Shown here: one piece after another, positions 1 to 64,000 of the stretch | Position numbering within the stretch: position 1 is the first letter of the stretch | Layout of the letters: each line of letters opens with the position of its first letter | Origin: Anaerolineales bacterium | GTDB lineage: Bacteria; Chloroflexota; Anaerolineae; Anaerolineales; RBG-16-64-43 | Reading direction: 5' to 3' | NCBI GenBank assembly: GCA_016932475.1 | Contig: JAFGCU010000125.1 | Span: 1-64,000 of the forward strand | DNA: 64,000 nt | The notes under the pieces: generated by a model | Database searches by the model: none | Seen by the model: the letters and a program-made list of their open reading frames with translations, nothing else | What the model was told of the DNA's origin: nothing | Made by a program: the position numbers and the translations under genes

Positions 1-62
1 AAAGGAGCTGTATTGAGCGATTTGGAGCCTGTGTTTGTACAGTAATTTCCGTTGGGAGTTGT

Positions 63-464
63 ATTAAAGTCATTGACAAGTTCCGGACGGCCGATCAGGA
101 CCCCGCGCAGCCGGCGGTCGTTCTCGAGTATGCCCGGATCTGGAAATCGAAAGAGAAATTCGTTTTTTCCCGGACTCTCACCGGGGCCGGATGGGGGTTC
201 CGGCTCATCTAGGGGAATATCGCGGAAGAAATTAATACGTTAAAAGCGCAGCCCGGCGGGGATATGAACGTCGGTGGCCCCAACCTGGCTTCGAGCTTCA
301 TGCGGTTCGGCCTGATCGATGAGTTCGGCCTGTACATCCATCCGGTCATCGTTGGCGGTGGGAAAACGTTTTTTTCCGAACTGCGCGAGAAGATCAACCT
401 GAAGCTGATCGAAACGCGAACATTCGGATCGGGAGTCGTGCTGCTTAAATATGCGAAGGCGTAG
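63..464 (+). pseudogene. Decayed RibD/dihydrofolate-reductase-like gene
   Basis: One reading frame carries a good match to the C-terminal half of the RibD_C/dihydrofolate reductase-like family: a YARIW segment, then VFSRTL, then MNVGGPNLA and HPVIVGGGKTFF, ending at the TAG at 462-464. An in-frame TAG at 210-212 splits it between FRLI and GNIAEE, and I find no family-like start or N-terminal nucleotide-binding half upstream. The family reduces pyrimidine or pterin substrates with NADPH. The remaining piece after 264 is too short to fold as an enzyme. I infer a dead gene; a sequencing error at the TAG would repair the stop but not the missing N-terminus. Confidence 0.6.
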
Positions 465-637
465 GGCGGGCTCGGACGAGTACTTTGCAAATTCCGCCAC
501 AAAAAGCACGGAAGACGCTACGAGTGCATGAAATTATCCCCCGGGTGAATTTTTCAAATCCGGTATTCCATTCGGTAAAATAGAAGGATATCGTTTCCGG
601 TTTGGATATTGCATTCATTCGTCAAGAGGATTGCCCA

Positions 638-1486
638 TTGGAATATAAAGTCGGGGACATTTGCGTCTATTACGAGATCCACGGTACCGGCACGCCGGTG
701 CTGATGATCCACGGCTGGAGCCCGGACCACCGGCTGATGAAGGGTTGCATGGAACCCGTTTTCCAGTCGATGGCCAAGCCCTGGAAACGGATCTATTTCG
801 ACCTGCCCGGAATGGGCAAAACGCCGGGCAAGCCCTGGATCACCGGCTCGGATCATATCCTCGAGCTGATTTTCAAATTCGTCGACGGGATCATTCCCGG
901 CGAGCGTTTCCTGCTGGCCGGGGAATCGTACGGCGGTTACCTGGCGCGCGGCATGATCCACGAACGGCCGGCGATGATCGACGGCCTGCTACTGATCTGC
1001 CCGCTGGTGAGGCCGTACATAAAAACCGCGGACGGCTTCGACAAAGGTGATGTTCCGCAGTTGAGGGTGCTGGAAAAAGACCGAGCACTGCTGGACGGGC
1101 TTTCCGAAAAAGACAGGGAACAATTCGAATCGATCACAGTCCTTCAAAATCCTCGTGTCTGGGCACGGTTCCGGGATGAAATCCTCCCGGCGCTGTACGC
1201 CGCGGATTACGCGTTCCTGGAGAACAGCCTCGGGAAAAATGTGCCGTTCCGCTTCGAGGTCGACCGGCTTGAGGAGCCCTTCGCAAAGCCGACTCTTCTG
1301 CTGATGGGCCGGCAGGATTGCTCAGTGGGATATCGCGACCAATGGCGCCTGCTCGAAAATTATCCCCGGGCGTCCTTCGCCGTCCTCGATAAAGCCGGCC
1401 ACAACTTGCAGATCGAGCAGGATATCCTGTTCGCCGCGCTGGTGAAGGAATGGCTGGAGAGAGTTGAAGCGGAGAGGAAGGCGTAA
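638..1486 (+). CDS. Alpha/beta hydrolase
   Basis: About 282 residues of alpha/beta hydrolase fold. Visible are the oxyanion strand and loop (MIHGWSPDH), the nucleophile elbow GESYGG with Ser near residue 96, a late acid in LLMGRQD (near 225) and the catalytic His in KAGHNLQ (near 254), so the triad is complete. The family hydrolyses esters, amides or C-C bonds; the substrate cannot be read from sequence. No signal peptide, so cytosolic. I chose the TTG at 638 because AAGAGGA at 624-630 sits seven bases upstream; an in-frame TTG at 602 lacks such a site. It stands alone, flanked by a pseudogene and a repeat. Confidence 0.85.
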   Translation: MEYKVGDICVYYEIHGTGTPVLMIHGWSPDHRLMKGCMEPVFQSMAKPWKRIYFDLPGMGKTPGKPWITGSDHILELIFKFVDGIIPGERFLLAGESYGGYLARGMIHERPAMIDGLLLICPLVRPYIKTADGFDKGDVPQLRVLEKDRALLDGLSEKDREQFESITVLQNPRVWARFRDEILPALYAADYAFLENSLGKNVPFRFEVDRLEEPFAKPTLLLMGRQDCSVGYRDQWRLLENYPRASFAVLDKAGHNLQIEQDILFAALVKEWLERVEAERKA

Positions 1487-1489
1487 GGC

Positions 1490-1647
1490 CGTCATTCCCG
1501 CGCCGCCCTCCCGAGCGATGAGCATGGGAGGTCTACCAATGCGAATCAAACGCGAGTAGGGGTGTTCCAAGCGGGAATCCAGGGTTTTAAGGATTGGATG
1601 CCTGCTAGGTACACCCCCGCTTCGCGAGGGCAGGCGCGGGCATGACG
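1490..1647. repeat. Intergenic element with inverted ends
   Basis: The ends are imperfect inverted copies: CGTCATTCCCGCGCC at the left and GGCGCGGGCATGACG at the right. Inside are a 'GCGGGAATCCAGGGTTTT' segment and a second short hairpin (CCGCTTCGCGAGG). This layout matches the mobile palindromic intergenic repeats that many bacteria carry after genes. The gap from 1487 to 1747 otherwise shows no gene; 1648-1747 has no recognisable signal. Confidence 0.55.
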
Positions 1648-1747
1648 ATCATTGGAGTCCCAATGAGTACAGCCCCAGAAGGCCTGCGGAGCTACTACTC
1701 CGAAGCGCTTGTGGCCTTTGCGGACATTAAAAAAAACCACTGCACAA

Positions 1748-2782
1748 CTAACTCTCCCACTCCTTCGCCGCTTGCACTAGCGCGTCGATGTTCTCCGCCG
1801 GAGTCTCACCCGAGACTCCGCCTCCGAAGGAAAGGATCAGCCCGCCGCCGGCCGCGGTTTTTTCGAGCACTGCGCGCGCGCTGCGCAGGACGTCCTCCGG
1901 CTTGCCGCGCACGCCCACATCCAGCGGCGCCACGTTTCCCATCAGCGCCACGCGGTGCCCCATCTTCGCCTTGATCTCGGCCGCGTCCACCTCGTGGCTG
2001 AAATTAAACACATCGAAATTGGCCTGCGCCAGGCTCTCCGCCAGATGCGCGCAGGGAGTGTCGTTGTGATAAATCCGGATCAGCCCGTCGAATTCGTCGA
2101 AGATACGCTTCAGGTGCGGGTGGATGATCGCTTCATAATGTTCCTTTGATACCATCCCGACCACGTCGTCCAGCAGCAGGATCCCCTCCGGATCGCGGAT
2201 GCTCTCAAGCTGGGCGTGCAGCCAGCGGATGATCGTCGTGGTTACGGTTTTCAGGATCTTGGAGACCCTGTCCGGGTTGAGCGCGACTTCCATCATCAGC
2301 GGGGAGATGCCCGAGAGCCAGGAGGCCACCGTCATCGGGCCGCGCGCCGCGACCATCCGGATCCCCAGCCCCTCGGCCGCCAGGCGCTCGTCCATCACCT
2401 TGTACATCCGCAGCACGAGCGGCATCAATCCGTCTTCCCGGGGATTGGCCGGCCGCAGCTCGGACCAGAAATCGAGGTCCTCCGCGATCGGCTCGATCGC
2501 CGGGGGATGATCCGCGTAGAAGCGCATCCGCGCGCCGTGCGCCGAGGGCTCGGCGGCCATGCCGTACTCCACCCAGAATCCGGGGACCCAAACCACATCC
2601 GGGAACCGTGTGAGCAGGCCTTTGTTGATCTCCAGCCACTTCTCGGGGAAGAGGAAATAATCGCGCGTGTCAATCCCGGCGTGCCCGGGCAGCCAGGGGC
2701 TGTCGACGATCAGCGCCACCGGCACCTTTTCCGGTTTACCCAGTTTTGCGGCTAGTTTGAAATTATCCCAGGCTGTTGTCAT
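1748..2782 (-). CDS. Uroporphyrinogen decarboxylase (URO-D) family protein
   Basis: A 344-residue protein of the URO-D fold (PF01208). Family-like segments include VPVALIVDSPWLPGHAG near the start, a central ILLLDDVVGMVSKEHYEAI, HNDTPCAHL and a C-terminal GGGLILSFGGGVSGETP. True HemE enzymes decarboxylate uroporphyrinogen III. Here the arginine-rich N-terminal motif of HemE is absent, so a corrinoid-linked methyltransferase or a relative of unknown substrate is more likely. I set the start at the ATG of MTTAWDNF (2780-2782), preceded by AGGA at good spacing; a longer frame starts inside the palindrome at 2817-2871 and is unlikely. No heme or corrinoid genes adjoin. Confidence 0.8.
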   Translation of the reverse strand: MTTAWDNFKLAAKLGKPEKVPVALIVDSPWLPGHAGIDTRDYFLFPEKWLEINKGLLTRFPDVVWVPGFWVEYGMAAEPSAHGARMRFYADHPPAIEPIAEDLDFWSELRPANPREDGLMPLVLRMYKVMDERLAAEGLGIRMVAARGPMTVASWLSGISPLMMEVALNPDRVSKILKTVTTTIIRWLHAQLESIRDPEGILLLDDVVGMVSKEHYEAIIHPHLKRIFDEFDGLIRIYHNDTPCAHLAESLAQANFDVFNFSHEVDAAEIKAKMGHRVALMGNVAPLDVGVRGKPEDVLRSARAVLEKTAAGGGLILSFGGGVSGETPAENIDALVQAAKEWES

Positions 2783-2816
2783 AGCCGGTTCCTGTTGTTC
2801 GATTGTGATCGGAATC

Positions 2817-2871
2817 GCGTAGGAGCACAGTAGGGGCACAGCGTCGCTGTGCCCCTACTGTGCTCCTACGC
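2817..2871. repeat. Perfect 27-bp-arm palindrome
   Basis: Two 27-base arms, 2817-2843 and 2845-2871, are exact reverse complements separated by a single T. The arm begins GCGTAGGAGCACAGTAGGGG. It lies between the URO-D gene and the end of the hydrogenase operon, both on the minus strand, and has no U-tract. It resembles the 'GTAGGGGC...' palindromes scattered between genes in some Chloroflexota and cyanobacteria rather than a terminator. Confidence 0.75.
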
Positions 2872-2873
2872 AT

Positions 2874-3389
2874 TCAATCCCCGATAATGGAAACGATTTC
2901 ATCGAAAATAACATTTATCGCGCATCGCACGCGCTCCGAAACGGGCGCATCGAATTCGATGCACTCCGGCTGGATCCCGACGATCGCCACTTTGCATCCA
3001 AGTTCGGATTCAAGGTATTCGCTGAAACCGCCCATCGGAAAGGTATGCGTAGCAGGGGGAGCGCCTTCCAGTTCGACCGGGTCGACCCAGCGCACGCAGC
3101 CCGGTGCTGCGCCGAGATCCGCCGCATCGAGGAAGATCACCCGGTCCGGTCCGTAGCTGCGCAACGGACCGGCCGCGGCTTCCGGCAGCGATCCCGCCTC
3201 CAACAAAAACGGCGCGGGATTCCGCGCCGCCGGAATCCGCTCCTGCAACCGGCGCAGCAGGAGAATCCCGGCCGAATCGTCGCCGCGAAGTTCCTGGCCG
3301 ATCCCCACCAGGGCCGGTTTACGGCTGTTCTTGAGAAACTCCTGAAGCGGTTTGCTCCAGGAATTTTTTGACGTCTTCGTCGCGTCCAT
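2874..3389 (-). CDS. [NiFe]-hydrogenase maturation endopeptidase, HycI type
   Basis: Proteases of this family cut a short C-terminal peptide from the hydrogenase large subunit after nickel insertion. The 171-residue frame shows the family pattern in order: GIGQELRGDDSAG near residue 30, an acidic FLDAADLG segment, and HTFPMGGF. These carry the expected Asp, Asp and His nickel-sensing residues. It is the last gene of the hydrogenase operon, which fits its role on the large subunit at 4710-5849. The ATG at 3389 overlaps the preceding ferredoxin-like gene by about 70 bases. A later non-ATG start closer to the GIGQE motif is possible. Cytosolic. Confidence 0.88.
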   Translation of the reverse strand: MDATKTSKNSWSKPLQEFLKNSRKPALVGIGQELRGDDSAGILLLRRLQERIPAARNPAPFLLEAGSLPEAAAGPLRSYGPDRVIFLDAADLGAAPGCVRWVDPVELEGAPPATHTFPMGGFSEYLESELGCKVAIVGIQPECIEFDAPVSERVRCAINVIFDEIVSIIGD

Positions 3390-3741
3390 AATAGACCGTG
3401 AACGGCTCGCGCGTCAGCGCCGCCCGTTCCCATTCCGTGTTCGACATCGAAATGCACTTAAACCGGCAATTGACCACGCATTGCGCGCAATAGGTGCAGC
3501 GATCTACGTGCAGGCGCATGATGAAACGTTTATTGGGTTTGTCGACCGCGATGATCTCGATCGCGTTGGACGGGCAGTCCTTCATGCACAACATGCACCC
3601 GGTGCACTTTTCAGCGTCGTATTGAATGACCCCGCGCAGCCGGTCCGGGACGGCCTGGCGGGCGCCGAACGGGTATTTGACGGTTGCGGGCTTGCGGAAA
3701 ACCGAGCGGATAATCTCGCCCAGCATCGATCCGATTTTCAT
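3319..3741 (-). CDS. Hydrogenase ferredoxin-like subunit (NuoI/HyfH-like, two 4Fe-4S)
   Basis: A 140-residue electron-transfer subunit. Two cysteine clusters are visible, CTGCMLCMKDCP near residue 46 and CTYCAQCVVNCR near 85, each able to hold one [4Fe-4S]. The second lacks the usual proline after its last cysteine. It would pass electrons between a soluble donor or acceptor, probably ferredoxin, and the small subunit. The start ATG (3739-3741) overlaps the stop of the NuoH-like gene as ATGA, indicating translational coupling. The long hydrophilic tail after the clusters has no clear motif. Confidence 0.9.
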   Translation of the reverse strand: MKIGSMLGEIIRSVFRKPATVKYPFGARQAVPDRLRGVIQYDAEKCTGCMLCMKDCPSNAIEIIAVDKPNKRFIMRLHVDRCTYCAQCVVNCRFKCISMSNTEWERAALTREPFTVYYGRDEDVKKFLEQTASGVSQEQP

Positions 3742-4667
3742 AGAATGACTCCCTTTAGAATGACGACGATCAACAGCTGCGCGAGCGCGAGCAGCGCGCC
3801 GATCCGCCACCACATGCCTACCGTCTGGTCGATCCGCAGCCGGGCGAACAGCGCCTGCAGCGCGGCCACCACCACCAGCAGCCCGAGCGTCTTGAGCAGG
3901 AACTCGAGCGGGTTGGCCAGCCCTCCGAGGTAGAACGCGGCGATGAGAGTCAGCCCGACCACCAGTTCGACGTTCTTGCCCAGCCGGAAGAGCGCGAGGC
4001 CGCGGCCGGAGTATTCGGTCAGCGCCCCGGCCACGATCTCGGATTCCGCTTCCGGCGCGTCGAACGGCGCCAGTTCCAGTTTGCCCATCAGCCCGATCAC
4101 GGCGACGAAAAATCCGATGAACAGCGGCAGCGCCAGCCAGACCCGGCCGAGCACGCTCTGATGGACCATGTCGATCTGCCAGGTGTCGGCCAGGATCGCC
4201 GGGCACAGCAGCGCCAGCAGGAACGGCGCCTCGTAGGAAAAGAGCTGCGTGAGCGTCCGGGTGGCGCCGAGGATCGAGAACCGGTCGGCGGTGTTGGCCC
4301 CGGCCAGCCCGATTGAAAGCGTCAGCAAACCGAGCAGGAAGATCACGATGATCAGGTCTCCGGGCAGGGAGAACGCGGGCGCGAACCCCGCCATCGGGAC
4401 GTACAGCCCGGCCGTCAGCGCGCCGGCCAAAGCGAGGATCGGCAGGCTGACGAAAAAGATCGGGATCACCCCTTGCGGGACGACCTCTTCCTTGGCCAGC
4501 AGTTTCACCGCATCGGCCAGCGGCTGCAGGAAGCGCGGCCCGATCCGGTTCTGAAAGCGGGCCATCAGTTTACGGTCGATGTATTCGTACAGCAGGCCGA
4601 GCGCGATCAGCGTCAGCCCGCCCGGGAAAACCAGCATCTTCAGGAGGATTTCGATTTCCATGCTCAT
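3738..4667 (-). CDS. Hydrogenase membrane anchor subunit (NuoH/HycD-like)
   Basis: A 309-residue polytopic protein with about eight membrane helices. It is the subunit that docks the catalytic arm to the membrane in complex I and group 4 hydrogenases. Family marks are the early RKLMARFQNRIGPRF loop, KEEVVPQG, and FDAPEAESEIVAGALTEYSG, the acidic loop form typical of hydrogenase-type NuoH/HycD. Two ATGs (4667 and 4661) are possible starts. It lies between the large subunit and the ferredoxin-like subunit and shares an ATGA overlap with the latter. Confidence 0.92.
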   Translation of the reverse strand: MSMEIEILLKMLVFPGGLTLIALGLLYEYIDRKLMARFQNRIGPRFLQPLADAVKLLAKEEVVPQGVIPIFFVSLPILALAGALTAGLYVPMAGFAPAFSLPGDLIIVIFLLGLLTLSIGLAGANTADRFSILGATRTLTQLFSYEAPFLLALLCPAILADTWQIDMVHQSVLGRVWLALPLFIGFFVAVIGLMGKLELAPFDAPEAESEIVAGALTEYSGRGLALFRLGKNVELVVGLTLIAAFYLGGLANPLEFLLKTLGLLVVVAALQALFARLRIDQTVGMWWRIGALLALAQLLIVVILKGVIL

Positions 4668-4709
4668 GGTCTGCTCGTCGGATCGATCCTTTCGATGAGG
4701 GGGTTCCGC

Positions 4710-5849
4710 TCAGGAAGCGGTTTCCTTCCCGGGTTCGCGGCGGACAACGATCATGCGGTCGTTGCAGGAGAAGCACGGATCGATCCCGGACAGGATCATC
4801 GGCACATCGGCCAACTGATGCCCGACCGACCCGACCAGGACCGACATGAAGTTGCGCAAACTCGGCGTGCGGACTTTCACCCGGACGGGGTTTTCCCCGC
4901 CGCCGCTCTTGATGAAGTAGAACAATCCTCCGCGCGGCGCCTCGGTCCGCATGACCACTTCGCCCTCGGGAATCCGCCGCGGGAAACGGACGGTAAGATC
5001 GCCCCCGGGAATGTGGTTCACCAATTCGCGGATCACCCGTATGGATTCGAACAGTTCCTGGATCCGCACCACAAACCGCGTCTGCAGGTCGCCGGTCGAT
5101 CCGAGCACGATCGTCACCGGGAATTGTTCGTACAGCAGGTAGGGTGAATCCACCCGCAGATCGCGGGCGACGTTGGAAGCCCGCGCGGTGGGGCCGATCG
5201 CGCCGAGTTCCTCGGCTTGCGCGGTGGTCATCATGCCCACGCCGCGAGTCCGGCGCAGGAAGGATTCGTCGCTGTTGACGATCTTCATGTAGTAATGCAG
5301 GCGCTCTTCCAGGTAGTCCAGTCCGCGCTTGATCGAATCCGTCTGCGCCGGTCCGAGGTCGTACTTCACGCCACCCAGCACGTTGGCGGAATAATTCACC
5401 CGGTTGCCGGAGAAGGTTTCGAGAATGTCCATTACCGTCTCGCGGTCGCGCCAGGAATACATAAACAGCGTTTCGAATCCGGCTTCGTGCGCGGCGACAC
5501 CCACCCACAGCATATGGCTGTGGATCCTCTCCAGTTCCAGCAGGATCTGGCGGATGGCCTGGGCGCGCGGCGGGGCCGGCACTTTGGCGAGTTTTTCCAC
5601 GCCGAGCGCGAAAGTGGTGGAATGGACGTGCGAACAAATCCCGCAAATCCGTTCCAAAAGGTACATCGCCTGGGCCCAGTTGCGGTTCTCCGTCCCTTTC
5701 TCGATGCCGCGGTGGACATAGCCGAACCGGACGCTGGCCGAGGTGACCGTTTCGCCGTCGACGGTGAATTCGAAATGCGCCGGTTCCTTGAGCGCCGGGT
5801 GCTGTGGTCCGATCGGAACGATGAATTTTTCTTTTTGGAGGCCGGGCAT
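4710..5849 (-). CDS. Group 4 [NiFe]-hydrogenase large subunit (NuoD-like)
   Basis: A 379-residue catalytic subunit. Unlike NuoD of complex I it has both nickel-binding pairs: CGIC at residues 69-72, within RICGICSHVH, and CFSC at 359-362, within DPCFSCNDR. These four cysteines hold the NiFe(CN)2CO site. The chain continues 14 residues past Arg365 (MIVVRREPGKETAS), the place where HycE-type precursors are cleaved, and a matching protease is encoded at 2874-3389. The start ATG at 5847-5849 follows a GGAGG-like site. The reaction would be reversible 2H+ + 2e- to H2, coupled through the membrane subunits to ion movement. Confidence 0.95.
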   Translation of the reverse strand: MPGLQKEKFIVPIGPQHPALKEPAHFEFTVDGETVTSASVRFGYVHRGIEKGTENRNWAQAMYLLERICGICSHVHSTTFALGVEKLAKVPAPPRAQAIRQILLELERIHSHMLWVGVAAHEAGFETLFMYSWRDRETVMDILETFSGNRVNYSANVLGGVKYDLGPAQTDSIKRGLDYLEERLHYYMKIVNSDESFLRRTRGVGMMTTAQAEELGAIGPTARASNVARDLRVDSPYLLYEQFPVTIVLGSTGDLQTRFVVRIQELFESIRVIRELVNHIPGGDLTVRFPRRIPEGEVVMRTEAPRGGLFYFIKSGGGENPVRVKVRTPSLRNFMSVLVGSVGHQLADVPMILSGIDPCFSCNDRMIVVRREPGKETAS

Positions 5850-5863
5850 GGTTTGCTTCCTTC

Positions 5864-6331
5864 CTATTCTTCCGGCGCCGCGGGAGGAGCCGGCACGATG
5901 TAATCTTTGCGCAGGGGGTAGGTCCCGTCCGGCCACTCGTCGGGCAGGAACAGCCGCTGCGGATCGGGGGTCCCTTCGCACACGACGCCGAACATCTCCA
6001 TCAGCTCGCGCTCGAAGAGGGTCGCCGAGGGGATGATCGCGCATACGCTCGGGACGACCGGGTTGTCGCGCGGCATCGTCACCCGCAGGGTGATTACCGC
6101 GGCTTTGTTGCAGAAGTGGTAAAGCGCTTCGAGCTTCCCGGATTCCGCGCCGTGATCCAGCCCGGTGATCGCCGAAAGGTATCCCCAGCGGGCGGCGGAT
6201 AAAGCCTTGGTGCACTCCAGGAGTTGGGCCGGCTCTAGCATGAGGTCGATCCGGTTCGGTTCGGGCGCGGTCTGCGAAACAAATTTTCCCTCGATCAGGC
6301 TTAAGCCCTGTGCAAGCAGGCTTTCGGTCAT
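5864..6331 (-). CDS. Hydrogenase NuoC-like subunit
   Basis: A 155-residue member of the 30-kDa complex I subunit family (NuoC, or the N-terminal part of HycE). Family-like segments are RWGYLSAITGLDHG near residue 46, YHFCNKAAVITLRV, then FERELMEMFGVVCEG and FLPDEWPDGTYPLRKDY at the C-terminus. It is a scaffold that joins large and small subunits and binds no cofactor. In the Hyc and Hyf enzymes this part is fused to the large subunit; here it is separate, as in NuoC. The start overlaps the end of the small subunit gene as ATGA. Confidence 0.92.
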   Translation of the reverse strand: MTESLLAQGLSLIEGKFVSQTAPEPNRIDLMLEPAQLLECTKALSAARWGYLSAITGLDHGAESGKLEALYHFCNKAAVITLRVTMPRDNPVVPSVCAIIPSATLFERELMEMFGVVCEGTPDPQRLFLPDEWPDGTYPLRKDYIVPAPPAAPEE

Positions 6332-6816
6332 TTCTTCACCTCCGGTTTCTTTTCCTGCAGGCTTCCCAGCAGCTTGACCACGCCGTCGATGATCGCCTCC
6401 GGCCGCGGCGGGCAGCCGGGAATGTACGCATTCACCGGGATGACCTGGTCGATCCCGCCGGCCACGTTGTAACAACCCTGGAAAACGCCGCCCGACGTGG
6501 CGCACGACCCGACCGCGATCACGAATTTCGGTTCGGGCATCTGGTCGTACACGCGCTTGAGCCGGTCGCGGGCCTGGGTTGTGACCGGGCCGGTGCAGAT
6601 CAGGACGTCGGCATGGCGCGGGCTGCCCTGCAGCTTGATCCCGAACCGTTCGACGTCGAAGCGCGGCGTAAGCGTGGCGAGGATTTCAATGTCGCAGCCG
6701 TTGCACGAGCCGCTGTTGAAGTGGATCGCCCAGGGGGAGTTCACCCGGGCCCAGGTTTTTAACCCGTTGAGCATGTTGGTCCAGGGTTTGGGAAGACCGG
6801 CGGGAATGTTGCTCAT
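6328..6816 (-). CDS. Hydrogenase small subunit (NuoB/HycG-like)
   Basis: A 162-residue subunit holding the proximal [4Fe-4S] cluster. Cysteines 38 and 41 lie in SGSCNGCDIEI, the hydrogenase form; complex I NuoB has adjacent cysteines (CC) there instead. The third ligand is in VGSCATSGG and the fourth in PGCPPRPEA. It passes electrons from the NiFe site to the ferredoxin-like subunit. No Tat signal is present, as expected for group 4 enzymes that face the cytoplasm. Nine bases separate it from the NuoA-like gene upstream; its stop overlaps the NuoC-like start. Confidence 0.94.
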   Translation of the reverse strand: MSNIPAGLPKPWTNMLNGLKTWARVNSPWAIHFNSGSCNGCDIEILATLTPRFDVERFGIKLQGSPRHADVLICTGPVTTQARDRLKRVYDQMPEPKFVIAVGSCATSGGVFQGCYNVAGGIDQVIPVNAYIPGCPPRPEAIIDGVVKLLGSLQEKKPEVKK

Positions 6817-6825
6817 GTCGTGCTC

Positions 6826-7137
6826 CTATCCGAGAATGAGTGCCAGCAGGGCGAGCATCAACCCGCCCACGTAAATCACCAGGATCGGCGACGGAGTGCC
6901 GGTGCCGAGCATCAGCACGCCGAGGTGCAGCATCGCGAAAAAGATCGCCACCAGGAAAAACGGCTGGTAGCCGGGAACCGCGGTCGAGATCGGCGCTTCC
7001 TCGCCGCTGCTGTACAGGCTTGATTTCGCCTTGGACGGATGGCCGGGCCCGGCCAGGATCCGGCCGAAAAGATAAATAACGACCGCGACCAGGATATAAA
7101 CCAGAAAGGCCAAGGGAGGCTGCAGAAGAATGTTCAT
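6826..7137 (-). CDS. Hydrogenase NuoA-like membrane subunit
   Basis: A 103-residue protein with three predicted membrane helices and the NuoA pattern: an N-terminal helix, a cytoplasmic loop with YSSGEEAP, then QPFFLVAIFFAMLHLGVLML. In complex I NuoA the last segment carries conserved acids (an FDLE-like stretch); here it reads LHLG, so those acids are missing. The Hyc, Hyf and Mbh enzymes I know do not use an obvious NuoA, so its presence in this operon is notable. The start overlaps the stop of the upstream antiporter-like gene as ATGA. Confidence 0.8.
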   Translation of the reverse strand: MNILLQPPLAFLVYILVAVVIYLFGRILAGPGHPSKAKSSLYSSGEEAPISTAVPGYQPFFLVAIFFAMLHLGVLMLGTGTPSPILVIYVGGLMLALLALILG

Positions 7138-8651
7138 GGGACCATTCCATTCGTGACGCCCAGGGCTGCAAAGACGTCCGCCGCGGCGGTCGAGAGGGGA
7201 GCCGCCAGCGTCGGGACGACGCCCAGGAGGATGACGAGGATCGCCATAACCGCAAGCGGCGCGGCCATCGAGAAGGCAACCGGGTTGCCCTCACGCACCG
7301 CATCCGAAGGTTCCTTGCGGTACATCGCGTTGACCACCGGCGCGTAGTAGGCGAGCGAGAGCACGCTGTTGAGCGCGGCGAACACCACCAGCCCGAGGAT
7401 CCACGGGTTGAGCGTCTGGGCCGCACCGAGGAAGATCTGCCACTTGGACATGAACCCCGCCAGCGGCGGCAGGCCGCCCAGGGCCAGCAGCGCGGTGGCC
7501 AGGCAGCCGGCCGCCAGAGGGTAGCGCGTCGCCGCCCCGTTAAGGTCGGCGACCGTCAGGTGCGCGTGGTGGCCGCGCGAAAGGAAGAGCGCATGGAGCA
7601 GGGCGCCGACGGCGAGAAACGCCAGCCCTTTCATCAGCATGTGGGTGATCAGGTGGAAGAACGCGCCCGACATCGCGGCCGGTTGAAGGAACGCCATCGC
7701 CGCGCCGATCCCGAGCAGCATGTAGCCGATGTGGGCCAGGCTGGAAAACGCCAGCATGCGCTTGACCTGAGTCTGGCGCAACGCGAGCAGGTTTCCCAGC
7801 AGCATGTTGAGAGCGCCGGCTCCCAGGAGGATCGGTCCCCAGATTCCGGAGAGGAATGCCAGCGGCAGGAGCACCCGCAGCAGCGCGATCAGCCCGGCTT
7901 CGATCACGACTCCCGAAAGCATCGCGCTGATCCCGCTCGGCGCCTGGGCGTGCGCATCCGGGAGCCAGGTGTGCAGGGGGACGAGCGCGGCTTTGATGCC
8001 GAAGCCGGTGATGAACAGCGCGCCCGAGGCCATCAGCACGAGCTTGTTTGGATTGTTGGCAAGGATGCCCGGCAGATCCGGCAGGGAAAGAGTCCCGGTC
8101 GTGCCGAACACCAGCGCGATCCCGAGCAGGATCAGCGCGGAACCGGCCGCGCTCTGCACCAGGTATTTCACGCCGGCTTCCAGCGAAGCCTGTTCCTTGC
8201 GGTAGAAGGCGACCAGGAACAGGGTCGAGACGGTCATCGCTTCGAACCACAGCCACAGGTTCAGAAGATCGACGGCGCATCCCAGCCCGATGATCGCGCC
8301 GGTCAGCGAAAGAAGCAGGGCGTAATATTTTTCCTCGCCCTCCTCGCCCTTGATGTAGGCGCCGGAGTAGAAGGCGACCAGGGTGGCCAGCGCGAGCGTG
8401 ACGCCCGAGATCAGCAGGCTCAATCCGTCGATGCTGAGCGTCAGGTCCTGCAGCGTGAAGAACGGATTCACGGTGTGCGCGGTTTGGGATTCGCGCATCA
8501 GGAGGATCCACGGGATCCATGTCATCAGCAGGATCAGGCGGGCGGTCCAGCGGGCCAGAAAGGGGGAGCGCGCCGCGCGCCCGGCCAGGTACGCCAGCGG
8601 AGAACCCGCGAGGGGAAGCGCGATCAGAAGCAGCGGAATGGTGATAGTCAT
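7134..8651 (-). CDS. Antiporter-like hydrogenase subunit (NuoM/NuoN/HyfF-like)
   Basis: A 505-residue protein of about 14 membrane helices in the proton-translocating quinone oxidoreductase/Mrp family. Family-like segments are YYALLLSLTGAIIGLGC, WLWFEAMTVSTLFLVAF with its channel Glu, a central KAALVPLHTWLPDAHAQAP with the conserved Lys and WLPDAH, and MLAFSSLAHIGYMLLG. It would form one ion-pumping unit of the membrane arm. One base separates it from the NuoL-like gene upstream. The transported ion (H+ or Na+) cannot be told from this reading. Confidence 0.92.
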   Translation of the reverse strand: MTITIPLLLIALPLAGSPLAYLAGRAARSPFLARWTARLILLMTWIPWILLMRESQTAHTVNPFFTLQDLTLSIDGLSLLISGVTLALATLVAFYSGAYIKGEEGEEKYYALLLSLTGAIIGLGCAVDLLNLWLWFEAMTVSTLFLVAFYRKEQASLEAGVKYLVQSAAGSALILLGIALVFGTTGTLSLPDLPGILANNPNKLVLMASGALFITGFGIKAALVPLHTWLPDAHAQAPSGISAMLSGVVIEAGLIALLRVLLPLAFLSGIWGPILLGAGALNMLLGNLLALRQTQVKRMLAFSSLAHIGYMLLGIGAAMAFLQPAAMSGAFFHLITHMLMKGLAFLAVGALLHALFLSRGHHAHLTVADLNGAATRYPLAAGCLATALLALGGLPPLAGFMSKWQIFLGAAQTLNPWILGLVVFAALNSVLSLAYYAPVVNAMYRKEPSDAVREGNPVAFSMAAPLAVMAILVILLGVVPTLAAPLSTAAADVFAALGVTNGMVP

Positions 8652-8652
8652 G

Positions 8653-10440
8653 TCAGGACCCCAGCGCCATGAGGATCAGAAGGATGACCAGCCCGAGCAG
8701 GATGCCCGCGATGTTCCAGTTCAACTGCCCGGTCTGGGTGTGGCTGAGCCCGCCGGCAGAGCCGCGGACGGCGGCGCTAATCCGGCGGTTGATCCATTCG
8801 AACCCGAAAGAATCCCGCGCCCATCCGGCCGGGATCCGCAGCAGCGAAACCAATCCGGTCAGGCGTTCGCGCTGCCAGCCGATCAGGAGCCCGAGCGCGA
8901 CGACGGCCAAGGCCAGGTAGGTGGCCTTGGCCGTGAAGAGTTCCAGCGCCAGTTCCTTCACGCCGAGGAAGTGGATCGAGTGCAGCGGCAGGGTTCCGGC
9001 GAGCAGCGCGCCGAACCGGCCGGTGAACAGCCAGGTGGCGCAGGCGCCGAGCGCCAGCAGCCCGAGCGAGATCTTCATCGCGAGCCCGGCGTCGTGGCCG
9101 TGCTGTTCGGAACGCGGTTTGCCGAAGAAGACCATCGCGACCATCCGGAAGGTGTAGACCGCGGTCAAGCCCGCGCCGAACAGCATCAGGTAGTAGGCGG
9201 TCCGCGGGCCGTCGACCAGGCCCGATTCCAGAACCAGCTCCTTGCTCCAGAAGCCGTTAAGAGGCGGAATGCCGGCAAGAGCCAGCGCGCCGATGATGAA
9301 GGCGATCTGCGTGAAAGGCATCTTCTTCCCCAGCCCGCCCATCTCGCGCATGTCGCGCGTGGCGATGGAGTGGATCACCGCGCCGGCGCCGAGGAAGAGC
9401 AGCGCTTTAAAGACCGAATGGCTGAGAAGATGCACCTGGCTCGCGAAGATGCCGCCCGCGCCGATGCCGTACACCATGTAACCGAGCTGGCTGACCGTCG
9501 AGTAGGCGAGCACGCGCTTGAGGTCGGTTGCGACCAGCGCCATGAAAGCGGCCAGAAGCGCGGTGATCACGCCGACGGCGATCACGGCCTCCTTCCAGCC
9601 CGGGACTCCCTCGAAGGCCGGGAAGAAACGCGCCAGCAGGTACACTCCGGCGTTGACCATTGTCGCGGCGTGAATCAGCGCGCTGACCGGGGTGGGGGCT
9701 TCCATCGCGTCCGGAAGCCAGGTCTGGAACGGGAACTGCGCGGATTTGGCGGCTGCGGCGACAAGGAACCCGAACGCCGCGATCGAAAGCCCGAAAGCCG
9801 GGATCGCCAGCGGGGCCTTTTCAATGAAGACGCCGATCTCGTATGTGCCGAGGACCGTGTAGGCCAGCAGCGCGCCGAGCAGCAGGCCGACCCCGCCGAG
9901 CTGGGTGACAATCAGCGCCTTGATGCCGCCGGCGACCGCTTTCGGGTCGTCGTTATTAAAGGAAATCAGGACGTACGAGCACAGCGCGGTGATTTCCCAG
10001 AAGAAGAACAGGAACAGCATGTTGGTGGTGAGGACCAGCCCCGTCATCGCGCCGATAAAAAGCAGGATGTACGCGTAATAACGCCCGAGCTGTTTTTCGC
10101 CGCGCATGTAATCGACGGAAAACAGGATCGCCAGCGATCCGATCACCGCGGCGATCGCCGCCAGGTACACACCCAGCCCGTCGGCCATGAAGGATACATT
10201 CCCGAACGCGCCGCCCAGGGGGATGCTGAAGTATGGATCGGTCGCGACCCAGGCCGGGACGATCCCCTCCCAGACCGGCAGGGTGTTCAGAAGCAGGACG
10301 ATCGCGAAAGCCCCCGAGACGGCGGAAAAAAGAACGGCGAGAAAGTGCTGGAGGCGGGGGCGGCTGTCTCCGGTGATCGACACCAGCAAGGCGCCCGTCC
10401 AGGGGAACAGAATGGTGAGAAGGATCACTGCCGGAACCAT
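8653..10440 (-). CDS. Antiporter-like hydrogenase subunit (NuoL/HyfB-like)
   Basis: A 595-residue polytopic protein, the largest pump unit of the complex. Marks are FFFWEITALCSYVLISF (channel Glu), AKSAQFPFQTWLPDAMEAPTPVSA with its conserved Lys, AYSTVSQLGYMVYG, and SVFKALLFLGAGAVIHS. Beyond the 14-helix core lies a C-terminal stretch with an amphipathic region and a final helix, as in NuoL, where it forms the lateral arm. Three bases separate it from the NuoK-like gene. Together with the gene at 7134-8651 it gives the complex two antiporter-type modules. Confidence 0.93.
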   Translation of the reverse strand: MVPAVILLTILFPWTGALLVSITGDSRPRLQHFLAVLFSAVSGAFAIVLLLNTLPVWEGIVPAWVATDPYFSIPLGGAFGNVSFMADGLGVYLAAIAAVIGSLAILFSVDYMRGEKQLGRYYAYILLFIGAMTGLVLTTNMLFLFFFWEITALCSYVLISFNNDDPKAVAGGIKALIVTQLGGVGLLLGALLAYTVLGTYEIGVFIEKAPLAIPAFGLSIAAFGFLVAAAAKSAQFPFQTWLPDAMEAPTPVSALIHAATMVNAGVYLLARFFPAFEGVPGWKEAVIAVGVITALLAAFMALVATDLKRVLAYSTVSQLGYMVYGIGAGGIFASQVHLLSHSVFKALLFLGAGAVIHSIATRDMREMGGLGKKMPFTQIAFIIGALALAGIPPLNGFWSKELVLESGLVDGPRTAYYLMLFGAGLTAVYTFRMVAMVFFGKPRSEQHGHDAGLAMKISLGLLALGACATWLFTGRFGALLAGTLPLHSIHFLGVKELALELFTAKATYLALAVVALGLLIGWQRERLTGLVSLLRIPAGWARDSFGFEWINRRISAAVRGSAGGLSHTQTGQLNWNIAGILLGLVILLILMALGS

Positions 10441-10443
10441 GCC

Positions 10444-10755
10444 TTATCTCCTCAGGCTCGCAAGGTTCGCCGCATCGAGGGAGCCGAAGCGCTTGCGGAC
10501 CTGCACGCCCAGCGCCAGCCCGACGGCGGCGACGACGGTATCGACGACGATCACGGTAATGGCGAGGCTCTGGCTGAGGTTGATCCTGCCGGAGGCCGCG
10601 CCGGCCGCCACCAGCGCCAGAACGGCGGCCTTGGTGAGGATCTGCATGGCGACGATGAGCTTGATCAGGTTGCGGGATGCGAGCAGCCCGTACAGTCCGA
10701 CGCCGGCCAGCAGGCATACGCCGGCGGTGACCAGGATGAGCGGATCGAGGATCAT
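10444..10755 (-). CDS. Hydrogenase NuoK-like membrane subunit
   Basis: A 103-residue, three-helix protein of the NuoK/HyfE/MrpC family. Visible are GLLASRNLIKLIVAMQILTK and a third helix SLAITVIVVDTVVAAVGLAL. In NuoK these positions normally carry two membrane Glu residues needed for proton pumping; by eye the first is Gln here and the second Asp, a point to confirm by alignment. The start ATG (10753-10755) overlaps the stop of the gene upstream as ATGA. Confidence 0.85.
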   Translation of the reverse strand: MILDPLILVTAGVCLLAGVGLYGLLASRNLIKLIVAMQILTKAAVLALVAAGAASGRINLSQSLAITVIVVDTVVAAVGLALGVQVRKRFGSLDAANLASLRR

Positions 10756-11246
10756 GAACGGCCTCCCTTTTCCGCCGCCCGGGCGGGAAGGATCTTCTCC
10801 GAAAGCAGCCCGAGGACGCTCAACACACCCGCGAAAATGAGCGAGACCTGGACGATCAAATCCATGCCGCGCACTTCCCAGAGAATATCGGTCGAGGTCA
10901 GCTCGGTCGTCGGATCGGCCGTGCGGAAGCCGGGAACGGCCATCCACCCGAGCAGGACCACCAGGCTCAGGACCAGCACCATGCCCAGGATCCGGGGGAC
11001 GAGCGGCTTTGCGTTCATGGCCTCGTCGCCGGCGATGCTGATGGCGAACACGAACAGCACGGTCACCAGACCCACCCCGATGCTCAGCTCGATCACCGCC
11101 ACCTCCCGCGCACCGAGCATGTAAAACAGGATCGCGGAAAGCGCGCTGACCCCGGCCAACCAAATGGCGGAGGCGAGCAGACGGTTTGCGGTAATCGCCA
11201 GCACCGCGCACAGAATTATCCCTGCAACGACAAGCCCAAACAGCAT
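10752..11246 (-). CDS. Hydrogenase NuoJ/MbhD-like membrane subunit
   Basis: First gene of the hydrogenase operon, 164 residues with about five helices. The N-terminal half (ITANRLLASAIWLAGVSALS, then ELSIGVGLVTVLFVFAIS) resembles both NuoJ and the MbhD/DUF4040 subunit of Mrp-linked hydrogenases; the C-terminal half (helix, polar loop, helix) resembles NuoJ or MbhE. I cannot separate these assignments by eye. It has a clear ribosome site, AAGGAG, upstream of the ATG at 11246. Confidence 0.78.
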   Translation of the reverse strand: MLFGLVVAGIILCAVLAITANRLLASAIWLAGVSALSAILFYMLGAREVAVIELSIGVGLVTVLFVFAISIAGDEAMNAKPLVPRILGMVLVLSLVVLLGWMAVPGFRTADPTTELTSTDILWEVRGMDLIVQVSLIFAGVLSVLGLLSEKILPARAAEKGGRS

Positions 11247-11646
11247 GGAATGCTCCTTTCCGTACTATTTTACTCCAAATTGTTTTATTTTCGGCTGTGG
11301 ACTCGGAATGGCGGAAGAAGAAAGCACTTGCGAAAACCGCCATAGTCCGTAGGCCGGGTGCCCGCTTCCGCGACATCTTTTTCCGAGACGAGCCGGTTTA
11401 GTGCGCGCCGGTGCAATTCAGGCTTGCACGCGTCGCGCCATGCCGGAGGGAGAGGCCGGAATGGCAGGATGCCTCGAACCGATATTGGGCAGGGTTCGAA
11501 AAGGGGCGGGGGCGATGAAATTATAAAGCATTCTTCGTGTTGCGGGAAGGATTCAGTTCCCCGCATCCCTCTGTTGGGCAAAAGTAGGCAGGGCTATCCT
11601 CTGCAACAATCGGCAAAAATGACGCGCGAGATGCATTAGGGATAAG

Positions 11647-11795
11647 CAGGGGTTTGAAAAAGGCGGGGGAGGTCATTGCGAGCTCCACCCCGGCTCTGCC
11701 GTGTCGGAGCCGGGGCCTTGCTCCCGGAGCCTGCCCTGAGCGGGGTGAAGGGGCCGCTCGCATTGACACCCGTTTCCTGCTTTTTCAACACCCTG
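11647..11795. mobile_element. MITE-like element, copy 1
   Basis: A 149-bp piece bounded by imperfect 16-base inverted ends, CAGGGGTTTGAAAAAG and CTTTTTCAACACCCTG. The interior contains a GC-rich palindrome (CCCCGGCTC ... GGAGCCGGGG) and no coding potential. A second element with the same ends lies at 21027-21238. The ends resemble terminal repeats of some transposon families (CAGGxTGTTGAAAAA), but no transposase is in the window and no clear target duplication is seen. Confidence 0.5.
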
Positions 11796-12044
11796 TTTGC
11801 GTGCTTTTTACGGCAGGCTTGCATTGGGACGGCAAAAGCAAACTCAGCCGCATCCATTCGCCGGGAAATCTTGGGATGCGATTATTAATGGTTTTTTTAC
11901 GATCTGGGGAGAGATACTGGAAGTGGAAATTCTCAATTCCAGTATAATTTATTTCGCTCCCGCCCGGAATGGAGGCTTTGAATGCAGGGTGCGCATGATA
12001 GCCGGACCGCTTGGGTTTACCGGCGGTTGCCGTCATCCCGTGAG

Positions 12045-12082
12045 GGCACAGACGGTCTGTGCCGCCGGCATCGTCCGGCGGC
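12045..12082 (+). promoter_or_regulatory. Paired hairpins in the leader of the first receptor gene
   Basis: Two adjacent stems: GGCACAGAC/GTCTGTGCC with a one-base loop (12045-12063) and GCCGCCGG/CCGGCGGC (12061-12082). They overlap by three bases, so they compete. They lie between a TATAAT at 11943 and the start at 12168 and could shape the leader RNA; there is no U-tract for termination. Confidence 0.35.
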
Positions 12083-12167
12083 AGGCCCGGAGCGCCGTTC
12101 GTTTCCTCCCGTTCTGTTTTTTCCCACCGCCTGATTTTCTCCCGCCGAATCCTTTTTGGCATCCGCG

Positions 12168-14435
12168 ATGCGATCCTCCCCGATCACGATTGGAATGCTT
12201 CCCGGCTGGCCGGTTTACGGCAGCATCTTCCTGGATCGTTTCCTTCAATCCGTCATCGGCGGGGTGCGCGCGGCCGCGCACGATAACGGCTGCAACCTGA
12301 TCGTCGCCTGCGGCGTGAGCCGCACGCCGGGCATGCGCTCGCTCCACACCGCCTGGCCGGTGCTCGCGCCGGATTGCGATTACGTGCCGCTCGGGCACTG
12401 GAACACCGACGGGCTGATCGTCGCCGCCCCGCTTCGGTCGGAGGAGCGCAGCCGCTACCTGCGCACGGTGATCGACGCTGGATTCCCGGTTGTGTTCATC
12501 GGCTCCGGGGAGGGCAACCCTTCGGTCATCATGGACAACGAAGACGGAATCCGCCAGGCGGTGGAGCACCTGATACGGCACGGCCACCGCCGGATCGCCT
12601 TCGTCGCCGGCGATCCGCTCGATCACGGCGACAGCGCCTTCCGCCTGCAGGCTTACCGCAACGCGATCGAGGAGTTTGAGGCGATATCCGATCCGCGCCT
12701 GGTCGCCTATGGTTACCATTACCGCGAGGGAGGCCGCAAGGCGATGGAGCAGATACTCAACACCGCCGTCCCTTTCACCGCGGTGGTGGCCTCCAATGAC
12801 GTCTCGGCTTTCGGCGCAATGGAGATGCTCAAGATCGCCGGAAGGCGGATCCCGATGGATGTGGCGGTGATCGGGTTCGACGATCAGCCGGCCGCGGCCG
12901 GGCAGGTGCCCCCGCTGACCTCGGTCCATTACCCGCAGTTCGATGCGGGCGTGAAAGCAGTGGAGGTGCTGCTCGAGTCGATTGCGCATCCCGGCCCGGC
13001 GGCGGCGCGCGAGATCCGCATACCCGCTTGGCTGGCAATCCGCGAATCCTGCGGCTGTTCGCCTTCGTATCAGGTGGACCGGCAGGAAGTGCGCGCGCGC
13101 GGCGCCGCGGAGAATGCCGATATCGAGCCGATCGGGCGCAGCATCCAGGATACTCTCCAGCCCAGCCTCGGCGCAGCCGGACCGGCGGACCTGGCCGGAC
13201 GCTCGCGTGAATTCGTATCCGCCTTCCTCCAGAGCATCCAGCGCCGCGAGCCAAAGGAGTTTTACCGCGTGCTGGAGGAGATCCTCGATCTGGCTGACCC
13301 ATCCGAGGATTTCAGCGACTTGTGGCAGTCGGCTGTTTCGATCCTCCGTCTGCGGACCGCGGCGATGATCGTCGCCGAAGAGCAAACCTTCGCCGAAAAC
13401 ATGCTCCATCAGGCGCGCCTGACGATCTCCGACCACGCCGAACGGCTTTCGCTGCGGAAAAAGCTTTCGGCCAACGAGATCAATCACCAGATCGGATGGA
13501 TGACCACCCGCATGTTTTCGGCGGGATCGGAAAAGGAGATTCTGCGGATTTTCGCGGAGCACCTGGCTGAAATCGGGATCCGTTTCGCCCAGGTGGCGCT
13601 GTTCGAACCGCGCGAGGGCAATCCGCTGGGGGCGATCGCTTTCTACTGCAACCTGTGGCATGCGGCCGGCGAAGCGGCCGGGAAAGAGCTGCGGGATCTG
13701 TGCGTCGACATCAAGGACTTCCCCACCCCGGATATCCTTCCCGCCGCAAGCCCGTATTCCATCGCGCTGCTTCCGATCGTGTTCCAGGATGAACCGATGG
13801 GGTTCGCGATTTTCGATGCCGGCAACCTGGAACCGCTGGCGACGATCATCCGCCAGCTGGGGGCCGCGCTTAAAACCCAGGAGCTGCACAGCCAGGCGGA
13901 GGACCTAACCCTGACGGATCCCTCGACCGGAGTCCAAAACCGCCGGTTCTTCGACCTGTTCCTCCAGCGGGAACTGGAACGCAGCCGGAGGTACCATCGC
14001 GGCCTCACAATCATCATGGTGAACCTGGATGGATGGACGAAATTCGCGTCCGAACACGGTCCCGTCCGGAGCCGCGGGGCGCTGGGCACCCTCGCCCAGA
14101 CTGTCAGCGCCTGCGTGCGCCGCGGATCCGATATGGTCTGCCGGTACACCTCGGATACCTTCGCCATCATGCTCCCGGAGACCGACCGCATGGGCGCGCA
14201 AGCCATCGCCGCAGCCATTCGTGAAAACATCGAGAAGCAGGAGGCCTTCCAGGGCGCCTTCGACATCGGAATCGGGATCGTCCTGGCGGAGACGGAATGC
14301 CCGTGCAAGCAGGCCGAGGAACTGGCGGCCGCTACCAGCCGAGCCCTTGATGCGGCCAAGGCTGCCGGCCGCAACCGGACGGAGATCGTCACGCTTGGAC
14401 CTCCAGCCCGCGCGGATAAGGCGCCGCGCTCGTAA
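12168..14435 (+). CDS. LacI-type binding domain + degenerate GGDEF protein
   Basis: About 755 residues. Residues 8-290 form a LacI/periplasmic-binding-type sensor without a DNA-binding domain or signal peptide (IGMLPG start, PLGHWNTDG, HGHRRIAFVAGD, VIGFDDQP), ending in the SCGC motif that all four paralogs share. A helical and GAF-like middle region follows, then GGDEF from about 585. The active-site loop reads RYTSDTF instead of RYGGEEF, so cyclase activity is probably lost. The upstream RGSD keeps the RxxD spacing of the c-di-GMP inhibitory site. I infer a ligand-controlled c-di-GMP receptor or scaffold. Start: ATG at 12168, with a TTG at 12156 as alternative; neither has a strong ribosome site. 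Confidence 0.88.
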   Translation: MRSSPITIGMLPGWPVYGSIFLDRFLQSVIGGVRAAAHDNGCNLIVACGVSRTPGMRSLHTAWPVLAPDCDYVPLGHWNTDGLIVAAPLRSEERSRYLRTVIDAGFPVVFIGSGEGNPSVIMDNEDGIRQAVEHLIRHGHRRIAFVAGDPLDHGDSAFRLQAYRNAIEEFEAISDPRLVAYGYHYREGGRKAMEQILNTAVPFTAVVASNDVSAFGAMEMLKIAGRRIPMDVAVIGFDDQPAAAGQVPPLTSVHYPQFDAGVKAVEVLLESIAHPGPAAAREIRIPAWLAIRESCGCSPSYQVDRQEVRARGAAENADIEPIGRSIQDTLQPSLGAAGPADLAGRSREFVSAFLQSIQRREPKEFYRVLEEILDLADPSEDFSDLWQSAVSILRLRTAAMIVAEEQTFAENMLHQARLTISDHAERLSLRKKLSANEINHQIGWMTTRMFSAGSEKEILRIFAEHLAEIGIRFAQVALFEPREGNPLGAIAFYCNLWHAAGEAAGKELRDLCVDIKDFPTPDILPAASPYSIALLPIVFQDEPMGFAIFDAGNLEPLATIIRQLGAALKTQELHSQAEDLTLTDPSTGVQNRRFFDLFLQRELERSRRYHRGLTIIMVNLDGWTKFASEHGPVRSRGALGTLAQTVSACVRRGSDMVCRYTSDTFAIMLPETDRMGAQAIAAAIRENIEKQEAFQGAFDIGIGIVLAETECPCKQAEELAAATSRALDAAKAAGRNRTEIVTLGPPARADKAPRS

Positions 14436-14683
14436 AAAGCAAGATCCCTGCCTTTTCGCCCATTTTTCAATAGATTCAGCCTGCATTTACAGGGCCGGGG
14501 GGCGGGTCCGATTATCATTGCTGTCACCGTATCATGGTTCCGGGAGTGCGGATGGAATTTCTTCCGAACAGATTGGATCTCCCGAGTTTGTCCGGTATTC
14601 CATTTTGGAGCAGCGTCTTCCACTTTGGCGGTCTCCGCTGAGGTTTTTCCGTTACGGTATTTTCTTTTTGGAAAGGAAAAGTC

Positions 14684-15634
14684 ATGCCGCCGATTGACAG
14701 TTTTGTGGACCAAGTCGTAAAGAACGTGGAACAGGTGATGGTGGGCAAGCGCGAGAGCATCAAGTTGCTGATGGTGGCGCTTCTGTGCGAAGGCCACGTG
14801 CTGATCGAGGACGTGCCCGGCGTGGGCAAGACGATGCTCGCCCGCTCGATCGCGATCAGCCTCGGCGGCCAATTCCGCCGGCTGCAATGCACCCCGGACC
14901 TCCTGCCCAATGATGTGACCGGCGTGTCGGTCTTCAACCAGAAGAGCGCTCAGTTCGAATTCCGGCCCGGACCGGTGTTTGTCAATATCCTGCTGGCGGA
15001 TGAGATCAACCGCGCCACGCCGCGCACGCAATCCGCGCTGCTCGAGGCGATGCAGGAGCAGCAGGTGACGGTCGACGGATCGACCCATCCGCTCCCGCGC
15101 CCGTTCCTTGTCCTGGCAACCCAGAATCCGATCGAGTACGAAGGCACCTTTCCGCTGCCCGAAGCCCAGCTCGACCGGTTCCTGATCCGGCTCACGCTGG
15201 GATACCCCACCGCGGCGGAAGAGAAAACGCTGCTGATAAATTTGCGGCGGGAGCACCCGATCCAGCGCCTGCAGCAGGTGGCCGAATGCGCGGAACTGAT
15301 GGAACTGCAAAAGCAGGCGTGGGAGATCCACATCGACGATACGCTCCAGGACTACATCGTGCGCCTGACCGGCAGCACCCGCTCGCATCCGGACCTGGCG
15401 CTGGGAGCCAGTCCGCGCGCTTCGCTCGCGCTGTACAAGACCGCCCAGGCGCTGGCGGGAGTCCGGGGCCGCGACCATGTCCTGCCGGAGGATATCAAAA
15501 CCATGGCGCCGGCTGTGCTTGCCCACCGGCTGGTGCTGCGTCCGGAGGCCGAACTGCGCGGCCGGACCACCCCGGCGGTGATGGAAGAGCTGCTGGCCGA
15601 AACACCGCTCGACCTCGGCTCCGTGACGCGGTAA
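14684..15634 (+). CDS. MoxR family AAA+ ATPase
   Basis: A 316-residue ATPase of the MoxR group, chaperone-like proteins that help assemble or activate partner complexes. Walker A is EDVPGVGKTMLA near residue 42, Walker B ILLADEINRA near 105, sensor 1 lies in LVLATQNPIEYEGT, and the lid domain follows. MoxR genes are normally found beside a DUF58 protein, as here (15877), followed by a transglutaminase-like or DUF4129 membrane protein (17061). The 248 bases before it show no gene. Confidence 0.95.
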   Translation: MPPIDSFVDQVVKNVEQVMVGKRESIKLLMVALLCEGHVLIEDVPGVGKTMLARSIAISLGGQFRRLQCTPDLLPNDVTGVSVFNQKSAQFEFRPGPVFVNILLADEINRATPRTQSALLEAMQEQQVTVDGSTHPLPRPFLVLATQNPIEYEGTFPLPEAQLDRFLIRLTLGYPTAAEEKTLLINLRREHPIQRLQQVAECAELMELQKQAWEIHIDDTLQDYIVRLTGSTRSHPDLALGASPRASLALYKTAQALAGVRGRDHVLPEDIKTMAPAVLAHRLVLRPEAELRGRTTPAVMEELLAETPLDLGSVTR

Positions 15635-15642
15635 AAGATTTT

Positions 15643-15849
15643 CCACGAAGGCACACGAAGGAGATCGGAAGAAACACGAAGACTCATCGAAAAAAAGGAA
15701 AATCTGAAAATGTCACCCTGAACGCAGTAAAGAGTCTGGAAACAATGAGGTAGATGCTTCGCTGCGCTCAGCATGACAGCCTTTTTCAGTGGTTTTACAA
15801 AATTGAATAGTTTCGTGTGCTTTGGTTTCTTCTTCTTGTGTCTTCGTGG
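15643..15849. repeat. Nested intergenic repeat
   Basis: Two repeat types are nested between moxR and the DUF58 gene. The outer arms (15643-15681 and 15812-15849) are imperfect inverted copies of a CACGAAG-rich sequence; the right arm ends TGTGTCTTCGTGG. Within them, 15711-15778 is an inverted repeat starting TGTCACCCTGAACGCAG and ending CTGCGCTCAGCATGACA, a sequence type widely scattered between genes in environmental bacteria. No coding signal is seen. Confidence 0.6.
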
Positions 15850-15876
15850 ATTCCATAAATAGGAGCAAACCGGAAC

Positions 15877-17064
15877 GTGGGCGGGTATTTATTTGTTTTT
15901 CTTCTTTTCCTTGTCTTCCTGGCCGTTACGCTGCAGGAAACGTCGATCGTCACCATCATCTACTTCCTGATCGGCGCGTTTCTCTTCGGCCGCTGGTGGC
16001 GCGACCGGGCGCTGGCTTCGATTGAATTCACCCGCACGCTAAATCCGCGGATCCTGCTGGGCGAGACGGCGAGCGTCCGGCTTGAAGTGGCCAACCGCGG
16101 CTGGCTTCCGATGCCCTGGGTGAGAATCCACGAATCCCTTCCGGTCGAACTCGCGATCCCGAATTTTTTCCGGCGGGCGATGGCGCTTGGCCCGCGCGGG
16201 AAAAGCGTTGTCGCGTACCAGCTGCGCGGCAACAAACGCGGGTACTATAAAATCGGTCCGCTGTACCTGCAATCCGGAGACCTGCTCGGATTGGAGGACG
16301 TCCGCGAACGGCAGGGGGCGCCTGATTATCTGACGGTGTATCCGCGGATCGTCCCGATCCGGAAGTGTCCGATCCCTTCCTTTTCGCCGATCGGCGTCCT
16401 CCGTTTTCACCGGCCGCTGTTCGAGGACCCAAGCCGGGTTGTCGGGAAGCGGGATTACCAATCCGGGGATTCCATGCGCCGGATCGATTGGAAGGCTTCG
16501 GCGGCGGCGGGCAAACTGCAGGTCCGGCAGTTCGAGCCGGCGATCTCACTTGAGGTGGCGGTCTTCCTTAATCTATGCGAACGGGATTTTGAAAGCCGCA
16601 GCCGGATCGACGCCGCCGAACTGGCGGTGGTGACCGCCGCGTCGCTCGCCGCTTATGCGGCCGCCCGGCGGCAGCCGGTCGGCCTGGTGACCAACGGGCG
16701 GGATCCGCTCGAACCGGAAAGCCGGTTCCATTCGCTTCCGGTCCGGCGCGGAACCGGCCACATGATGCTGGTGATGGAAAAACTCGCCCGGGTGCAGCTG
16801 GCGGACGCGGCATCCTTTACGGCTCTCCTGCGCGAACGCGCTTCGGAACTGGCCTGGGGGACCACCATGCTCGTGATCACCGGGACTCCGGACGCGCTCC
16901 TGTTCGACGAACTGCTGCGCGCCCGCCGGATGGGATTGCAGAGCCTTGTATTCCTCACGGCGCCGGTGCTGCGCTACGAGGCGTTCGAAGCCCGCGCCCG
17001 CGGGTTGGGAATCCCGCTGTATGAGATCCGTTCCGAACTCGATCTGGAACGGGCAATGCTGTGA
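15877..17064 (+). CDS. DUF58 domain protein
   Basis: A 395-residue protein. Two N-terminal membrane helices (residues 2-45) are followed by a beta-rich part and the DUF58 signature KRDYQSGDSMRRIDWKASA near residue 195, which leads into a von Willebrand A-like fold. DUF58 proteins are common MoxR partners; their exact function is unsettled. The start is GTG at 15877, preceded by AGGAG at 15861-15865. It overlaps the next gene by four bases, so the three genes form one operon despite the 240-base repeat after moxR. Confidence 0.9.
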   Translation: MGGYLFVFLLFLVFLAVTLQETSIVTIIYFLIGAFLFGRWWRDRALASIEFTRTLNPRILLGETASVRLEVANRGWLPMPWVRIHESLPVELAIPNFFRRAMALGPRGKSVVAYQLRGNKRGYYKIGPLYLQSGDLLGLEDVRERQGAPDYLTVYPRIVPIRKCPIPSFSPIGVLRFHRPLFEDPSRVVGKRDYQSGDSMRRIDWKASAAAGKLQVRQFEPAISLEVAVFLNLCERDFESRSRIDAAELAVVTAASLAAYAAARRQPVGLVTNGRDPLEPESRFHSLPVRRGTGHMMLVMEKLARVQLADAASFTALLRERASELAWGTTMLVITGTPDALLFDELLRARRMGLQSLVFLTAPVLRYEAFEARARGLGIPLYEIRSELDLERAML

Positions 17065-18674
17065 AGGCAGGAATCGGGATGGATGAACGCCGAATGACCG
17101 TTTTTTCCATCGGAAACACCGTTCTGGGGAGCGCCATGGTGGTCTGTTTCATACTGACCGTCAACCGGGCGATCGCGGTGTTCGAGGCGGACTGGTTCAC
17201 GGGATTGTTATCCATGCAGCGTGAAATCATCATCGGCGCCTTCCTTGTCGCGCTGGAAGTGCAGATCACCCGGAGGGTGTTCGATCCGGATCCGGTTCTG
17301 AGCCGGGAATGGTGGCAGCGGATTCTCCCGGAATGGGCGTTTTGGCTGGTCGCGCTGCTCCTGTTGATCTGGTCCAAACACGGTCCCGCCCTTACCCTGA
17401 GCGACCTGCCGCAGCTGGGGGAAAAGACCGCGCAGGTGCTGAGGCGGCCGGAGTTCGTGGAAGGGCTGCTGCTCTTGATTGCGGTGTGGGGGATCAGCCG
17501 CTTCCTGACGAACGACCTGATGGCGGTGGAAAATATCCCCACCGCGACGACGCGCGAGGCGATGCGCGGGGTGATCCAGGAACAAATCGGCATCCGCAAC
17601 CGTCTCTGGCAGGATGTTTTTATTCTGGGCGGGGCGATGGTCTTCCTGGCGGTGTTCAGTGTCCCGCTCGCGCATTTCCTCTTCGGCATGCCGATGGCGT
17701 TCGGATCGCTGGGCGTGGAGACCCTTATTTATTTCCTGTGCGGATTTGGGTTGTTCGTGATCGGCCGCCTGCTGATCCTAAAGGCGGAATGGGTGACGGA
17801 ACGGACGGGGGTCGACTCCAGCGTCACCCGCCATTGGATGATCTACGGCTTGTTGTTCGTCGTCCTCCTGCTGCTCCTGTCGGTCGCGCTGCCGACGGCG
17901 TATACCTTTCAGTTGCTGGCCAGCCTGAATCTGGTGTTGATGGGCCTCAGCATGCTGATGTCCATACTCTGGATGGCGGTCGTCTACCCGGTTATCTGGC
18001 TGCTCTCGCACATCTTCCCGGCGATCGGAGGGCCGACCGAGGAAATGCAGGAAACGCCGCCCGATCAGGGTGTGGGTCAGGCCCTTCCTTCGCTGCCGCA
18101 GGGAGTGACCTGGGAGATGATCGCCCGCGAAATCCTGTTCTGGGCGATTGTGATCCTGATCCTGGTGTATATCGCGCGCCAGGTGTTGCCGATGCGGTTC
18201 GCCGTCCTCCGGCGGCTCCGGCACACCTTTTTATTCCGCCGCCTGCTGGAATTCTGGCTGCGGCTGAGGAAACGCTGGACGGTCTGGAGCAGATCCGCCG
18301 CGCAGACCCTCCGCGAAAGCTGGGATGCGCTGCGCGCAGACCTGGGCGGCCGCGGAGTATCGGGACGGGGAGGGTTTCTTAACCTGCGCGGATTGGATCC
18401 GCGCCAGTCGGTTCGCTTTTATTTCTTTGCGCTGCTTCGCCGCGGAGCGGAGGGCGGCGTTGTCCGCCGTCCCGCGCAAACGCCCCGCGAATATTCCGGC
18501 GCCCTTTCCGACGCGGAGGAGAGGATCCGCGTCGAGTTGGAGGAGATCACGCTGGCATTCGAGGAAGCCCGGTACAGCGCGCATCCGGTAAGCCCGGAAA
18601 AAGCCCGGCAGGTGCGAAAAGTTTGGGATACAATTCGCACAGCCTTGCGTTCCTCGCGGCAAAAGGATGAATGA
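17061..18674 (+). CDS. Membrane protein with C-terminal DUF4129-like domain
   Basis: A 537-residue protein with about nine membrane helices up to residue 380, then a basic linker and a cytosolic C-terminal segment with RRPAQTPREYSGAL, the TPxEY pattern of DUF4129. Such proteins accompany MoxR and DUF58, often fused to a transglutaminase domain; I see no catalytic Cys-His-Asp transglutaminase here. The GTG at 17061 overlaps the DUF58 stop; an ATG at 17079 is an alternative. Its own stop overlaps the start of the LacI-GGDEF gene at 18671 as ATGA, tying the MoxR operon to c-di-GMP signalling. Confidence 0.82.
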   Translation: MKAGIGMDERRMTVFSIGNTVLGSAMVVCFILTVNRAIAVFEADWFTGLLSMQREIIIGAFLVALEVQITRRVFDPDPVLSREWWQRILPEWAFWLVALLLLIWSKHGPALTLSDLPQLGEKTAQVLRRPEFVEGLLLLIAVWGISRFLTNDLMAVENIPTATTREAMRGVIQEQIGIRNRLWQDVFILGGAMVFLAVFSVPLAHFLFGMPMAFGSLGVETLIYFLCGFGLFVIGRLLILKAEWVTERTGVDSSVTRHWMIYGLLFVVLLLLLSVALPTAYTFQLLASLNLVLMGLSMLMSILWMAVVYPVIWLLSHIFPAIGGPTEEMQETPPDQGVGQALPSLPQGVTWEMIAREILFWAIVILILVYIARQVLPMRFAVLRRLRHTFLFRRLLEFWLRLRKRWTVWSRSAAQTLRESWDALRADLGGRGVSGRGGFLNLRGLDPRQSVRFYFFALLRRGAEGGVVRRPAQTPREYSGALSDAEERIRVELEEITLAFEEARYSAHPVSPEKARQVRKVWDTIRTALRSSRQKDE

Positions 18675-20962
18675 GACGGAGTGCGGGTCGAATGACGTCG
18701 GAACAGCGGCACACCATCGGGGTCTTGGTTGGATTTCATGTATTTGAGGGATCGTACGCCAATCCCTTCGTATCCCCGCTGGTCCGCGGCATTCAAACGG
18801 CCGCCCGCGATCAGGGATTGAACGTCTTGATCGGATGCGGGATCGGCCGCGGGTTGACCGGTCAGCGTCTGTATTACCCCGCCTGGCCGGAGTGCTTCCA
18901 AACCGCCGATTTTGTCCCGGTCGGCCCGTGGAACACCGACGGATTGTTAATCCTCAACCCGCTGTATTTTCAGGAACAAATCCGTTATGTCCACGACTTG
19001 AAGGAAAAAAAATTCCCCGTGCTGTTTGTGGGAACGGGCGCGGGCACTCCCTTGATCATGGTCGACAACGAAGGCGGCATCCGCCAGGCGATGGAGCACC
19101 TGGTGGAGCACGGGCATCGGAGCATGGCCTTCATCGCCGGCGAGGAGAACGACCCCGGCGATTCCCAGATCCGGTTGAAGGCCTACCGCCAGTCGGTCCG
19201 GGAACTGGGGCTGGCGGACGATCCGCGCCTGGTCGAGTACGGGCAGCACTGGGTCGATGGCGGTTACCAGGCGGTCAAGCGGATGCTGCAATCCGGAGTC
19301 AAATTCAGCGCGGCCGTATGCAGCAACGACGAATCGGCGATGGGCGCCATCCGCGCCCTGCGCGAAGCCGGCCTGCGCATTCCGTGGGACGTGGCGGTCA
19401 CCGGCTTCGACGACCATCTGACGGCCCTCGCGCAGGTCCCCCCGCTGACCAGCGTGCATTACCCCTTGTTTGAAACCGGGTACCGCGCCGTACTGCTCCT
19501 GCGGAAACAAATCGAACACGGGACGGATGTCATCCCGGAATTGACCAGAGTATCCACCTGGCTGGTGCCGCGCCAATCCTGCGGGTGCCTGCCGGAGGTG
19601 GTTAATGCCGCCGTCCTCCACCACGGCGCTACCTTCGATTCGGACCGCCAGGATCTGAAACAGTTCAAGGAAGATCTCGCCCAGGCGATGATGGAATCCC
19701 TCCTGGCGGAAACCACCCCCTCCACTATCCAGGATTCGCGGCCGCTGTGCGACCGGCTGGTGGATTCATTCCTGCTCAGCCTCCAGGACGGAGATCTGTC
19801 CCATTTTCAGATCGCGCTGATCGAGATCCTCCAGCGGATCGAAACGGCCGACGACGACGCCCATGCCTGGCAGGCGGCGATCTCGGTGCTGCGCCTCGGC
19901 GCGCATGCGTTCCTCTCCGACGAGTACGGCACGCGCCGCGAAGAGCACGCCGAGGATCTCCTGCACCAAGCGCGCACGCTGATCAGCGAGAGCGCGCGCC
20001 GGCGGTACACGCGGATGCGCCTCCAGCAAACGTACTTCGAAGAGGCCATGGGGCGGATGACCGCCAAGCTGCTCTCCTCCCTGGAGGAGGATCAGGTCTA
20101 CGAGATCCTGCAGGAGCAGCTTCCGCAGGTGGGGATCCGATCCGGATACGTGGCCTTCTTCGAGCCCGACGGGGATGATCCGTACCGCAACAGCCGACTG
20201 CGGATCTGCCCGACAAGCACGCCCCCGCTGCGTTTTGCCACGCGCGAGTTTCCGCCGCCCGGGTTGTATCCGGAAGGCGAACCCTTCAGCCTGGCCGTCC
20301 TGCCGCTGTTCTTTCAGGACGAGCGGCTGGGGTATGTGACCTTCGACGGGGACAACCTGGATCCGCTCGCGACGGTTGTCCGTCAGCTGGCGTCGGTGGT
20401 GAAAAGCACCGGGTTGCACCAGACGGTTCTCGAGCTTACCCTCACCGACGCGCTGACCGGGATCCATAACCGGCGCTACTTCGAGATCATCCTGCAGAAG
20501 GAAGCCGAACGCAGCCAGCGCTACGACCGGCATCTGGCGATCATCATGGCCGATATCGATCATTTTAAAACATACAACGACACCTTCGGCCACCCGGCGG
20601 GCGACGAAGCGTTGCGCCGCGTGGCGGAGGGAATCCTCGCAAGCGCGCGGCGTGGATTGGATTTGGCGACCCGTTACGGCGGCGAGGAATTCGCGATTAT
20701 CCTTCCGGAAACGGACGCGGACGGCGCGCGCGTCGTCGCCGAAGCCATACGCGAAAAAATCGACTCCGACACCGGCTTCCTGCGCCGGCTCACCATCAGC
20801 CTCGGGGTTGCATCGCAAAAGGGAGCCCAGATCCGCCCGGGGAAGCTTGTCGACCAGGCCGACAGGGCGATGTATCAGGCCAAGGCCCTTGGCCGCAACC
20901 GGACTGTGCTTTTCGAGGAGTGGATGTCGGACACCGTGCATGCCAAAGGCCAGGAGGCCTGA
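18671..20962 (+). CDS. LacI-type binding domain + GGDEF diguanylate cyclase (paralog 2)
   Basis: A 763-residue cytosolic receptor-cyclase. Residues 15-300 form a LacI-like ligand-binding domain (IGVLVGFHVFEG, PVGPWNTDG, HGHRSMAFIAGE, VTGFDDHL) ending in QSCGCLPE. A helical and GAF-like middle follows, then GGDEF from about 590 with RYGGEEFAIILPETD and an RGLD inhibitory site five residues upstream, so an active, feedback-controlled cyclase making c-di-GMP from GTP is expected. The ligand is unknown; sugars are typical for this fold. The ATG at 18671 has AAAGGATGA before it and overlaps the preceding stop; an in-frame ATG at 18692 matches the paralog start better. Confidence 0.92.
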   Translation: MRRSAGRMTSEQRHTIGVLVGFHVFEGSYANPFVSPLVRGIQTAARDQGLNVLIGCGIGRGLTGQRLYYPAWPECFQTADFVPVGPWNTDGLLILNPLYFQEQIRYVHDLKEKKFPVLFVGTGAGTPLIMVDNEGGIRQAMEHLVEHGHRSMAFIAGEENDPGDSQIRLKAYRQSVRELGLADDPRLVEYGQHWVDGGYQAVKRMLQSGVKFSAAVCSNDESAMGAIRALREAGLRIPWDVAVTGFDDHLTALAQVPPLTSVHYPLFETGYRAVLLLRKQIEHGTDVIPELTRVSTWLVPRQSCGCLPEVVNAAVLHHGATFDSDRQDLKQFKEDLAQAMMESLLAETTPSTIQDSRPLCDRLVDSFLLSLQDGDLSHFQIALIEILQRIETADDDAHAWQAAISVLRLGAHAFLSDEYGTRREEHAEDLLHQARTLISESARRRYTRMRLQQTYFEEAMGRMTAKLLSSLEEDQVYEILQEQLPQVGIRSGYVAFFEPDGDDPYRNSRLRICPTSTPPLRFATREFPPPGLYPEGEPFSLAVLPLFFQDERLGYVTFDGDNLDPLATVVRQLASVVKSTGLHQTVLELTLTDALTGIHNRRYFEIILQKEAERSQRYDRHLAIIMADIDHFKTYNDTFGHPAGDEALRRVAEGILASARRGLDLATRYGGEEFAIILPETDADGARVVAEAIREKIDSDTGFLRRLTISLGVASQKGAQIRPGKLVDQADRAMYQAKALGRNRTVLFEEWMSDTVHAKGQEA

Positions 20963-21026
20963 TCGTTCCGGCTCCGGCTCCGGCGCTCCAATCCCCCGTC
21001 CCGTCAACCTTCCTCGATTTGCTCAG

Positions 21027-21238
21027 CAGGCTGTGAAAAATGGCATAAACAGGCGTCCTTGCGGGCGGACCCCTTCGCGCCGCCCAGGGCCGGCTCCGGG
21101 AGCGAAGCCCTGGCCCCGCATAGGCGGAGCCGGGGCAGGGCCATCTCCCCCTTCGGGAAAAAAAGAATATTGTTTTGCCTGCCCCGGTTGGGGCGGGCAG
21201 GGCCCGCAATTCCATCCTCCGCATTTTTCAACAACCTG
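21027..21238. mobile_element. MITE-like element, copy 2
   Basis: A 212-bp piece with ends CAGGCTGTGAAAAAT and ATTTTTCAACAACCTG, imperfect inverted repeats matching those at 11647-11795. It fills most of the gap between paralogs 2 and 3. The interior has hairpin-forming CCCTGGCCCCG ... GGCGGAGCCGGGGCAGG; the latter 17-mer recurs at 59612-59628. No gene is seen in 20963-21344 apart from the start region of the next gene. Confidence 0.55.
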
Positions 21239-21288
21239 ATGTAAGGACCGCCATTCCGGCAACGCGAATCGGCCGCGGATTATATTGG

Positions 21289-21296
21289 TATACAAT
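21289..21296 (+). promoter_or_regulatory. Probable -10 of paralog 3 with overlapping inverted repeat
   Basis: TATACAAT follows TGG, giving an extended -10 shape, about 49 bases before the chosen GTG start. The surrounding ATATTGGTA/TACAATAT is a near-perfect inverted repeat with one bulged G and could be an operator. No convincing -35 is seen. Confidence 0.35.
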
Positions 21297-21344
21297 ATCG
21301 ATGAAGGTCGGGCATCGGACAACGTGGGGGAACGGAGATCCGAA

Positions 21345-23618
21345 GTGATCGCGAGGGAAGCCAAGCGGCACACCGTCGGCGTTCTGTTCAACAGCCATGT
21401 ATACACCGGGATGTACCCGAATATGTTTGCGTCCACCATCATCCGGGGAATCCAGGCGGCGGCCCGCGATCAATCGGTGAATCTGCTGGCGGCGTGCGGC
21501 GTGTCGCATGGCGCGGAACTAGTTCAATTTCACCCGGCCTGGCCCGAACTCTTGTCGGATACGGATTTCATACCGGTCGGACCGTGGAACACGGATGGAT
21601 TGCTGGTGTTTTCCCCGCTTCACTCCCAGGAACGAATTCGGTACATCCGCCGGTTGCAGGATCAACTTTTCCCGGTTTATTTTATCGGAAGCGGAGCCGG
21701 CTCCCCCTCCATCACCGTCGATAACGAGGGGGGAATTCGTCAAACCCTCGAGCATTTGGTTAGTCATGGGCATCGGGATATCGCGTTTATTGCGGGGGAT
21801 CCGGAGGATCCGGGAGACAGCGCCGCCCGGATCCGCGCTTATCAACTCGGCGTGCGCGAGTTCGGATTGGCCGACGATCCACGGCTGATGGAATACGGCC
21901 AGCACTGGGATCAGGCGGCCTACCATGCGGTCCGGCGGATCCTGAAATCCGGCGTAAAGTTCACCGCGGTCATGTGCAGCAACGATCAATCCGCGCTGGG
22001 GGTGATGAGGGCTTTGCACGAAGCCGGGTCGCGGATTCCATGGGACGTCGCGGTTACCGGATTCGACGACCAGCCGGAAGCGCTGACGCTCATCCCGCCG
22101 CTGACCAGCGTCCATTACCCGCTGTTCGAGACGGGGTACCGCGCGCTGCTGATGATGCGGAAGCGGATCGAGGACGGCCCCGGAGCGATCCCGGATGTGG
22201 CGCGGGTGTACACCCAGTTGATGACCCGGCAATCCTGCGGATGCCTGCCGCAAATGAACGACGGCGCGCTGGGAGTTCACGAAGCCGCCTTATCGGCGGA
22301 CAAGGGCGACTTCAACCGCTACCGGGAAGATCTGGGCCAGGCGATGATCGAAACGCTGATCTCCCATTCGTCTCCGCAGAATATCTCCGACACGCGGATG
22401 CTGTGCGACCGGTTGATCGACGCGTACCTGCACAGCCTCGCCGACGAGGACCTTTCCCATTTCCAGGTGGCGTTGATGGAGATCCTGCAGCGGATTGAAA
22501 TACTGGAGGAGGATCCGCATGCCTGGCAGTCGGCCATCACCGTGCTGCGCTTGTGCGCGCGCATCCCGCCCGCCGAAACGGTCGGATACCGCAACGCCCT
22601 GCTGGGGGAGGATCTGCTCCATCAGGCGCGGACGCTCATCAGTGACAGCGCCCGCCGTCAGTTCACGCGCCTCCATTTGCTGCAGACCCGCAAGGATGAG
22701 GCGCTTGGACGCCTGACTGCGCGCCTGCTTTCCTCGCTTGACGAACAACGGATCTTCGAGGCGCTGAAGGAGAACCTCCCCCAGGTCGGGATCCGCGAAT
22801 GCCATGTGATGTACTTTGAACCCCGGGGGGAAGATCCGTACGGGGGCAGCGTGCAGGCGCCGCTGGGGAGGGAATCGCCCGACCTGCGGTTCGAGAGCCG
22901 CCGCTTCCCGCCTCCCGGCATTTTTCCGGAAGATAAACCCTTCAACCTGGCGATTCTGCCGCTGTTCTTCCAGCAGGAAAATCTGGGGTATGCGGCCTTC
23001 GACGGACAGGATCTGGATTCACTGGCGATCGTCGCTGTCCAGCTGGCGACGGCGATCAAAAGCGCGCAGCTGCACGGGAAAGTGCTGGAACTTTCCCTGA
23101 CGGACGGGTTAACCTCCGTCCACAACCGCCGTTTCTTTGAGATCCTGCTCGAGAAGGAAATCGACCGCAGCCGCCGGTATTCCCGCAACCTGGCGGTCAT
23201 CATGGCGGATATCGACCTGTTCAAAACATATAACGATTCGTTCGGCCACCAGGCCGGCGACGAGGCGCTCCGGGAAATCGCACAATGCATCCGCGACGGC
23301 GCCCGCCGCGGGCTGGATGTCGTCACCCGTTACGGCGGGGAGGAATTCGCCCTCATCCTGCCGGAGACGGACGAAGAAGGGGCCTGGATTGTCGCGGAGA
23401 AAATCCGCCGGACGGTCGCCTCCGACAGCCGCTTCCTCCGCCGGATAACCGTCAGCCTCGGGATCGCATCGATGCACGGAGAACAATTGGATGCCCGGAT
23501 GCTGGTGGAACAGGCGGACCGCGCCTTGTACCAGGCGAAAAACCGCGGCCGGGATTGCACGGTGCGGTTTGAAAGCGGGATGATCGAAGCCGCGCATCCG
23601 GGAGCGCCCGGCGATTAA
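21345..23618 (+). CDS. LacI-type binding domain + GGDEF diguanylate cyclase (paralog 3)
   Basis: About 757 residues with the paralog layout: LacI-like sensor (VGVLFNSHVYTG, PVGPWNTDG, HGHRDIAFIAGD, VTGFDDQP), QSCGCLPQ near 295, helical and GAF-like middle, and a GGDEF domain with RYGGEEFALILPETD near 663 plus RGLD as inhibitory site. Active c-di-GMP synthesis is expected. I chose the GTG at 21345, which has GGAG at 21335-21338; an in-frame TTG at 21285 would place a -10-like TATACAAT inside the gene. Followed by a terminator at 23620. Confidence 0.92.
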   Translation: MIAREAKRHTVGVLFNSHVYTGMYPNMFASTIIRGIQAAARDQSVNLLAACGVSHGAELVQFHPAWPELLSDTDFIPVGPWNTDGLLVFSPLHSQERIRYIRRLQDQLFPVYFIGSGAGSPSITVDNEGGIRQTLEHLVSHGHRDIAFIAGDPEDPGDSAARIRAYQLGVREFGLADDPRLMEYGQHWDQAAYHAVRRILKSGVKFTAVMCSNDQSALGVMRALHEAGSRIPWDVAVTGFDDQPEALTLIPPLTSVHYPLFETGYRALLMMRKRIEDGPGAIPDVARVYTQLMTRQSCGCLPQMNDGALGVHEAALSADKGDFNRYREDLGQAMIETLISHSSPQNISDTRMLCDRLIDAYLHSLADEDLSHFQVALMEILQRIEILEEDPHAWQSAITVLRLCARIPPAETVGYRNALLGEDLLHQARTLISDSARRQFTRLHLLQTRKDEALGRLTARLLSSLDEQRIFEALKENLPQVGIRECHVMYFEPRGEDPYGGSVQAPLGRESPDLRFESRRFPPPGIFPEDKPFNLAILPLFFQQENLGYAAFDGQDLDSLAIVAVQLATAIKSAQLHGKVLELSLTDGLTSVHNRRFFEILLEKEIDRSRRYSRNLAVIMADIDLFKTYNDSFGHQAGDEALREIAQCIRDGARRGLDVVTRYGGEEFALILPETDEEGAWIVAEKIRRTVASDSRFLRRITVSLGIASMHGEQLDARMLVEQADRALYQAKNRGRDCTVRFESGMIEAAHPGAPGD

Positions 23619-23619
23619 C

Positions 23620-23656
23620 CCGCCGTCGGCGTTATGCCGCCCGGCGGTTTTTTGGC
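23620..23656 (+). terminator. Intrinsic terminator after paralog 3
   Basis: CCGCCG pairs with CGGCGG around an inner CGGC/GCCG stem, followed by TTTTTT. The rest of the gap to 23900 shows no gene; a GGATACAAT at about 23848 could be a -10 for the next gene. Confidence 0.65.
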
Positions 23657-23900
23657 GCGCCGGCCTTTTATTACTGGCGAAAAAAACCGATTCCCGTATC
23701 GGGCGCACGGATATCCACCGGTTTTTTCCCCCATCCGTCTCATGCGTGCAACATGCCGATGGCGTGCCCAGTCCCGCCCGCGTCCGTTCCGGCGGATGGG
23801 GTGAACCGTTTGTGCCGGATGGGTGTTTCCACCGGCAAGGTCCACCGGTTTCGGATACAATTGTGAAGCGGCATTCAGCCTGGAATAAAGACGGCGGTTC

Positions 23901-26183
23901 ATGGAAAACACAAAGCGGTATACGGTCGGCGTGCTTATCGGTTACCACGTATATGAGGGATCTCACCCGACTCCCTTCGCCTTTCCTTTAATCCACGGTA
24001 TGCAGGCCGCCGCGCGGGATAAGAATATTAACCTTATGGTTGCCTGCGGGGTAATCCGCGGAGCGGCTTTGAACCTGCACCGGTCGGCTTGGCCGGAGCC
24101 CGACCCGGAAATGGATTTCGTGCCGGTCGGTCCGTGGAACACCGATGGATTGGTCTTCATCGGCCCGCTCCGGTCGGAAGCGCGAATCCGGTATGCCCAA
24201 AAATTACGGGACGGGGGTTTTCCGGTTGTGGTCCTGGGCAACGATGCCGGCCCTCCCGCGATCGTGGTCGATAATGAAGGCGGCATCCGTCAGGTTTTGG
24301 AACATCTGGTGGGCCATGGCCATAAGGAAATCGCGCTGATCGCCGGCGATGAGCAGGATGCCGGCGACAGCATGGCGCGGCTGAACGCCTACCGGGAGGG
24401 TGTCCGGGAATTCGGATTAAGCGGCGACCCGCGGCTGATGGAATTCGGGCAACACTGGGAGACCGGGGGCTACGATGCCATGCGGCGGATCCAGCAATCC
24501 GGCGTGAAATTCAGCGCCGTGATGTGCAGCAACGATTTGTCCGCCCTGGGGGCGATGCGGGCTTTGCGGGAAGCGGGGATCCGCATCCCATGGGATGTGG
24601 CGGTCGCCGGATTCGACGACATCCTGGAGAGTTTGGCGCAGGTTCCTCCTTTGACCAGCGTTCATTATCCCCTGTTCGAAACGGGATACCGCACCTTATT
24701 GCTTTTGCACAAACGAATTACGCAGGGTCCCGGCGGAGTGCCGGACCTGACCCGCATAACCACCCGGCTGGTGGCGCGGCAATCCTGCGGATGTTTGCCG
24801 GATGTGGTTGCCAAATCCGCGGGCGGTGCGGATCCCAACCGGATACAGGCGGATCCCGCCTCGCGGGGGTTCAAGGACGAGCTGACGCACTGGATGCTGG
24901 AAGCGCTTCTGATGGAATACCCGCAATCCCATGGGGAGGATTTTTTTCCTCTTTGCGAACGGCTTGCGGATAGTTTTTTCCGCAGTCTGGAGGATGAGGA
25001 CTTTGCCCATTTTCAATCTTCGCTGACCGAAATACTGCAGCGCGTGGAAATGACGGATGATGAGAGCGCCCAACTCTGGCAATCCGCGGTCTCCGTGTTG
25101 CGCCAGGCGGCCTATTCGGTGCTGGATGGAAAGGGCGATGCCGCGCGCACCCGGTGCGCGGAAGACCTGCTGCATCAGGCCAGGATGATGCTGAGCGAAA
25201 GCGTCGATCGGCGGTATACGCGGCTGCAGGCGAGGCGGACCGATCTCGATGAAAGCATAGGGCTCCTCACCGCACGCCTGATCTCCTCCCCGGACGAGGA
25301 CCAGGTCTACAGCGCGTTGCGGGAGGACCTTCCGCGGGTCGGCGTGCGGACATGCCACATCGTGTTGTTTGAGCCGCAGGGGGAAGATCCGGTGGCGGTG
25401 AGTCTTCTGCATTCCGTGGAAAAAGACGCGCCGACTCTTCGGTTCGAGACCCGGCATTTTCCCCCGCCGGGTTTGTATCCGGCGGACGAGCCGTTCAACC
25501 TGGCGCTCCTGCCGTTGTTCTCCCAGGAGGAGGAAATGGGGTACGTTGCCTTCGACGGCGGAAACCTGGATCCGCTGGCGACGCTGGTCCGGCAACTTTC
25601 CTCTTCGATAAAAAACGCCCAATTGCACGCCAAGGTGTTGGAGCTGTCGCTGAGAGACGGGTTGACGGAAGTGCACAACCGGCGGTTTTTCGAAATCATG
25701 CTGCAGAAGGAAACGGAAAGGAGCCGCCGCTACAAACGGGATCTGGCGGTGATCATGATCGATATAGATTATTTCAAAAGGTACAACGATGCCTATGGGC
25801 ATCCGGCGGGGGATGAGGCGTTGCGGGAAATCGCCCGGTGTATCGAACAAGGAGCGCGGCGCGGTCTGGATGTCGTGACCCGCTATGGCGGCGAGGAATT
25901 CGCCATCATTCTTCCGGAAACGGACGAGGGCGGCGCGCAGATCGTGGCGGAAAACGTGCGCACCCGGGTGGCAGGCAATCCGAAATTCCTCCGGCCGACG
26001 ACGGTGAGCCTGGGGATCGCCTCATTGCGGGGGGAGCAGCTGCAATCCCAAATGCTCGTGGAGCAGGCGGACCTGGCCATGTATCAGGCCAAGTCCCAGG
26101 GCCGGAATCGAAGCGTCGTATTCGAGGATTGGATGCGCGAGGCGGAACACACTCCCAAGGGCGGGGGAAACGCGGAGGCGTGA
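23901..26183 (+). CDS. LacI-type binding domain + GGDEF diguanylate cyclase (paralog 4)
   Basis: A 760-residue protein with the same order of parts: VGVLIGYHVYEG, PVGPWNTDG, HGHKEIALIAGD, VAGFDDIL, RQSCGCLP near 295, a middle region, and GGDEF from about 583 with RYGGEEFAIILPETD near 662 and the RGLD inhibitory site. It should make c-di-GMP under control of a small ligand bound in the cytosol. Its codon use has more AT-ending codons than paralog 2, hinting at different age or origin, which I did not quantify. The ATG at 23901 has only a weak upstream site. A shared terminator at 26239-26266 ends it. Confidence 0.92.
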   Translation: MENTKRYTVGVLIGYHVYEGSHPTPFAFPLIHGMQAAARDKNINLMVACGVIRGAALNLHRSAWPEPDPEMDFVPVGPWNTDGLVFIGPLRSEARIRYAQKLRDGGFPVVVLGNDAGPPAIVVDNEGGIRQVLEHLVGHGHKEIALIAGDEQDAGDSMARLNAYREGVREFGLSGDPRLMEFGQHWETGGYDAMRRIQQSGVKFSAVMCSNDLSALGAMRALREAGIRIPWDVAVAGFDDILESLAQVPPLTSVHYPLFETGYRTLLLLHKRITQGPGGVPDLTRITTRLVARQSCGCLPDVVAKSAGGADPNRIQADPASRGFKDELTHWMLEALLMEYPQSHGEDFFPLCERLADSFFRSLEDEDFAHFQSSLTEILQRVEMTDDESAQLWQSAVSVLRQAAYSVLDGKGDAARTRCAEDLLHQARMMLSESVDRRYTRLQARRTDLDESIGLLTARLISSPDEDQVYSALREDLPRVGVRTCHIVLFEPQGEDPVAVSLLHSVEKDAPTLRFETRHFPPPGLYPADEPFNLALLPLFSQEEEMGYVAFDGGNLDPLATLVRQLSSSIKNAQLHAKVLELSLRDGLTEVHNRRFFEIMLQKETERSRRYKRDLAVIMIDIDYFKRYNDAYGHPAGDEALREIARCIEQGARRGLDVVTRYGGEEFAIILPETDEGGAQIVAENVRTRVAGNPKFLRPTTVSLGIASLRGEQLQSQMLVEQADLAMYQAKSQGRNRSVVFEDWMREAEHTPKGGGNAEA

Positions 26184-26238
26184 CCGGCGGCCGAACATGC
26201 GAATCCGCCGGTCCGCGGATGCATGCCCCGGGCGATGA

Positions 26239-26266
26239 AAAACCGCCGCTCCAAAGCGGCGGTTTT
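26239..26266. terminator. Bidirectional intrinsic terminator
   Basis: AAAACCGCCGCT (26239-26250) and AGCGGCGGTTTT (26255-26266) are exact reverse complements around CCAA. With A-runs on one side and T-runs on the other it can stop paralog 4 on the plus strand and glnA on the minus strand. Confidence 0.85.
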
Positions 26267-26289
26267 GTGTTTCACGGGAGCGCGATCGG

Positions 26290-27621
26290 TCAGGCGTTTT
26301 CCAGATAGCGTTCGATTTCCCAATCCGTAACGTGGGTACGGTAATCGTCCCATTCGGCGGTCTTGGCCCGCACAAACGCTTCATAGAGGCTGGGACCGAG
26401 CGCATCCTTCAGGACATCGTCTTTGGCGAGCGCCTCCAGCGCCTCCGCCAGCGACCCGGGGAGGATGGGGATGGCGCGCGCGCTGACTTCCTCGGGGGTC
26501 AGATGGTATACGTCCACGTTGTTGACGTGCGCCGGCGGTTTCAGCTTCTTCTCCACGCCGTCCATCCCGGCCGCCAGCATCGCGGCAAAGGCCAGGTACG
26601 GGTTGCAGGAGGGATCCGGGTAGCGCAGTTCGATCCGCACGGCTTTGTCGTTCCCCGGCGTATAGCGCGGGATGCGGACGAGGGCCGAGCGGTTGACCTG
26701 CGCCCAGCAGACGAAGATCGGCGCCTCGAACCCGGGAACGATCCGCTTGTACGAGTTGACGCTTGGGGCAACGATCGCGCACATGCCCCGGGCGTGGGCG
26801 ATCAGCCCGGCCATGAAGGCATACGCCGTCGGGCTGAGGTGGAACTCGTCCTTCGGATCGAAGAAAAGGTTGTTGCCGTTTTTATCGAAAATGCTGATGT
26901 GGGTGTGCATTCCCGAACCCGGAGCGCCGTAGGCGGGCTTGGGCATGAAGGTGGCCGTCAGGTCGTGCATGTTGGCAATCGCCTTGGCGGTGTATTTCAG
27001 CGTGACTACGTTGTCGGCGGTGACGAGCGCGTCGGCGTATTTGAAGTCGATCTCGTGCTGGCCGAGCCCCACCTCGTGGTGCCCCATTTCCACTTCCAGG
27101 CCCATCGATTGCAGCGCCATCATGATCTGGCTCCGCACACGCTGGGCTTCGTCGCGCGCGGAAAAATCGAAGTAGGAACCGCTGTCGTGCGGGACGGGGT
27201 GGATTCTTCCGCCGTCGCGGCGGAACAGGAAAAATTCCGGTTCCGGGCCGGTGTTGAAGAGCCAGCCTTTGGCGTCCGCCTTGGCCAACATCCGCTTCAG
27301 CGTGCCGCGCGGATCCCCGGGGAAGGGCGTGCCGTCGGCGGAGTGGATGTCGCATAAAATCCGCGCCCGCTTGCGCTCGGCTTCGCTCCAGGGCAGAACC
27401 TGATAGGTGCCCGGATCAAGGCGCAGCATCATGTCCGATTCCTGGATCCGCGCAAATCCCTCCACCGACGAGCCGTCGAACCAGACGCCGTTGCCAAGCG
27501 CGTCGGTCAGCCGACCGACCGGCATGTCCGTGCTCTTCACCGTTCCGGTGACATCGGTGAATTGCAGGCAGATAAATTTAACGCGGTCTTCTTCGATCCT
27601 TTTCAGCAGGTCCTGGGTCAT
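26290..27621 (-). CDS. glnA: Glutamine synthetase, type I
   Basis: A 443-residue enzyme that joins ammonia to glutamate with ATP to make glutamine. Family marks are WFDGSSVEGFARIQESDM near residue 47, EPEFFLF for metal binding near 128, GSGMHTHISIF near 240, and NRSALVRIPRYTPG for ATP and glutamate binding near 312. The C-terminal region lacks the NLYDLP adenylylation tyrosine motif of GSI-beta, so control is probably GSI-alpha-like, by feedback or protein partners. The enzyme is cytosolic and acts as a dodecamer in this family. A strong promoter lies at 27688-27716; no GlnR- or NtrC-type operator was recognised. Confidence 0.97.
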   Translation of the reverse strand: MTQDLLKRIEEDRVKFICLQFTDVTGTVKSTDMPVGRLTDALGNGVWFDGSSVEGFARIQESDMMLRLDPGTYQVLPWSEAERKRARILCDIHSADGTPFPGDPRGTLKRMLAKADAKGWLFNTGPEPEFFLFRRDGGRIHPVPHDSGSYFDFSARDEAQRVRSQIMMALQSMGLEVEMGHHEVGLGQHEIDFKYADALVTADNVVTLKYTAKAIANMHDLTATFMPKPAYGAPGSGMHTHISIFDKNGNNLFFDPKDEFHLSPTAYAFMAGLIAHARGMCAIVAPSVNSYKRIVPGFEAPIFVCWAQVNRSALVRIPRYTPGNDKAVRIELRYPDPSCNPYLAFAAMLAAGMDGVEKKLKPPAHVNNVDVYHLTPEEVSARAIPILPGSLAEALEALAKDDVLKDALGPSLYEAFVRAKTAEWDDYRTHVTDWEIERYLENA

Positions 27622-27687
27622 GGGCGTCTCCGATCCGTTTTCGCCCCCGGGAATGCGTTCATCCGGGAGCAGGGTGGCATGCCAGCG

Positions 27688-27716
27688 ATTATCACCGCGG
27701 GAGAAAGGGGTGTCAA
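27688..27716 (-). promoter_or_regulatory. glnA promoter
   Basis: Read on the minus strand: TTGACA (27711-27716), a 17-base spacer, GATAAT (27688-27693). This is a near-consensus sigma70-type promoter about 67 bases before the glnA start. The -35 lies within a GGGGT/ACCCC hairpin. Confidence 0.75.
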
Positions 27717-27811
27717 CCCCGGTTATGATGAGGCGCGCGTTTTGGCGATCTCATCCAATCGTGGGATGCACCCGCTTTCTCCCGCGCATGAAATGCGAAG
27801 AAGAAGCGCGC

Positions 27812-28783
27812 CTAATCCGGATGGAACAACGAAACCATCGTCTCCAGTCCGTCGATCAGCCGCGGACCCGGGCGAAGCACGAGGTTGCTGTCGATCGGAA
27901 ACACCCGTCCGTTTTTCACCGCGGTCAGGGTTCCCCAGCCCGGCCGCTCGGCGACGGATTCCGGTGTCGCCCCGAAAGCCGCGTCCCCGAGCAGAATGAT
28001 GTCCGGATCTCGGCGGAAGATTTCCTCCGCGGAGATCTGCGGCCATTCGGAAGCCAGCGCCGAGGCCAGGTTCCGTCCGCCCGCCAAAGTGATCAGCAAA
28101 TCGATGAAAGTTCCCGGTCCGGCGGTGTACGGGCGCGCCGGATCGTCGGCGCCCAGTTCGAAAAACACGAGCGGCAGATCGGCCGCGCCGGCAACCCGCC
28201 GGGCAACCGCTTCGAACCGCGACCGAAGCGACTCCTCCAACGCCGCGGCGCCGGCGGCGCGGCCGGTGAGTTCGCCGATCGCGCGGATATTCGCATACAA
28301 TCCATCCGGCAATGGCGCCGGATTGGCGACATAGAAGACCGTCAGCCCGAGCGCGCGCATTGACTGAACCTGCTCGGCGGAAATGATCTCCGCCGCGAGC
28401 ACCAGGTCCGGTTCGAGCGCCGAAATGGATTCGACGTCGAGCGTGCCGTATCCGGCGGATATGGTCGCCAGGGGCTTGGCCGCCTCGGGATAATCCGAGA
28501 ACTGATCGGCGCCTGCCAGCAGGTCGTCCGCACCGATCGCGAAGAGGATCTCCGTATTCGAAGCTCCCAGCGAGACGATCCGCTTGGCCGGACCGGGTAT
28601 CGTTATTTCGGTCCCCAATCCGTCGGTCAGGCGGATCGGCGGCTGTTCGGTGACCGTCGCGGTCTGCGAGGGCAGGGCGGCAGCGGGAACGGAGGCGGGC
28701 GGCGATACGGCCGCCGGGGCGCAGGCGGAGAGAGCGGCGGCAAAGAACACCAAACCCAACAGCATTTTTCTATAAAGCTTCAT
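27812..28783 (-). CDS. Cobalamin-type ABC transporter substrate-binding lipoprotein (BtuF-like)
   Basis: A 323-residue lipoprotein. The signal peptide ends in LSAC, so the mature protein is lipid-anchored outside the membrane. The fold is the two-lobe helical-backbone type: KRIVSLGASNTEILFAIGA near residue 80, VESISALEPDLVLAAE, and RRDPDIILLGDAAFG in the second lobe. Such proteins bind cobalamin, heme or ferric siderophores; the B12 riboswitch directly upstream makes a corrinoid the best guess. No permease or ATPase gene follows, as glnA is next with its own promoter. The start is the ATG at 28781-28783, preceded by GAGGAGACC; a much longer frame runs back through the riboswitch and is rejected. 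Confidence 0.9.
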   Translation of the reverse strand: MKLYRKMLLGLVFFAAALSACAPAAVSPPASVPAAALPSQTATVTEQPPIRLTDGLGTEITIPGPAKRIVSLGASNTEILFAIGADDLLAGADQFSDYPEAAKPLATISAGYGTLDVESISALEPDLVLAAEIISAEQVQSMRALGLTVFYVANPAPLPDGLYANIRAIGELTGRAAGAAALEESLRSRFEAVARRVAGAADLPLVFFELGADDPARPYTAGPGTFIDLLITLAGGRNLASALASEWPQISAEEIFRRDPDIILLGDAAFGATPESVAERPGWGTLTAVKNGRVFPIDSNLVLRPGPRLIDGLETMVSLFHPD

Positions 28784-28927
28784 ACGGTCTCCTCTTGGGG
28801 TGAAGAATGCGCGCTTCCCGCTCTCATCTCCTTCCGCTTTCCCGCGCAAGCCGGGAGTAGGCGGCCGGTGGAATCCCGGCGGGATGAGGGGGGAGCAAAA
28901 ATTTCGAATGAAGAAAAACCGGCAAAC

Positions 28928-28961
28928 GAAAAATAAAACCCCTGTTCCATGGAACAGGGGT
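28928..28961 (-). terminator. Leader terminator of the B12 riboswitch
   Basis: On the minus strand an exact 24-base palindrome (28938-28961; half ACCCCTGTTCCA) is followed by TTTTATTTTT. It sits between the riboswitch and the BtuF-like gene, so ligand binding probably controls termination. Confidence 0.85.
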
Positions 28962-28971
28962 GCGGATGGGA

Positions 28972-28992
28972 CTACGTGAATCCCGTAAACAT
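28972..28992 (-). CDS. Six-codon leader ORF (MFTGFT)
   Basis: Between riboswitch and terminator, AAGGAGG (29000-29006, minus strand) lies seven bases before an ATG that opens a frame of six codons, Met-Phe-Thr-Gly-Phe-Thr, then TAG. It is flanked by GGTGCGGA and TCCGCACC, which could pair and place the whole frame in a loop. The ribosome site is stronger than that of most genes here. Translation is plausible but untested. Confidence 0.4.
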   Translation of the reverse strand: MFTGFT

Positions 28993-29004
28993 GTCCGCAC
29001 CTCC

Positions 29005-29160
29005 TTCCAGCGAGGCTGGTGGGAACGCAGTGCGGCGGGCGACCTGGCTTACCGCGTCGGGCGCGGATTACAGTTGCGTGACAGCTCCGGACTTTCACCG
29101 GCTTCGCCTTTAAGCCCTCCCATCCGGGGGAGCAGGCACCGACACTGCTGATATTCTGTT
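29005..29160 (-). ncRNA. Cobalamin riboswitch
   Basis: On the minus strand the leader contains the B12-box core GCCGGTGAAAGTCCGGAGC followed by TGTCACGCAACTGTAAT and AAGCCAGGTCGCC, in the order of the family (Rfam Cobalamin), with GTCGGTGCC upstream near 29140. It is followed by the leader ORF and terminator and then the BtuF-like gene. It senses adenosylcobalamin or a related corrinoid. Borders are approximate. The stretch 28784-28927 holds only leader sequence. Confidence 0.92.
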
Positions 29161-29183
29161 GGCCGTGATTATAATCAAAGGTG

Positions 29184-30539
29184 ATGAACAGTCAAGCGGA
29201 TGCGAAGAAGTTAACGATCCTCGGTGGCGGATTGGCCGGAAGCGAAGCGGCCTGGCAGGCGGCCGAGCGCGGCATCGCGGTGACGCTGATCGAGATGCGG
29301 CCGGGAAAAAAGACCGGCGCGCACCGCGGCGGGGACTTGGCGGAGCTGGTTTGCTCCAATTCGCTCGGGTCGGACCTGCCGGACCGGGCCGGCGGCCTGT
29401 TGAAGCGCGAATTGGAGCGGATGGGATCGCTTCTCCTGGCCTGCGCGCGCGCGACCGCCGTTCCGGCCGGTTCGGCGCTGGCGGTCGACCGGGATGCTTT
29501 CGCCCGGCTCGTCACGGAAAAAATTCTTGCTCATCCGCGGATCACCGTTGTCCGGGAGGAGGCGGTCGCGATGCCGCAGGGGCCCGCGATCGTCGCGACC
29601 GGCCCGCTGACCTCGCCCGCGTTTGCCGCCGCATTGCGCGCCCTGACCGGGATCGAGCACCTTTACTTCTTTGATGCCATTGCCCCGATCATCACCGCGG
29701 ATTCCATCGACCGCGGCACGGCGTTTTCCGATTCGCGCAACAACCTCGCCGGGGATTACCTGAATTGCCCGTTGAACGCGGAAGAATACCGGAGATTGGT
29801 CCGCGCCCTGATCCAGGCCGAGACGATCCCGCTGCGGGAATTCGAACGGGAGATCCCGGAAGGCGTGCGCGCGGGGGCGGGGCGGTTTTTCGAGGGATGC
29901 ATGCCGGTCGAGGAACTTGCCCGGCGCGGACCGGAAACCCTCGCATACGGAACGATGCGCCCGGTCGGGCTTGCCGATCCGCGCACGGGCGGGCGGCCGC
30001 ACGCTGTGGTCCAATTGCGCCAGGAAAACGCCGCGCGGAGTATGTATAATCTGGTCGGCTTTCAGACGAATTTGCGGGAAGCGGAACAGGCCCGTGTTTT
30101 CCGGACGATCCCCGGGTTGGAGCGCGCGGAATTCGTGCGCTACGGGCAGATGCACCGCAACACGTACCTTAACGCGCCGCGCCTGCTCCGGACGACTCTC
30201 CAGCTGCGCGGGCGCGAGGATTTGTTTTTCGCGGGCCAGTTGGCCGGGGTGGAAGGCTATGCCGGCAACATCGCCACTGGGCTGCTGGCGGGCTGGAATG
30301 CGGCCCGGCGGCTGCAGGGGAAAGCGCTTCTGGCGCCGCCGGTGGAAACGCTGAGCGGCGCGTTGTGCCATTACGTGACGCACACGGCGCAGGGCATTTT
30401 TCAGCCGATGAAAGCCAACCTTGGGCTGCTTCCGCCGCTAGAGAAAAAGCGGATGAGCAAATGGGAACGAAGCCGCCGTTTGACGGAACGCGCGATGGAG
30501 GTGTTTGACCGATGGTGGATGGAGGTATCCGGATCTTGA
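29184..30539 (+). CDS. trmFO: Methylenetetrahydrofolate-tRNA-(uracil-5-)-methyltransferase
   Basis: A 451-residue FAD enzyme that makes 5-methyluridine at tRNA position 54, using methylenetetrahydrofolate and NAD(P)H. The N-terminal dinucleotide fold reads ILGGGLAGSEAA, then LIEMRPGK, CSNSLGSD, FEGCMPVEE with the catalytic Cys near residue 235, RPVGLADP, and FAGQLAGVEGYAGNIATG near the end. Length is normal for the family. The start is ATG 29184 or the GTG just before it. A TATAAT at 29170-29175 ends only eight bases upstream, so the mRNA may be leaderless. It overlaps the next gene. Confidence 0.97.
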   Translation: MNSQADAKKLTILGGGLAGSEAAWQAAERGIAVTLIEMRPGKKTGAHRGGDLAELVCSNSLGSDLPDRAGGLLKRELERMGSLLLACARATAVPAGSALAVDRDAFARLVTEKILAHPRITVVREEAVAMPQGPAIVATGPLTSPAFAAALRALTGIEHLYFFDAIAPIITADSIDRGTAFSDSRNNLAGDYLNCPLNAEEYRRLVRALIQAETIPLREFEREIPEGVRAGAGRFFEGCMPVEELARRGPETLAYGTMRPVGLADPRTGGRPHAVVQLRQENAARSMYNLVGFQTNLREAEQARVFRTIPGLERAEFVRYGQMHRNTYLNAPRLLRTTLQLRGREDLFFAGQLAGVEGYAGNIATGLLAGWNAARRLQGKALLAPPVETLSGALCHYVTHTAQGIFQPMKANLGLLPPLEKKRMSKWERSRRLTERAMEVFDRWWMEVSGS

Positions 30540-31429
30540 GAAGGTTTCGCTTCCGGCCGCTGATTGGGTTTCTCGCCGCGGGCCTGGGCGTGTTTCTGGG
30601 AGGATGCGCGCCCGCCGCGCCGCGTTCTTTTTCCGGAGCGGAGGCCTATGCGCTGGCGCAGGAATTCCTGGAGTTCGGGCCGCGGGTGAGCGGGACAGAG
30701 GCCAACCGCAGGGCGGGGGAATGGATCCAGGGGCAATTAAAGGAAGCCGGCTGGGACCCCTTTCTGGATGAAGGCGAATACATGAACACGCCGGTGCGGA
30801 ACATCGCCGGACGGAAGGGCGGCGGGCCGATCCTCATCCTCGGCGCGCATTACGACTCCCGCCGCTGCGCCGATCAGCCCCAGGGCGGCTGCGCGGAACC
30901 GGTTCTCGGCGCGAACGACGGCGCATCCGGAGTCGCCGTTCTGCTTGAGCTGGCGCGCACGCTCGGCCTGGATTGGAACACCCGCCAGGTCTGGCTGGTG
31001 TTTTTCGACGCGGAGGACAACGGCCGCCTCGACGGATGGGATTGGATCGCCGGCTCGCGCCAGTTCGCCCTGCGGGTGCGGGATGCCCGCGCGGCGGGGG
31101 ACGAATTTTCCGCGATGATCCTGCTGGATATGATCGGGGATGCCGATCAGCAAATCTACTTCGAGGGCAACTCCGACCCGGTGCTGCGGGAGGAAATCTG
31201 GTCCACAGCCGAATCGCTGGGGTTCGGAGCGTTCTTCCTGCCAACGCAAAAATTCACCATGCTCGACGACCATATTCCCTTCCGCGATCTGGGTATCCCC
31301 TCGGTCGATATCATCGATTTCGATTATCCCCACTGGCATACCACCGGGGATACGCTCGATAAAATCTCCGAGGAAAGCCTGGAGCGGGCGGGCCGCACCG
31401 TCGAGGTCTGGCTGGAGGGCGGAGCGTAA
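30512..31429 (+). CDS. M28-type metallopeptidase or glutaminyl cyclase-like lipoprotein
   Basis: A 305-residue exported protein. The signal peptide has a lipobox-like LGGC near residue 30. The mature part has the M28 zinc-site series: GAHYDSR, GANDGASG, FFDAEDNG, ILLDMIGDAD and YPHWHTTGDT, which supply the His, Asp, Glu, Asp and His ligands. GANDGASG and LLDMIGD are also typical of bacterial glutaminyl-peptide cyclotransferases, so either aminopeptidase or cyclase activity is possible. The ATG at 30512 overlaps trmFO by 28 bases; a TTG at 30536 overlapping its stop, with GGAGG upstream, is a credible alternative. Confidence 0.88.
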   Translation: MVDGGIRILRRFRFRPLIGFLAAGLGVFLGGCAPAAPRSFSGAEAYALAQEFLEFGPRVSGTEANRRAGEWIQGQLKEAGWDPFLDEGEYMNTPVRNIAGRKGGGPILILGAHYDSRRCADQPQGGCAEPVLGANDGASGVAVLLELARTLGLDWNTRQVWLVFFDAEDNGRLDGWDWIAGSRQFALRVRDARAAGDEFSAMILLDMIGDADQQIYFEGNSDPVLREEIWSTAESLGFGAFFLPTQKFTMLDDHIPFRDLGIPSVDIIDFDYPHWHTTGDTLDKISEESLERAGRTVEVWLEGGA

Positions 31430-31492
31430 CGTGGGCGACCAAAACGCAATCCCGGCTTTCGCCGCCTGCTTCGGGACGGGAGGCGGGAACCG

Positions 31493-32608
31493 ATGAAACC
31501 GAACCGGTTCTTCATCCTCCAGCTGCTGATCGCCGGGACGGCTCTCGCCGCGGCACTGTTCCTCACCGTTTGGTTTTTCATGCGCATACCGACCGAAGGC
31601 ACAACCCTGGCGCTGGATTGGATCAGCATCCGGGCGGGGCTTGAGAATTGGGACCTGACGTATCGGATGGAAAACGGACTGCGCTATCCGCCGTGGAGCG
31701 CGCTGTTGCTGCTGCCCCTAGGGCAGGTTCCCGTCGGGGCCGGCTGGGGCGCGGTGGCCTTCCTGACGCTGATGGTGCTGCCGCTCTGCCTGCCGCGGGA
31801 AACGGAATCCGGGAAAGCGGGGATATTCGGCATCCTGGCGTTGACGCTTTCGTTTCCGGCCGTGCGGACGATCGTGGACGGGAATATCGAGTTCCTGATC
31901 CTCGCGGGGTTGGTGCTTTTGGAGTTTGGATTGGTCCGGAATAATCCGGTGCTGCTCGCTCTGGGGGTGCTGCTTGCCGCGACCAAGGTCCAGGAGACAT
32001 GGATCCTGATTCTATTTCTTCCGATCATCGCCGGGAAGAAATGGATTCCGCGGAAGTGGCTTATGGCATTCGGCGTGATGGCCGGGATCGGCCTGCCGAC
32101 GATGATATGGCGGGGGCGCGCGTGGCTGTTTTCGATCGTCACATCGCCGTACCGGGGCAGCATCATGGACAGCTCCCTCCTGACGACCATCCAGCGGATG
32201 GGGGGATCACTTGGGCTGGCCTGCCTGCTGTGGGCGCTTGTATTCGGGGTGACTGTGTTTTTTGTTTTTCGGTACGTCCGCGGTTTTTCACGCGAGGCAT
32301 TCGGATTTCTAACCGCCGTCTCTTTGCTGCTCTCCCCGTATGCAGCCGGGAATAACCTGCTGATTGTTTACGCGGTCGGCGTGATCCCGCTGCTGCTTGC
32401 CCGGCGCTGGGAAGGGGTGATCTTGGCCGTCCTGATCAACCTGCCGTACGGCCTGCTTCCCTTCCGCGAATGGAATTACTGGCACAGCGCATCCTACTGG
32501 ACCCTGGTGCTTATCCTGGCCTGGGCGCTCTTTGCGTTGCGCTTGAGAGCCCGGTTCCTGTTGCTTGACACATGCAAAACCACCGGGGTAGAATACCCGC
32601 CTTGTTGA
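31493..32608 (+). CDS. GT87-like (DUF2029) integral membrane glycosyltransferase
   Basis: A 371-residue protein with about ten membrane helices. An early loop carries acidic and aromatic residues (ALDWISIRAG, then GLRYPPWSALLLLPLG), the pattern of polyprenyl-phosphate-mannose-dependent GT-C enzymes of family GT87. It would extend lipid-linked or cell-surface glycans, but donor and acceptor are unknown. The last 40 bases of the gene contain the promoter of the downstream tRNA-Ala, and the stop codon abuts the tRNA. Confidence 0.75.
   Translation: MKPNRFFILQLLIAGTALAAALFLTVWFFMRIPTEGTTLALDWISIRAGLENWDLTYRMENGLRYPPWSALLLLPLGQVPVGAGWGAVAFLTLMVLPLCLPRETESGKAGIFGILALTLSFPAVRTIVDGNIEFLILAGLVLLEFGLVRNNPVLLALGVLLAATKVQETWILILFLPIIAGKKWIPRKWLMAFGVMAGIGLPTMIWRGRAWLFSIVTSPYRGSIMDSSLLTTIQRMGGSLGLACLLWALVFGVTVFFVFRYVRGFSREAFGFLTAVSLLLSPYAAGNNLLIVYAVGVIPLLLARRWEGVILAVLINLPYGLLPFREWNYWHSASYWTLVLILAWALFALRLRARFLLLDTCKTTGVEYPPC
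32565..32594 (+). promoter_or_regulatory. Promoter of tRNA-Ala(CGC), inside the previous gene
   Basis: TTGACA (32565-32570), an 18-base spacer, TAGAAT (32589-32594), 14 bases before the tRNA. It lies wholly in the 3' end of the GT87-like gene. Confidence 0.75.
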
Positions 32609-32681
32609 GGGCCTGTAGCGCAGTTGGGAGCGCGCTTCAATCGCACTGAAGAGGCCGAGGGTTCGAATCCCTCCAGGTCCA
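32609..32681 (+). tRNA. tRNA-Ala(CGC)
   Basis: A 73-base cloverleaf: acceptor GGGCCTG with CAGGTCC, D-arm GCGC/GCGC, anticodon stem CTTCA/TGAAG around ATCGCAC (anticodon CGC), T-arm GAGGG TTCGAAT CCCTC, discriminator A. CCA is not encoded. It reads GCG alanine codons. Confidence 0.95.
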
Positions 32682-32686
32682 CACTT

Positions 32687-32718
32687 GCCGCCGCGATCAG
32701 CGATCGCGGCGGCATTCT
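32687..32718 (+). terminator. Terminator after tRNA-Ala(CGC)
   Basis: GCCGCCGCGATC and GATCGCGGCGGC are exact complements around AGC, followed by ATTCTT. The U-tract is weak. Confidence 0.6.
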
Positions 32719-32829
32719 TAACCCTGTTCGCGGCAAAAATTTTCCGCCGATCACAGCCATGGGAATAATCCGGATTGCAGCCCTTTTGCCGACCGTCGAA
32801 ACCGGGAAGGGGCGCCGCTCTCCCCCTCA

Positions 32830-32858
32830 TTGACGCCGGACAGTGTCCCGGTTAGAAT
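32830..32858 (+). promoter_or_regulatory. Promoter of tRNA-Ala(GGC)
   Basis: TTGACG, a 17-base spacer and TAGAAT, the same -10 as at the neighbouring tRNA, ending about 12 bases before the tRNA. Confidence 0.7.
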
Positions 32859-32869
32859 TGCTTTTTGCC

Positions 32870-32942
32870 GGGCCCATAGCGCAGTTGGGAGCGCGTCTCA
32901 ATGGCATTGAGAAGGCCGAGGGTTCGAATCCCTCTGGGTCCA
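32870..32942 (+). tRNA. tRNA-Ala(GGC)
   Basis: A 73-base cloverleaf nearly identical to the preceding one: acceptor GGGCCCA with TGGGTCC, D-arm GCGC/GCGC, anticodon stem TCTCA/TGAGA around ATGGCAT (anticodon GGC), the same T-arm, discriminator A, no encoded CCA. It reads GCC and GCU. The two look like a local duplication that diverged in the anticodon arm. Confidence 0.95.
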
Positions 32943-32951
32943 CAGGAAATA

Positions 32952-32985
32952 GGGCCGCGATCATCGATCGCGGCCCCTTTTTTTT
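32952..32985 (+). terminator. Terminator after tRNA-Ala(GGC)
   Basis: GGGCCGCGATC and GATCGCGGCCC pair around ATC, followed by C and eight T. The convergent diguanylate cyclase gene ends inside this hairpin (stop at 32961-32963). Confidence 0.85.
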
Positions 32986-35528
32986 CCGTTAGCGGCTTCC
33001 TTTGTTACGGCCCGCGGTTTTTTTGCCCTCACGCGGGCCTTCTTTTTCGTTTCCTTCCAGATCAGCGACCGGTTCCTACCGGCCGCCTTGGCCTGATACA
33101 AAGCCTTGTCGGCATAAATGATCAAATCGGCCTCGGAGGACCCATGCCGCGGAAAGCCGGCGACACCGCAGGAAATGGTGGCTTTAACGCCCCCATACCC
33201 GAGCAGCATGGTGGATTTCACGAAGTTCTTCCGCCACTTTTCCGCGATCTGAAGGGCGAGATCCACCCTAACCTTGGGCAGCACGGCCAGGAATTCCTCC
33301 CCGCCGACCCGGAAAATAATGTCGCTGGCGCGGCTGTTGGCCAAAAGCAGCGAGGAAAGGTTCTGCAGGACGGCGTCTCCGGCCTTATGGCCGAAGGCAT
33401 CGTTCACTTCCTTGAACCGGTCGATATCGATCATGATGAAACTGACCGGATATTTCTCGCGCGCGGCGCGCGCCAGCTCGCGTTTGATGGTCACATCCAG
33501 GTAATAGCGGTTGTACAAGCCGGTCAGGGAATCGTGCACGGCCATCTCTTCCAGTTTCTGCTGCAGCGCGCGGATTTCATCATCCGTCCGCTTATGGTCG
33601 ATGATCACCCAGAGGATATCGGCGATGGAAAGGAGATGTTCGGCATCCTGCTGCTCGTACGGACAGGATTTGTTTCCGATTCCGAGGACGGCGACAATCC
33701 GGCCGTGGTCGAAGGTGGGAACGGCCAGTTCCCGGACAATTCCGGGGTGACCTTCCGGCAGGCCCCAGCGGTCGGGGAGCGAAGCGTAATCGTTGTGGAT
33801 GACGGGACGGCGCTGGCGGATGCATTCCGCCCACGAACCCGCCGCCGCGAGATTCGCATGCCTCATCCCTTCTTTCGCTTTGCAGAATTCGTTCCGGGTC
33901 CGGGTGGACCAGGACTGAAGCGAGAGACTCGCCTGATCCTCCGCGACAAAATGGTAGTAACTAAGCGGGCTGCCGGTGATCCCTTCGATTTCGTCGAGCG
34001 CTTTCTGAAGCAGTTGCTCCATCGTATGCTGAGTGGCGTACTCCCATAGCGTCAGGCGCAGGCGGAGGGTCTCTTCCGCCCAGATTCGTTCGGTGATATC
34101 GAGCGTGGTGCCGATGATGCGGTAGATGCGCCCGGCGGAATCATGGACGGGCGCCAGGGTGGTGTGGAGGAATTTCCGGCCGGAGGAAAGCTCGAATCCA
34201 TCCTCGGTGGAAACCGGATTTCCCTCCGTCAGGCAGCGCAGGCAGGAAGCCCGCATGGCCTGGGCTGCCCCCGCGGGGAATGCCTCTTCCAGCAATTTGC
34301 CGTCCACACCGTCGCGGGAGAAACCGGCGGTCCTTCCCAGAGCGAGGTTGCTTTCGCGAATCCGAAATTTCCCCTCGCCTTCCACATCCAGTATGAAAAT
34401 CCCCTGCGCCGAATTTTCGAAGACCTCCCGGAAATTCTGCTCGCTGCGCCGAAGCCTCTCCCCCGCCTGATTCCGCTCGGTGATATCGCGGACGACGGAC
34501 AGGATGTGCCGCTCCCCCGCCAGATCGATGATCTCCCCCGAATACAGGCACTGCCGGATCTCGCCGGATTTGGTGCGGAATGTATATTCCAATTCGCGCA
34601 CGCGGCGATTTTGAATCAGCGTTTTTGTGCACTGATCTTCATCCGACGGATCCGCCCAGAGCGAGAGCTCGGACGCGGAATGGCCCAGCGTTTCCTCGCG
34701 GGTATACTCCGAAAGTCGGCAAAAGCTGTCGTTGACCTCCAAAAGCCGCCCGTCGCGGACTCGGCCGATGAGCATAGCGTCCGGGCTCGAATGGAACGCC
34801 TTGGAAAATTTTTCCTCGCTCTCCCGCAGCGCCGTTTCCACTATCCTGCGGATCGCGATATCGCGCTCCAGATCTCCGAACAGCCGCAGGTTGACCATCA
34901 GGGAGAGGGTAAAGGTCAGCGCGATAAAAACCATCTGATAAGCGATGAGCGCCAGCAGATCGAGGGTATTCGAATGGAAGAAGTCGTCCCCGACCGGCAG
35001 GGCGAGGTCCACCGCGATCCGGAAAATGCTGACCAGGCAAAAACCCACAAACACCAGACCCGTTCCCCAGGCGAAACCGCGCATGCCCGGCTCCACCCGC
35101 CGGAACAACAGCCAGGCGCATTGGCCGAAGACGATCAGCAAAGTGATGGAGATATTGATATTCCGAGCCGCCAGATTGGGGGAGAGGAAGAAGAAATGCG
35201 CGTGGACCGCAAGAAAAAACATAAACACAAAGGCATTTTGGATCTGCGGACCTCGTTTGTCGACGAAACGCTCCAGGCCCATGAAGACGAGGATGGCGCC
35301 GGCGACCAGCGATCCGTTCCCGGCGATTACCGGAAGGACCGGCGGAAGAGCCCCGCGCAGCAGGATCAAAACGGCTCCGCAAAATTGCAGACAGTAGCCC
35401 GCCAGCCAGAAATCGGCCCCGGAGAACCGCGGGCGGATCCGCAGCCAGAGGAGAACGATGACAACCAGGCAAATCGCGTTGAGGACGACGAAACTGAGGA
35501 TGACGATCAGGACATACGGAGGATCCAT
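32961..35528 (-). CDS. Membrane-bound PAS-PAS-GAF-GGDEF diguanylate cyclase
   Basis: An 855-residue protein. About seven N-terminal helices (residues 5-215) form a membrane sensor. Two PAS domains follow (HSSPDAMLIGRV near 245; FREVFENSAQGIFIL near 370, each ending in a DITER motif), then a GAF-like region with WSTRTRNEFCK, then GGDEF with HDSLTGLYNR and RVGGEEFLAVLPK near 770. RASD upstream keeps the inhibitory-site spacing. It should make c-di-GMP. The C-terminus is a lysine- and arginine-rich tail of about 28 residues. The start ATG (35526-35528) has GAGG before it. Its C-terminal half is closely similar to the next gene, so the pair arose by duplication. Confidence 0.93.
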   Translation of the reverse strand: MDPPYVLIVILSFVVLNAICLVVIVLLWLRIRPRFSGADFWLAGYCLQFCGAVLILLRGALPPVLPVIAGNGSLVAGAILVFMGLERFVDKRGPQIQNAFVFMFFLAVHAHFFFLSPNLAARNINISITLLIVFGQCAWLLFRRVEPGMRGFAWGTGLVFVGFCLVSIFRIAVDLALPVGDDFFHSNTLDLLALIAYQMVFIALTFTLSLMVNLRLFGDLERDIAIRRIVETALRESEEKFSKAFHSSPDAMLIGRVRDGRLLEVNDSFCRLSEYTREETLGHSASELSLWADPSDEDQCTKTLIQNRRVRELEYTFRTKSGEIRQCLYSGEIIDLAGERHILSVVRDITERNQAGERLRRSEQNFREVFENSAQGIFILDVEGEGKFRIRESNLALGRTAGFSRDGVDGKLLEEAFPAGAAQAMRASCLRCLTEGNPVSTEDGFELSSGRKFLHTTLAPVHDSAGRIYRIIGTTLDITERIWAEETLRLRLTLWEYATQHTMEQLLQKALDEIEGITGSPLSYYHFVAEDQASLSLQSWSTRTRNEFCKAKEGMRHANLAAAGSWAECIRQRRPVIHNDYASLPDRWGLPEGHPGIVRELAVPTFDHGRIVAVLGIGNKSCPYEQQDAEHLLSIADILWVIIDHKRTDDEIRALQQKLEEMAVHDSLTGLYNRYYLDVTIKRELARAAREKYPVSFIMIDIDRFKEVNDAFGHKAGDAVLQNLSSLLLANSRASDIIFRVGGEEFLAVLPKVRVDLALQIAEKWRKNFVKSTMLLGYGGVKATISCGVAGFPRHGSSEADLIIYADKALYQAKAAGRNRSLIWKETKKKARVRAKKPRAVTKEAANGKKRGRDR

Positions 35529-35626
35529 GGGAACCTCGCGGTGGAGGGAGAGGGGGGCCAAATGGAAGTGTACGCCTTTTGGGGGGGCGGCTCAAGTCGC
35601 GTTACGTCTGCGGGTATATCCCCCTT

Positions 35627-36949
35627 TTATCCCTTCCAGATGATCGATTGGTTCCGCCCTGCCGCCTTGGCCTGGTACAGCGCCTGATCGGTGGCGGCGA
35701 CCAATTCCGCACCGGTGGTCCCGTGCCCGGGAAAGATGGCAATCCCGGAAGAAAGGGTTACTTTTGCCCCGCCATAGTCGAGCAACACGGTTGTCGCCAG
35801 GAAGCTTTTCCTCCATTTTTCAGCGATGAGGAACGCGGCATCCGCTTTCACCTTTGGCAAAATGGCGAGGAATTCCTCCCCGCCGTAGCGGAAGACGATA
35901 TCGCCGGCGCGGCTGTGCTTCCGGAGCAACGCGGCCAGGTCGCGCAACACCGCGTCCCCGGCCTTGTGGCCGAAAGTGTCGTTGACCTTTTTAAAGTTAT
36001 CGATGTCGATCATGATGAAACTGACCGGATACTTTTCGCGCGCCGCACGCGCCAGCTCGCGTTTCAGGGTGTCCTCCAGATAGTGGCGGTTGTACAATCC
36101 GGTGAGGGAATCATGGACGGCCATCTCTTCCAGCTTGCTTTGCAGTTTTTGGATCTCCTCCTCCGCCCGTTTATGCTCGATGATTACCCAGATGATATCG
36201 GCGATGGACGAGATAAATTCCACGTCCTCTTCGGTGTACGGGAAGGGTTTGTTCCCGACGCCGAGAACGGAGACGATCCGCCCTCCAAGGAAGGTGGGAA
36301 CGACCAGCTCGCGGTTGACGGCGGCATGCCCCGCCGGCATTCCCTTGCGGCCGGGCAGCGACGCCAGTTCATTGTGAATAAGCGGTTTTCGCTCGCGGAG
36401 GCAATCCGCCCACACCCCCGCCTGATCCAGACCATAATGCATTCCGTGGCCCTCGGCGCGGCAGAATTCACGCAAGGTGCGGGTGGACCAGGCCTGGAGG
36501 GAAAGCCCGCGCTCATCCTCCATGACAAAGTGATAGAAGCTGATCGGGATGCCGGTTATCCGTTCGATCTCGTCGAGCGCCTTTTGCATCAATTCTTCCA
36601 CGGTGTGTCCAGCCGAGTATTCCCATAATGTCAAGCGCAGTCGGAGAATCGCCTCTTTTTCCTTGCGTTCGGTGATATACCGGACAACGGAAACGATCAA
36701 CGCATGGAGTGCGCCGACCTTAACGGTTACGCCAACCCTTAGGGTCGGGGAACCTTTGGGAACCCTAAGGGTTGGATCTACCTTTTGGAATCCAGGATTT
36801 TCCACCGCTGACTCGCTTCCCTTGCCAAAGTTGGCCAAGCAAATTATATTAAGGGTGCTTGGCAGGCGCGCCCGGAGGTTTCCGGCGCACAATTCCATAT
36901 CCAGCGTCAAACCGGAGCAGTAGGCCATCCGCCAGAGATCGGGGTGCAA
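35627..36949 (-). CDS. GAF-GGDEF diguanylate cyclase with disrupted N-terminus
   Basis: From about residue 90 on (RYITERKEKEAILRLRLTLWE) this matches the gene at 32961-35528: the tail of a PAS domain, the GAF-like region and GGDEF with RYGGEEFLAILPK and an RAGD inhibitory site, so the cyclase part looks active. The first 90 codons have no family match, include a palindromic repeat (36732-36775, giving two PTLRV peptides), and overlap the leuS promoter and the first part of its T-box leader. The sensor part has therefore been lost, and the true start is probably downstream of 36949 in the reading direction; I see no ribosome site that decides it. It could be a working soluble enzyme or a gene in decay. 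Confidence 0.75.
   Translation of the reverse strand: MHPDLWRMAYCSGLTLDMELCAGNLRARLPSTLNIICLANFGKGSESAVENPGFQKVDPTLRVPKGSPTLRVGVTVKVGALHALIVSVVRYITERKEKEAILRLRLTLWEYSAGHTVEELMQKALDEIERITGIPISFYHFVMEDERGLSLQAWSTRTLREFCRAEGHGMHYGLDQAGVWADCLRERKPLIHNELASLPGRKGMPAGHAAVNRELVVPTFLGGRIVSVLGVGNKPFPYTEEDVEFISSIADIIWVIIEHKRAEEEIQKLQSKLEEMAVHDSLTGLYNRHYLEDTLKRELARAAREKYPVSFIMIDIDNFKKVNDTFGHKAGDAVLRDLAALLRKHSRAGDIVFRYGGEEFLAILPKVKADAAFLIAEKWRKSFLATTVLLDYGGAKVTLSSGIAIFPGHGTTGAELVAATDQALYQAKAAGRNQSIIWKG
36732..36775. repeat. Palindromic repeat within the cyclase N-terminal frame
   Basis: CCAACCCTTAGGGT (36732-36745) and ACCCTAAGGGTTGG (36762-36775) are exact reverse complements; each arm is itself nearly palindromic. 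It lies in frame in the doubtful N-terminal part of the cyclase gene. Confidence 0.65.
36822..36850 (+). promoter_or_regulatory. leuS leader promoter
   Basis: TTGCCA (36822-36827), a 17-base spacer and TATATT (36845-36850) precede the T-box leader, giving a leader of about 380 bases. Confidence 0.6.
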
Positions 36950-37165
36950 GTGTGCAAGCCCCGTCCGCGCCCGCGGAGCGCATCAGGCCGAACTCGCCGG
37001 CTCGTCCCGAGGTGTTTTCCCGAGGGACTACGCTCCGCAGGTGAACTCGAGTAGCCTGCGGCGGGCAAGCCCGTTACAGCCGATGAGTGACCCCGAATCC
37101 TGTGCGGGGTAATCAGGGTGGTACCGCGAATCCCCTTCGCCCCTGGCGAAGGGGATTTTTTATTG
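36910..37165 (+). ncRNA. T-box leader of leuS, with terminator
   Basis: The T-box core AATCAGGGTGGTACCGCG (37111-37128) matches the family consensus that pairs with the tRNA acceptor end. Upstream, an AGTAG (36919-36923) and GTGAACTCGAG (37041-37051) fit the two strands of the specifier loop, with CTC (Leu) at 37046-37048 as probable specifier. The terminator follows: ATCCCCTTCGCC/GGCGAAGGGGAT (37130-37156) and a T-run. Uncharged tRNA-Leu would favour antitermination. The 5' border is approximate. Confidence 0.9.
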
Positions 37166-37239
37166 CCCCCTCTCCCGTTCTGCCCCAATGACCGAATTTC
37201 GGTGAATGGGGGATGCGGAAAGGGGAAATGGAGGAACCG

Positions 37240-40200
37240 ATGCCGACATCGAAGAAGACTGTAAAGCCCGCAAAGAAGAGAACCATCCGGAAACCAGCCG
37301 CTGCGCCGGTCCGGCGAAAGGCAGCCGGTAAAACCGCCGCCCGGAAGGGGAGTGCGCCGGCCGGGCCGGCGCCTTCAAAGGCGAAGGCAAAATCGAAAGG
37401 CGGAGCAAAGCTGCCGGCCGTCCGGAAATCGGGCGCGATCGCCGTCGCCAAGATGGTGACGGCGCTGCAGGTTATGCCTTCCCCCGAACCCCCCGCCGCC
37501 GCTCCGGCGGAATCGTCCTTTGCCGAAAAAACGCCGAAACAGGGGCCGGCCTATCAGCCGGATATCATCGAGCCCAAGTGGCAAAAGGAGTGGGACCGGT
37601 CCGGGTTGTACCGCGCGGTCATCGACCGGACGCGGAAAAAATTCTACGCCCTCACCATGCTGCCGTATTCCAGCGGCGACCTGCACATCGGCCACTGGTA
37701 CGCGATGACCCCCTCGGATGCGCGGGCGCGCTTCATGCGCATGCGCGGGTGGAATGTCATGTTCCCGGTCGGGTTCGATTCCTTCGGACTGCCGGCCGAG
37801 AACGCGGCGATCAAGCGCGGAATCCACCCGAAGAAGTGGACCTATTCCAACATCGAGCACATGCGCGGGCAGTTGCGCGCGATGGGATCGATGTGGGATT
37901 GGGAGCGCGAGGCGGTTTCCTCCGATCCGGAATATTACCGCTGGACCCAGTGGTTCTTCATCCAGCTCTTCCGGCACGGCCTGGCCTACAAGAAAATGTC
38001 GCCGGTGGATTGGTGCCCCAACTGCAACACGACCCTGGCGCGCGAGCAGGTATGGGGGGACGACCGCCACTGCGAACGGTGCGAAACCCCGGTGATCAAG
38101 AAGAACCTCGATCAGTGGTTCTTCCGGATAACCAAGTACGCGGAGGAACTGCTGGATTTTTCCGGGATCGACTGGCCCGAGCGGGTGCGCACGCTGCAAA
38201 CCAATTGGATCGGGCGCAGCGAGGGCGCGCGGGTGGTCTTCCGCACCGAGGCGGGCGACCCGCTCGAGGTGTTCACCACCCGGCCGGATACCTTGTGGGG
38301 CGCCACTTTCATGGTTCTGGCGCCGGAACATCCGCTGGTGCAAACTTTCACCGCGCCCGAGCGCAAGGCGGAAGTCACCGCGTATGTCCAACAGGCGCTG
38401 CGCCAATCCGATATTCAGCGTGAATCGGCGGACAAGGAAAAAACCGGCGTGTTCACCGGCGGGTTCGCCATCAACCCCGTCAACGGCGTGCGCATACCGG
38501 TCTGGATCGCCGATTATGTGGTGATCTCCTACGGAACCGGCGCGATCATGGCCGTCCCCGCGCACGACCGGCGCGATTTCGATTTCGCGTTGAAGTATGG
38601 ATTGCCGATTCTGCCGGTGATCGACCGCACCGACGGGCTGACCAAGTCCTTCGCCCTGGCCAAGACGGTGAAACCCGGCCTGGCGGAGGCGCTGCGCGCG
38701 GAAGTGATCCCGTTCGAGGAACGGGATGGATCGCTATATATCACCATCCCGGCGGAGAAGATCGACCGCTATATCGATATCGTCCGGGCCCACCTCCAGC
38801 CGGGCTGTTGGAACGAGATCGTCGGCACCCGCTGGCAGTTCATCTTCGAGGACGGAATCCGCAACTGGGACAGCATCGACAGCGAGCAGGAGATTCTGGC
38901 GCGCTGCCAGGAACTGGAGCCGAACGTCCGCGGGAAACGCTCGCTGATGGAAATGGTCTGGTCGCTCGAGTTCTACCGCGATGCGCTGTTCCACGACCAG
39001 AACGGGATGATGATCCATTCCGGCCAGTTCAGCGGCACACCCGGCGCGGTGGCCGTAAAAATAGCCGCCGAGTGGCTCGCGACGAAGGACGCCGGCGGCC
39101 CGACCGTTTCCTACCGGCTGCGCGATTGGCTGATATCCCGCCAGCGGTTCTGGGGCGCGCCGATCCCGCTGGTCCGCTGCCCTGTGCACGGGCAGGTCCC
39201 CGTGCCGGAGGATCAGCTCCCGGTCCTGCTGCCGGACGACGTCGAATGGAAACCGACCGGCGAAAGTCCGCTCAAGCTGCACCCCACCTGGTCCCGCACG
39301 ACCTGCCCGGTGTGCGGCGGGGAAGCCGAGCGCGAAACCGACACGATGGACACCTTCATGTGCTCGTCGTGGTACCACCTGCGCTACCTGAGCCCGAAGA
39401 ACGAGCGGGCACCGTTCGATCCGGCCGAATACGATTACTGGATGCCGGTCGACTGCTACACCGGCGGGATCGAGCACGCCACGATGCACCTGATTTACAC
39501 GCGCTTCTTTCACAAGGCCTGCCGCGACATGGGCGTCACCCGCGGCTCCGAACCGGTGCTGCAGCTGCGCAACCAGGGGATTATCCTCGGCGAAGATTCG
39601 GAAAAGATGTCGAAGAGCAGGGGCAACGTGATTGCGCCGGACGTTCTGGTGAAAAAATACGGCGCCGATACCGTGCGGGCCTACCTGATGTTCTTCGCCC
39701 GCTGGGATCAGGGAGCGCCGTGGAGCTCGACCGGAATTGAGGGCACCCATCGCTGGATCAACCGGGTTTGGGGATTGGCCGTGAACGCGCCGAAGGACAC
39801 ATCCGCTCCGGCGGAGGAGCATGCCGCACGGATTCTGACCCGCGCCACCCACCAGACCATCCGCCGCGTGACGCGCGATTTCGAGCGGTTTGAATTCAAC
39901 ACCATCATCTCGGCAATGATGGAGTTCACCAATTTGCTGTATAAATACCGAGAGACCACGCTCTACGGCTCGCCGGAGTGGGAGCAGGCGATCGACAGCC
40001 TGCTGCTCCTTGCGGCGCCGGTGGCGACCCATATGACCGAGGAACTCTGGCATAGGCGCAAGGGGAGTGCGGCGGAATCGATCCATGTACAGGCCTGGCC
40101 GGTTTTCGATCCGGCGCTGGCCGCCGAGGACGAGGTGACTATCGTCATCCAGGTGAACGGAAAAGTGCGCGAGCGGCTGAAGCTTCCGGCCGGAATCGGA

Positions 40201-40317
40201 AAAGAGGAAGCCTGCGCGCTGGCGCTGGCAAACGACGGGGTTAAAAGATGGCTGGAGGGCAGGACCCCGCGCCAGGTAATCTTCGTGCCGGATAAACTGA
40301 TCAACCTGGTTGTCTGA
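37240..40317 (+). CDS. leuS: Leucyl-tRNA synthetase with basic N-terminal tail
   Basis: A 1025-residue class I synthetase that charges tRNA-Leu. The catalytic motif HIGH is near residue 151 in GDLHIGHWYAM; the zinc-type CPNC/CERC pair is near 265-290; the editing domain spans about 300-500 (FTTRPDTLWGATF, GAIMAVPAHD); KMSKS is near 788 (SEKMSKSRGN); the anticodon domain follows. The first 100 residues are an added Lys/Ala/Pro/Arg-rich region (KKTVKPAKKRTIRKPAAA) that bacterial LeuRS normally lacks. I chose ATG 37240 for its GGAGG; starts at 37213 and 37228 would only lengthen the tail. Controlled by the T-box; ended by a long-loop terminator. Confidence 0.97.
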   Translation: MPTSKKTVKPAKKRTIRKPAAAPVRRKAAGKTAARKGSAPAGPAPSKAKAKSKGGAKLPAVRKSGAIAVAKMVTALQVMPSPEPPAAAPAESSFAEKTPKQGPAYQPDIIEPKWQKEWDRSGLYRAVIDRTRKKFYALTMLPYSSGDLHIGHWYAMTPSDARARFMRMRGWNVMFPVGFDSFGLPAENAAIKRGIHPKKWTYSNIEHMRGQLRAMGSMWDWEREAVSSDPEYYRWTQWFFIQLFRHGLAYKKMSPVDWCPNCNTTLAREQVWGDDRHCERCETPVIKKNLDQWFFRITKYAEELLDFSGIDWPERVRTLQTNWIGRSEGARVVFRTEAGDPLEVFTTRPDTLWGATFMVLAPEHPLVQTFTAPERKAEVTAYVQQALRQSDIQRESADKEKTGVFTGGFAINPVNGVRIPVWIADYVVISYGTGAIMAVPAHDRRDFDFALKYGLPILPVIDRTDGLTKSFALAKTVKPGLAEALRAEVIPFEERDGSLYITIPAEKIDRYIDIVRAHLQPGCWNEIVGTRWQFIFEDGIRNWDSIDSEQEILARCQELEPNVRGKRSLMEMVWSLEFYRDALFHDQNGMMIHSGQFSGTPGAVAVKIAAEWLATKDAGGPTVSYRLRDWLISRQRFWGAPIPLVRCPVHGQVPVPEDQLPVLLPDDVEWKPTGESPLKLHPTWSRTTCPVCGGEAERETDTMDTFMCSSWYHLRYLSPKNERAPFDPAEYDYWMPVDCYTGGIEHATMHLIYTRFFHKACRDMGVTRGSEPVLQLRNQGIILGEDSEKMSKSRGNVIAPDVLVKKYGADTVRAYLMFFARWDQGAPWSSTGIEGTHRWINRVWGLAVNAPKDTSAPAEEHAARILTRATHQTIRRVTRDFERFEFNTIISAMMEFTNLLYKYRETTLYGSPEWEQAIDSLLLLAAPVATHMTEELWHRRKGSAAESIHVQAWPVFDPALAAEDEVTIVIQVNGKVRERLKLPAGIGKEEACALALANDGVKRWLEGRTPRQVIFVPDKLINLVV

Positions 40318-40323
40318 AATATT

Positions 40324-40388
40324 GACCGGGGCGGTTCATCCTACCTGTGCGTGCTCGGCGGGTGCCGCCCCGGTCTTCTTTTTCCTTT
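40324..40388 (+). terminator. leuS terminator
   Basis: GACCGGGGCGG (40324-40334) pairs exactly with CCGCCCCGGTC (40365-40375), followed by a T-rich run. The loop is long, about 30 bases. Confidence 0.7.
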
Positions 40389-40393
40389 ATAAT
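40388..40393 (+). promoter_or_regulatory. -10 of the histidine kinase gene
   Basis: TATAAT ends ten bases before the ATG at 40404, so transcription would start at or next to the start codon. It overlaps the T-run of the leuS terminator. No good -35 is seen. Confidence 0.5.
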
Positions 40394-40403
40394 CTTTGGA
40401 ACG

Positions 40404-42137
40404 ATGGATAACCACCCTTCCCCGCCAGGCATGGCGGATCTCGAGTCGCTCCACCGGATCAGCCTGGAACTGGTCCGCGAGACGTCGCTCGAAGCCGTCC
40501 TCGAACGCACGGCCAGCGTCGCGCGCCGCCTGACCGGCGCACGGCATTCCGTGGCCGCGCTCCTGGATGAGAAGGGGGATCTCGACCGGTTCGTCTATTC
40601 CTTCTCCGATCCGGACGATGCCGAAAAATACTCGATACCGGGCTTATGGTGGAATCTTATCGAGAGATTATGCGCGGAAAACGTTCCCATCGTTACCGCG
40701 GACATGAAGCAGGACCCGCGATTTGCCGGTCTGCGAGGCGTCTCGACGCAACTGGATTGTGTCTTGGGCGTTCCACTGCTGGCGGAGGGGAAGCCGGTCG
40801 GGACCGTCATTCTGGCTGAGAAAACAGGGGGAGGGGAATTCCTGCGCGAGGAGCGGCGCGGCATTGAGATACTGGCTTCCTTCGCGTCGGTGGCGATCAC
40901 CAACTCCCGGGCCTGGTCCCGGATCACGGAAAACGAGCGCGAATTGTCCCAGCGCAACCAGGAACTGGCGATCTTCAACGATGTCGCCATCGCCGCCAAC
41001 ACCACGCTGGAGCTGGAAGGAATCCTGGCCACCACGCTGGACCGGATGATGCTGCATTATCAGGCGCTCAGCGGGCAGATCTTCCTGGTGGAGGAAGAAA
41101 CCGGCGACGTGCGCATGGCGATGCAGCGCGGCGACCTTAAGGCCTTCTACTGGGAAAAGGACGCCTTCACACTCGGCGTGGGATTGGTCGGCCGGGCTTC
41201 CGCATCCAAAAACCTCACGGTCGTGATCGATCCGGCGGCCGAACCCGGGTTCGCCGATGAAGCTTTCCGCGCCGACGGTCTGCGGATGATGATCGGCATC
41301 CCGCTCAACTCAAAGGGCCGGGTGCTGGGCGTGATGATCCTTTCCCTGCAAGAGCTGATGGATTTCACCGAGCGGCAGAAAGCGCTCCTGGAGGCGGTCG
41401 GGTTAAGCGTCGGCACGGCCGTGGAGAACGGGCTTCTTCACCGGAAATCCCAGCGCCTGGCGGTGATGGAGGAACGCGAGCGGATCGGGATGGATCTGCA
41501 CGACGGGATTATCCAATCCATCTATGCGGTCGGCTTGAGCCTGGAAGAGGGGCTGATGGAAACGGCCGCGACGAACCCGGAAGCGCGTTCCAAACTGGAG
41601 CGGGCGATCGCGGGCTTGAATGCGGTCATCCGCGATATCCGCGAATATATCACCGACCTGCGGCCCAAGCGGTTCATCTTCGACAATCTGGCGGTCGGCC
41701 TGGATATGCTGATCCGCGAATTTTGCGTCAATACCCCGATCTCGGCCGAGGCCGAACTGTCGGAGGAGGCCGGCCGGTGGCTGGCCCCGTCCGCGGCGGA
41801 TGCGCTGTTCCACATCGCCCAGGAGGCGCTGGCCAACGTCGCGCGCCACGCGCATGCGACCCGGTTGAGGGTTTCGCTGGCGCAGGTCGGGGACCGCGTG
41901 GTCTTGGAAGTGGCGGATAACGGTCACGGCTTCGAGCCGTCCCAGAAGCTGACGGTGGAGACACATGGCCTGGCGAATATGGAGGAACGGGCGCGGGCGG
42001 TCAACGGCACGATGAACATCGCTTCGGTCCTGGGGAAGGGGACGACGGTCCAAGTGGCGATCCCGCGCATCCGGCCCCAGACGGGCAACCTGGCCGGCCG
42101 CGAGCCGCGGGGATTGAGGCTGGACCGTAAAATGTAA
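40404..42137 (+). CDS. GAF-domain sensor histidine kinase (NarL-partner type)
   Basis: A 577-residue soluble kinase. Two GAF domains (about 20-165 and 200-350) are followed by a HisKA_3 dimerisation segment with the phosphorylated His in RIGMDLHDGIIQSIYA near residue 372, and an HATPase_c domain with EALANVARHAHATR (N box) and DNGHGFEP (G box). Kinases of this type signal to LuxR-fold response regulators; none is encoded nearby, so it is an orphan. It has no membrane helices and should sense a cytosolic signal. A longer in-frame extension upstream runs into the leuS terminator and is not used. Confidence 0.93.
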   Translation: MDNHPSPPGMADLESLHRISLELVRETSLEAVLERTASVARRLTGARHSVAALLDEKGDLDRFVYSFSDPDDAEKYSIPGLWWNLIERLCAENVPIVTADMKQDPRFAGLRGVSTQLDCVLGVPLLAEGKPVGTVILAEKTGGGEFLREERRGIEILASFASVAITNSRAWSRITENERELSQRNQELAIFNDVAIAANTTLELEGILATTLDRMMLHYQALSGQIFLVEEETGDVRMAMQRGDLKAFYWEKDAFTLGVGLVGRASASKNLTVVIDPAAEPGFADEAFRADGLRMMIGIPLNSKGRVLGVMILSLQELMDFTERQKALLEAVGLSVGTAVENGLLHRKSQRLAVMEERERIGMDLHDGIIQSIYAVGLSLEEGLMETAATNPEARSKLERAIAGLNAVIRDIREYITDLRPKRFIFDNLAVGLDMLIREFCVNTPISAEAELSEEAGRWLAPSAADALFHIAQEALANVARHAHATRLRVSLAQVGDRVVLEVADNGHGFEPSQKLTVETHGLANMEERARAVNGTMNIASVLGKGTTVQVAIPRIRPQTGNLAGREPRGLRLDRKM

Positions 42138-42299
42138 TCGCGTGCCCCTTCTGGGCGTCCGCCATCCCCCGCATCGATCCCTTATTGACCCCCGAAGCTA
42201 AAATAAAGGGAAATTGGATTCGTGCCCCGGCGGGTTAATGGTAAAACCGATCTGATGCGGTTCCCCGGAAGAATTTTATTTTTCCACGAAGCCGGCAAA

Positions 42300-42770
42300 T
42301 CACGAATGATTGTGGACTATTTTTTCAGGGGGATGGGTATGGATTCCCCACTCTTTCCAGAGCAGGATTGTTCCAACCAAATATAAAAAACCGAGTATTA
42401 GCGCGGTGGCCGAGAAGATGGTGAATTTTAATTCGAACTGCGCTCCGTGGATCCGATGGATGATATCGAAGACGAAATCGGCGCCACGGACGATGTAGAT
42501 GGCGCTGATCAGGATCAGTCCGGTGCGCAGGAGCGGCAGCCTGCGGCACAGCGACGCGCCGGAGAATGCGTAAGCCGTCCAGAGGAAGAAGACCGCTGCG
42601 ATACTCAGCGCAAGCATGGCTGGGAGGGGAGAACCTTGCTCAATCAAGGGGAGAAGCCAATACCCGCCAAAATACAGATAAGCATCCACCCCGATGATGG
42701 GGATGGCGACGTGCAATAGGGCGATCAGAAGGCTGCCGGTTCCGCCGGCCAGCAAGGTTATTTTTCCCAT
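42300..42770 (-). CDS. Small four-helix membrane protein
   Basis: A 156-residue protein with four predicted helices (about 5-27, 50-72, 82-105, 118-138). A His-Pro-rich cytosolic tail (HTHPPEKIVHNHS) ends it. I do not recognise the family. The ATG at 42770 has GGGAGA upstream. It stands alone on the minus strand; the 160 bases after it, up to the kinase gene end, hold no signal I can name. Confidence 0.7.
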   Translation of the reverse strand: MGKITLLAGGTGSLLIALLHVAIPIIGVDAYLYFGGYWLLPLIEQGSPLPAMLALSIAAVFFLWTAYAFSGASLCRRLPLLRTGLILISAIYIVRGADFVFDIIHRIHGAQFELKFTIFSATALILGFLYLVGTILLWKEWGIHTHPPEKIVHNHS

Positions 42771-42867
42771 AAAGTCTCCCGGATCTGGATTGCACGGGGG
42801 GAAACAACATTACCCCTGATTTCCCTCGTGCGCGAAAACCGGCCGTACGCTGCGCCGGGATCGGATT

Positions 42868-43755
42868 TCACACCGCGATGGCCGGTGCTGGATCGGAAGA
42901 TCCGCTGTCTCCTGCCAGCACGGCCAATACCTTTTGCCGGTCGTCGGGGTCGATCCCGTCTGCGGCGCGAAATGCCGCGATAAGATCCTTCCTCCGAAGC
43001 CATCCCTTGCCGAAAATTCGCCGATATTCCGGAATGACGGCGCGAATCACAGAACGGAAATCCCTGTAGCCCATATTTCTGAGCCGATCCACAAACGGGA
43101 TCAGGCCGGGCTCCACCAGCCATTCCTGATGCGCATTTCCCAATCTGGGGAATGCTTCCGCTGGTTCCGCCGACGGGAATTCCCTCGGCTGTCCCGTCCC
43201 TACGTCGAAATGGGATATCGCATATCGGCCGTCTTCCATCAGTTGCAGCCTGCCCACAGATTGTATCTTCTGACGGGTGAAATAGCTTCCCGATGCGAGC
43301 GCGCCCGGGTTAAAAAGCAGGATATTCCCAAGCCGCGAAGCCATGGGAACATGGGTATGACCGTAGACGACAATATCGGCCTGCGCATCCTGCCCATGAC
43401 GCGCGATGCGTTCCAATTTGAACCCCCAGGCATCGGCGCGCCGGGCTTTTTCCTCAGCGGGATCCGGATAGTGACTGTGCCAAAGCAGGATGCGATGACC
43501 GCGGAGAGGGATCACCTGCTTCTCCGGAAGAAGGTGTTTGGTTTCATCCGGATCGTCATTCCCGCGGACCGCAACCACCGGCGCCAGGCGAGCCAATTCA
43601 TCCAGAACCCGCGGATCCCCCACGTCGCCGGCGTGAAGGATGAGGTGGATGCCGGACCAGATCGATGCCAATGAATCGGGGAGATGGAACAGCCGCTCCA
43701 GAAAATGGGTGTCGGAAATTAGGCCGATGGACGCAATCGGGAGGGGATTTGTCAT
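42868..43755 (-). CDS. Metallophosphoesterase, YfcE type, with C-terminal extension
   Basis: A 295-residue protein. Residues 6-175 have the calcineurin-like motifs in order: GLISDTHF, LHAGDVGD, VRGNDD, LLWHSHYPD and YGHTHVP, which bind two metals and hydrolyse phosphodiesters (YfcE/MJ0936 family). The remaining 110 residues, with FVDRLRNMGYRDFRSVIRAVI, have no motif I know and are unusual for the family. No signal peptide. Confidence 0.88.
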   Translation of the reverse strand: MTNPLPIASIGLISDTHFLERLFHLPDSLASIWSGIHLILHAGDVGDPRVLDELARLAPVVAVRGNDDPDETKHLLPEKQVIPLRGHRILLWHSHYPDPAEEKARRADAWGFKLERIARHGQDAQADIVVYGHTHVPMASRLGNILLFNPGALASGSYFTRQKIQSVGRLQLMEDGRYAISHFDVGTGQPREFPSAEPAEAFPRLGNAHQEWLVEPGLIPFVDRLRNMGYRDFRSVIRAVIPEYRRIFGKGWLRRKDLIAAFRAADGIDPDDRQKVLAVLAGDSGSSDPAPAIAV

Positions 43756-43806
43756 TCAGGAATAAAAACCAAGCGGGATAAAAAACAATAACCGTGATGT
43801 TTCAGG

Positions 43807-43894
43807 CGGAGAGGGTGGGATTCGAACCCACGATGGCCAAAAAGGCCATAACGGTTTTCGAGACCGTCCCGTTCAACCACTCTGGCACCTCTCC
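43807..43894 (-). tRNA. tRNA-Ser(CGA)
   Basis: An 88-base class II tRNA: acceptor GGAGAGG/CCTCTCC, anticodon stem ACGGT/ACCGT around CTCGAAA (anticodon CGA), long variable arm TATGGCC...GGCCATC, T-arm GTGGG TTCGAAT CCCAC, discriminator G. It reads UCG serine codons. A TATAAT on the minus strand at 43904-43909 is the likely -10. Confidence 0.95.
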
Positions 43895-43903
43895 GGATCG
43901 AAA

Positions 43904-43909
43904 ATTATA
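43904..43909 (-). promoter_or_regulatory. -10 of tRNA-Ser
   Basis: TATAAT on the minus strand, nine bases before the tRNA 5' end. The -35 is poor. A perfect hairpin (TTCTCCCGGC/GCCGGGAGAA, 43927-43950) lies just upstream. Confidence 0.5.
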
Positions 43910-43999
43910 TCATGCGAAATCCTGTCTTCTCCCGGCATCAGCCGGGAGAACATGTCCCGGGGCGAAGCGACGGGAGGGTCGGGGAGGAGGGGGATGAGG

Positions 44000-44340
44000 T
44001 CAACCCTGGCCGCCGGTATCCTTCTGGCTGCCATTCTCCATTTGCATACAGTGCAGGATGCGGTGCGCCATCGGGGCTATCATGATCCCGGCGATCACAA
44101 GGAAAACCATTCCGGCCAAAAGCGTATAGCCAAAGGGAAACCATTTCCCGGCATACGTATGTAACACATCCGCCGGCCCCGTGCCGTCAAGGATCATCGC
44201 GGCATGGAGCCACGCATCCCCCCGGTAAGCAAATATCCGAGGATGTCGATTCCCAGGGAAGCCGTGATGACCGCCAGCGTCCGCCGGGCGTGGATTGCCA
44301 GCCGGCGTATGAAGTGCCGGGCAGGCAGCAGCGGTTCATC
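44000..44340 (-). pseudogene. Frameshifted small two-helix membrane protein
   Basis: Two frames joined by one missing base give a continuous small membrane protein: PARHFIRRLAIHARRTLAVI then SLGIDILGYLLTGG in one frame, and AWLHAAMILDGTGPADVLHT, FGYTLLAGMVFLVIAGIMI and APMAHRILH in the other. The break falls in a run of six G (six C on the plus strand, 44218-44223); seven would restore the frame. The pattern resembles the pore-containing small membrane proteins found in many bacteria. No ATG opens the first frame in place. It may be a dead gene or a homopolymer sequencing error. Confidence 0.5.
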
Positions 44341-44355
44341 ATGATGCTCGTTCGC

Positions 44356-45759
44356 TTAATTGAAATCCGCCTGATCGCCCATGCCCGGATAATAAACCGG
44401 CGTCGAAAGGTTGTCTCCGTTGAGTTTTTCCTGGAAGGGCAGGGCGGATTTGGACTCGCCGTGGACCAGGAAGACGGCTTCCGAGTTGCTGGCGGCTGCT
44501 TTGGCGTATTCGTAAAGGAAGTTCTGTCCGGCGTGGGCCGAGAAACCTCCGATCGTCGCCACCTCCGCCTGGCGCACGATCGACTCGCCGAAGATTTTCA
44601 CCTCCTTGGCCTGATCCGCAAGCATCCGGCCGAGCGTGTAGGGCGCCTGCCAGGAAACGATTAAAATCATGTTTTTTGGATCGCCGATATTGTTGGCCAG
44701 ATGGTGCAGTATCCGTCCGCTTTCCGCCATACCCGACGCGGAGATAATCACCATCGGTCCGTCTTTGCCGTTGAGCGCCTTCGATTCGTCAACCGAGCGG
44801 GTGAAGGTCACATATTCATATCCCAGCGCCCGTTCCTTGCCCCCTTTTTTCATCAACGAGACGGCCTCCTCGTCGAAATAATCGGGATACTTCGCGTAGA
44901 GATCGGAAATGCCCACCGCCAGCGGGCTGTCGACGACGATCGGGATCTGCGGGATCTCGCCCTGTTCGATCATCCGGCCCAGGCAATAGACCAGCTCCTG
45001 AGTCCGCCCGATCGCGAAGGATGGGACGATGACCTTGCCGCCGCGGCGGAACGTGCGTTGCACGGTATCGCGCAGTTCGAGCTCCGCTTCGTGCAGATCG
45101 CGGTGCAGCTTGTCGCCGTAGGTGCATTCCATCATCAGGATATCCGCGTGGGGGGGCAGCTTCGGATCGCGGAGGATGGGCAGGCCGCGCCGCCCGATAT
45201 CCCCGGAAAAAACCAGCCGCCGGCGCTTGCCGTGTTCCGAAAGGTCGAGGCAGATCCCGGCCGAGCCGAGGATGTGGCCGGCTTCGAAGAATGTCGCTTG
45301 GACGCCCGGGATGACCTCAAAGGGCTCGTCGTAGGCGTGCCCGTCCAGGAGTGGCAGCACCGCTTCCGCGTCGGGGGTCGTGTACAACGGCTCCACCGGA
45401 GGTTTGCCGCGCCGGGCGTTGCGCTTGTTGACGTACGCGGCGTCGCTTTCCTGGATGTGGGCCGAGTCGAGCAGGACGAGTTTAAGCAAACCGCCCGTCG
45501 CTCCGGTGACATGGATCGGTCCCGTGTACCCGTTCTTCACCAGGCTCGGCAGATTGCCGCTGTGATCGATGTGCGCGTGCGAGAGCAGCATCGCATCGAC
45601 TTTGCGCGGATTGAAGGGCAGGCTGCGGTTGCGCTCGTAACTTTCCGCGCGGCGGCCCTGATACAACCCGCACTCGAGGAGAATCCTTTTGCCGCTTATC
45701 TCGATCAGAAACTGGGAACCGGTGACGGTTTGAGCCGCACCATGAAAGTGGATGCGCAT
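44356..45759 (-). CDS. Beta-CASP metallo-beta-lactamase nuclease
   Basis: A 467-residue protein of the MBL/beta-CASP family of RNA-processing nucleases related to CPSF73. Zinc motif LLSHAHIDHSG is near residue 58; then EAGHILGSAG, SGDIGRRG, TYGDKLH, the beta-CASP insertion with VPSFAIGRTQEL, ISASGMAESGRI, FSAHAGQ and the final LVHGE. All metal ligands appear present. It is likely an endo- or exoribonuclease; the gene upstream on the same strand is RNase D, ten bases away, which supports an RNA-decay or maturation role. Confidence 0.93.
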   Translation of the reverse strand: MRIHFHGAAQTVTGSQFLIEISGKRILLECGLYQGRRAESYERNRSLPFNPRKVDAMLLSHAHIDHSGNLPSLVKNGYTGPIHVTGATGGLLKLVLLDSAHIQESDAAYVNKRNARRGKPPVEPLYTTPDAEAVLPLLDGHAYDEPFEVIPGVQATFFEAGHILGSAGICLDLSEHGKRRRLVFSGDIGRRGLPILRDPKLPPHADILMMECTYGDKLHRDLHEAELELRDTVQRTFRRGGKVIVPSFAIGRTQELVYCLGRMIEQGEIPQIPIVVDSPLAVGISDLYAKYPDYFDEEAVSLMKKGGKERALGYEYVTFTRSVDESKALNGKDGPMVIISASGMAESGRILHHLANNIGDPKNMILIVSWQAPYTLGRMLADQAKEVKIFGESIVRQAEVATIGGFSAHAGQNFLYEYAKAAASNSEAVFLVHGESKSALPFQEKLNGDNLSTPVYYPGMGDQADFN

Positions 45760-45769
45760 GCATCGCTCC

Positions 45770-46903
45770 TTAAGCGTTTGTGGAGTGGATCACGGCAAGG
45801 ATCTCCTCGCCGTATTTTCCGAGCCGGAACGGCCCCACGCCGGGGATATCACCCAGCGCGGCGATGGTTCGCGGCGCCTGGCGCGCGATCCGGAACATGG
45901 AATCCCGGCAGAGAATGACGTCGGATTCGACGCCGCGCGCCTCGGCCCGCTGTTTGCGCCATTTGCGGATCGCTTCCAGGCGCGCCTGCGCCGCTTCATC
46001 GAGGTGGTGGTTGCGATTCGGAACAGGCGGCTTGCGCCGCCTCCCCTGTTCCACCGCCTGGAGAATCACCCGGCCCCACCGGCCGGCGACCCGTTCGGGG
46101 ATGCCGCTGCCGGCCAGTTCCTTCATCGTGGCCGGCGCGGTTTGCGCCAGATGGATCATCGCTTCGCCCGAAAGCACATGAAAGGGCGGGCGGTCCATTC
46201 GCCGGGCTTCCTGTTCCCGCCATTCATGGAGGGAGAGCAGGATCGCCCGCTGGGGCGGGGGCAGTTCATACACGCCGCGCAGTTTCCAGAACGGATTGCC
46301 TTCCGGTTCGGTGGGTTCCAGATCCGGAATGGCCTCCAGCCGCAGGAACTCGTCGTGCAGTTCCGCTTCCAGGCCTTCGGCCTCGATCCGTTCCGCCAGG
46401 CAATCGCGCAGGGCGGGCAGGTAGTGCGTATCCAGCCGGGCATATTCGAGCATCCGCTCCGGGAGCGGCCGGATTCCCCAATTCGCGCGTTGCATCGGTT
46501 TGTCGAGCGAAATGCCGAATTCGCGCGCCAGCAGCGCGTTCAACCCGCATTCCTTGCTGCCGAGAGACCGCGAGGCGGCGTGCGTGTCGAACAACCCCCG
46601 CACCCGGAATCCGAAATCCCGGCGCAGGCACAACAGGTCGTATTCCGCGGCGTGGAATATTTTCTCCACGTTCGGATCCTCGAAGAATTCCTTCAGGGGG
46701 GAGAGGTCGGGGTGCGCCAGCGGATCGATCAGGTAATCCCGGCCGGGGGAGGAGATTTGAATCAGGCAGACCCGTTCGCGGTAGGCATGCAGGCTGTTGG
46801 ATTCGGTATCCACCCCCGCGCGGAGAATCCCGCGCAGATCCTCCGCCAGCGCTTGCAGGCTCGCAGCATCACGGATGAGGCGGGGCGGATCCAGCTCCGG
46901 CAT
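45770..46903 (-). CDS. rnd: Ribonuclease D-like 3'-5' exoribonuclease
   Basis: A 377-residue DEDDy exonuclease with an HRDC domain. Catalytic motifs are GVDTESNS near residue 31, AAEYDLLCL near 84, and YARLDTHYLPAL near 152, giving the DEDD and Tyr set; HRDC segments run from about 200 and again at the C-terminus (AALGDIPGVGPFRLGKYG). RNase D trims 3' ends of tRNA and other small RNAs. The start is ATG 46901-46903; a longer frame upstream lacks family similarity. It is co-directional with the beta-CASP nuclease and probably in one operon. Confidence 0.93.
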   Translation of the reverse strand: MPELDPPRLIRDAASLQALAEDLRGILRAGVDTESNSLHAYRERVCLIQISSPGRDYLIDPLAHPDLSPLKEFFEDPNVEKIFHAAEYDLLCLRRDFGFRVRGLFDTHAASRSLGSKECGLNALLAREFGISLDKPMQRANWGIRPLPERMLEYARLDTHYLPALRDCLAERIEAEGLEAELHDEFLRLEAIPDLEPTEPEGNPFWKLRGVYELPPPQRAILLSLHEWREQEARRMDRPPFHVLSGEAMIHLAQTAPATMKELAGSGIPERVAGRWGRVILQAVEQGRRRKPPVPNRNHHLDEAAQARLEAIRKWRKQRAEARGVESDVILCRDSMFRIARQAPRTIAALGDIPGVGPFRLGKYGEEILAVIHSTNA

Positions 46904-46961
46904 GGCGGCTATTATACGCCGGGTTGAGAAGGAACTTGGCGGTTGGCTCGGAGCGGATCGC

Positions 46962-48365
46962 TCAGGCTGGCCGGTTCCGGAGGACGCGTGCCGCGGCGTG
47001 CAATGCCAGCCCGCACAGCGCGAATCCAAACAGGGTGAAGGGCATCTGCCAGACGAGGTTGTTCATGAACGTGTGGACGTAGGAATGCGCCTTGAAGATG
47101 ATCAGCCAGGAAAGCGGCGCGAGCAGGGAGAACCAGACCGCCGCCATCAGCGCGTGTGCCGCCGGGCGGATTGCGGCGGCGGGTTTCTTCCGCAGGAGGA
47201 GAAAGAGCATTATCGACGCAGCGGCAAAGAGAAGGATCAGATGGAGGTAGCGGATTTGAAACACGTAATTGGCGATCCAGTCGTTCGGCGCGGCGAGGAA
47301 ATGGTTCAGGTCGAAGTAGATCCCCTTAAGGTACGTGAACACAACCTCCAGGGGATTGGCGGTCAGGCTGGCCGCATAATCCGGCTGGAAAAGCTGCGGA
47401 TCGGCATACGTCCTCCGCAGGAAGGAATTTGCGATATGCTCGATTCCCCTGGCCAGACTCCCATCCACCGCGGCGATCTGGATGCAGAGCGCCGTCATGC
47501 TGGCCAGGACCGACAGGATCGAAGCCGCGACGGCTGTCAGCATCCCGGCCAGAAAATTGCGCCACCCGATCCGGTCGCGGACGGAATAGTACACAATCGG
47601 AACGGTCAGCATGATCAGAGTCGTGGTGATGTATTCGTATCCGTTGAAAAAGCACTTGATCCACACCGCGAACCATACGACGGCTCCGAACCGGACGGGG
47701 CGCAGGTTCGCCGCACCGCCGCGGTGGTCAAGATAATGCAGGAGCATCACCAACGGCAGATAAAAAGCCCAGATCGACCACCACAGGTTTCTCCCGAAAA
47801 CGGTCAGCCATTGGGAAAGGACGGCCGTGGCCAGCGCGGCGGCACTCGCCGGCCACCCGAATTCCCGGTACAACCAGGCCAGGATCAGCGCGAGGGCGGC
47901 GGCCGAGAACAGCGACGTCAGGCCGTGGAACAGATCGAGCTTGAACGTGTTGGCCGACGGGATGATGGAATTCAGGACGCCGAACAGCATCCCCTGGCCG
48001 CCGATCTGGGATTTATAGGGAGCGAACGATTGATGCGCCAGGGATTGCCGGTACGCCCGGTATTGGAATTCATAGTTGGCGTTTTCAATATCCGGGGGAA
48101 CAGCGTCGGGTCCGACGAGGCCCGGGAGGCCGCCGGAGGAGAAGAGCCCGTTCTCCGCGGTCCGGACGATCCTCCCCACGATGAAGCTTTCCATCACGAT
48201 CTGATGGGTGTCGAAAAAAACCTGCTCTGCAACCCGCCAGGCGTTCCCGTTAAAACCAAGGAACAAAACGAAAACCGAGACGAGGAAAAAAACCCTTGTC
48301 CCGATTGGATCGGAGTGGAGGCTGCGCGTCAGGCCGGATTTTTCGGGGGAAGGTTGAAGTGCCAT
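46962..48365 (-). CDS. Multi-pass membrane protein, family unknown
   Basis: A 467-residue protein with about ten helices. A large non-cytoplasmic region between the first and second helices (residues 45-130) has PGLVGPDAVPPDIENANYEF and QSLAHQSFAPYKSQIGGQGM. The overall form, an N-terminal helix, a large loop and then a helical bundle, resembles GT-C glycosyltransferases, but I see no clear DxD-type motif in the first loop. It follows metG by nine bases on the minus strand and may share its transcript. Confidence 0.75.
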   Translation of the reverse strand: MALQPSPEKSGLTRSLHSDPIGTRVFFLVSVFVLFLGFNGNAWRVAEQVFFDTHQIVMESFIVGRIVRTAENGLFSSGGLPGLVGPDAVPPDIENANYEFQYRAYRQSLAHQSFAPYKSQIGGQGMLFGVLNSIIPSANTFKLDLFHGLTSLFSAAALALILAWLYREFGWPASAAALATAVLSQWLTVFGRNLWWSIWAFYLPLVMLLHYLDHRGGAANLRPVRFGAVVWFAVWIKCFFNGYEYITTTLIMLTVPIVYYSVRDRIGWRNFLAGMLTAVAASILSVLASMTALCIQIAAVDGSLARGIEHIANSFLRRTYADPQLFQPDYAASLTANPLEVVFTYLKGIYFDLNHFLAAPNDWIANYVFQIRYLHLILLFAAASIMLFLLLRKKPAAAIRPAAHALMAAVWFSLLAPLSWLIIFKAHSYVHTFMNNLVWQMPFTLFGFALCGLALHAAARVLRNRPA

Positions 48366-48374
48366 GGTTCCGGA

Positions 48375-50150
48375 TCAGGCCGGGGGGGTGCCCAGGCGGG
48401 CGCGTTCCTGGTCCACGATTTCCGGAAGGAGCTTGCGGAAAAGCGGCTTCGGTTCGGCCAGCGGCTGCCCGGCCGCGAGCCGGCTCGGCTCCCATTTCCC
48501 GGCCGCGCCGGCGGAATCATAGGTCAGCACGGGCCGCGAGCCTAGCGAATCCGATCGCTCCTCAATCTGCTGGGTGCCGAACATCCGGCCGTGGTGGCCG
48601 AAACCGGTATGCAGCACTTCTGCGGAAAACGGGATGACCGGCGCGAGCAGCGTCTTGAGCGAATCGATCACGCGCAACCCGGTGAAGATCGTCTTGGCCG
48701 CCGCGGCCGGATCCGCTTTTATCTGGAACCAGGGCGCCTGCTGATCGAGGTAGCGGTTGGCTTCGCCGGCCAGCGCCATCGCCTCGCCGAGCGCGGCCCG
48801 CAGTTGAACCGCTTCGTACAGGCCGCCGACGGCGCCGAACGCCTGATCCGCCTTGGCCAGCAGTTCGTTGTCTTCCGTCCGCAGTTCGCCCGGATCCGGC
48901 ACCCGCCCGTCCCAGTTGCGGTAGGAAAAAGTCAGGACGCGGTTGGCGAGGTTTCCCCAGGTGGCGACCAGCTCGTCATTGTTGCGCCGTAGGAAATCGC
49001 CCCAATCCCAGTCGGTATCGCGGGATTCGGGCATGTTGACGGTCAGGTAATAGCGGACCGGGTCCGGTCCATAGCGTTCCACCGCATCCAGGCCCCAGAC
49101 GGCCCAGTTGCGCGAGCCGCTTATTTTCTTGCCTTCCAGGTTCATAAATTCGTTGGAAGGGACGTCCGTCGGGAGGTTGAGCGTGCCGTCCTTTTCGCCG
49201 ACATACAGGCGCGAGGCGCCGATCAGCTGCGCCGGCCAGATCACCGCATGGAAGGGAATGTTGTCCTTGCCGATGAAGTAGTAGGTCAGCGCCTGCGGGT
49301 CGTACCACCAATCCTTCCAGGCTTCGGGCATCCCGTGGCTCTTGGCCCACTCGAGCGAGGCCGAGAGATAGCCGATCACCGCCTCGAACCAGACGTACAG
49401 GCGTTTTTCCTCCCAGCCGGATTCCGGGAGCGGGATGCCCCAATCCAGATCGCGGGTGATCGGCCGTCCGTGCAGGCCTTCTTCTATCATGTTGCGTGCA
49501 AAACGCACGACGTTCGGACGCCAGTGTTCCTTTCCGGAGGAAAGGAATTGTATGAGTGCTGGGGAAAGTTTGGCGAGGTCGAGGAAGAAATGCTCGGTTT
49601 CGCGGACGATCGGGGTGGAGCCGTCGGTGCGGCTGCGCGGATGGATCAGCTGGGTCGCGTCCAGGAGGTTGCCGCATTGGTCGCACTGGTCGCCGCGCGC
49701 GTTCGGGAAGTGGCAAATGTAGCACTCGCCCTCCACGTAGCGGTCCGGAAGGAAGCGCTTCTCCTTCTCGGAGTACATCACCGACTGCTTTTCACGGTAG
49801 AGGAACCCGTTGGCTTGCAGCGCGCGGAATAAATCCTGCGCCACCTGGAAGTGATTTTCCGTATGTGTGCTGGTGAACAGGTCGTACGTCAGGCCTGTTT
49901 TCTGGAAGAGGTCTATGAATCGGCTGTGGTAACGCTTGTAGATTTCTTCCGGGGTCGTATTTTCCGCGTCGGCGCGGACCGTGATCGGAGTCCCGTGGCT
50001 GTCGGTGCCGGAAACCATCAGCACCCGGTTGCCTTTCAGGCGGTGGTAACGGGCAAAGACGTCCGCCGGCAGGTAGGAGCCGGTGACGTTGCCCACATGG
50101 ATATCGGCGTTGGCGTACGGCCACGCGACGGCGACGAGGATGTTTTTCAT
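48375..50150 (-). CDS. metG: Methionyl-tRNA synthetase
   Basis: A 591-residue class I synthetase that charges tRNA-Met. Fold marks are clear: AWPYANADIHVGNVTGSYLP at the N-terminus, VSGTDSHGTPI, a zinc knot with CYICHFP and CDQCGN near 145-160, GKDNIPFHAVIWP, and an anticodon domain after 400. Two signatures deviate: HIGH reads HVGN and KMSKS reads KISGS (KKISGSRNWAV). No C-terminal tRNA-binding EMAP-like domain follows. I chose the ATG at 50148-50150 (MKNILVAVAWPYA); the upstream extension is not family-like. Confidence 0.95.
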   Translation of the reverse strand: MKNILVAVAWPYANADIHVGNVTGSYLPADVFARYHRLKGNRVLMVSGTDSHGTPITVRADAENTTPEEIYKRYHSRFIDLFQKTGLTYDLFTSTHTENHFQVAQDLFRALQANGFLYREKQSVMYSEKEKRFLPDRYVEGECYICHFPNARGDQCDQCGNLLDATQLIHPRSRTDGSTPIVRETEHFFLDLAKLSPALIQFLSSGKEHWRPNVVRFARNMIEEGLHGRPITRDLDWGIPLPESGWEEKRLYVWFEAVIGYLSASLEWAKSHGMPEAWKDWWYDPQALTYYFIGKDNIPFHAVIWPAQLIGASRLYVGEKDGTLNLPTDVPSNEFMNLEGKKISGSRNWAVWGLDAVERYGPDPVRYYLTVNMPESRDTDWDWGDFLRRNNDELVATWGNLANRVLTFSYRNWDGRVPDPGELRTEDNELLAKADQAFGAVGGLYEAVQLRAALGEAMALAGEANRYLDQQAPWFQIKADPAAAAKTIFTGLRVIDSLKTLLAPVIPFSAEVLHTGFGHHGRMFGTQQIEERSDSLGSRPVLTYDSAGAAGKWEPSRLAAGQPLAEPKPLFRKLLPEIVDQERARLGTPPA

Positions 50151-50334
50151 CGTATGGATCTCCGCGGAAGGCGTCGGCTTGGAATTCGCGGAGTATAACA
50201 TCCGCGGCTGGAAATATGAAATTCCTCCCGGTGGAGTTCGGATGCGGGGCGGGGCGCGGCTACCATCGCCGCCGGAGCGGGGGCCGCGGAGAAAAACCCG
50301 GTCGGGAAAAAAGTGCCCGCGCGCCCGGATCATA

Positions 50335-50340
50335 TATAAT
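50335..50340 (+). promoter_or_regulatory. -10 of the ABC permease gene
   Basis: TATAAT within CATATATAATGG, 23 bases before the first ATG. No convincing -35. Confidence 0.45.
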
Positions 50341-50363
50341 GGTCCCCATCCGTTGCGCGGGGG

Positions 50364-51449
50364 ATGCATGGACGGATACCGCTCATGATGGCATACAGTA
50401 TCCGCAGACTGCTGATTTTACCGGTCACGCTGTTCGGCATGAGCGTGATCATTTTCCTGTTTATACAGTTGCTTGGTCCTGAAACGCGCGCCTCCTTCTA
50501 CATCAACCGAGTCCCCCGCAACCCGGCCGTGCTCGAGGGGATTATCAAGCGCTACGGATTTCGCGATCCCCTCCCGGAGCAATATTGGAACTGGGTTTAT
50601 GGGAAAACCGATCCCCAAACCGGTCTTGTCGAGGGTGGATTGTTGCGCGGCAACTTCGGTTTCTCCCGTTTCGGAGGGGTGCCGGTTGCCGATCTCATCC
50701 GATCGCGTTTTCCGGCCACACTCGAATTAACGCTGTTCGCGCTGGTGCCCATCCTGCTGCTCGGCGTTTCGGCCGGAATTAACGCGGCAGTCAATCACAA
50801 CCGCTGGGTGGATCAGGCTCTCCGGCTGTCCAGCATCATCGGATATTCCATCCCGGGATTTGTCCTCGGGCTCCTGCTCCTGATGATCTTCTATGCGGAC
50901 CGCGGCTGGTTTCCCGCCGGTCGCGTATCCGATTGGGTCCGTTTGGAGATATTACAGGGGACGTTCGAGATCAAGACCGGCCTGTTCGTGATCGATTCGG
51001 TGATCAACGGCCGCTTGGATGTGCTTTGGGATGCGCTGCGGCACCTGGTCCTTCCGGTCCTGACCCTCTCCTACGTATCCGTCGCGGCGTTCCTGCGGAT
51101 CTCGCGTTCGTCGATGCTCGAAGTGTTGCACCAGGATTTCATCGTCACCGCCCGCGCCAAGGGAATAACGGAAGATGAAATCGTCCGGAACCACGCGCTG
51201 CCCAACGCGCTGCTCCCGGTTGTCACCTATTCGGGGGTGGTGGCCGCCTCGTCGCTGAGCGGCGTCGTCATCATCGAAACGATTTTTAATTTTCCCGGAA
51301 TGGGATACACCGCCATGGAGGCCGCGCTTCAATTCGACGTGGCGACCGTCCTTGGGGTAACCATGCTGGCCGGGGTTATCGTGGTGGCCAGCAATTTGCT
51401 CGTGGATATTCTGTACGGTTTTCTGGATCCGCGCATTCGGTTGCATTGA
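50364..51449 (+). CDS. Peptide/nickel-type ABC transporter permease (DppB-like)
   Basis: A 361-residue inner-membrane permease with six helices. The first helix with its long following loop and the LGPETRAS region are typical of DppB/OppB. The coupling loop reads ITARAKGITEDEIVRNHALPNALLP (EAA motif) near residue 265. It would move peptides or similar solutes, but the usual DppC partner, binding protein and ATPases are missing on both sides. Start at 50364, or at the ATG pair 50385/50388. Confidence 0.9.
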   Translation: MHGRIPLMMAYSIRRLLILPVTLFGMSVIIFLFIQLLGPETRASFYINRVPRNPAVLEGIIKRYGFRDPLPEQYWNWVYGKTDPQTGLVEGGLLRGNFGFSRFGGVPVADLIRSRFPATLELTLFALVPILLLGVSAGINAAVNHNRWVDQALRLSSIIGYSIPGFVLGLLLLMIFYADRGWFPAGRVSDWVRLEILQGTFEIKTGLFVIDSVINGRLDVLWDALRHLVLPVLTLSYVSVAAFLRISRSSMLEVLHQDFIVTARAKGITEDEIVRNHALPNALLPVVTYSGVVAASSLSGVVIIETIFNFPGMGYTAMEAALQFDVATVLGVTMLAGVIVVASNLLVDILYGFLDPRIRLH

Positions 51450-51567
51450 CCGGGCTCTGATCGGTATTCCTCCAACGCAAGCAAAACCGACGCCGAAATC
51501 CACCCGGGCCGGAGAGGCCTTGGGGGCCGGTTTGCCGCGGCCGTCGACGGGTTTCGGTGCCGGACGA

Positions 51568-51960
51568 TCAGCGGACGGACCGCTTGGTTTTCGAATCCGC
51601 TTTCGCCCGGTTCTCCTTCACCCGGAATTTAACGATTTTGGCGATCAACCCGTATGGGATCGGCTTGTCCAGCGGAAACCGGATGGATCCCTTTGCGCCC
51701 GCATACGGCGCCAACTCCTTTTTAAAAGTTGAGGTGCCGCTCGGGGTCGGATAAAAACCGATGTGATGCGCAAAACCGCCGAAATGGACCAGGTTCCCGT
51801 TCAGGATAAACGTGGGGATCCCGTATTTGAGCGCCTCTTGCGCATCCGGCGCCGCTTTACGGATGACGGCTCTTACTTTCCCAAGGACGATTTGGACTTC
51901 TTTGGGATAGGCCTTTATGTAGGCATCAATTTCTTTGGAGGGTTTCTGCGCGGATTTCAT
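51568..51960 (-). CDS. DUF1801 protein (YdhG/iron-chaperone-like)
   Basis: A 130-residue cytosolic protein. The family pattern is clear: IDAYIKAYPKEVQIVLGKVR, ALKYGIPTFILNGNLVHFGG, HIGFYPTP and GSIRFPLDKPIP. The fold is related to frataxin-like and YdeI proteins, and the biological role is not settled. It stands alone on the minus strand. Confidence 0.88.
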   Translation of the reverse strand: MKSAQKPSKEIDAYIKAYPKEVQIVLGKVRAVIRKAAPDAQEALKYGIPTFILNGNLVHFGGFAHHIGFYPTPSGTSTFKKELAPYAGAKGSIRFPLDKPIPYGLIAKIVKFRVKENRAKADSKTKRSVR

Positions 51961-52059
51961 ATCGGCTCCCGTTTTTTCGGCTCTGGAAAACCAGCCTCAG
52001 TAAATTTTACGCGATCGCGGGCGGCACTGCAATCCGGCGCGGCCGCATCCAGGGCTTAT

Positions 52060-52430
52060 TAGGTTTCAAAACCACTGCCTATGGCAGTGAGTAGAATGAA
52101 AAGGTTCTACCGGTGAAGTGGTTTTTTTGTAGACTGAATAATCATGTGACAATCGGGCTGATGTGTTCTCAAAGGATACAGGGAAAATACCGCATCACGG
52201 CCCGGCTGCCCTTCCCCCCAGGGGTTCCTCCGTTTCAGAGGATGGTTCTACTCCCCCCATCCCGAAGGGATGGGGGGAGCGATCTCGGGGGGAGGGGAAC
52301 CGGGAAGGCTGCTTGGCAACGATAAAAAACCGGCAGGAGTGCACCTTCCAGGTGCGACGTTCTAAAGCATGCCCCGTCGTGATTGTAGACGGGGCCACCG
52401 CCAAAGGCGGTGGTAATTTATTCCGCTTCA
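52060..52430. mobile_element. IS200/IS605-like relic or non-autonomous element with structured ends
   Basis: No transposase frame remains, but both ends are folded as in IS200/IS605 elements. Left end: an outer stem AAAACCAC/GTGGTTTT (52068-52125) encloses hairpins CACTGCC/GGCAGTG (52073-52089, sharing bases with the outer stem) and GTAGAA/TTCTAC (52091-52110). Right end: GCACCT/AGGTGC (52341-52355), GCCCCGTC/GACGGGGC (52371-52395) and CCACCGCC/GGCGGTGG (52395-52413). In between lies an exact stem CTCCCCCCATCCC/GGGATGGGGGGAG (52251-52279). The gene-free stretch 51961-52597 is otherwise empty. Confidence 0.45.
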
Positions 52431-52597
52431 GGTTTTCCAAATGGGGCAGCCCCGGCGGAAAACAGGAGGCGCTCTACGGAAGCGCGGCGTTAAAACAAAG
52501 CCCGCGGAGGCGGGCTATGTGGATGGATGGGTTTTGCTCGGGAAGAGCATCGAAGATCAGCGCGGGGCTTTCGCCGCGCGCATAAAGTTGAATGGGC

Positions 52598-53773
52598 CTA
52601 CTGCGCATACTCCTGCAGCTGCCGGGCCCGCCGGGGGTGCCGCAGCCGCCGCAGCGCGCGTCCCTCGATCTGGCGGATCCGTTCGCGCGTCAGCCCGAAC
52701 TTCTGGCCGACTTCCTCAAGCGTGTACGGCCGCTCGCCGCACAATCCAAACCGCATCCGCAGGACTCTCGCCTCGCGCGGGCTGAGCGTTCCGAGCACTT
52801 CCTCGACTTTTTCGCGCAGGAGCTGTTCGCTGGTGCTTTCCATGGGGGAGGGAGTGAGCGTGTCTTCGACGAAGGTGATCATCTCCTCGTCTTCATCGCC
52901 GATCGGGTTCTCCAGGGATACCGGCCGCCACGAGACCTGCAGCATCCAATCCACCTTGCGCTCGTCCAGACCCATGATCTCCCCGATCTCCTCCGAGGTG
53001 GCCTTGCGCCCGGTGCGCTGTTCGATGTCGTGCGCCGTGCGGTACAGCCGCTGGATGCGGTCGGTCATGTGCACCGGAACGCGGATCGTCCGGCTTTGAT
53101 CGGCGATCGCGCGCGAGATGGTCTGCCGGATCCACCAGGTGGCGTAGGTGGAAAAGCGGAAGCCGCGGTGATAATCGAACTTCTCTACCGCCTTCATCAG
53201 GCCGAGGTTGCCCTCCTGGATCAGGTCCAGGAAGTGCACGCCGCGGCCCATGTAGCGCTTGGCGACGCTGACCACCAGGCGCGTATTGGCTTTGATCAAA
53301 TGCTCGCGCGCGGCCAGGCCGTCGAGGATGAGGCTTTCCAATTGGGAACGTTTCTGAGAGGTCAGAGGGGAGGCTTCGCGGGCTTTGCGCATCGTCCGCA
53401 GCCGCTGGGTGGCTTCCCGGCCGCGCTCGATCCGCTGCGCCAGCGCGACTTCCTCCTGGACGGAGAGCAGCGGCACCCGCGACATCTCTTTGAGGTACAG
53501 CCCCACCGTGTCTTCGATGGAAATGCGCGCGAGGTCGCTTTCCTTGCTGGCGGCGGCCCGCCGCGGAGCGGGCCGGACCGGTCCGTGGAGGCCGGTTTCG
53601 CAAACCTCGACACCGGCGCTGTGGAGGAAGGTCAGCACACGGTGGTATTCCCCCGCGCGTTTGGCGGCGCTGGGAAACGCCTCAAGGATGTCGTCGGTGG
53701 TGATGTACCCCTGGAAATCCGCCTGTGCCAATAGATCTGTAACTTGTTCTCGGTTTCGCCATTCACGCTCCAT
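52598..53773 (-). CDS. RNA polymerase sigma factor, primary (sigma70) type
   Basis: A 391-residue sigma factor. An N-terminal region 1.1-like part precedes region 1.2 ([17 protein letters not shown] near 88), region 2 ([47 protein letters not shown] near 165-225), region 3, and region 4.2 with [21 protein letters not shown] near 352. This is the SigA/RpoD pattern and fits the TTGACA/TATAAT-type promoters in the window. Without the rest of the genome I cannot tell the housekeeping factor from a group 2 paralog. Starts at ATG 53773. Confidence 0.95.
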
Positions 53774-53975
53774 GCGGTTCTCTCCATGACAGGAAGGTCG
53801 TGCATGGGGGCAGGACGGCTTTCGTTTCTCCGGTTGGCTGGAATGATGGGAACGATGCCTTCACGCCCGAGTACGAGTTCAGTCTCAAGGGCTTCGCCGC
53901 GAGAGGGGTCCTCTCCGGTGAAGATGCCCGGGTGCCAAAACCCACGGCGGGATTTTGGACGGTTTGCGTTTCTGC

Positions 53976-54722
53976 CTATTTTTTTGTGGATTTTTTTTTC
54001 TTGCCGTCGGCGGGCATTTTCTTGGCGGCGGTGGTTTTCTTCCCTCCCTTGATCGGTTTGTGCGGCGGTTTGGCCGCGGGTTTTTTCAACGGCGGTTTCT
54101 TCTTCGTCGGCGGTTTTTTTCCGGATTGCGCGGGCTGTGCTTTGGCGGCCGGTTGTTCCGCGGCCGCCGCAACCGGGGAGCTTTCTTTTTTTGATTCCGT
54201 CTTCAACAGAATCCGCCCGGAAAATGCCGCCGCCGGCTCTTCGGCATGATGATGTTCCGCTTCCTCGTTAAGATCGGCGCCGCATACGGTGCATAATCCC
54301 CTGCAATCCTCGCGGCATAACGGACGGGTGGGCTGGTTGAGCAGAATGTATTCGCGCAGCAACGGCTCCAGATTCAGATGCGCGTCTTCTCCGACGGCCA
54401 GGAGCGGGTCGGTGGCATTCTGCGGCGGATACACGAAGAGCTCTTCGAGATGAATGGTGACCGGGGCGGAGAACGGCTTCAGGCAGCGGGCGCATTCGGC
54501 CGGAAGCCGGGCCGAAAACTCTCCCATGGAGACGATCCCCTGCGGGGTGCGGGTGAGCTGGAGGCGGCCGGTGAATGCTTCCACCTGGAGATCCCCGCCT
54601 AAATTTATTTTGTCTTCGCGGAAGTCGAACTGCCGGCCATACCCTGCCGTTTGGCTGAGGAGGAAACCAACATTCAGTCGAAGTGGGCGGTATTGAGTAT
54701 GCACTTGGGAAAACCGCATCAT
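53976..54722 (-). CDS. yceD: YceD/DUF177 family protein with basic C-terminal tail
   Basis: A 248-residue protein. Residues 1-165 match DUF177 (YceD, linked to 23S rRNA accumulation): ARLPAECARCLKPFSAPV, then LREYILLNQPTRPLC and CRGLCTVCGADLNEE. After that comes a low-complexity tail of about 75 residues rich in Lys, Pro and Ala (KKPPTKKKPPLKKPAAKPP), which the family normally lacks. yceD usually precedes rpmF; no L32 gene is seen in the 200 bases downstream. It is driven by the promoter at 54738-54767. Confidence 0.88.
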   Translation of the reverse strand: MMRFSQVHTQYRPLRLNVGFLLSQTAGYGRQFDFREDKINLGGDLQVEAFTGRLQLTRTPQGIVSMGEFSARLPAECARCLKPFSAPVTIHLEELFVYPPQNATDPLLAVGEDAHLNLEPLLREYILLNQPTRPLCREDCRGLCTVCGADLNEEAEHHHAEEPAAAFSGRILLKTESKKESSPVAAAAEQPAAKAQPAQSGKKPPTKKKPPLKKPAAKPPHKPIKGGKKTTAAKKMPADGKKKKSTKK

Positions 54723-54737
54723 TTCAAGGCTTTTTTC

Positions 54738-54767
54738 ATTTTAGCATATAAGGATATGCGAAGTCAA
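54738..54767 (-). promoter_or_regulatory. yceD promoter with internal inverted repeat
   Basis: On the minus strand: TTGACT (54762-54767), an 18-base spacer, TAAAAT (54738-54743). The spacer contains GCATAT AAGG ATATGC, an exact inverted repeat placed where a repressor or activator could act. Confidence 0.65.
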
Positions 54768-54790
54768 ATTTGAAGGCTATTTCGGACAAT

Positions 54791-54819
54791 TTGTGTCTCC
54801 ATCACCTCTTGAGTACAAT
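54791..54819 (+). promoter_or_regulatory. Promoter of the one-helix protein gene
   Basis: TTGTGT (54791-54796), a 17-base spacer, TACAAT (54814-54819). It is divergent from the yceD promoter, with about 25 bases between their -35 boxes. Confidence 0.6.
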
Positions 54820-54845
54820 ACGAGGGGGCATGAGGAGGTTGCGGT

Positions 54846-55046
54846 ATGGAGGATTTTTCTCACGAGGTTTTTTCGGAAGAGACTCGGCCAGGAGAATCCT
54901 TGCCGATCCAAGCTCGGTTGCAGGGCGTGGTGTCATCGCTTGCTCCGCAGCAGCGGCTGATCCTCTCGATCTTCCTTTTTATGGACGTATGCATTCTCTG
55001 CTTCGCAGTCCTTTTCCTTTTCAATAAAATCGAGCTCCCGTTCTGA
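54846..55046 (+). CDS. Small one-helix membrane protein
   Basis: A 66-residue protein: an acidic, polar first half (EDFSHEVFSEETRPGES) and one membrane helix (about 40-61) containing two Cys. I do not recognise it. Support comes from a good ribosome site (GAGGAGG), a fitting promoter and its place ahead of the Memo gene in the same direction, 42 bases away. Confidence 0.65.
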   Translation: MEDFSHEVFSEETRPGESLPIQARLQGVVSSLAPQQRLILSIFLFMDVCILCFAVLFLFNKIELPF

Positions 55047-55088
55047 TACGGCGTCGGTCCTCCGGACGGTTAGTGGAAGGTATTCCCT

Positions 55089-55928
55089 GTGGATATTAGA
55101 CCCTCTCCCATTGCTGGAACCTGGTACTCCAGCAACCCCGACGCCTTGGCCGATCAATTGGATGGTTTTTTACTGGCGGCCCGACCCCCGAAACCATCCG
55201 GCGAACTGATCGGGGTGATTGTCCCGCATGCGGGGCACCGCTATTCGGGCGCGGTGGCCGCCCAGGCCTTCCGGCTGATGCGAGGATTGACCCCGGAGAT
55301 CGTCGCGGTGGTTTCGCCGATGCACACCCCGGCTCCGGACCGGCTGGTGACCAGCGGCCATGACGCATATCAAACCCCGCTCGGGATCATTCCCGTGGAT
55401 GCCGATGCCGTCCGGGCGCTCCATGCCGCGCTGGAAACGCGTTCCGGTTTGCGCCTGTTTCCGCTCCGCAACGATCGCGAGCATTCGCTGGAGATCGAGC
55501 TGCCCTTCCTTCAGCGCGTGCTCGGAGAATTCCGCCTGCTGCCGGTGATGATCCTCGATCCGCAGGAATCCACCGCCCATGCGCTCGGATCAGCGCTGGC
55601 CGAAACCCTGGCCGGAAGGCGGGTACTGCTGGTGGCAAGCAGCGACCTTTCGCATTTCTATCCGGATCCGGCCGCGCGGAAATTGGATGCGGAAATGATG
55701 CGGCGGATCGCCGCCTTCGACCCCAGCGCGGTGATCCGCGCCGAGGAGGAAGAGGCCGCCTTCGCGTGCGGACGGGCGGCCGTTGCCGCCGTGTTATGGG
55801 CCGCGAAGGGGCTTGGCGCCGACCTTGTCACCCCGGTCGCCTACGGCAACTCCGGCGATGTGACCGGGGACCGATCCTCCGTCGTTGGATACGGCGCGGC
55901 GGCCATCTGGCGTCACGCCTCTCCATGA
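55089..55928 (+). CDS. Memo family protein (AmmeMemoRadiSam system protein B-like)
   Basis: A 279-residue protein of the MEMO1 family, related to extradiol dioxygenases. Conserved segments are SPIAGTWYSS at the start, GVIVPHAGHRYSG near 38, REHSLEIELPFLQ near 129, and VASSDLSHFYP near 182, which supply the metal-binding His residues. Partners of the three-gene AmmeMemoRadiSam set (an AMMECR1 and a radical SAM protein) are not in the window, so the function is uncertain. The start is GTG 55089 with GGAAGG upstream. The stop overlaps priA as ATGA. Confidence 0.9.
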   Translation: MDIRPSPIAGTWYSSNPDALADQLDGFLLAARPPKPSGELIGVIVPHAGHRYSGAVAAQAFRLMRGLTPEIVAVVSPMHTPAPDRLVTSGHDAYQTPLGIIPVDADAVRALHAALETRSGLRLFPLRNDREHSLEIELPFLQRVLGEFRLLPVMILDPQESTAHALGSALAETLAGRRVLLVASSDLSHFYPDPAARKLDAEMMRRIAAFDPSAVIRAEEEEAAFACGRAAVAAVLWAAKGLGADLVTPVAYGNSGDVTGDRSSVVGYGAAAIWRHASP

Positions 55929-58369
55929 CGAAATTCCTCGAGATCGCTCCCCTGGCTCCTTCCGCCAAATCAGTCTTTCATTACCATCTGCCCGATGGGA
56001 TGGAAAATATCCGTCCGGGCAACCTGGTCGTCGTGCCATTCGGCCCGCAAAAAGTTCAGGGCGTTGTCCTGGGTTCCGTTCCGCGACCGGAGGTCCCGGA
56101 AACCCGCGCGGTGGAGGACCTGCTCGATCCGCTGCCCGTGCTCACCCCCTTTCAGTTGCATTTGGCAAAATGGATGTCCGGGTATTACCGGGCCACGCTG
56201 GATTCCTGCCTTTCGGCAATGCTCCCGCCGGGCCTGGCCCGCCATGCTGAAGGATTGTACGAGCTCGCGGATGAAAAATTCAGGCCGGAGAAACCGGTTG
56301 CCCAACGTCTGATTAAACTCCTGCGCGAACGCGGGGTGCTGCGAACCGGCCAGATCCGGACGGCGTTCGGCCCGGTGGCATGGGAGCGTGAAGCGGAGCG
56401 CCTAGTCCGATCCGGAGTCCTCCGGAGGAAAAGCGTCCTGCCGCCGCCGTCGGTCCGGCCGAAGAAAATCCGGATGGTCCAGCTGGCCGTCTCCCGCCGC
56501 GAGGCGGAAGCGGTCGTCGCGTCGCTGCAATCGGATGAGATTTCCGCCTCGCGCAAGCCCGCAGCCCGGCGCCGCGCACGCGTTTTGGAAGCCATCCTCG
56601 GCGAAGGCAAGCCGCTTGCGGTGGAATGGGTGTACGCCTCTTCGGATGCCAAGCTCGGGGATGTGAAATGGCTGGCGGAAGCCGGCTGGGTGGATCTCGT
56701 GTATGAAGAAATGATGCGCGATCCTCTTTCGGGCAGAAGCTTCGCCGCAGACGACCCGCCGGTCCTGACCGGGGAGCAGGATGCCGCCCTGGGGATGATC
56801 GCGGCGGCGCTGGAGCAGCATCGAGCCGAGCGAATCCTCCTGTTCGGAATAACCGGGTCGGGGAAAACCGAGGTGTATCTTCGGGCGGCGGCCGACGCGG
56901 TGCGGCGCGGCCGCCAAGCGGTCATCCTGGTTCCGGAGATCGCGCTCACCCCGCAGATGGTCCAGCGTTTCGGATCGCGCTTCCCGGGCAGGCTCGGTTT
57001 GGTGCACAGCCTGCTCTCACAGGGCGAGCGCTACGATGTCTGGCGGCGGGCCCGCGCCGGTAATCTGGATGTGATTCTCGGTCCGCGCAGCGCGCTCTTT
57101 TCGCCGCTGCCGGATATCGGATTGATCGTTCTGGACGAAGAGCACGATTCTTCCTACAAAGCCGGCTCCGCGCCTTTCTATCACGCGCGCGAGACGGCCT
57201 GGGAATACGCGCGCGCGCTGCAGGCGGTGTGCCTGCTCGGATCCGCCACGCCGGATCTGGTCACGTATCATCTCGCGGAAAGCGGCCGGATCACGCTGGC
57301 GCGATTGACCCGCCGGGTTGCGGCGGCGATGCCCGCCGGACGCGCGCCGGAGTTGCCGCCGGTGGAAGTCGTCGACATGCGCCAGGAGCTGCGCGCGGGC
57401 AACCGATCGATGTTCAGCCGCTCGCTCTCCTCCGCGCTCAACGGCTGCCTGGAGCGCAAGGAGCAGGCCATCCTGTTCCTTAACCGGCGCGGCGTGGCGT
57501 CGTCCGTCGTATGCCGTTCGTGCGGAAAACCGGTCGAGTGCCCGCGCTGTTCTCTCCCGCTCACCAGCCACGGTGAAAACCTGCTGTGCCACCATTGCGG
57601 CTACCGGCGCGGGATCCCCGCCCGCTGCCCGGCCTGCGCAAGTCCGACGATCCGCCCGCTCGGCGTGGGGACGCGCCAGGTCGAAGCCGAAGTCCAGAGG
57701 CTGTTTCCCGAGGCGCGCACCCTGCGTTGGGACCGGGATTCGGTGGAGGAGGCGGGCGAGCACGATATCCTCCTCGAACATTTTGCGTCACACCGCGCGG
57801 ACGTTCTGATCGGGACTCAAATGATCGCCAAGGGATTGGACCTGCCGCATGTCACGCTGGTCGGCATCGTCCTGGCCGAGCTTGGCCTGCTCCTGCCGGA
57901 TTACCGCTCGCCGGAACGGATCTTCCAGGTGCTCGGGCAGGTGGCGGGTCGCGCCGGACGCGCGGCGGAACCGGGCAGGGTCGTCCTGCAGACGTACCTG
58001 CCGGAGCATTACGCGCTGCGATGCGCCGCGGCGCATGATTTCCCCGGCTTCGCGCGGGTCGAAACAGATCACCGCCGCGCGCTCGGCTATCCCCCGTTTT
58101 ATAACCTTGTCCGTTTGCTCTTCGTACATACCAATGAATCCGCCGCCCGGGAACAGGCTGAGGCGACGGCCGAAACCCTCCGCGCGCGGATTGTGGAGCA
58201 GGGTCTCGTGGAAACATCGCTGACCGGACCGGTCCCGTGCTTTTTTGAAAAGATAGGCGGCCGCTTCCGGTGGCAGATCGTCCTGCGCGGGCCGTCCCCG
58301 GCCGCGCTTATCGAGCTTCCCCTGCCGGAGGGGTGCCACGCGGATGTGGATCCGGTGACGTTGTTGTAA
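55925..58369 (+). CDS. priA: Primosomal protein N' (replication restart helicase)
   Basis: An 814-residue superfamily 2 DNA helicase that reloads the replisome at stalled forks. The N-terminal 3'-end-binding domain starts FHYHLPDGMENIRPGN; the helicase core has LFGITGSGKTEVYL (Walker A, near 308), VLDEEHDSSYK and FLNRRGVA; a zinc region near 530-575 has CRSCGKPVECPRC and CHHCGYRR with CPAC; then VLIGTQMIAKGLD and GQVAGRAGRA. All eight zinc Cys appear present. The ATG overlaps the Memo stop. Confidence 0.97.
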   Translation: MTKFLEIAPLAPSAKSVFHYHLPDGMENIRPGNLVVVPFGPQKVQGVVLGSVPRPEVPETRAVEDLLDPLPVLTPFQLHLAKWMSGYYRATLDSCLSAMLPPGLARHAEGLYELADEKFRPEKPVAQRLIKLLRERGVLRTGQIRTAFGPVAWEREAERLVRSGVLRRKSVLPPPSVRPKKIRMVQLAVSRREAEAVVASLQSDEISASRKPAARRRARVLEAILGEGKPLAVEWVYASSDAKLGDVKWLAEAGWVDLVYEEMMRDPLSGRSFAADDPPVLTGEQDAALGMIAAALEQHRAERILLFGITGSGKTEVYLRAAADAVRRGRQAVILVPEIALTPQMVQRFGSRFPGRLGLVHSLLSQGERYDVWRRARAGNLDVILGPRSALFSPLPDIGLIVLDEEHDSSYKAGSAPFYHARETAWEYARALQAVCLLGSATPDLVTYHLAESGRITLARLTRRVAAAMPAGRAPELPPVEVVDMRQELRAGNRSMFSRSLSSALNGCLERKEQAILFLNRRGVASSVVCRSCGKPVECPRCSLPLTSHGENLLCHHCGYRRGIPARCPACASPTIRPLGVGTRQVEAEVQRLFPEARTLRWDRDSVEEAGEHDILLEHFASHRADVLIGTQMIAKGLDLPHVTLVGIVLAELGLLLPDYRSPERIFQVLGQVAGRAGRAAEPGRVVLQTYLPEHYALRCAAAHDFPGFARVETDHRRALGYPPFYNLVRLLFVHTNESAAREQAEATAETLRARIVEQGLVETSLTGPVPCFFEKIGGRFRWQIVLRGPSPAALIELPLPEGCHADVDPVTLL

Positions 58370-58415
58370 AATATCCCGGCTGCTCCGCAAAACCCTGCGG
58401 GGCTGGAGGTTGGAA

Positions 58416-58733
58416 ATGAAGCGCCTTGGTCGTGCCGCGCCCTTCTTTGCCATTGCACTTGTCTTATGCATCCTGTCGGCCCTCTGTTCCGGATCGGGGG
58501 ATCTTTCCGGCAATGGAACGGCCGGCGGCGATTCCTGGTGGGACAGCGGCAACACCGGCGATGGGTGGTTCGACGACTCGGGAGACAGCGGAAGCGACTC
58601 GTGGTGGGATTCAGGCGGTTCCGACAGCGGCTCATGGGATTGGGGCGGCTCCGACAGCGGCTCGTGGGATTCGGGGGGATCCGACGGAGGCAGTTGGGGA
58701 GACAGCGGCGGATCCGACAGCGGATCCTGGTGA
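58416..58733 (+). CDS. Secreted Gly/Ser/Asp/Trp-repeat protein
   Basis: A 105-residue protein. A basic, hydrophobic signal peptide (about 1-25) is followed by a low-complexity acidic repeat based on GGSDSGSWD, with a tryptophan at nearly each repeat. No known domain. A Cys after the signal (SALC) does not fit the lipobox well. The ATG has GGAGG upstream. It opens a run of four small envelope genes; the next begins nine bases later. The repeat could bind carbohydrate or metal, or self-associate; this is guesswork. Confidence 0.75.
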   Translation: MKRLGRAAPFFAIALVLCILSALCSGSGDLSGNGTAGGDSWWDSGNTGDGWFDDSGDSGSDSWWDSGGSDSGSWDWGGSDSGSWDSGGSDGGSWGDSGGSDSGSW

Positions 58734-58742
58734 GGAGGCGGC

Positions 58743-59501
58743 ATGTCGGTTTGTCTTTTTTTCCTCGCGGTTATTTTTTTCATCATCGGAATGGTGGTGC
58801 TCTTTGTTCCGGGAACGGAAGCGAGAACCTCTCCCCGGACCCCTTTTGTGCCGGTCGCGCGTTCTCCATTTACAGCTGCGGCAAGCGCACAACCGGCTCC
58901 GGCACCGGTTTCCGCATCCAGCCGTATGGGAGGCATTTCCATGGAACCCGTATTGAAGAAACTTGCCGGCATCCGCGTCGGCCAGCAAATCAAGCTCCCG
59001 CACCCGGTCAAGGGCGAGTTGACCGTGCACGTCCTCGGGCGGATTCTTTACAATGAACTGTGGCAGCAGGTAAAATCCGCGCAGAGTCCGTGGGTGCCGA
59101 CCGGCAACCAGTTCGCCGGGTTCTGGCTGGACGGCGAAATGCTGCTGCTCAACTGGCTCAACCGGTTCTACCTGTTGGATACAAACGATCCGCTGACGGA
59201 TGCGGATATCGCCAAACACTTTGCCCCGCACGCCAAGAAATTCGCCCAGAGTGAGCAGACGGCGACGGTGTATTTCGCCTACCCGCCGGCTTCCTGGAAG
59301 ATCGACGACATTGGAAAATTCCAGATCGCATCGGTCGAGGGCGCCACACTGCACGCCCGGAACGGCGCCATCGGCCGCTTCATCCATGCCAGCGGCGACA
59401 GCAGCCGCGCACTGGTGCTGGAGGATTACGAGGGCGGTGGCGGCGAGGATTGCGCCTGGATCGGCTATCTGCTCAAGGAAGAAGACATCAAACCGGCGTG
59501 A
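58743..59501 (+). CDS. Membrane-anchored DUF4178-like protein
   Basis: A 252-residue protein with one N-terminal helix (2-24), an Ala/Pro-rich linker to about 65, and a beta-rich domain with LTVHVLGRILYNELWQQ, FWLDGEMLLLNWLNRFY and FAYPPASWKIDDIGKFQI, which resembles DUF4178. The function is unknown. The ribosome site is GAGGAGG. It lies between the repeat protein and a small membrane protein. Confidence 0.7.
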   Translation: MSVCLFFLAVIFFIIGMVVLFVPGTEARTSPRTPFVPVARSPFTAAASAQPAPAPVSASSRMGGISMEPVLKKLAGIRVGQQIKLPHPVKGELTVHVLGRILYNELWQQVKSAQSPWVPTGNQFAGFWLDGEMLLLNWLNRFYLLDTNDPLTDADIAKHFAPHAKKFAQSEQTATVYFAYPPASWKIDDIGKFQIASVEGATLHARNGAIGRFIHASGDSSRALVLEDYEGGGGEDCAWIGYLLKEEDIKPA

Positions 59502-59658
59502 ATGCTCCTCGCTTCCCGCCCCCTCTCTTGCGGGGGCAGGGGGTGGGAGGGGAATCCGCGTATCGAGATGGTGGTCTCGATACGCACAAACCGCACCCCT
59601 GGCCCCGTTACGGCGGAGCCGGGGCAGGCCTCGACCACCTTCAGGAAAGTGAGGACTT
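59502..59658. repeat. Intergenic stretch with GC-rich repeat segment
   Basis: Holds the 17-mer GGCGGAGCCGGGGCAGG (59612-59628), also present at 21123-21139 with the same CCCTGGCCCCG partner just before it, so the pair forms a hairpin in both places. An inverted CGTATCGAGA/TCTCGATACG (59561-59584) lies to its left. No gene is seen. Confidence 0.5.
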
Positions 59659-59997
59659 ATGAAGCAGTGGCTTTCGAAAGGGTATTGGGCGGTGCTCGCG
59701 CTTCTTCTCGCGGCGATCGTGGTTGGGCAGGCCGTATCCTACGCGGCGGCGCCGGCCTGCTGGCAGGCGTTTGCCGCCCTGCTGCCGAAGTACCTCAGCA
59801 TGGTTGCTTTCTGGGGACCGCTGATTGCGCTGGTCGCCGGCATCATGGTTTGGACTCTATTAAAGCTTCTCGGATTCAGTTCGCTGGCGGAGATCCGGAG
59901 GGAATCCGTCGAGGAGAACAATCCGTCCCCCGCGATCATCTTTATCGGCACGGTGATCGCCAGCATCCTCTTCATGATGCTGGTCCTGCGGCCTTAG
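59659..59997 (+). CDS. Small three-helix membrane protein
   Basis: A 112-residue protein with helices at about 9-31, 46-72 and 92-110 and a short polar loop (EIRRESVEENNPS) between the last two. I do not recognise the family; a distant DUF350 relation is conceivable. The start has GTGAGGAC upstream. It belongs to the group of envelope genes between priA and rpsB. Confidence 0.7.
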   Translation: MKQWLSKGYWAVLALLLAAIVVGQAVSYAAAPACWQAFAALLPKYLSMVAFWGPLIALVAGIMVWTLLKLLGFSSLAEIRRESVEENNPSPAIIFIGTVIASILFMMLVLRP

Positions 59998-60161
59998 CGG
60001 CACGGAAGAAAAGTAACCAGGATTGAGAGGGCTTGTTTTAAATTTATTACGACGATCCTGTACATTCCGCCATCCGGTTCCCGGTTGCGAGGCAGACAAT
60101 GGCTCATGGATCCGCGGCCGCCGCGGCGGCTCATCGCCGTTTGCGGGAAGAGGAGGAAGAG

Positions 60162-60533
60162 ATGACGCATTATTCCGTCCAGGACCTGGATGGCGAATGG
60201 GAATTTAAGATCGTGCGCGCCAATACGGGGATGTTCCGGAATCCGGCCGCACTGGATAAGCTGGTCCAGGAGGAGGCCCAGGCGGGATGGATCCTCCTCG
60301 AAAAATTCGACAACACAAGGGTGCGGTTCAAGCGCCCGGTCAGCGCCCGCCGAAATGATTCCCGGCTGGCGCAGGGCGTGGATCCGTACCGAACCCAGTA
60401 CGGAATGAGCCCGATGTGGTTCGCCTTCCTCCTGACCGGGGTCATTCTGGGCGCGAGTTTGATTTTTACCCTGTTCCTCTTCATGCTAATCGCCGTGATC
60501 ACCGGTGCCGGAATGACAGGAAGCGGGATGTGA
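60162..60533 (+). CDS. Small protein with DUF4177-like domain and a membrane helix
   Basis: A 123-residue protein. Residues 8-60 (EWEFKIVRANTGMFRNPAA, then AQAGWILLEKFDNTRVRFKRP) resemble the short DUF4177-type fold; one long hydrophobic stretch near the C-terminus (85-115) should span the membrane once or twice. I chose the ATG at 60162 because of the preceding GAGGAGGAAGAG; the frame extends upstream without similarity. A terminator follows at 60563. Confidence 0.7.
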   Translation: MTHYSVQDLDGEWEFKIVRANTGMFRNPAALDKLVQEEAQAGWILLEKFDNTRVRFKRPVSARRNDSRLAQGVDPYRTQYGMSPMWFAFLLTGVILGASLIFTLFLFMLIAVITGAGMTGSGM

Positions 60534-60562
60534 AGAAACCCTCGCCAATTGGTCTGATTTAC

Positions 60563-60593
60563 CCGGGGCGGTCGTAAAGACCGCCCCGGTTTT
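60563..60593 (+). terminator. Terminator before rpsB
   Basis: CCGGGGCGGTC and GACCGCCCCGG pair exactly around GTAAA, followed by TTTTA. Confidence 0.85.
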
Positions 60594-60601
60594 ACGGCGG
60601 A

Positions 60602-60631
60602 TTGACGGTTTTCCGGGCCCGGTGGTATACT
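60602..60631 (+). promoter_or_regulatory. rpsB promoter
   Basis: TTGACG (60602-60607), an 18-base spacer and TATACT (60626-60631), directly after the upstream terminator. Confidence 0.7.
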
Positions 60632-60639
60632 CCCGCCAC

Positions 60640-60802
60640 TCCCGCTGGCTTGTCGGCGGGAGAATTTCTGCCCCGGAATAAGGGCAACCCCTAATTCATT
60701 AGGGGATATCTCACGCGGCGGACCCCTCCGCGCGTGCCGGACCCGAAAGGATCCGGTCTCGGAGGGGGTTGAACCCGCGGTGGAGAAACGCAAAGGAGCG
60801 TA
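60640..60802 (+). promoter_or_regulatory. Structured rpsB leader
   Basis: The leader has three stems in a row: CCCCTAAT/ATTAGGGG, CACGCG/CGCGTG and CCGGA/TCCGG around CCCGAAAGGA, followed by AAAGGAG and the rpsB start. It may be an autoregulatory binding site for ribosomal protein S2 as known in other bacteria; I do not recognise a named family. Confidence 0.4.
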
Positions 60803-61627
60803 ATGGCAGCGAATATTTCCCTCAAGGCCCTCCTCGAGGCCGGGGTGCACTTTGGGCATCGTACCCACAAGTGGCACCCGAAAATGAAGCCCTTCATCTT
60901 CACCGAGCGCAACGGAGTCCACATCATCGACCTGCAGCAGACGGTCTCGTCTCTGGGCGGCGTCTGCGCCCTGGTGCGGGATACGGTCGCCACGGGCGGA
61001 ACCGTCCTGTTCGTCGGGACCAAGCGCCAGGCGCAGGATACGATCGAAACCGAGTCTGTGCGCTGCGGGATGCCCTACGTCACCGACCGCTGGCTGGGGG
61101 GAACCCTCACCAACTGGCGCACAATGAAGGAACGCATCGACGAGCTTAACAAGCTGGAGAAGATGGAAGCCTCCGGGGAACTGGCGCGGCTGACGAAAAA
61201 GGAAGGCCTCATCCTCCTGAGGCGGATGGAGCGCCTGCGCCTGCGCCTGGGCGGCATCCGCAACATGACCGGGCTGCCCAACCTGGTGTTCGTCATTGAC
61301 GTCCACCGTGAATCCACGGCCGTGCACGAATCCAATATTTTGGGCATCCCCGTGCTTGCCCTGGTGGATACGAACTGCGATCCGTCGGGCGTGGATTACG
61401 TCATTCCTTCCAACGACGACGCGATCCGCGCGATCAAGCTGCTGACCGGAAAAATCGCGGACGCCGTGCTGGAAGGCCGCGCGTTGCGCAAGGATGATGA
61501 AGCGGAACCCGAGCAAGCCGCCGACCAGGACGTGCCCGAGGCGGAACTCCTGAGTGAAGGCACACTGGCGAAGGTCAAGGCCTCCGCGGATGCGGAACCC
61601 GGCACTGCCCCGGCGGAGGAGAAATAA
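60803..61627 (+). CDS. rpsB: 30S ribosomal protein S2
   Basis: A 274-residue S2. Marks: LLEAGVHFGHRTHKWHPKM near the start, IDLQQT, LFVGTKRQAQ, YVTDRWLGGTLTNW, VIDVHRESTAVHE and VDTNCDPSGVDYVIPSNDDA. It binds the 30S head and is needed for S1 loading where S1 is present. The C-terminal 35 residues are acidic and variable. It is followed three bases later by tsf, the usual order. Confidence 0.98.
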   Translation: MAANISLKALLEAGVHFGHRTHKWHPKMKPFIFTERNGVHIIDLQQTVSSLGGVCALVRDTVATGGTVLFVGTKRQAQDTIETESVRCGMPYVTDRWLGGTLTNWRTMKERIDELNKLEKMEASGELARLTKKEGLILLRRMERLRLRLGGIRNMTGLPNLVFVIDVHRESTAVHESNILGIPVLALVDTNCDPSGVDYVIPSNDDAIRAIKLLTGKIADAVLEGRALRKDDEAEPEQAADQDVPEAELLSEGTLAKVKASADAEPGTAPAEEK

Positions 61628-61630
61628 TCC

Positions 61631-62233
61631 ATGGAAATCTCGGCTGCCCTCATCAAACAACTTCGTGAAACGACCGGGGCCGGCATTCTGGATTGCCGTA
61701 AGACGCTCGAGCAAACCGGCGGCGATATGGATAAGGCCGTCGCCATCCTGCGCGAGAAAGGCCTGGCGGCCGCGGCCAAGCGGGCCGACCGCGTCACCAA
61801 GGACGGCGTGATCGAACTTTACAGCCACGGCAACGGCAGGGTGGGCGTGATGGTGGAGATCAACTGCGAAACCGACTTTGTCGCCCGGACCGAGGAATTC
61901 CGGCATTTTGCGCACGAACTCGCGCTTCAGATCGCGGCCAACTCGCCGAAGTACCTGGATATCGCCGACATTCCCGAAAAAGTGCTGGAAGAGGAAAAGA
62001 CCGTCGCCGCCGGGAAAGCCAAGGCGGAGGGCAAACCCGATGCCGTGATCGAAAAAATCGTGGAAGGCCGGCTGGCGAAGTATTACCAGGACGTCTGCCT
62101 GCTGCAGCAGCCGTATATCCGTGACGAGACGGTCACCGTCGGAGATATGTTCAAGCAGATCATCGCTTCCACGCGCGAGAATCTCGTCATCCGGCGATTT
62201 GCGCGCTGGGAATTGGGAACCGAAGCGGAGTGA
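61631..62233 (+). CDS. tsf: Elongation factor Ts, short form
   Basis: A 200-residue EF-Ts that exchanges GDP for GTP on EF-Tu. It has the UBA-like N-terminus (IKQLRETTGAGILDCRKTL), then VMVEINCETDFVARTEEF. It is close in size to the short Thermus-type EF-Ts, with one core repeat rather than two. It ends at a strong terminator. Confidence 0.98.
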   Translation: MEISAALIKQLRETTGAGILDCRKTLEQTGGDMDKAVAILREKGLAAAAKRADRVTKDGVIELYSHGNGRVGVMVEINCETDFVARTEEFRHFAHELALQIAANSPKYLDIADIPEKVLEEEKTVAAGKAKAEGKPDAVIEKIVEGRLAKYYQDVCLLQQPYIRDETVTVGDMFKQIIASTRENLVIRRFARWELGTEAE

Positions 62234-62241
62234 TCCCCCGC

Positions 62242-62272
62242 AGGCCAGCCTTTCCGGTTGGCCTTTTTTTTT
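62242..62272 (+). terminator. rpsB-tsf terminator
   Basis: AGGCCAGCC and GGTTGGCCT pair around TTTCC with one mismatch, followed by a run of T. Confidence 0.85.
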
Positions 62273-62302
62273 ACCCGGAAAATCGCCGTGATCCGGATGA
62301 GC

Positions 62303-62308
62303 TATAAT
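62303..62308 (+). promoter_or_regulatory. -10 of pyrH
   Basis: TATAAT, 63 bases before the pyrH start. No clear -35 at standard spacing, as the tsf terminator lies close by. Confidence 0.45.
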
Positions 62309-62371
62309 CCGGAAGCGGGGGGGCATCCCCGGCCCGCGCACACCGGCGCCCGCCGGGAAGGAGAGCGGTGA

Positions 62372-63322
<951 letters not shown>

Positions 63323-63410
63323 GGCCGCCGCGGCGTGGACGCGGCCGGAGGGTTGCGGTATCCTTGGCGGCGGAATCCCTTGACAATAACTGGCATGAGG
63401 AGGATATCCG

Positions 63411-63968
63411 ATGGTGAAGGAAACATTGCTCGAAGCCGAAAACAAAATGAAAAGTGCGGAAAAAACGCTTGAGGAGTCGTTCGCCAGCCTGCGCACGGGG
63501 CGCGCCAGCCCGATGCTGGTGGAAAAGCTGATGGTCGATTATTACGATGTGCCCACGCCGCTGATGCAGCTGGCCACGATTTCCGCCCCGGAACCGCGCC
63601 TGCTCGCCATCAAACCGTTCGATCCCACTTCGATTAAAACCATCGAGAAGGGAATTCTCGCCTCCGATCTTGGATTGACGCCCAACAACGACGGCAAGAT
63701 CATCCGGCTCTCCATCCCGGCCCTGACGGAGGACCGCCGCAAGGACCTGGCCAAGATCGTCCATCATCGCGCCGAGGAAGCCCGGATCGCCATTCGCAAC
63801 GTCCGGCGGGATTCGCATAATGATCTGCGGGAATTCGAAAAAGAGAAGATCATCTCGGAGGACGATCTGAAACGCAGCGAAGACGATTTGCAGAAACTTA
63901 CCGACCGCATGATTGAAAAAGTGGATGCGGCGGTCGAACGCAAGACCAGGGAAATCATGGAGGTCTGA
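63411..63968 (+). CDS. frr: Ribosome recycling factor
   Basis: A complete 185-residue RRF that splits post-termination ribosomes together with EF-G. Marks: SFASLRTGRASPMLVEKL with the key Arg, YYDVPTPLMQLATIS, IKPFDPTSIKTIEKGI, SDLGLTPNNDGKIIRL, LTEDRRKDLAK, and an acidic helical C-terminus. The start has GAGGAGG upstream. The last 32 bases of the window after it hold nothing notable. Confidence 0.98.
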   Translation: MVKETLLEAENKMKSAEKTLEESFASLRTGRASPMLVEKLMVDYYDVPTPLMQLATISAPEPRLLAIKPFDPTSIKTIEKGILASDLGLTPNNDGKIIRLSIPALTEDRRKDLAKIVHHRAEEARIAIRNVRRDSHNDLREFEKEKIISEDDLKRSEDDLQKLTDRMIEKVDAAVERKTREIMEV

Positions 63969-64000
63969 CCCGGCCGTTCTGTCCCGGTTGGGGAGGTCAC

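Follow-up and report, generated by a model that had tools for sequence, protein, structure and literature searches.

In the corrinoid riboswitch of Priestia megaterium metE, a repressing element, an L5–L13 kissing loop holds the P13 hairpin, whose 3′ arm otherwise forms an antiterminator with the 5′ arm of the terminator; the accessible part of that report demonstrates the P13/antiterminator switch by mutation and describes no leader ORF (PMC10653944). In env8 and Escherichia coli btuB, B12-stabilized docking of P13 through L5–L13 hides the ribosome-binding site of the structural gene (PMC10907184, PMC10653944). Translated upstream ORFs (uORFs) near B12 riboswitches are already known from Mycobacterium tuberculosis, in which short translated or translatable ORFs at metE and ppe2 alter downstream expression. 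These uORFs act on translation; metE yielded no intrinsic terminator, and at ppe2 the uORF acts through termination–reinitiation at an overlapping gene start (PMC11260477). The same 2024 study stated that the effect of riboswitch-associated uORFs on expression had not been addressed until then (PMC11260477). Finally, TnaC-like attenuators combine a short leader ORF with slow termination at its stop codon, which could alter transcription (PMC10941005, PMC8012679).

Here we analysed a cobalamin riboswitch leader in a 64,000-nucleotide stretch of DNA (the window) from an Anaerolineales bacterium. Like P. megaterium metE, it is read as a repressing switch in which L5–L13 holds P13 and the P13 3′ arm otherwise becomes the antiterminator, but here the loop of the antiterminator encloses a start codon and an in-frame stop. 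As in env8 and btuB, we propose that B12 hides a ribosome site, although here the site belongs to a mini-ORF that precedes a terminator. The leader shares with the M. tuberculosis systems a short ORF at a B12 riboswitch, whereas the overlap of uORF stop and gene start seen in ppe2 is absent: the mini-ORF ends at 28972 and the gene starts at 28783, 188 nt further on, with the terminator in between. Unlike TnaC-like attenuators, the peptide is not conserved beyond the type of its last residue, and the ligand would be sensed by RNA rather than by a nascent chain. We found no earlier report, in the library of open-access papers searched, of mini-ORFs inside terminator-type cobalamin platforms.

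The riboswitch leader, mini-ORF, terminator and regulated gene all lie on the minus strand. A sigma-70-like, promoter-like site, TTGACT-N16-TATAAT (29168–29195; 11 of 12 consensus matches), precedes a full-length match to the cobalamin riboswitch aptamer (RF00174, model positions 1–189; 29017–29159), which scored 50.7 bits, above the gathering score of 31.5, with E values of 1.4e-11 to 9.7e-12. The regulated gene (27812–28783) encodes a BtuF-like B12 ABC transporter substrate-binding protein of 323 amino acids (Pfam PF01497, E = 1.3e-34), which scored 91.9 bits against the NCBIfam BtuF model NF002894, under the cut-off of that model. This gene context fits corrinoid binding by the predicted aptamer. 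The promoter-like site reaches into the beginning of trmFO, a divergent gene that runs on the plus strand from about 29184, and interference between the two transcripts is therefore possible. In the protein scan of named genomes, which amounted to just two loci, the nearest relative by BtuF protein was that of an Anaerolineae bacterium (L039; 46% identity), and its leader has a Shine–Dalgarno (SD)-like arm without an ATG at ribosome-site distance. Elsewhere in the window, two neighbouring, similar long ORFs on the plus strand (21285–23618 and 23901–26183) look, from their translations, like fusions of LacI-type sensor domains with GGDEF domains.

The sequence that resembles a ribosome site has structural duties. 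AAGGAGG (29000–29006) forms the 3′ arm of P13, a hairpin expected to dock on L5 once B12 binds. P13 occupies 28994–29025, with CGCTGGA as L13 and a 3′ arm (29005–28994) containing the ribosome-site sequence; its L13 partner is the L5 region GCTGTCACGCAACTGTAA (29068–29085), placed by its position in the Rfam alignment and by L5/L13 variation. The hairpin is conserved order-wide, and relatives in the order carry CCAC-CUC-UCGCGGA-AAGGAGG-UGG, that is P13, directly 3′ of the aptamer. In predicted folds, at least four of the last six bases of the SD-like arm are paired upstream in 127 of 155 leaders, and five of six are in this leader. L5 and L13 vary together across about 150 leaders, in a pairing register that we set by eye: most relatives combine L5 UCCCGC with L13 CGCGGA or CGUGGA, many combine UCGCGC with CGCNGA, and this leader and a homologue in another genus of the family (L005) combine UCACGC with a bulged CGCUGGA.

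The stem that encloses the mini-ORF was also found as the first-pass annotation had described it: GGTGCGGA (29001–28994) pairs with TCCGCACC (28966–28959), and the coordinates bear out that it shares bases with both the ribosome site and the foot of the terminator. The stem can be extended to AGG.GGUGCGGA/UCCGCACC.CCU and is the predicted antiterminator (28956–29005; 29005–28994 with 28966–28956), being present in stepwise folds of this leader, with a duplex energy of −20.6 kcal/mol versus −14.3 kcal/mol for shuffled partners. Downstream, a terminator scan placed an intrinsic terminator (28929–28961; −17.3 kcal/mol) with a 10-pair stem at 28961–28938 followed by the U-rich tail TTTATTTTTC. The P13 3′ arm is thus predicted to pair alternatively with the terminator 5′ arm and is followed by an intrinsic terminator, as in terminator-type repressing cobalamin switches of the P. 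megaterium metE kind. In predicted folds the ribosome site of this leader is also buried within the antiterminator. The first-pass annotation had recognized neither the P13 arm nor the antiterminator. For both AAGGAGG and the ORF-enclosing stem, the structural jobs come first: the strong ribosome site that had been claimed is there as sequence, but it is explained in the first place as a P13 and antiterminator strand.

The mini-ORF itself matches the first-pass description in every detail: between aptamer and terminator, AAGGAGG (29006–29000) is followed by 7 nt (28999–28993) and by ATG TTT ACG GGA TTC ACG TAG (28972–28992; MFTGFT*), with the ATG at 28992–28990 and the TAG at 28974–28972, 13 nt upstream of the terminator. 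Its SD:anti-SD duplex is calculated at −15.9 kcal/mol. Because P13 supplies that strand, an SD-like arm is expected, and an ATG at SD distance would, taken alone, not be remarkable. Among 396 genomes of the class, the exact 21-nt SD–ATG motif (0 mismatches) occurs only in this genome and in that of L005 (G001), the only other exact platform among the genomes searched. The two leaders share 33 identical nucleotides from P13 through the ATG, and L005 keeps ATG and TAG five codons apart, with an interior that is identical at just 4 of 15 positions (MFTGFT* here, MNSIRT* there). By eye, the enclosing stem offers neither the AUG nor the UA of the stop a pairing partner that could account for its conservation; the isolated fold of this leader pairs the UAG inside the loop.

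We compared 149 attenuator-type leaders from 66 genera of the order, with partly hand-curated calls of P13 and terminator; the leaders in this set and in the one described below were drawn from higher-scoring aptamer matches, and kinship was handled by collapsing to genus, with no tree. An ATG stood at ribosome-site distance in 35 of the 149, and 90 had no ATG, GTG or TTG there, which rules out a universal ORF in such leaders and makes the mini-ORF dispensable for such switches in general. The observation that the first-pass annotation had named as its own refutation, homologous leaders with the stem and no ATG, thus occurs: many relatives keep the SD-like arm without an ATG, so the stem is independent of the ATG. 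These leaders bear on the simplest alternative, that P13 yields an SD-like strand and that an ATG and a stop lie nearby by accident, with no translation. The same architecture in leaders without a start is what such an accident predicts, as is the lack of a difference in SD strength between ORF-bearing and ORF-free leaders (P = 0.56), a result that also removed our candidate idea of a stronger SD where an ORF is present. A raw test for the presence of GGAGG or AGGAG, in the order set alone and not corrected for relatedness, gave P = 0.04.

The reading frame tells against accident. Among the distinct leaders of the order with an ATG 3–11 nt after the SD, 20 of 30 had an in-frame stop ahead of the terminator, and the two other frames gave 5 and 5; shuffles predicted 7.4, none of 200,000 simulations reached 20, and the genus-level P value was 1.6e-4. 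The stops also came later than shuffles predict (relative position 0.60 versus 0.47, P = 0.02). The excess of ATG in the order set was clear by position (Fisher P = 2e-8) and not significant against shuffles once collapsed by genus (20 versus 16.1 ± 3.1).

Because the order set had already been explored, a test set was taken from outside the order (62 leaders, 52 genera, automatic P13 and terminator calls), and three tests, the stop-frame test among them, were written down before it was drawn. The frame test replicated: 18 of 31 were in frame versus 7 and 6 out of frame, with 8.3 expected (P = 9.5e-5; genus level, P = 5.5e-5). The other two tests failed in this set. An ATG at ribosome-site distance, a comparison that was not predeclared, occurred in 27 of the 52 genera versus 9.8 ± 2.7 in shuffles, and GTG, TTG, CTG and ATA at the same distance showed no such excess. 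By eye, the pattern was not clear in the 30 best-scoring leaders of the wider phylum, which are mostly from outside the class.

Together with the conservation of ATG and TAG in L005, the frame-specific stop excess in two sets and an ATG excess unaccompanied by other start-like triplets leave the accidental explanation very unlikely, the replicated frame test weighing most. Judged from comparative sequence statistics, the mini-ORF is far beyond chance, since its stop is in frame, the same holds in other genera and the test set replicated it, and the proposal that the start, frame and stop of these mini-ORFs are under selection is well supported. Comparative statistics also support the aptamer–P13–terminator architecture. 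The conservation check suggested with the first-pass annotation thus came out on both sides, positive in L005 and in the class-wide frame excess, but negative in the order leaders that lack a start.

Mini-ORFs that end before the terminator are 1–11 codons long, with peptides unrelated between genera, and no nascent peptide sequence was conserved across genera; only a final Pro or Thr is enriched. A peptide of six residues is too short to span the ribosome exit tunnel. Of 37 mini-ORFs, 20 (54%; 12 of 19 and 8 of 18 in the two sets) have Pro or Thr as their last sense codon, a post hoc signal noticed while going through the peptide lists. The controls were 20% in the same zone of leaders without an ORF (P = 6e-6), 14% in shifted frames (P = 8e-7) and 11% before stop triplets in leaders without a start (P = 1e-6). 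Thr is depleted at bacterial protein C termini, and C-terminal Pro and Thr have been connected with stalled termination; in a Mycoplasma pneumoniae expression assay, C-terminal Pro or Thr had no effect (PMC7246954). The stops span from 29 nt upstream of the terminator to 1 nt inside it, and in many relatives they fall at −8 to +1.

We lean slightly towards a model of a repressing cobalamin riboswitch that has an intrinsic terminator and, in addition, a mini-ORF, such that P13 gates ribosome loading and a pause at the stop biases termination. Without B12, P13 would not be held, and its 3′ arm, with AAGGAGG, would be free for the antiterminator or for a ribosome. With B12, the L5–L13 kissing interaction would hold P13 and hide the ribosome site, and the terminator would fold. 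A loaded ribosome would translate a few codons and pause, often after Pro or Thr, at a stop located at the terminator foot or immediately ahead of it; from there its footprint would extend over the antiterminator 3′ arm and, in most relatives, over some of the terminator 5′ arm as well. A ribosome paused at a stop reaches about 12–15 nt past the P site (PMC8012679). Counted from the first base of the stop, the estimated reach extends to the terminator for 16 of 20 ORFs from the order set with 15 nt and for 13 of 20 with 12 nt, which favours antitermination by the ribosome at the class level; there, translation would most likely act, on balance, against termination at low B12. The fuller version, in which the ribosome acts as an antiterminator class-wide, with B12 gating its loading through P13 and slowing at Pro/Thr–stop keeping transcription going, is tentative, and we consider it somewhat more likely to be wrong than right.

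We had also considered that the ribosome takes the place of the RNA antiterminator. In the order set, leaders with an ORF had the weaker antiterminators (P = 0.04; 0.005 by raw energy), but the test set trended in reverse (P = 0.07), and the idea was rejected because the signal was not replicated; both sets combined showed no difference (P = 0.98), and stop position had no significant relation to antiterminator strength.

The 13-nt gap between stop and terminator makes this leader the one in which the sign of the effect is least certain: a ribosome on that stop would cover the antiterminator 3′ arm (28966–28956) and just touch the terminator foot. One possible consequence is the opposite regulation, in which the mini-ORF ribosome blocks the antiterminator and promotes termination, so that shut-off would also occur at high translation capacity. 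The position of the SD inside the antiterminator 5′ arm fits this arrangement, as does a footprint that hardly reaches the terminator. A ribosome at the −8 to +1 stops of many relatives would, however, mask the terminator, and we regard such a negative role as distinctly unlikely.

The main rival to the gating model, which we judge unlikely, gives the mini-ORF no sensing role: early stops would only release ribosomes, unavoidably bound at the SD-like P13 arm, before they reach the terminator and so protect repression by B12. That P13 includes the SD-like arm as a structural element, that the stops precede the terminator (a ribosome at the stop in this leader would nearly clear the stem) and that the order set shows no genus-level ATG enrichment are all consistent with this idea. 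It would, however, favour loss of the ATG, against the strong genus-level enrichment in the test set; it sits poorly with stops that come later than in shuffles; and Pro or Thr ahead of the stop would slow release. On the gating model, ribosomes are probably a working part of this B12 switch; that the mini-ORF is actually translated, that ribosomes pause at its stop and which sign the effect would have we infer. Of the translational layer first suggested for this leader, the comparative statistics favour a selected, translated mini-ORF, but its direction here is not readable from the sequence.

Variant leaders show how far the arrangement can shift. Two leaders of one genus (L189 and L193) have a minimal start–stop, AUG-UGA or AUG-UAA, directly after P13, and in genus g106 a GTG or TTG has, six codons further on, a TGA or TAA at the terminator foot. 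In L264, L276 and L323 the stop lies 18–19 nt inside the terminator hairpin. The P13 arm is in SD position for an ORF that is apparently the gene itself in L168, L169 and L238, and in L279, L293, L314, L340 and L356, and likewise in L163, the frame that opens at the P13 ribosome site crosses the terminator and meets no stop within 200 codons; the gene may thus start at the P13 site, and the terminator may be coding. A plausible conjecture about the history of these leaders is that P13 was first a translational gate and that terminators were acquired afterwards.

Three further observations concern related leaders. The second cobalamin riboswitch of this genome (L001; G000:C29:142596-142432, minus strand), on the same contig about 113 kb from that of the BtuF-like gene, precedes a BtuC-like reading frame; its P13 3′ arm (AAAGG) is followed without a gap by a possible GTG start, and the first codons would contain a terminator-like hairpin with a U tract. 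In another species of the genus (L006), a btuF-like gene has a differently built P13 and again an AUG mini-ORF, MADPQSPDP*, with its stop at the terminator foot. Six leaders of a family in the same phylum and outside the class (f77; L366, L368, L374, L377, L380 and L382) have, in the interval from P13 to the terminator, AUGGUAAAUCCCUGA or a sequence close to it, an element that is probably structural because L382 drops the AUG and keeps the remainder.

A mini-ORF between P13 and the terminator is found again and again across a bacterial class, and its statistical signature was replicated. If the gating model is true, a textbook transcription-terminating riboswitch would have the ribosome as a moving part, and cobalamin leaders classed as either transcriptional or translational could be both. 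The link between corrinoid sensing and translation would be directly testable by simple reporter mutations. Should the ribosome prove to be the antiterminator, corrinoid level and translation capacity would be read jointly by one element.
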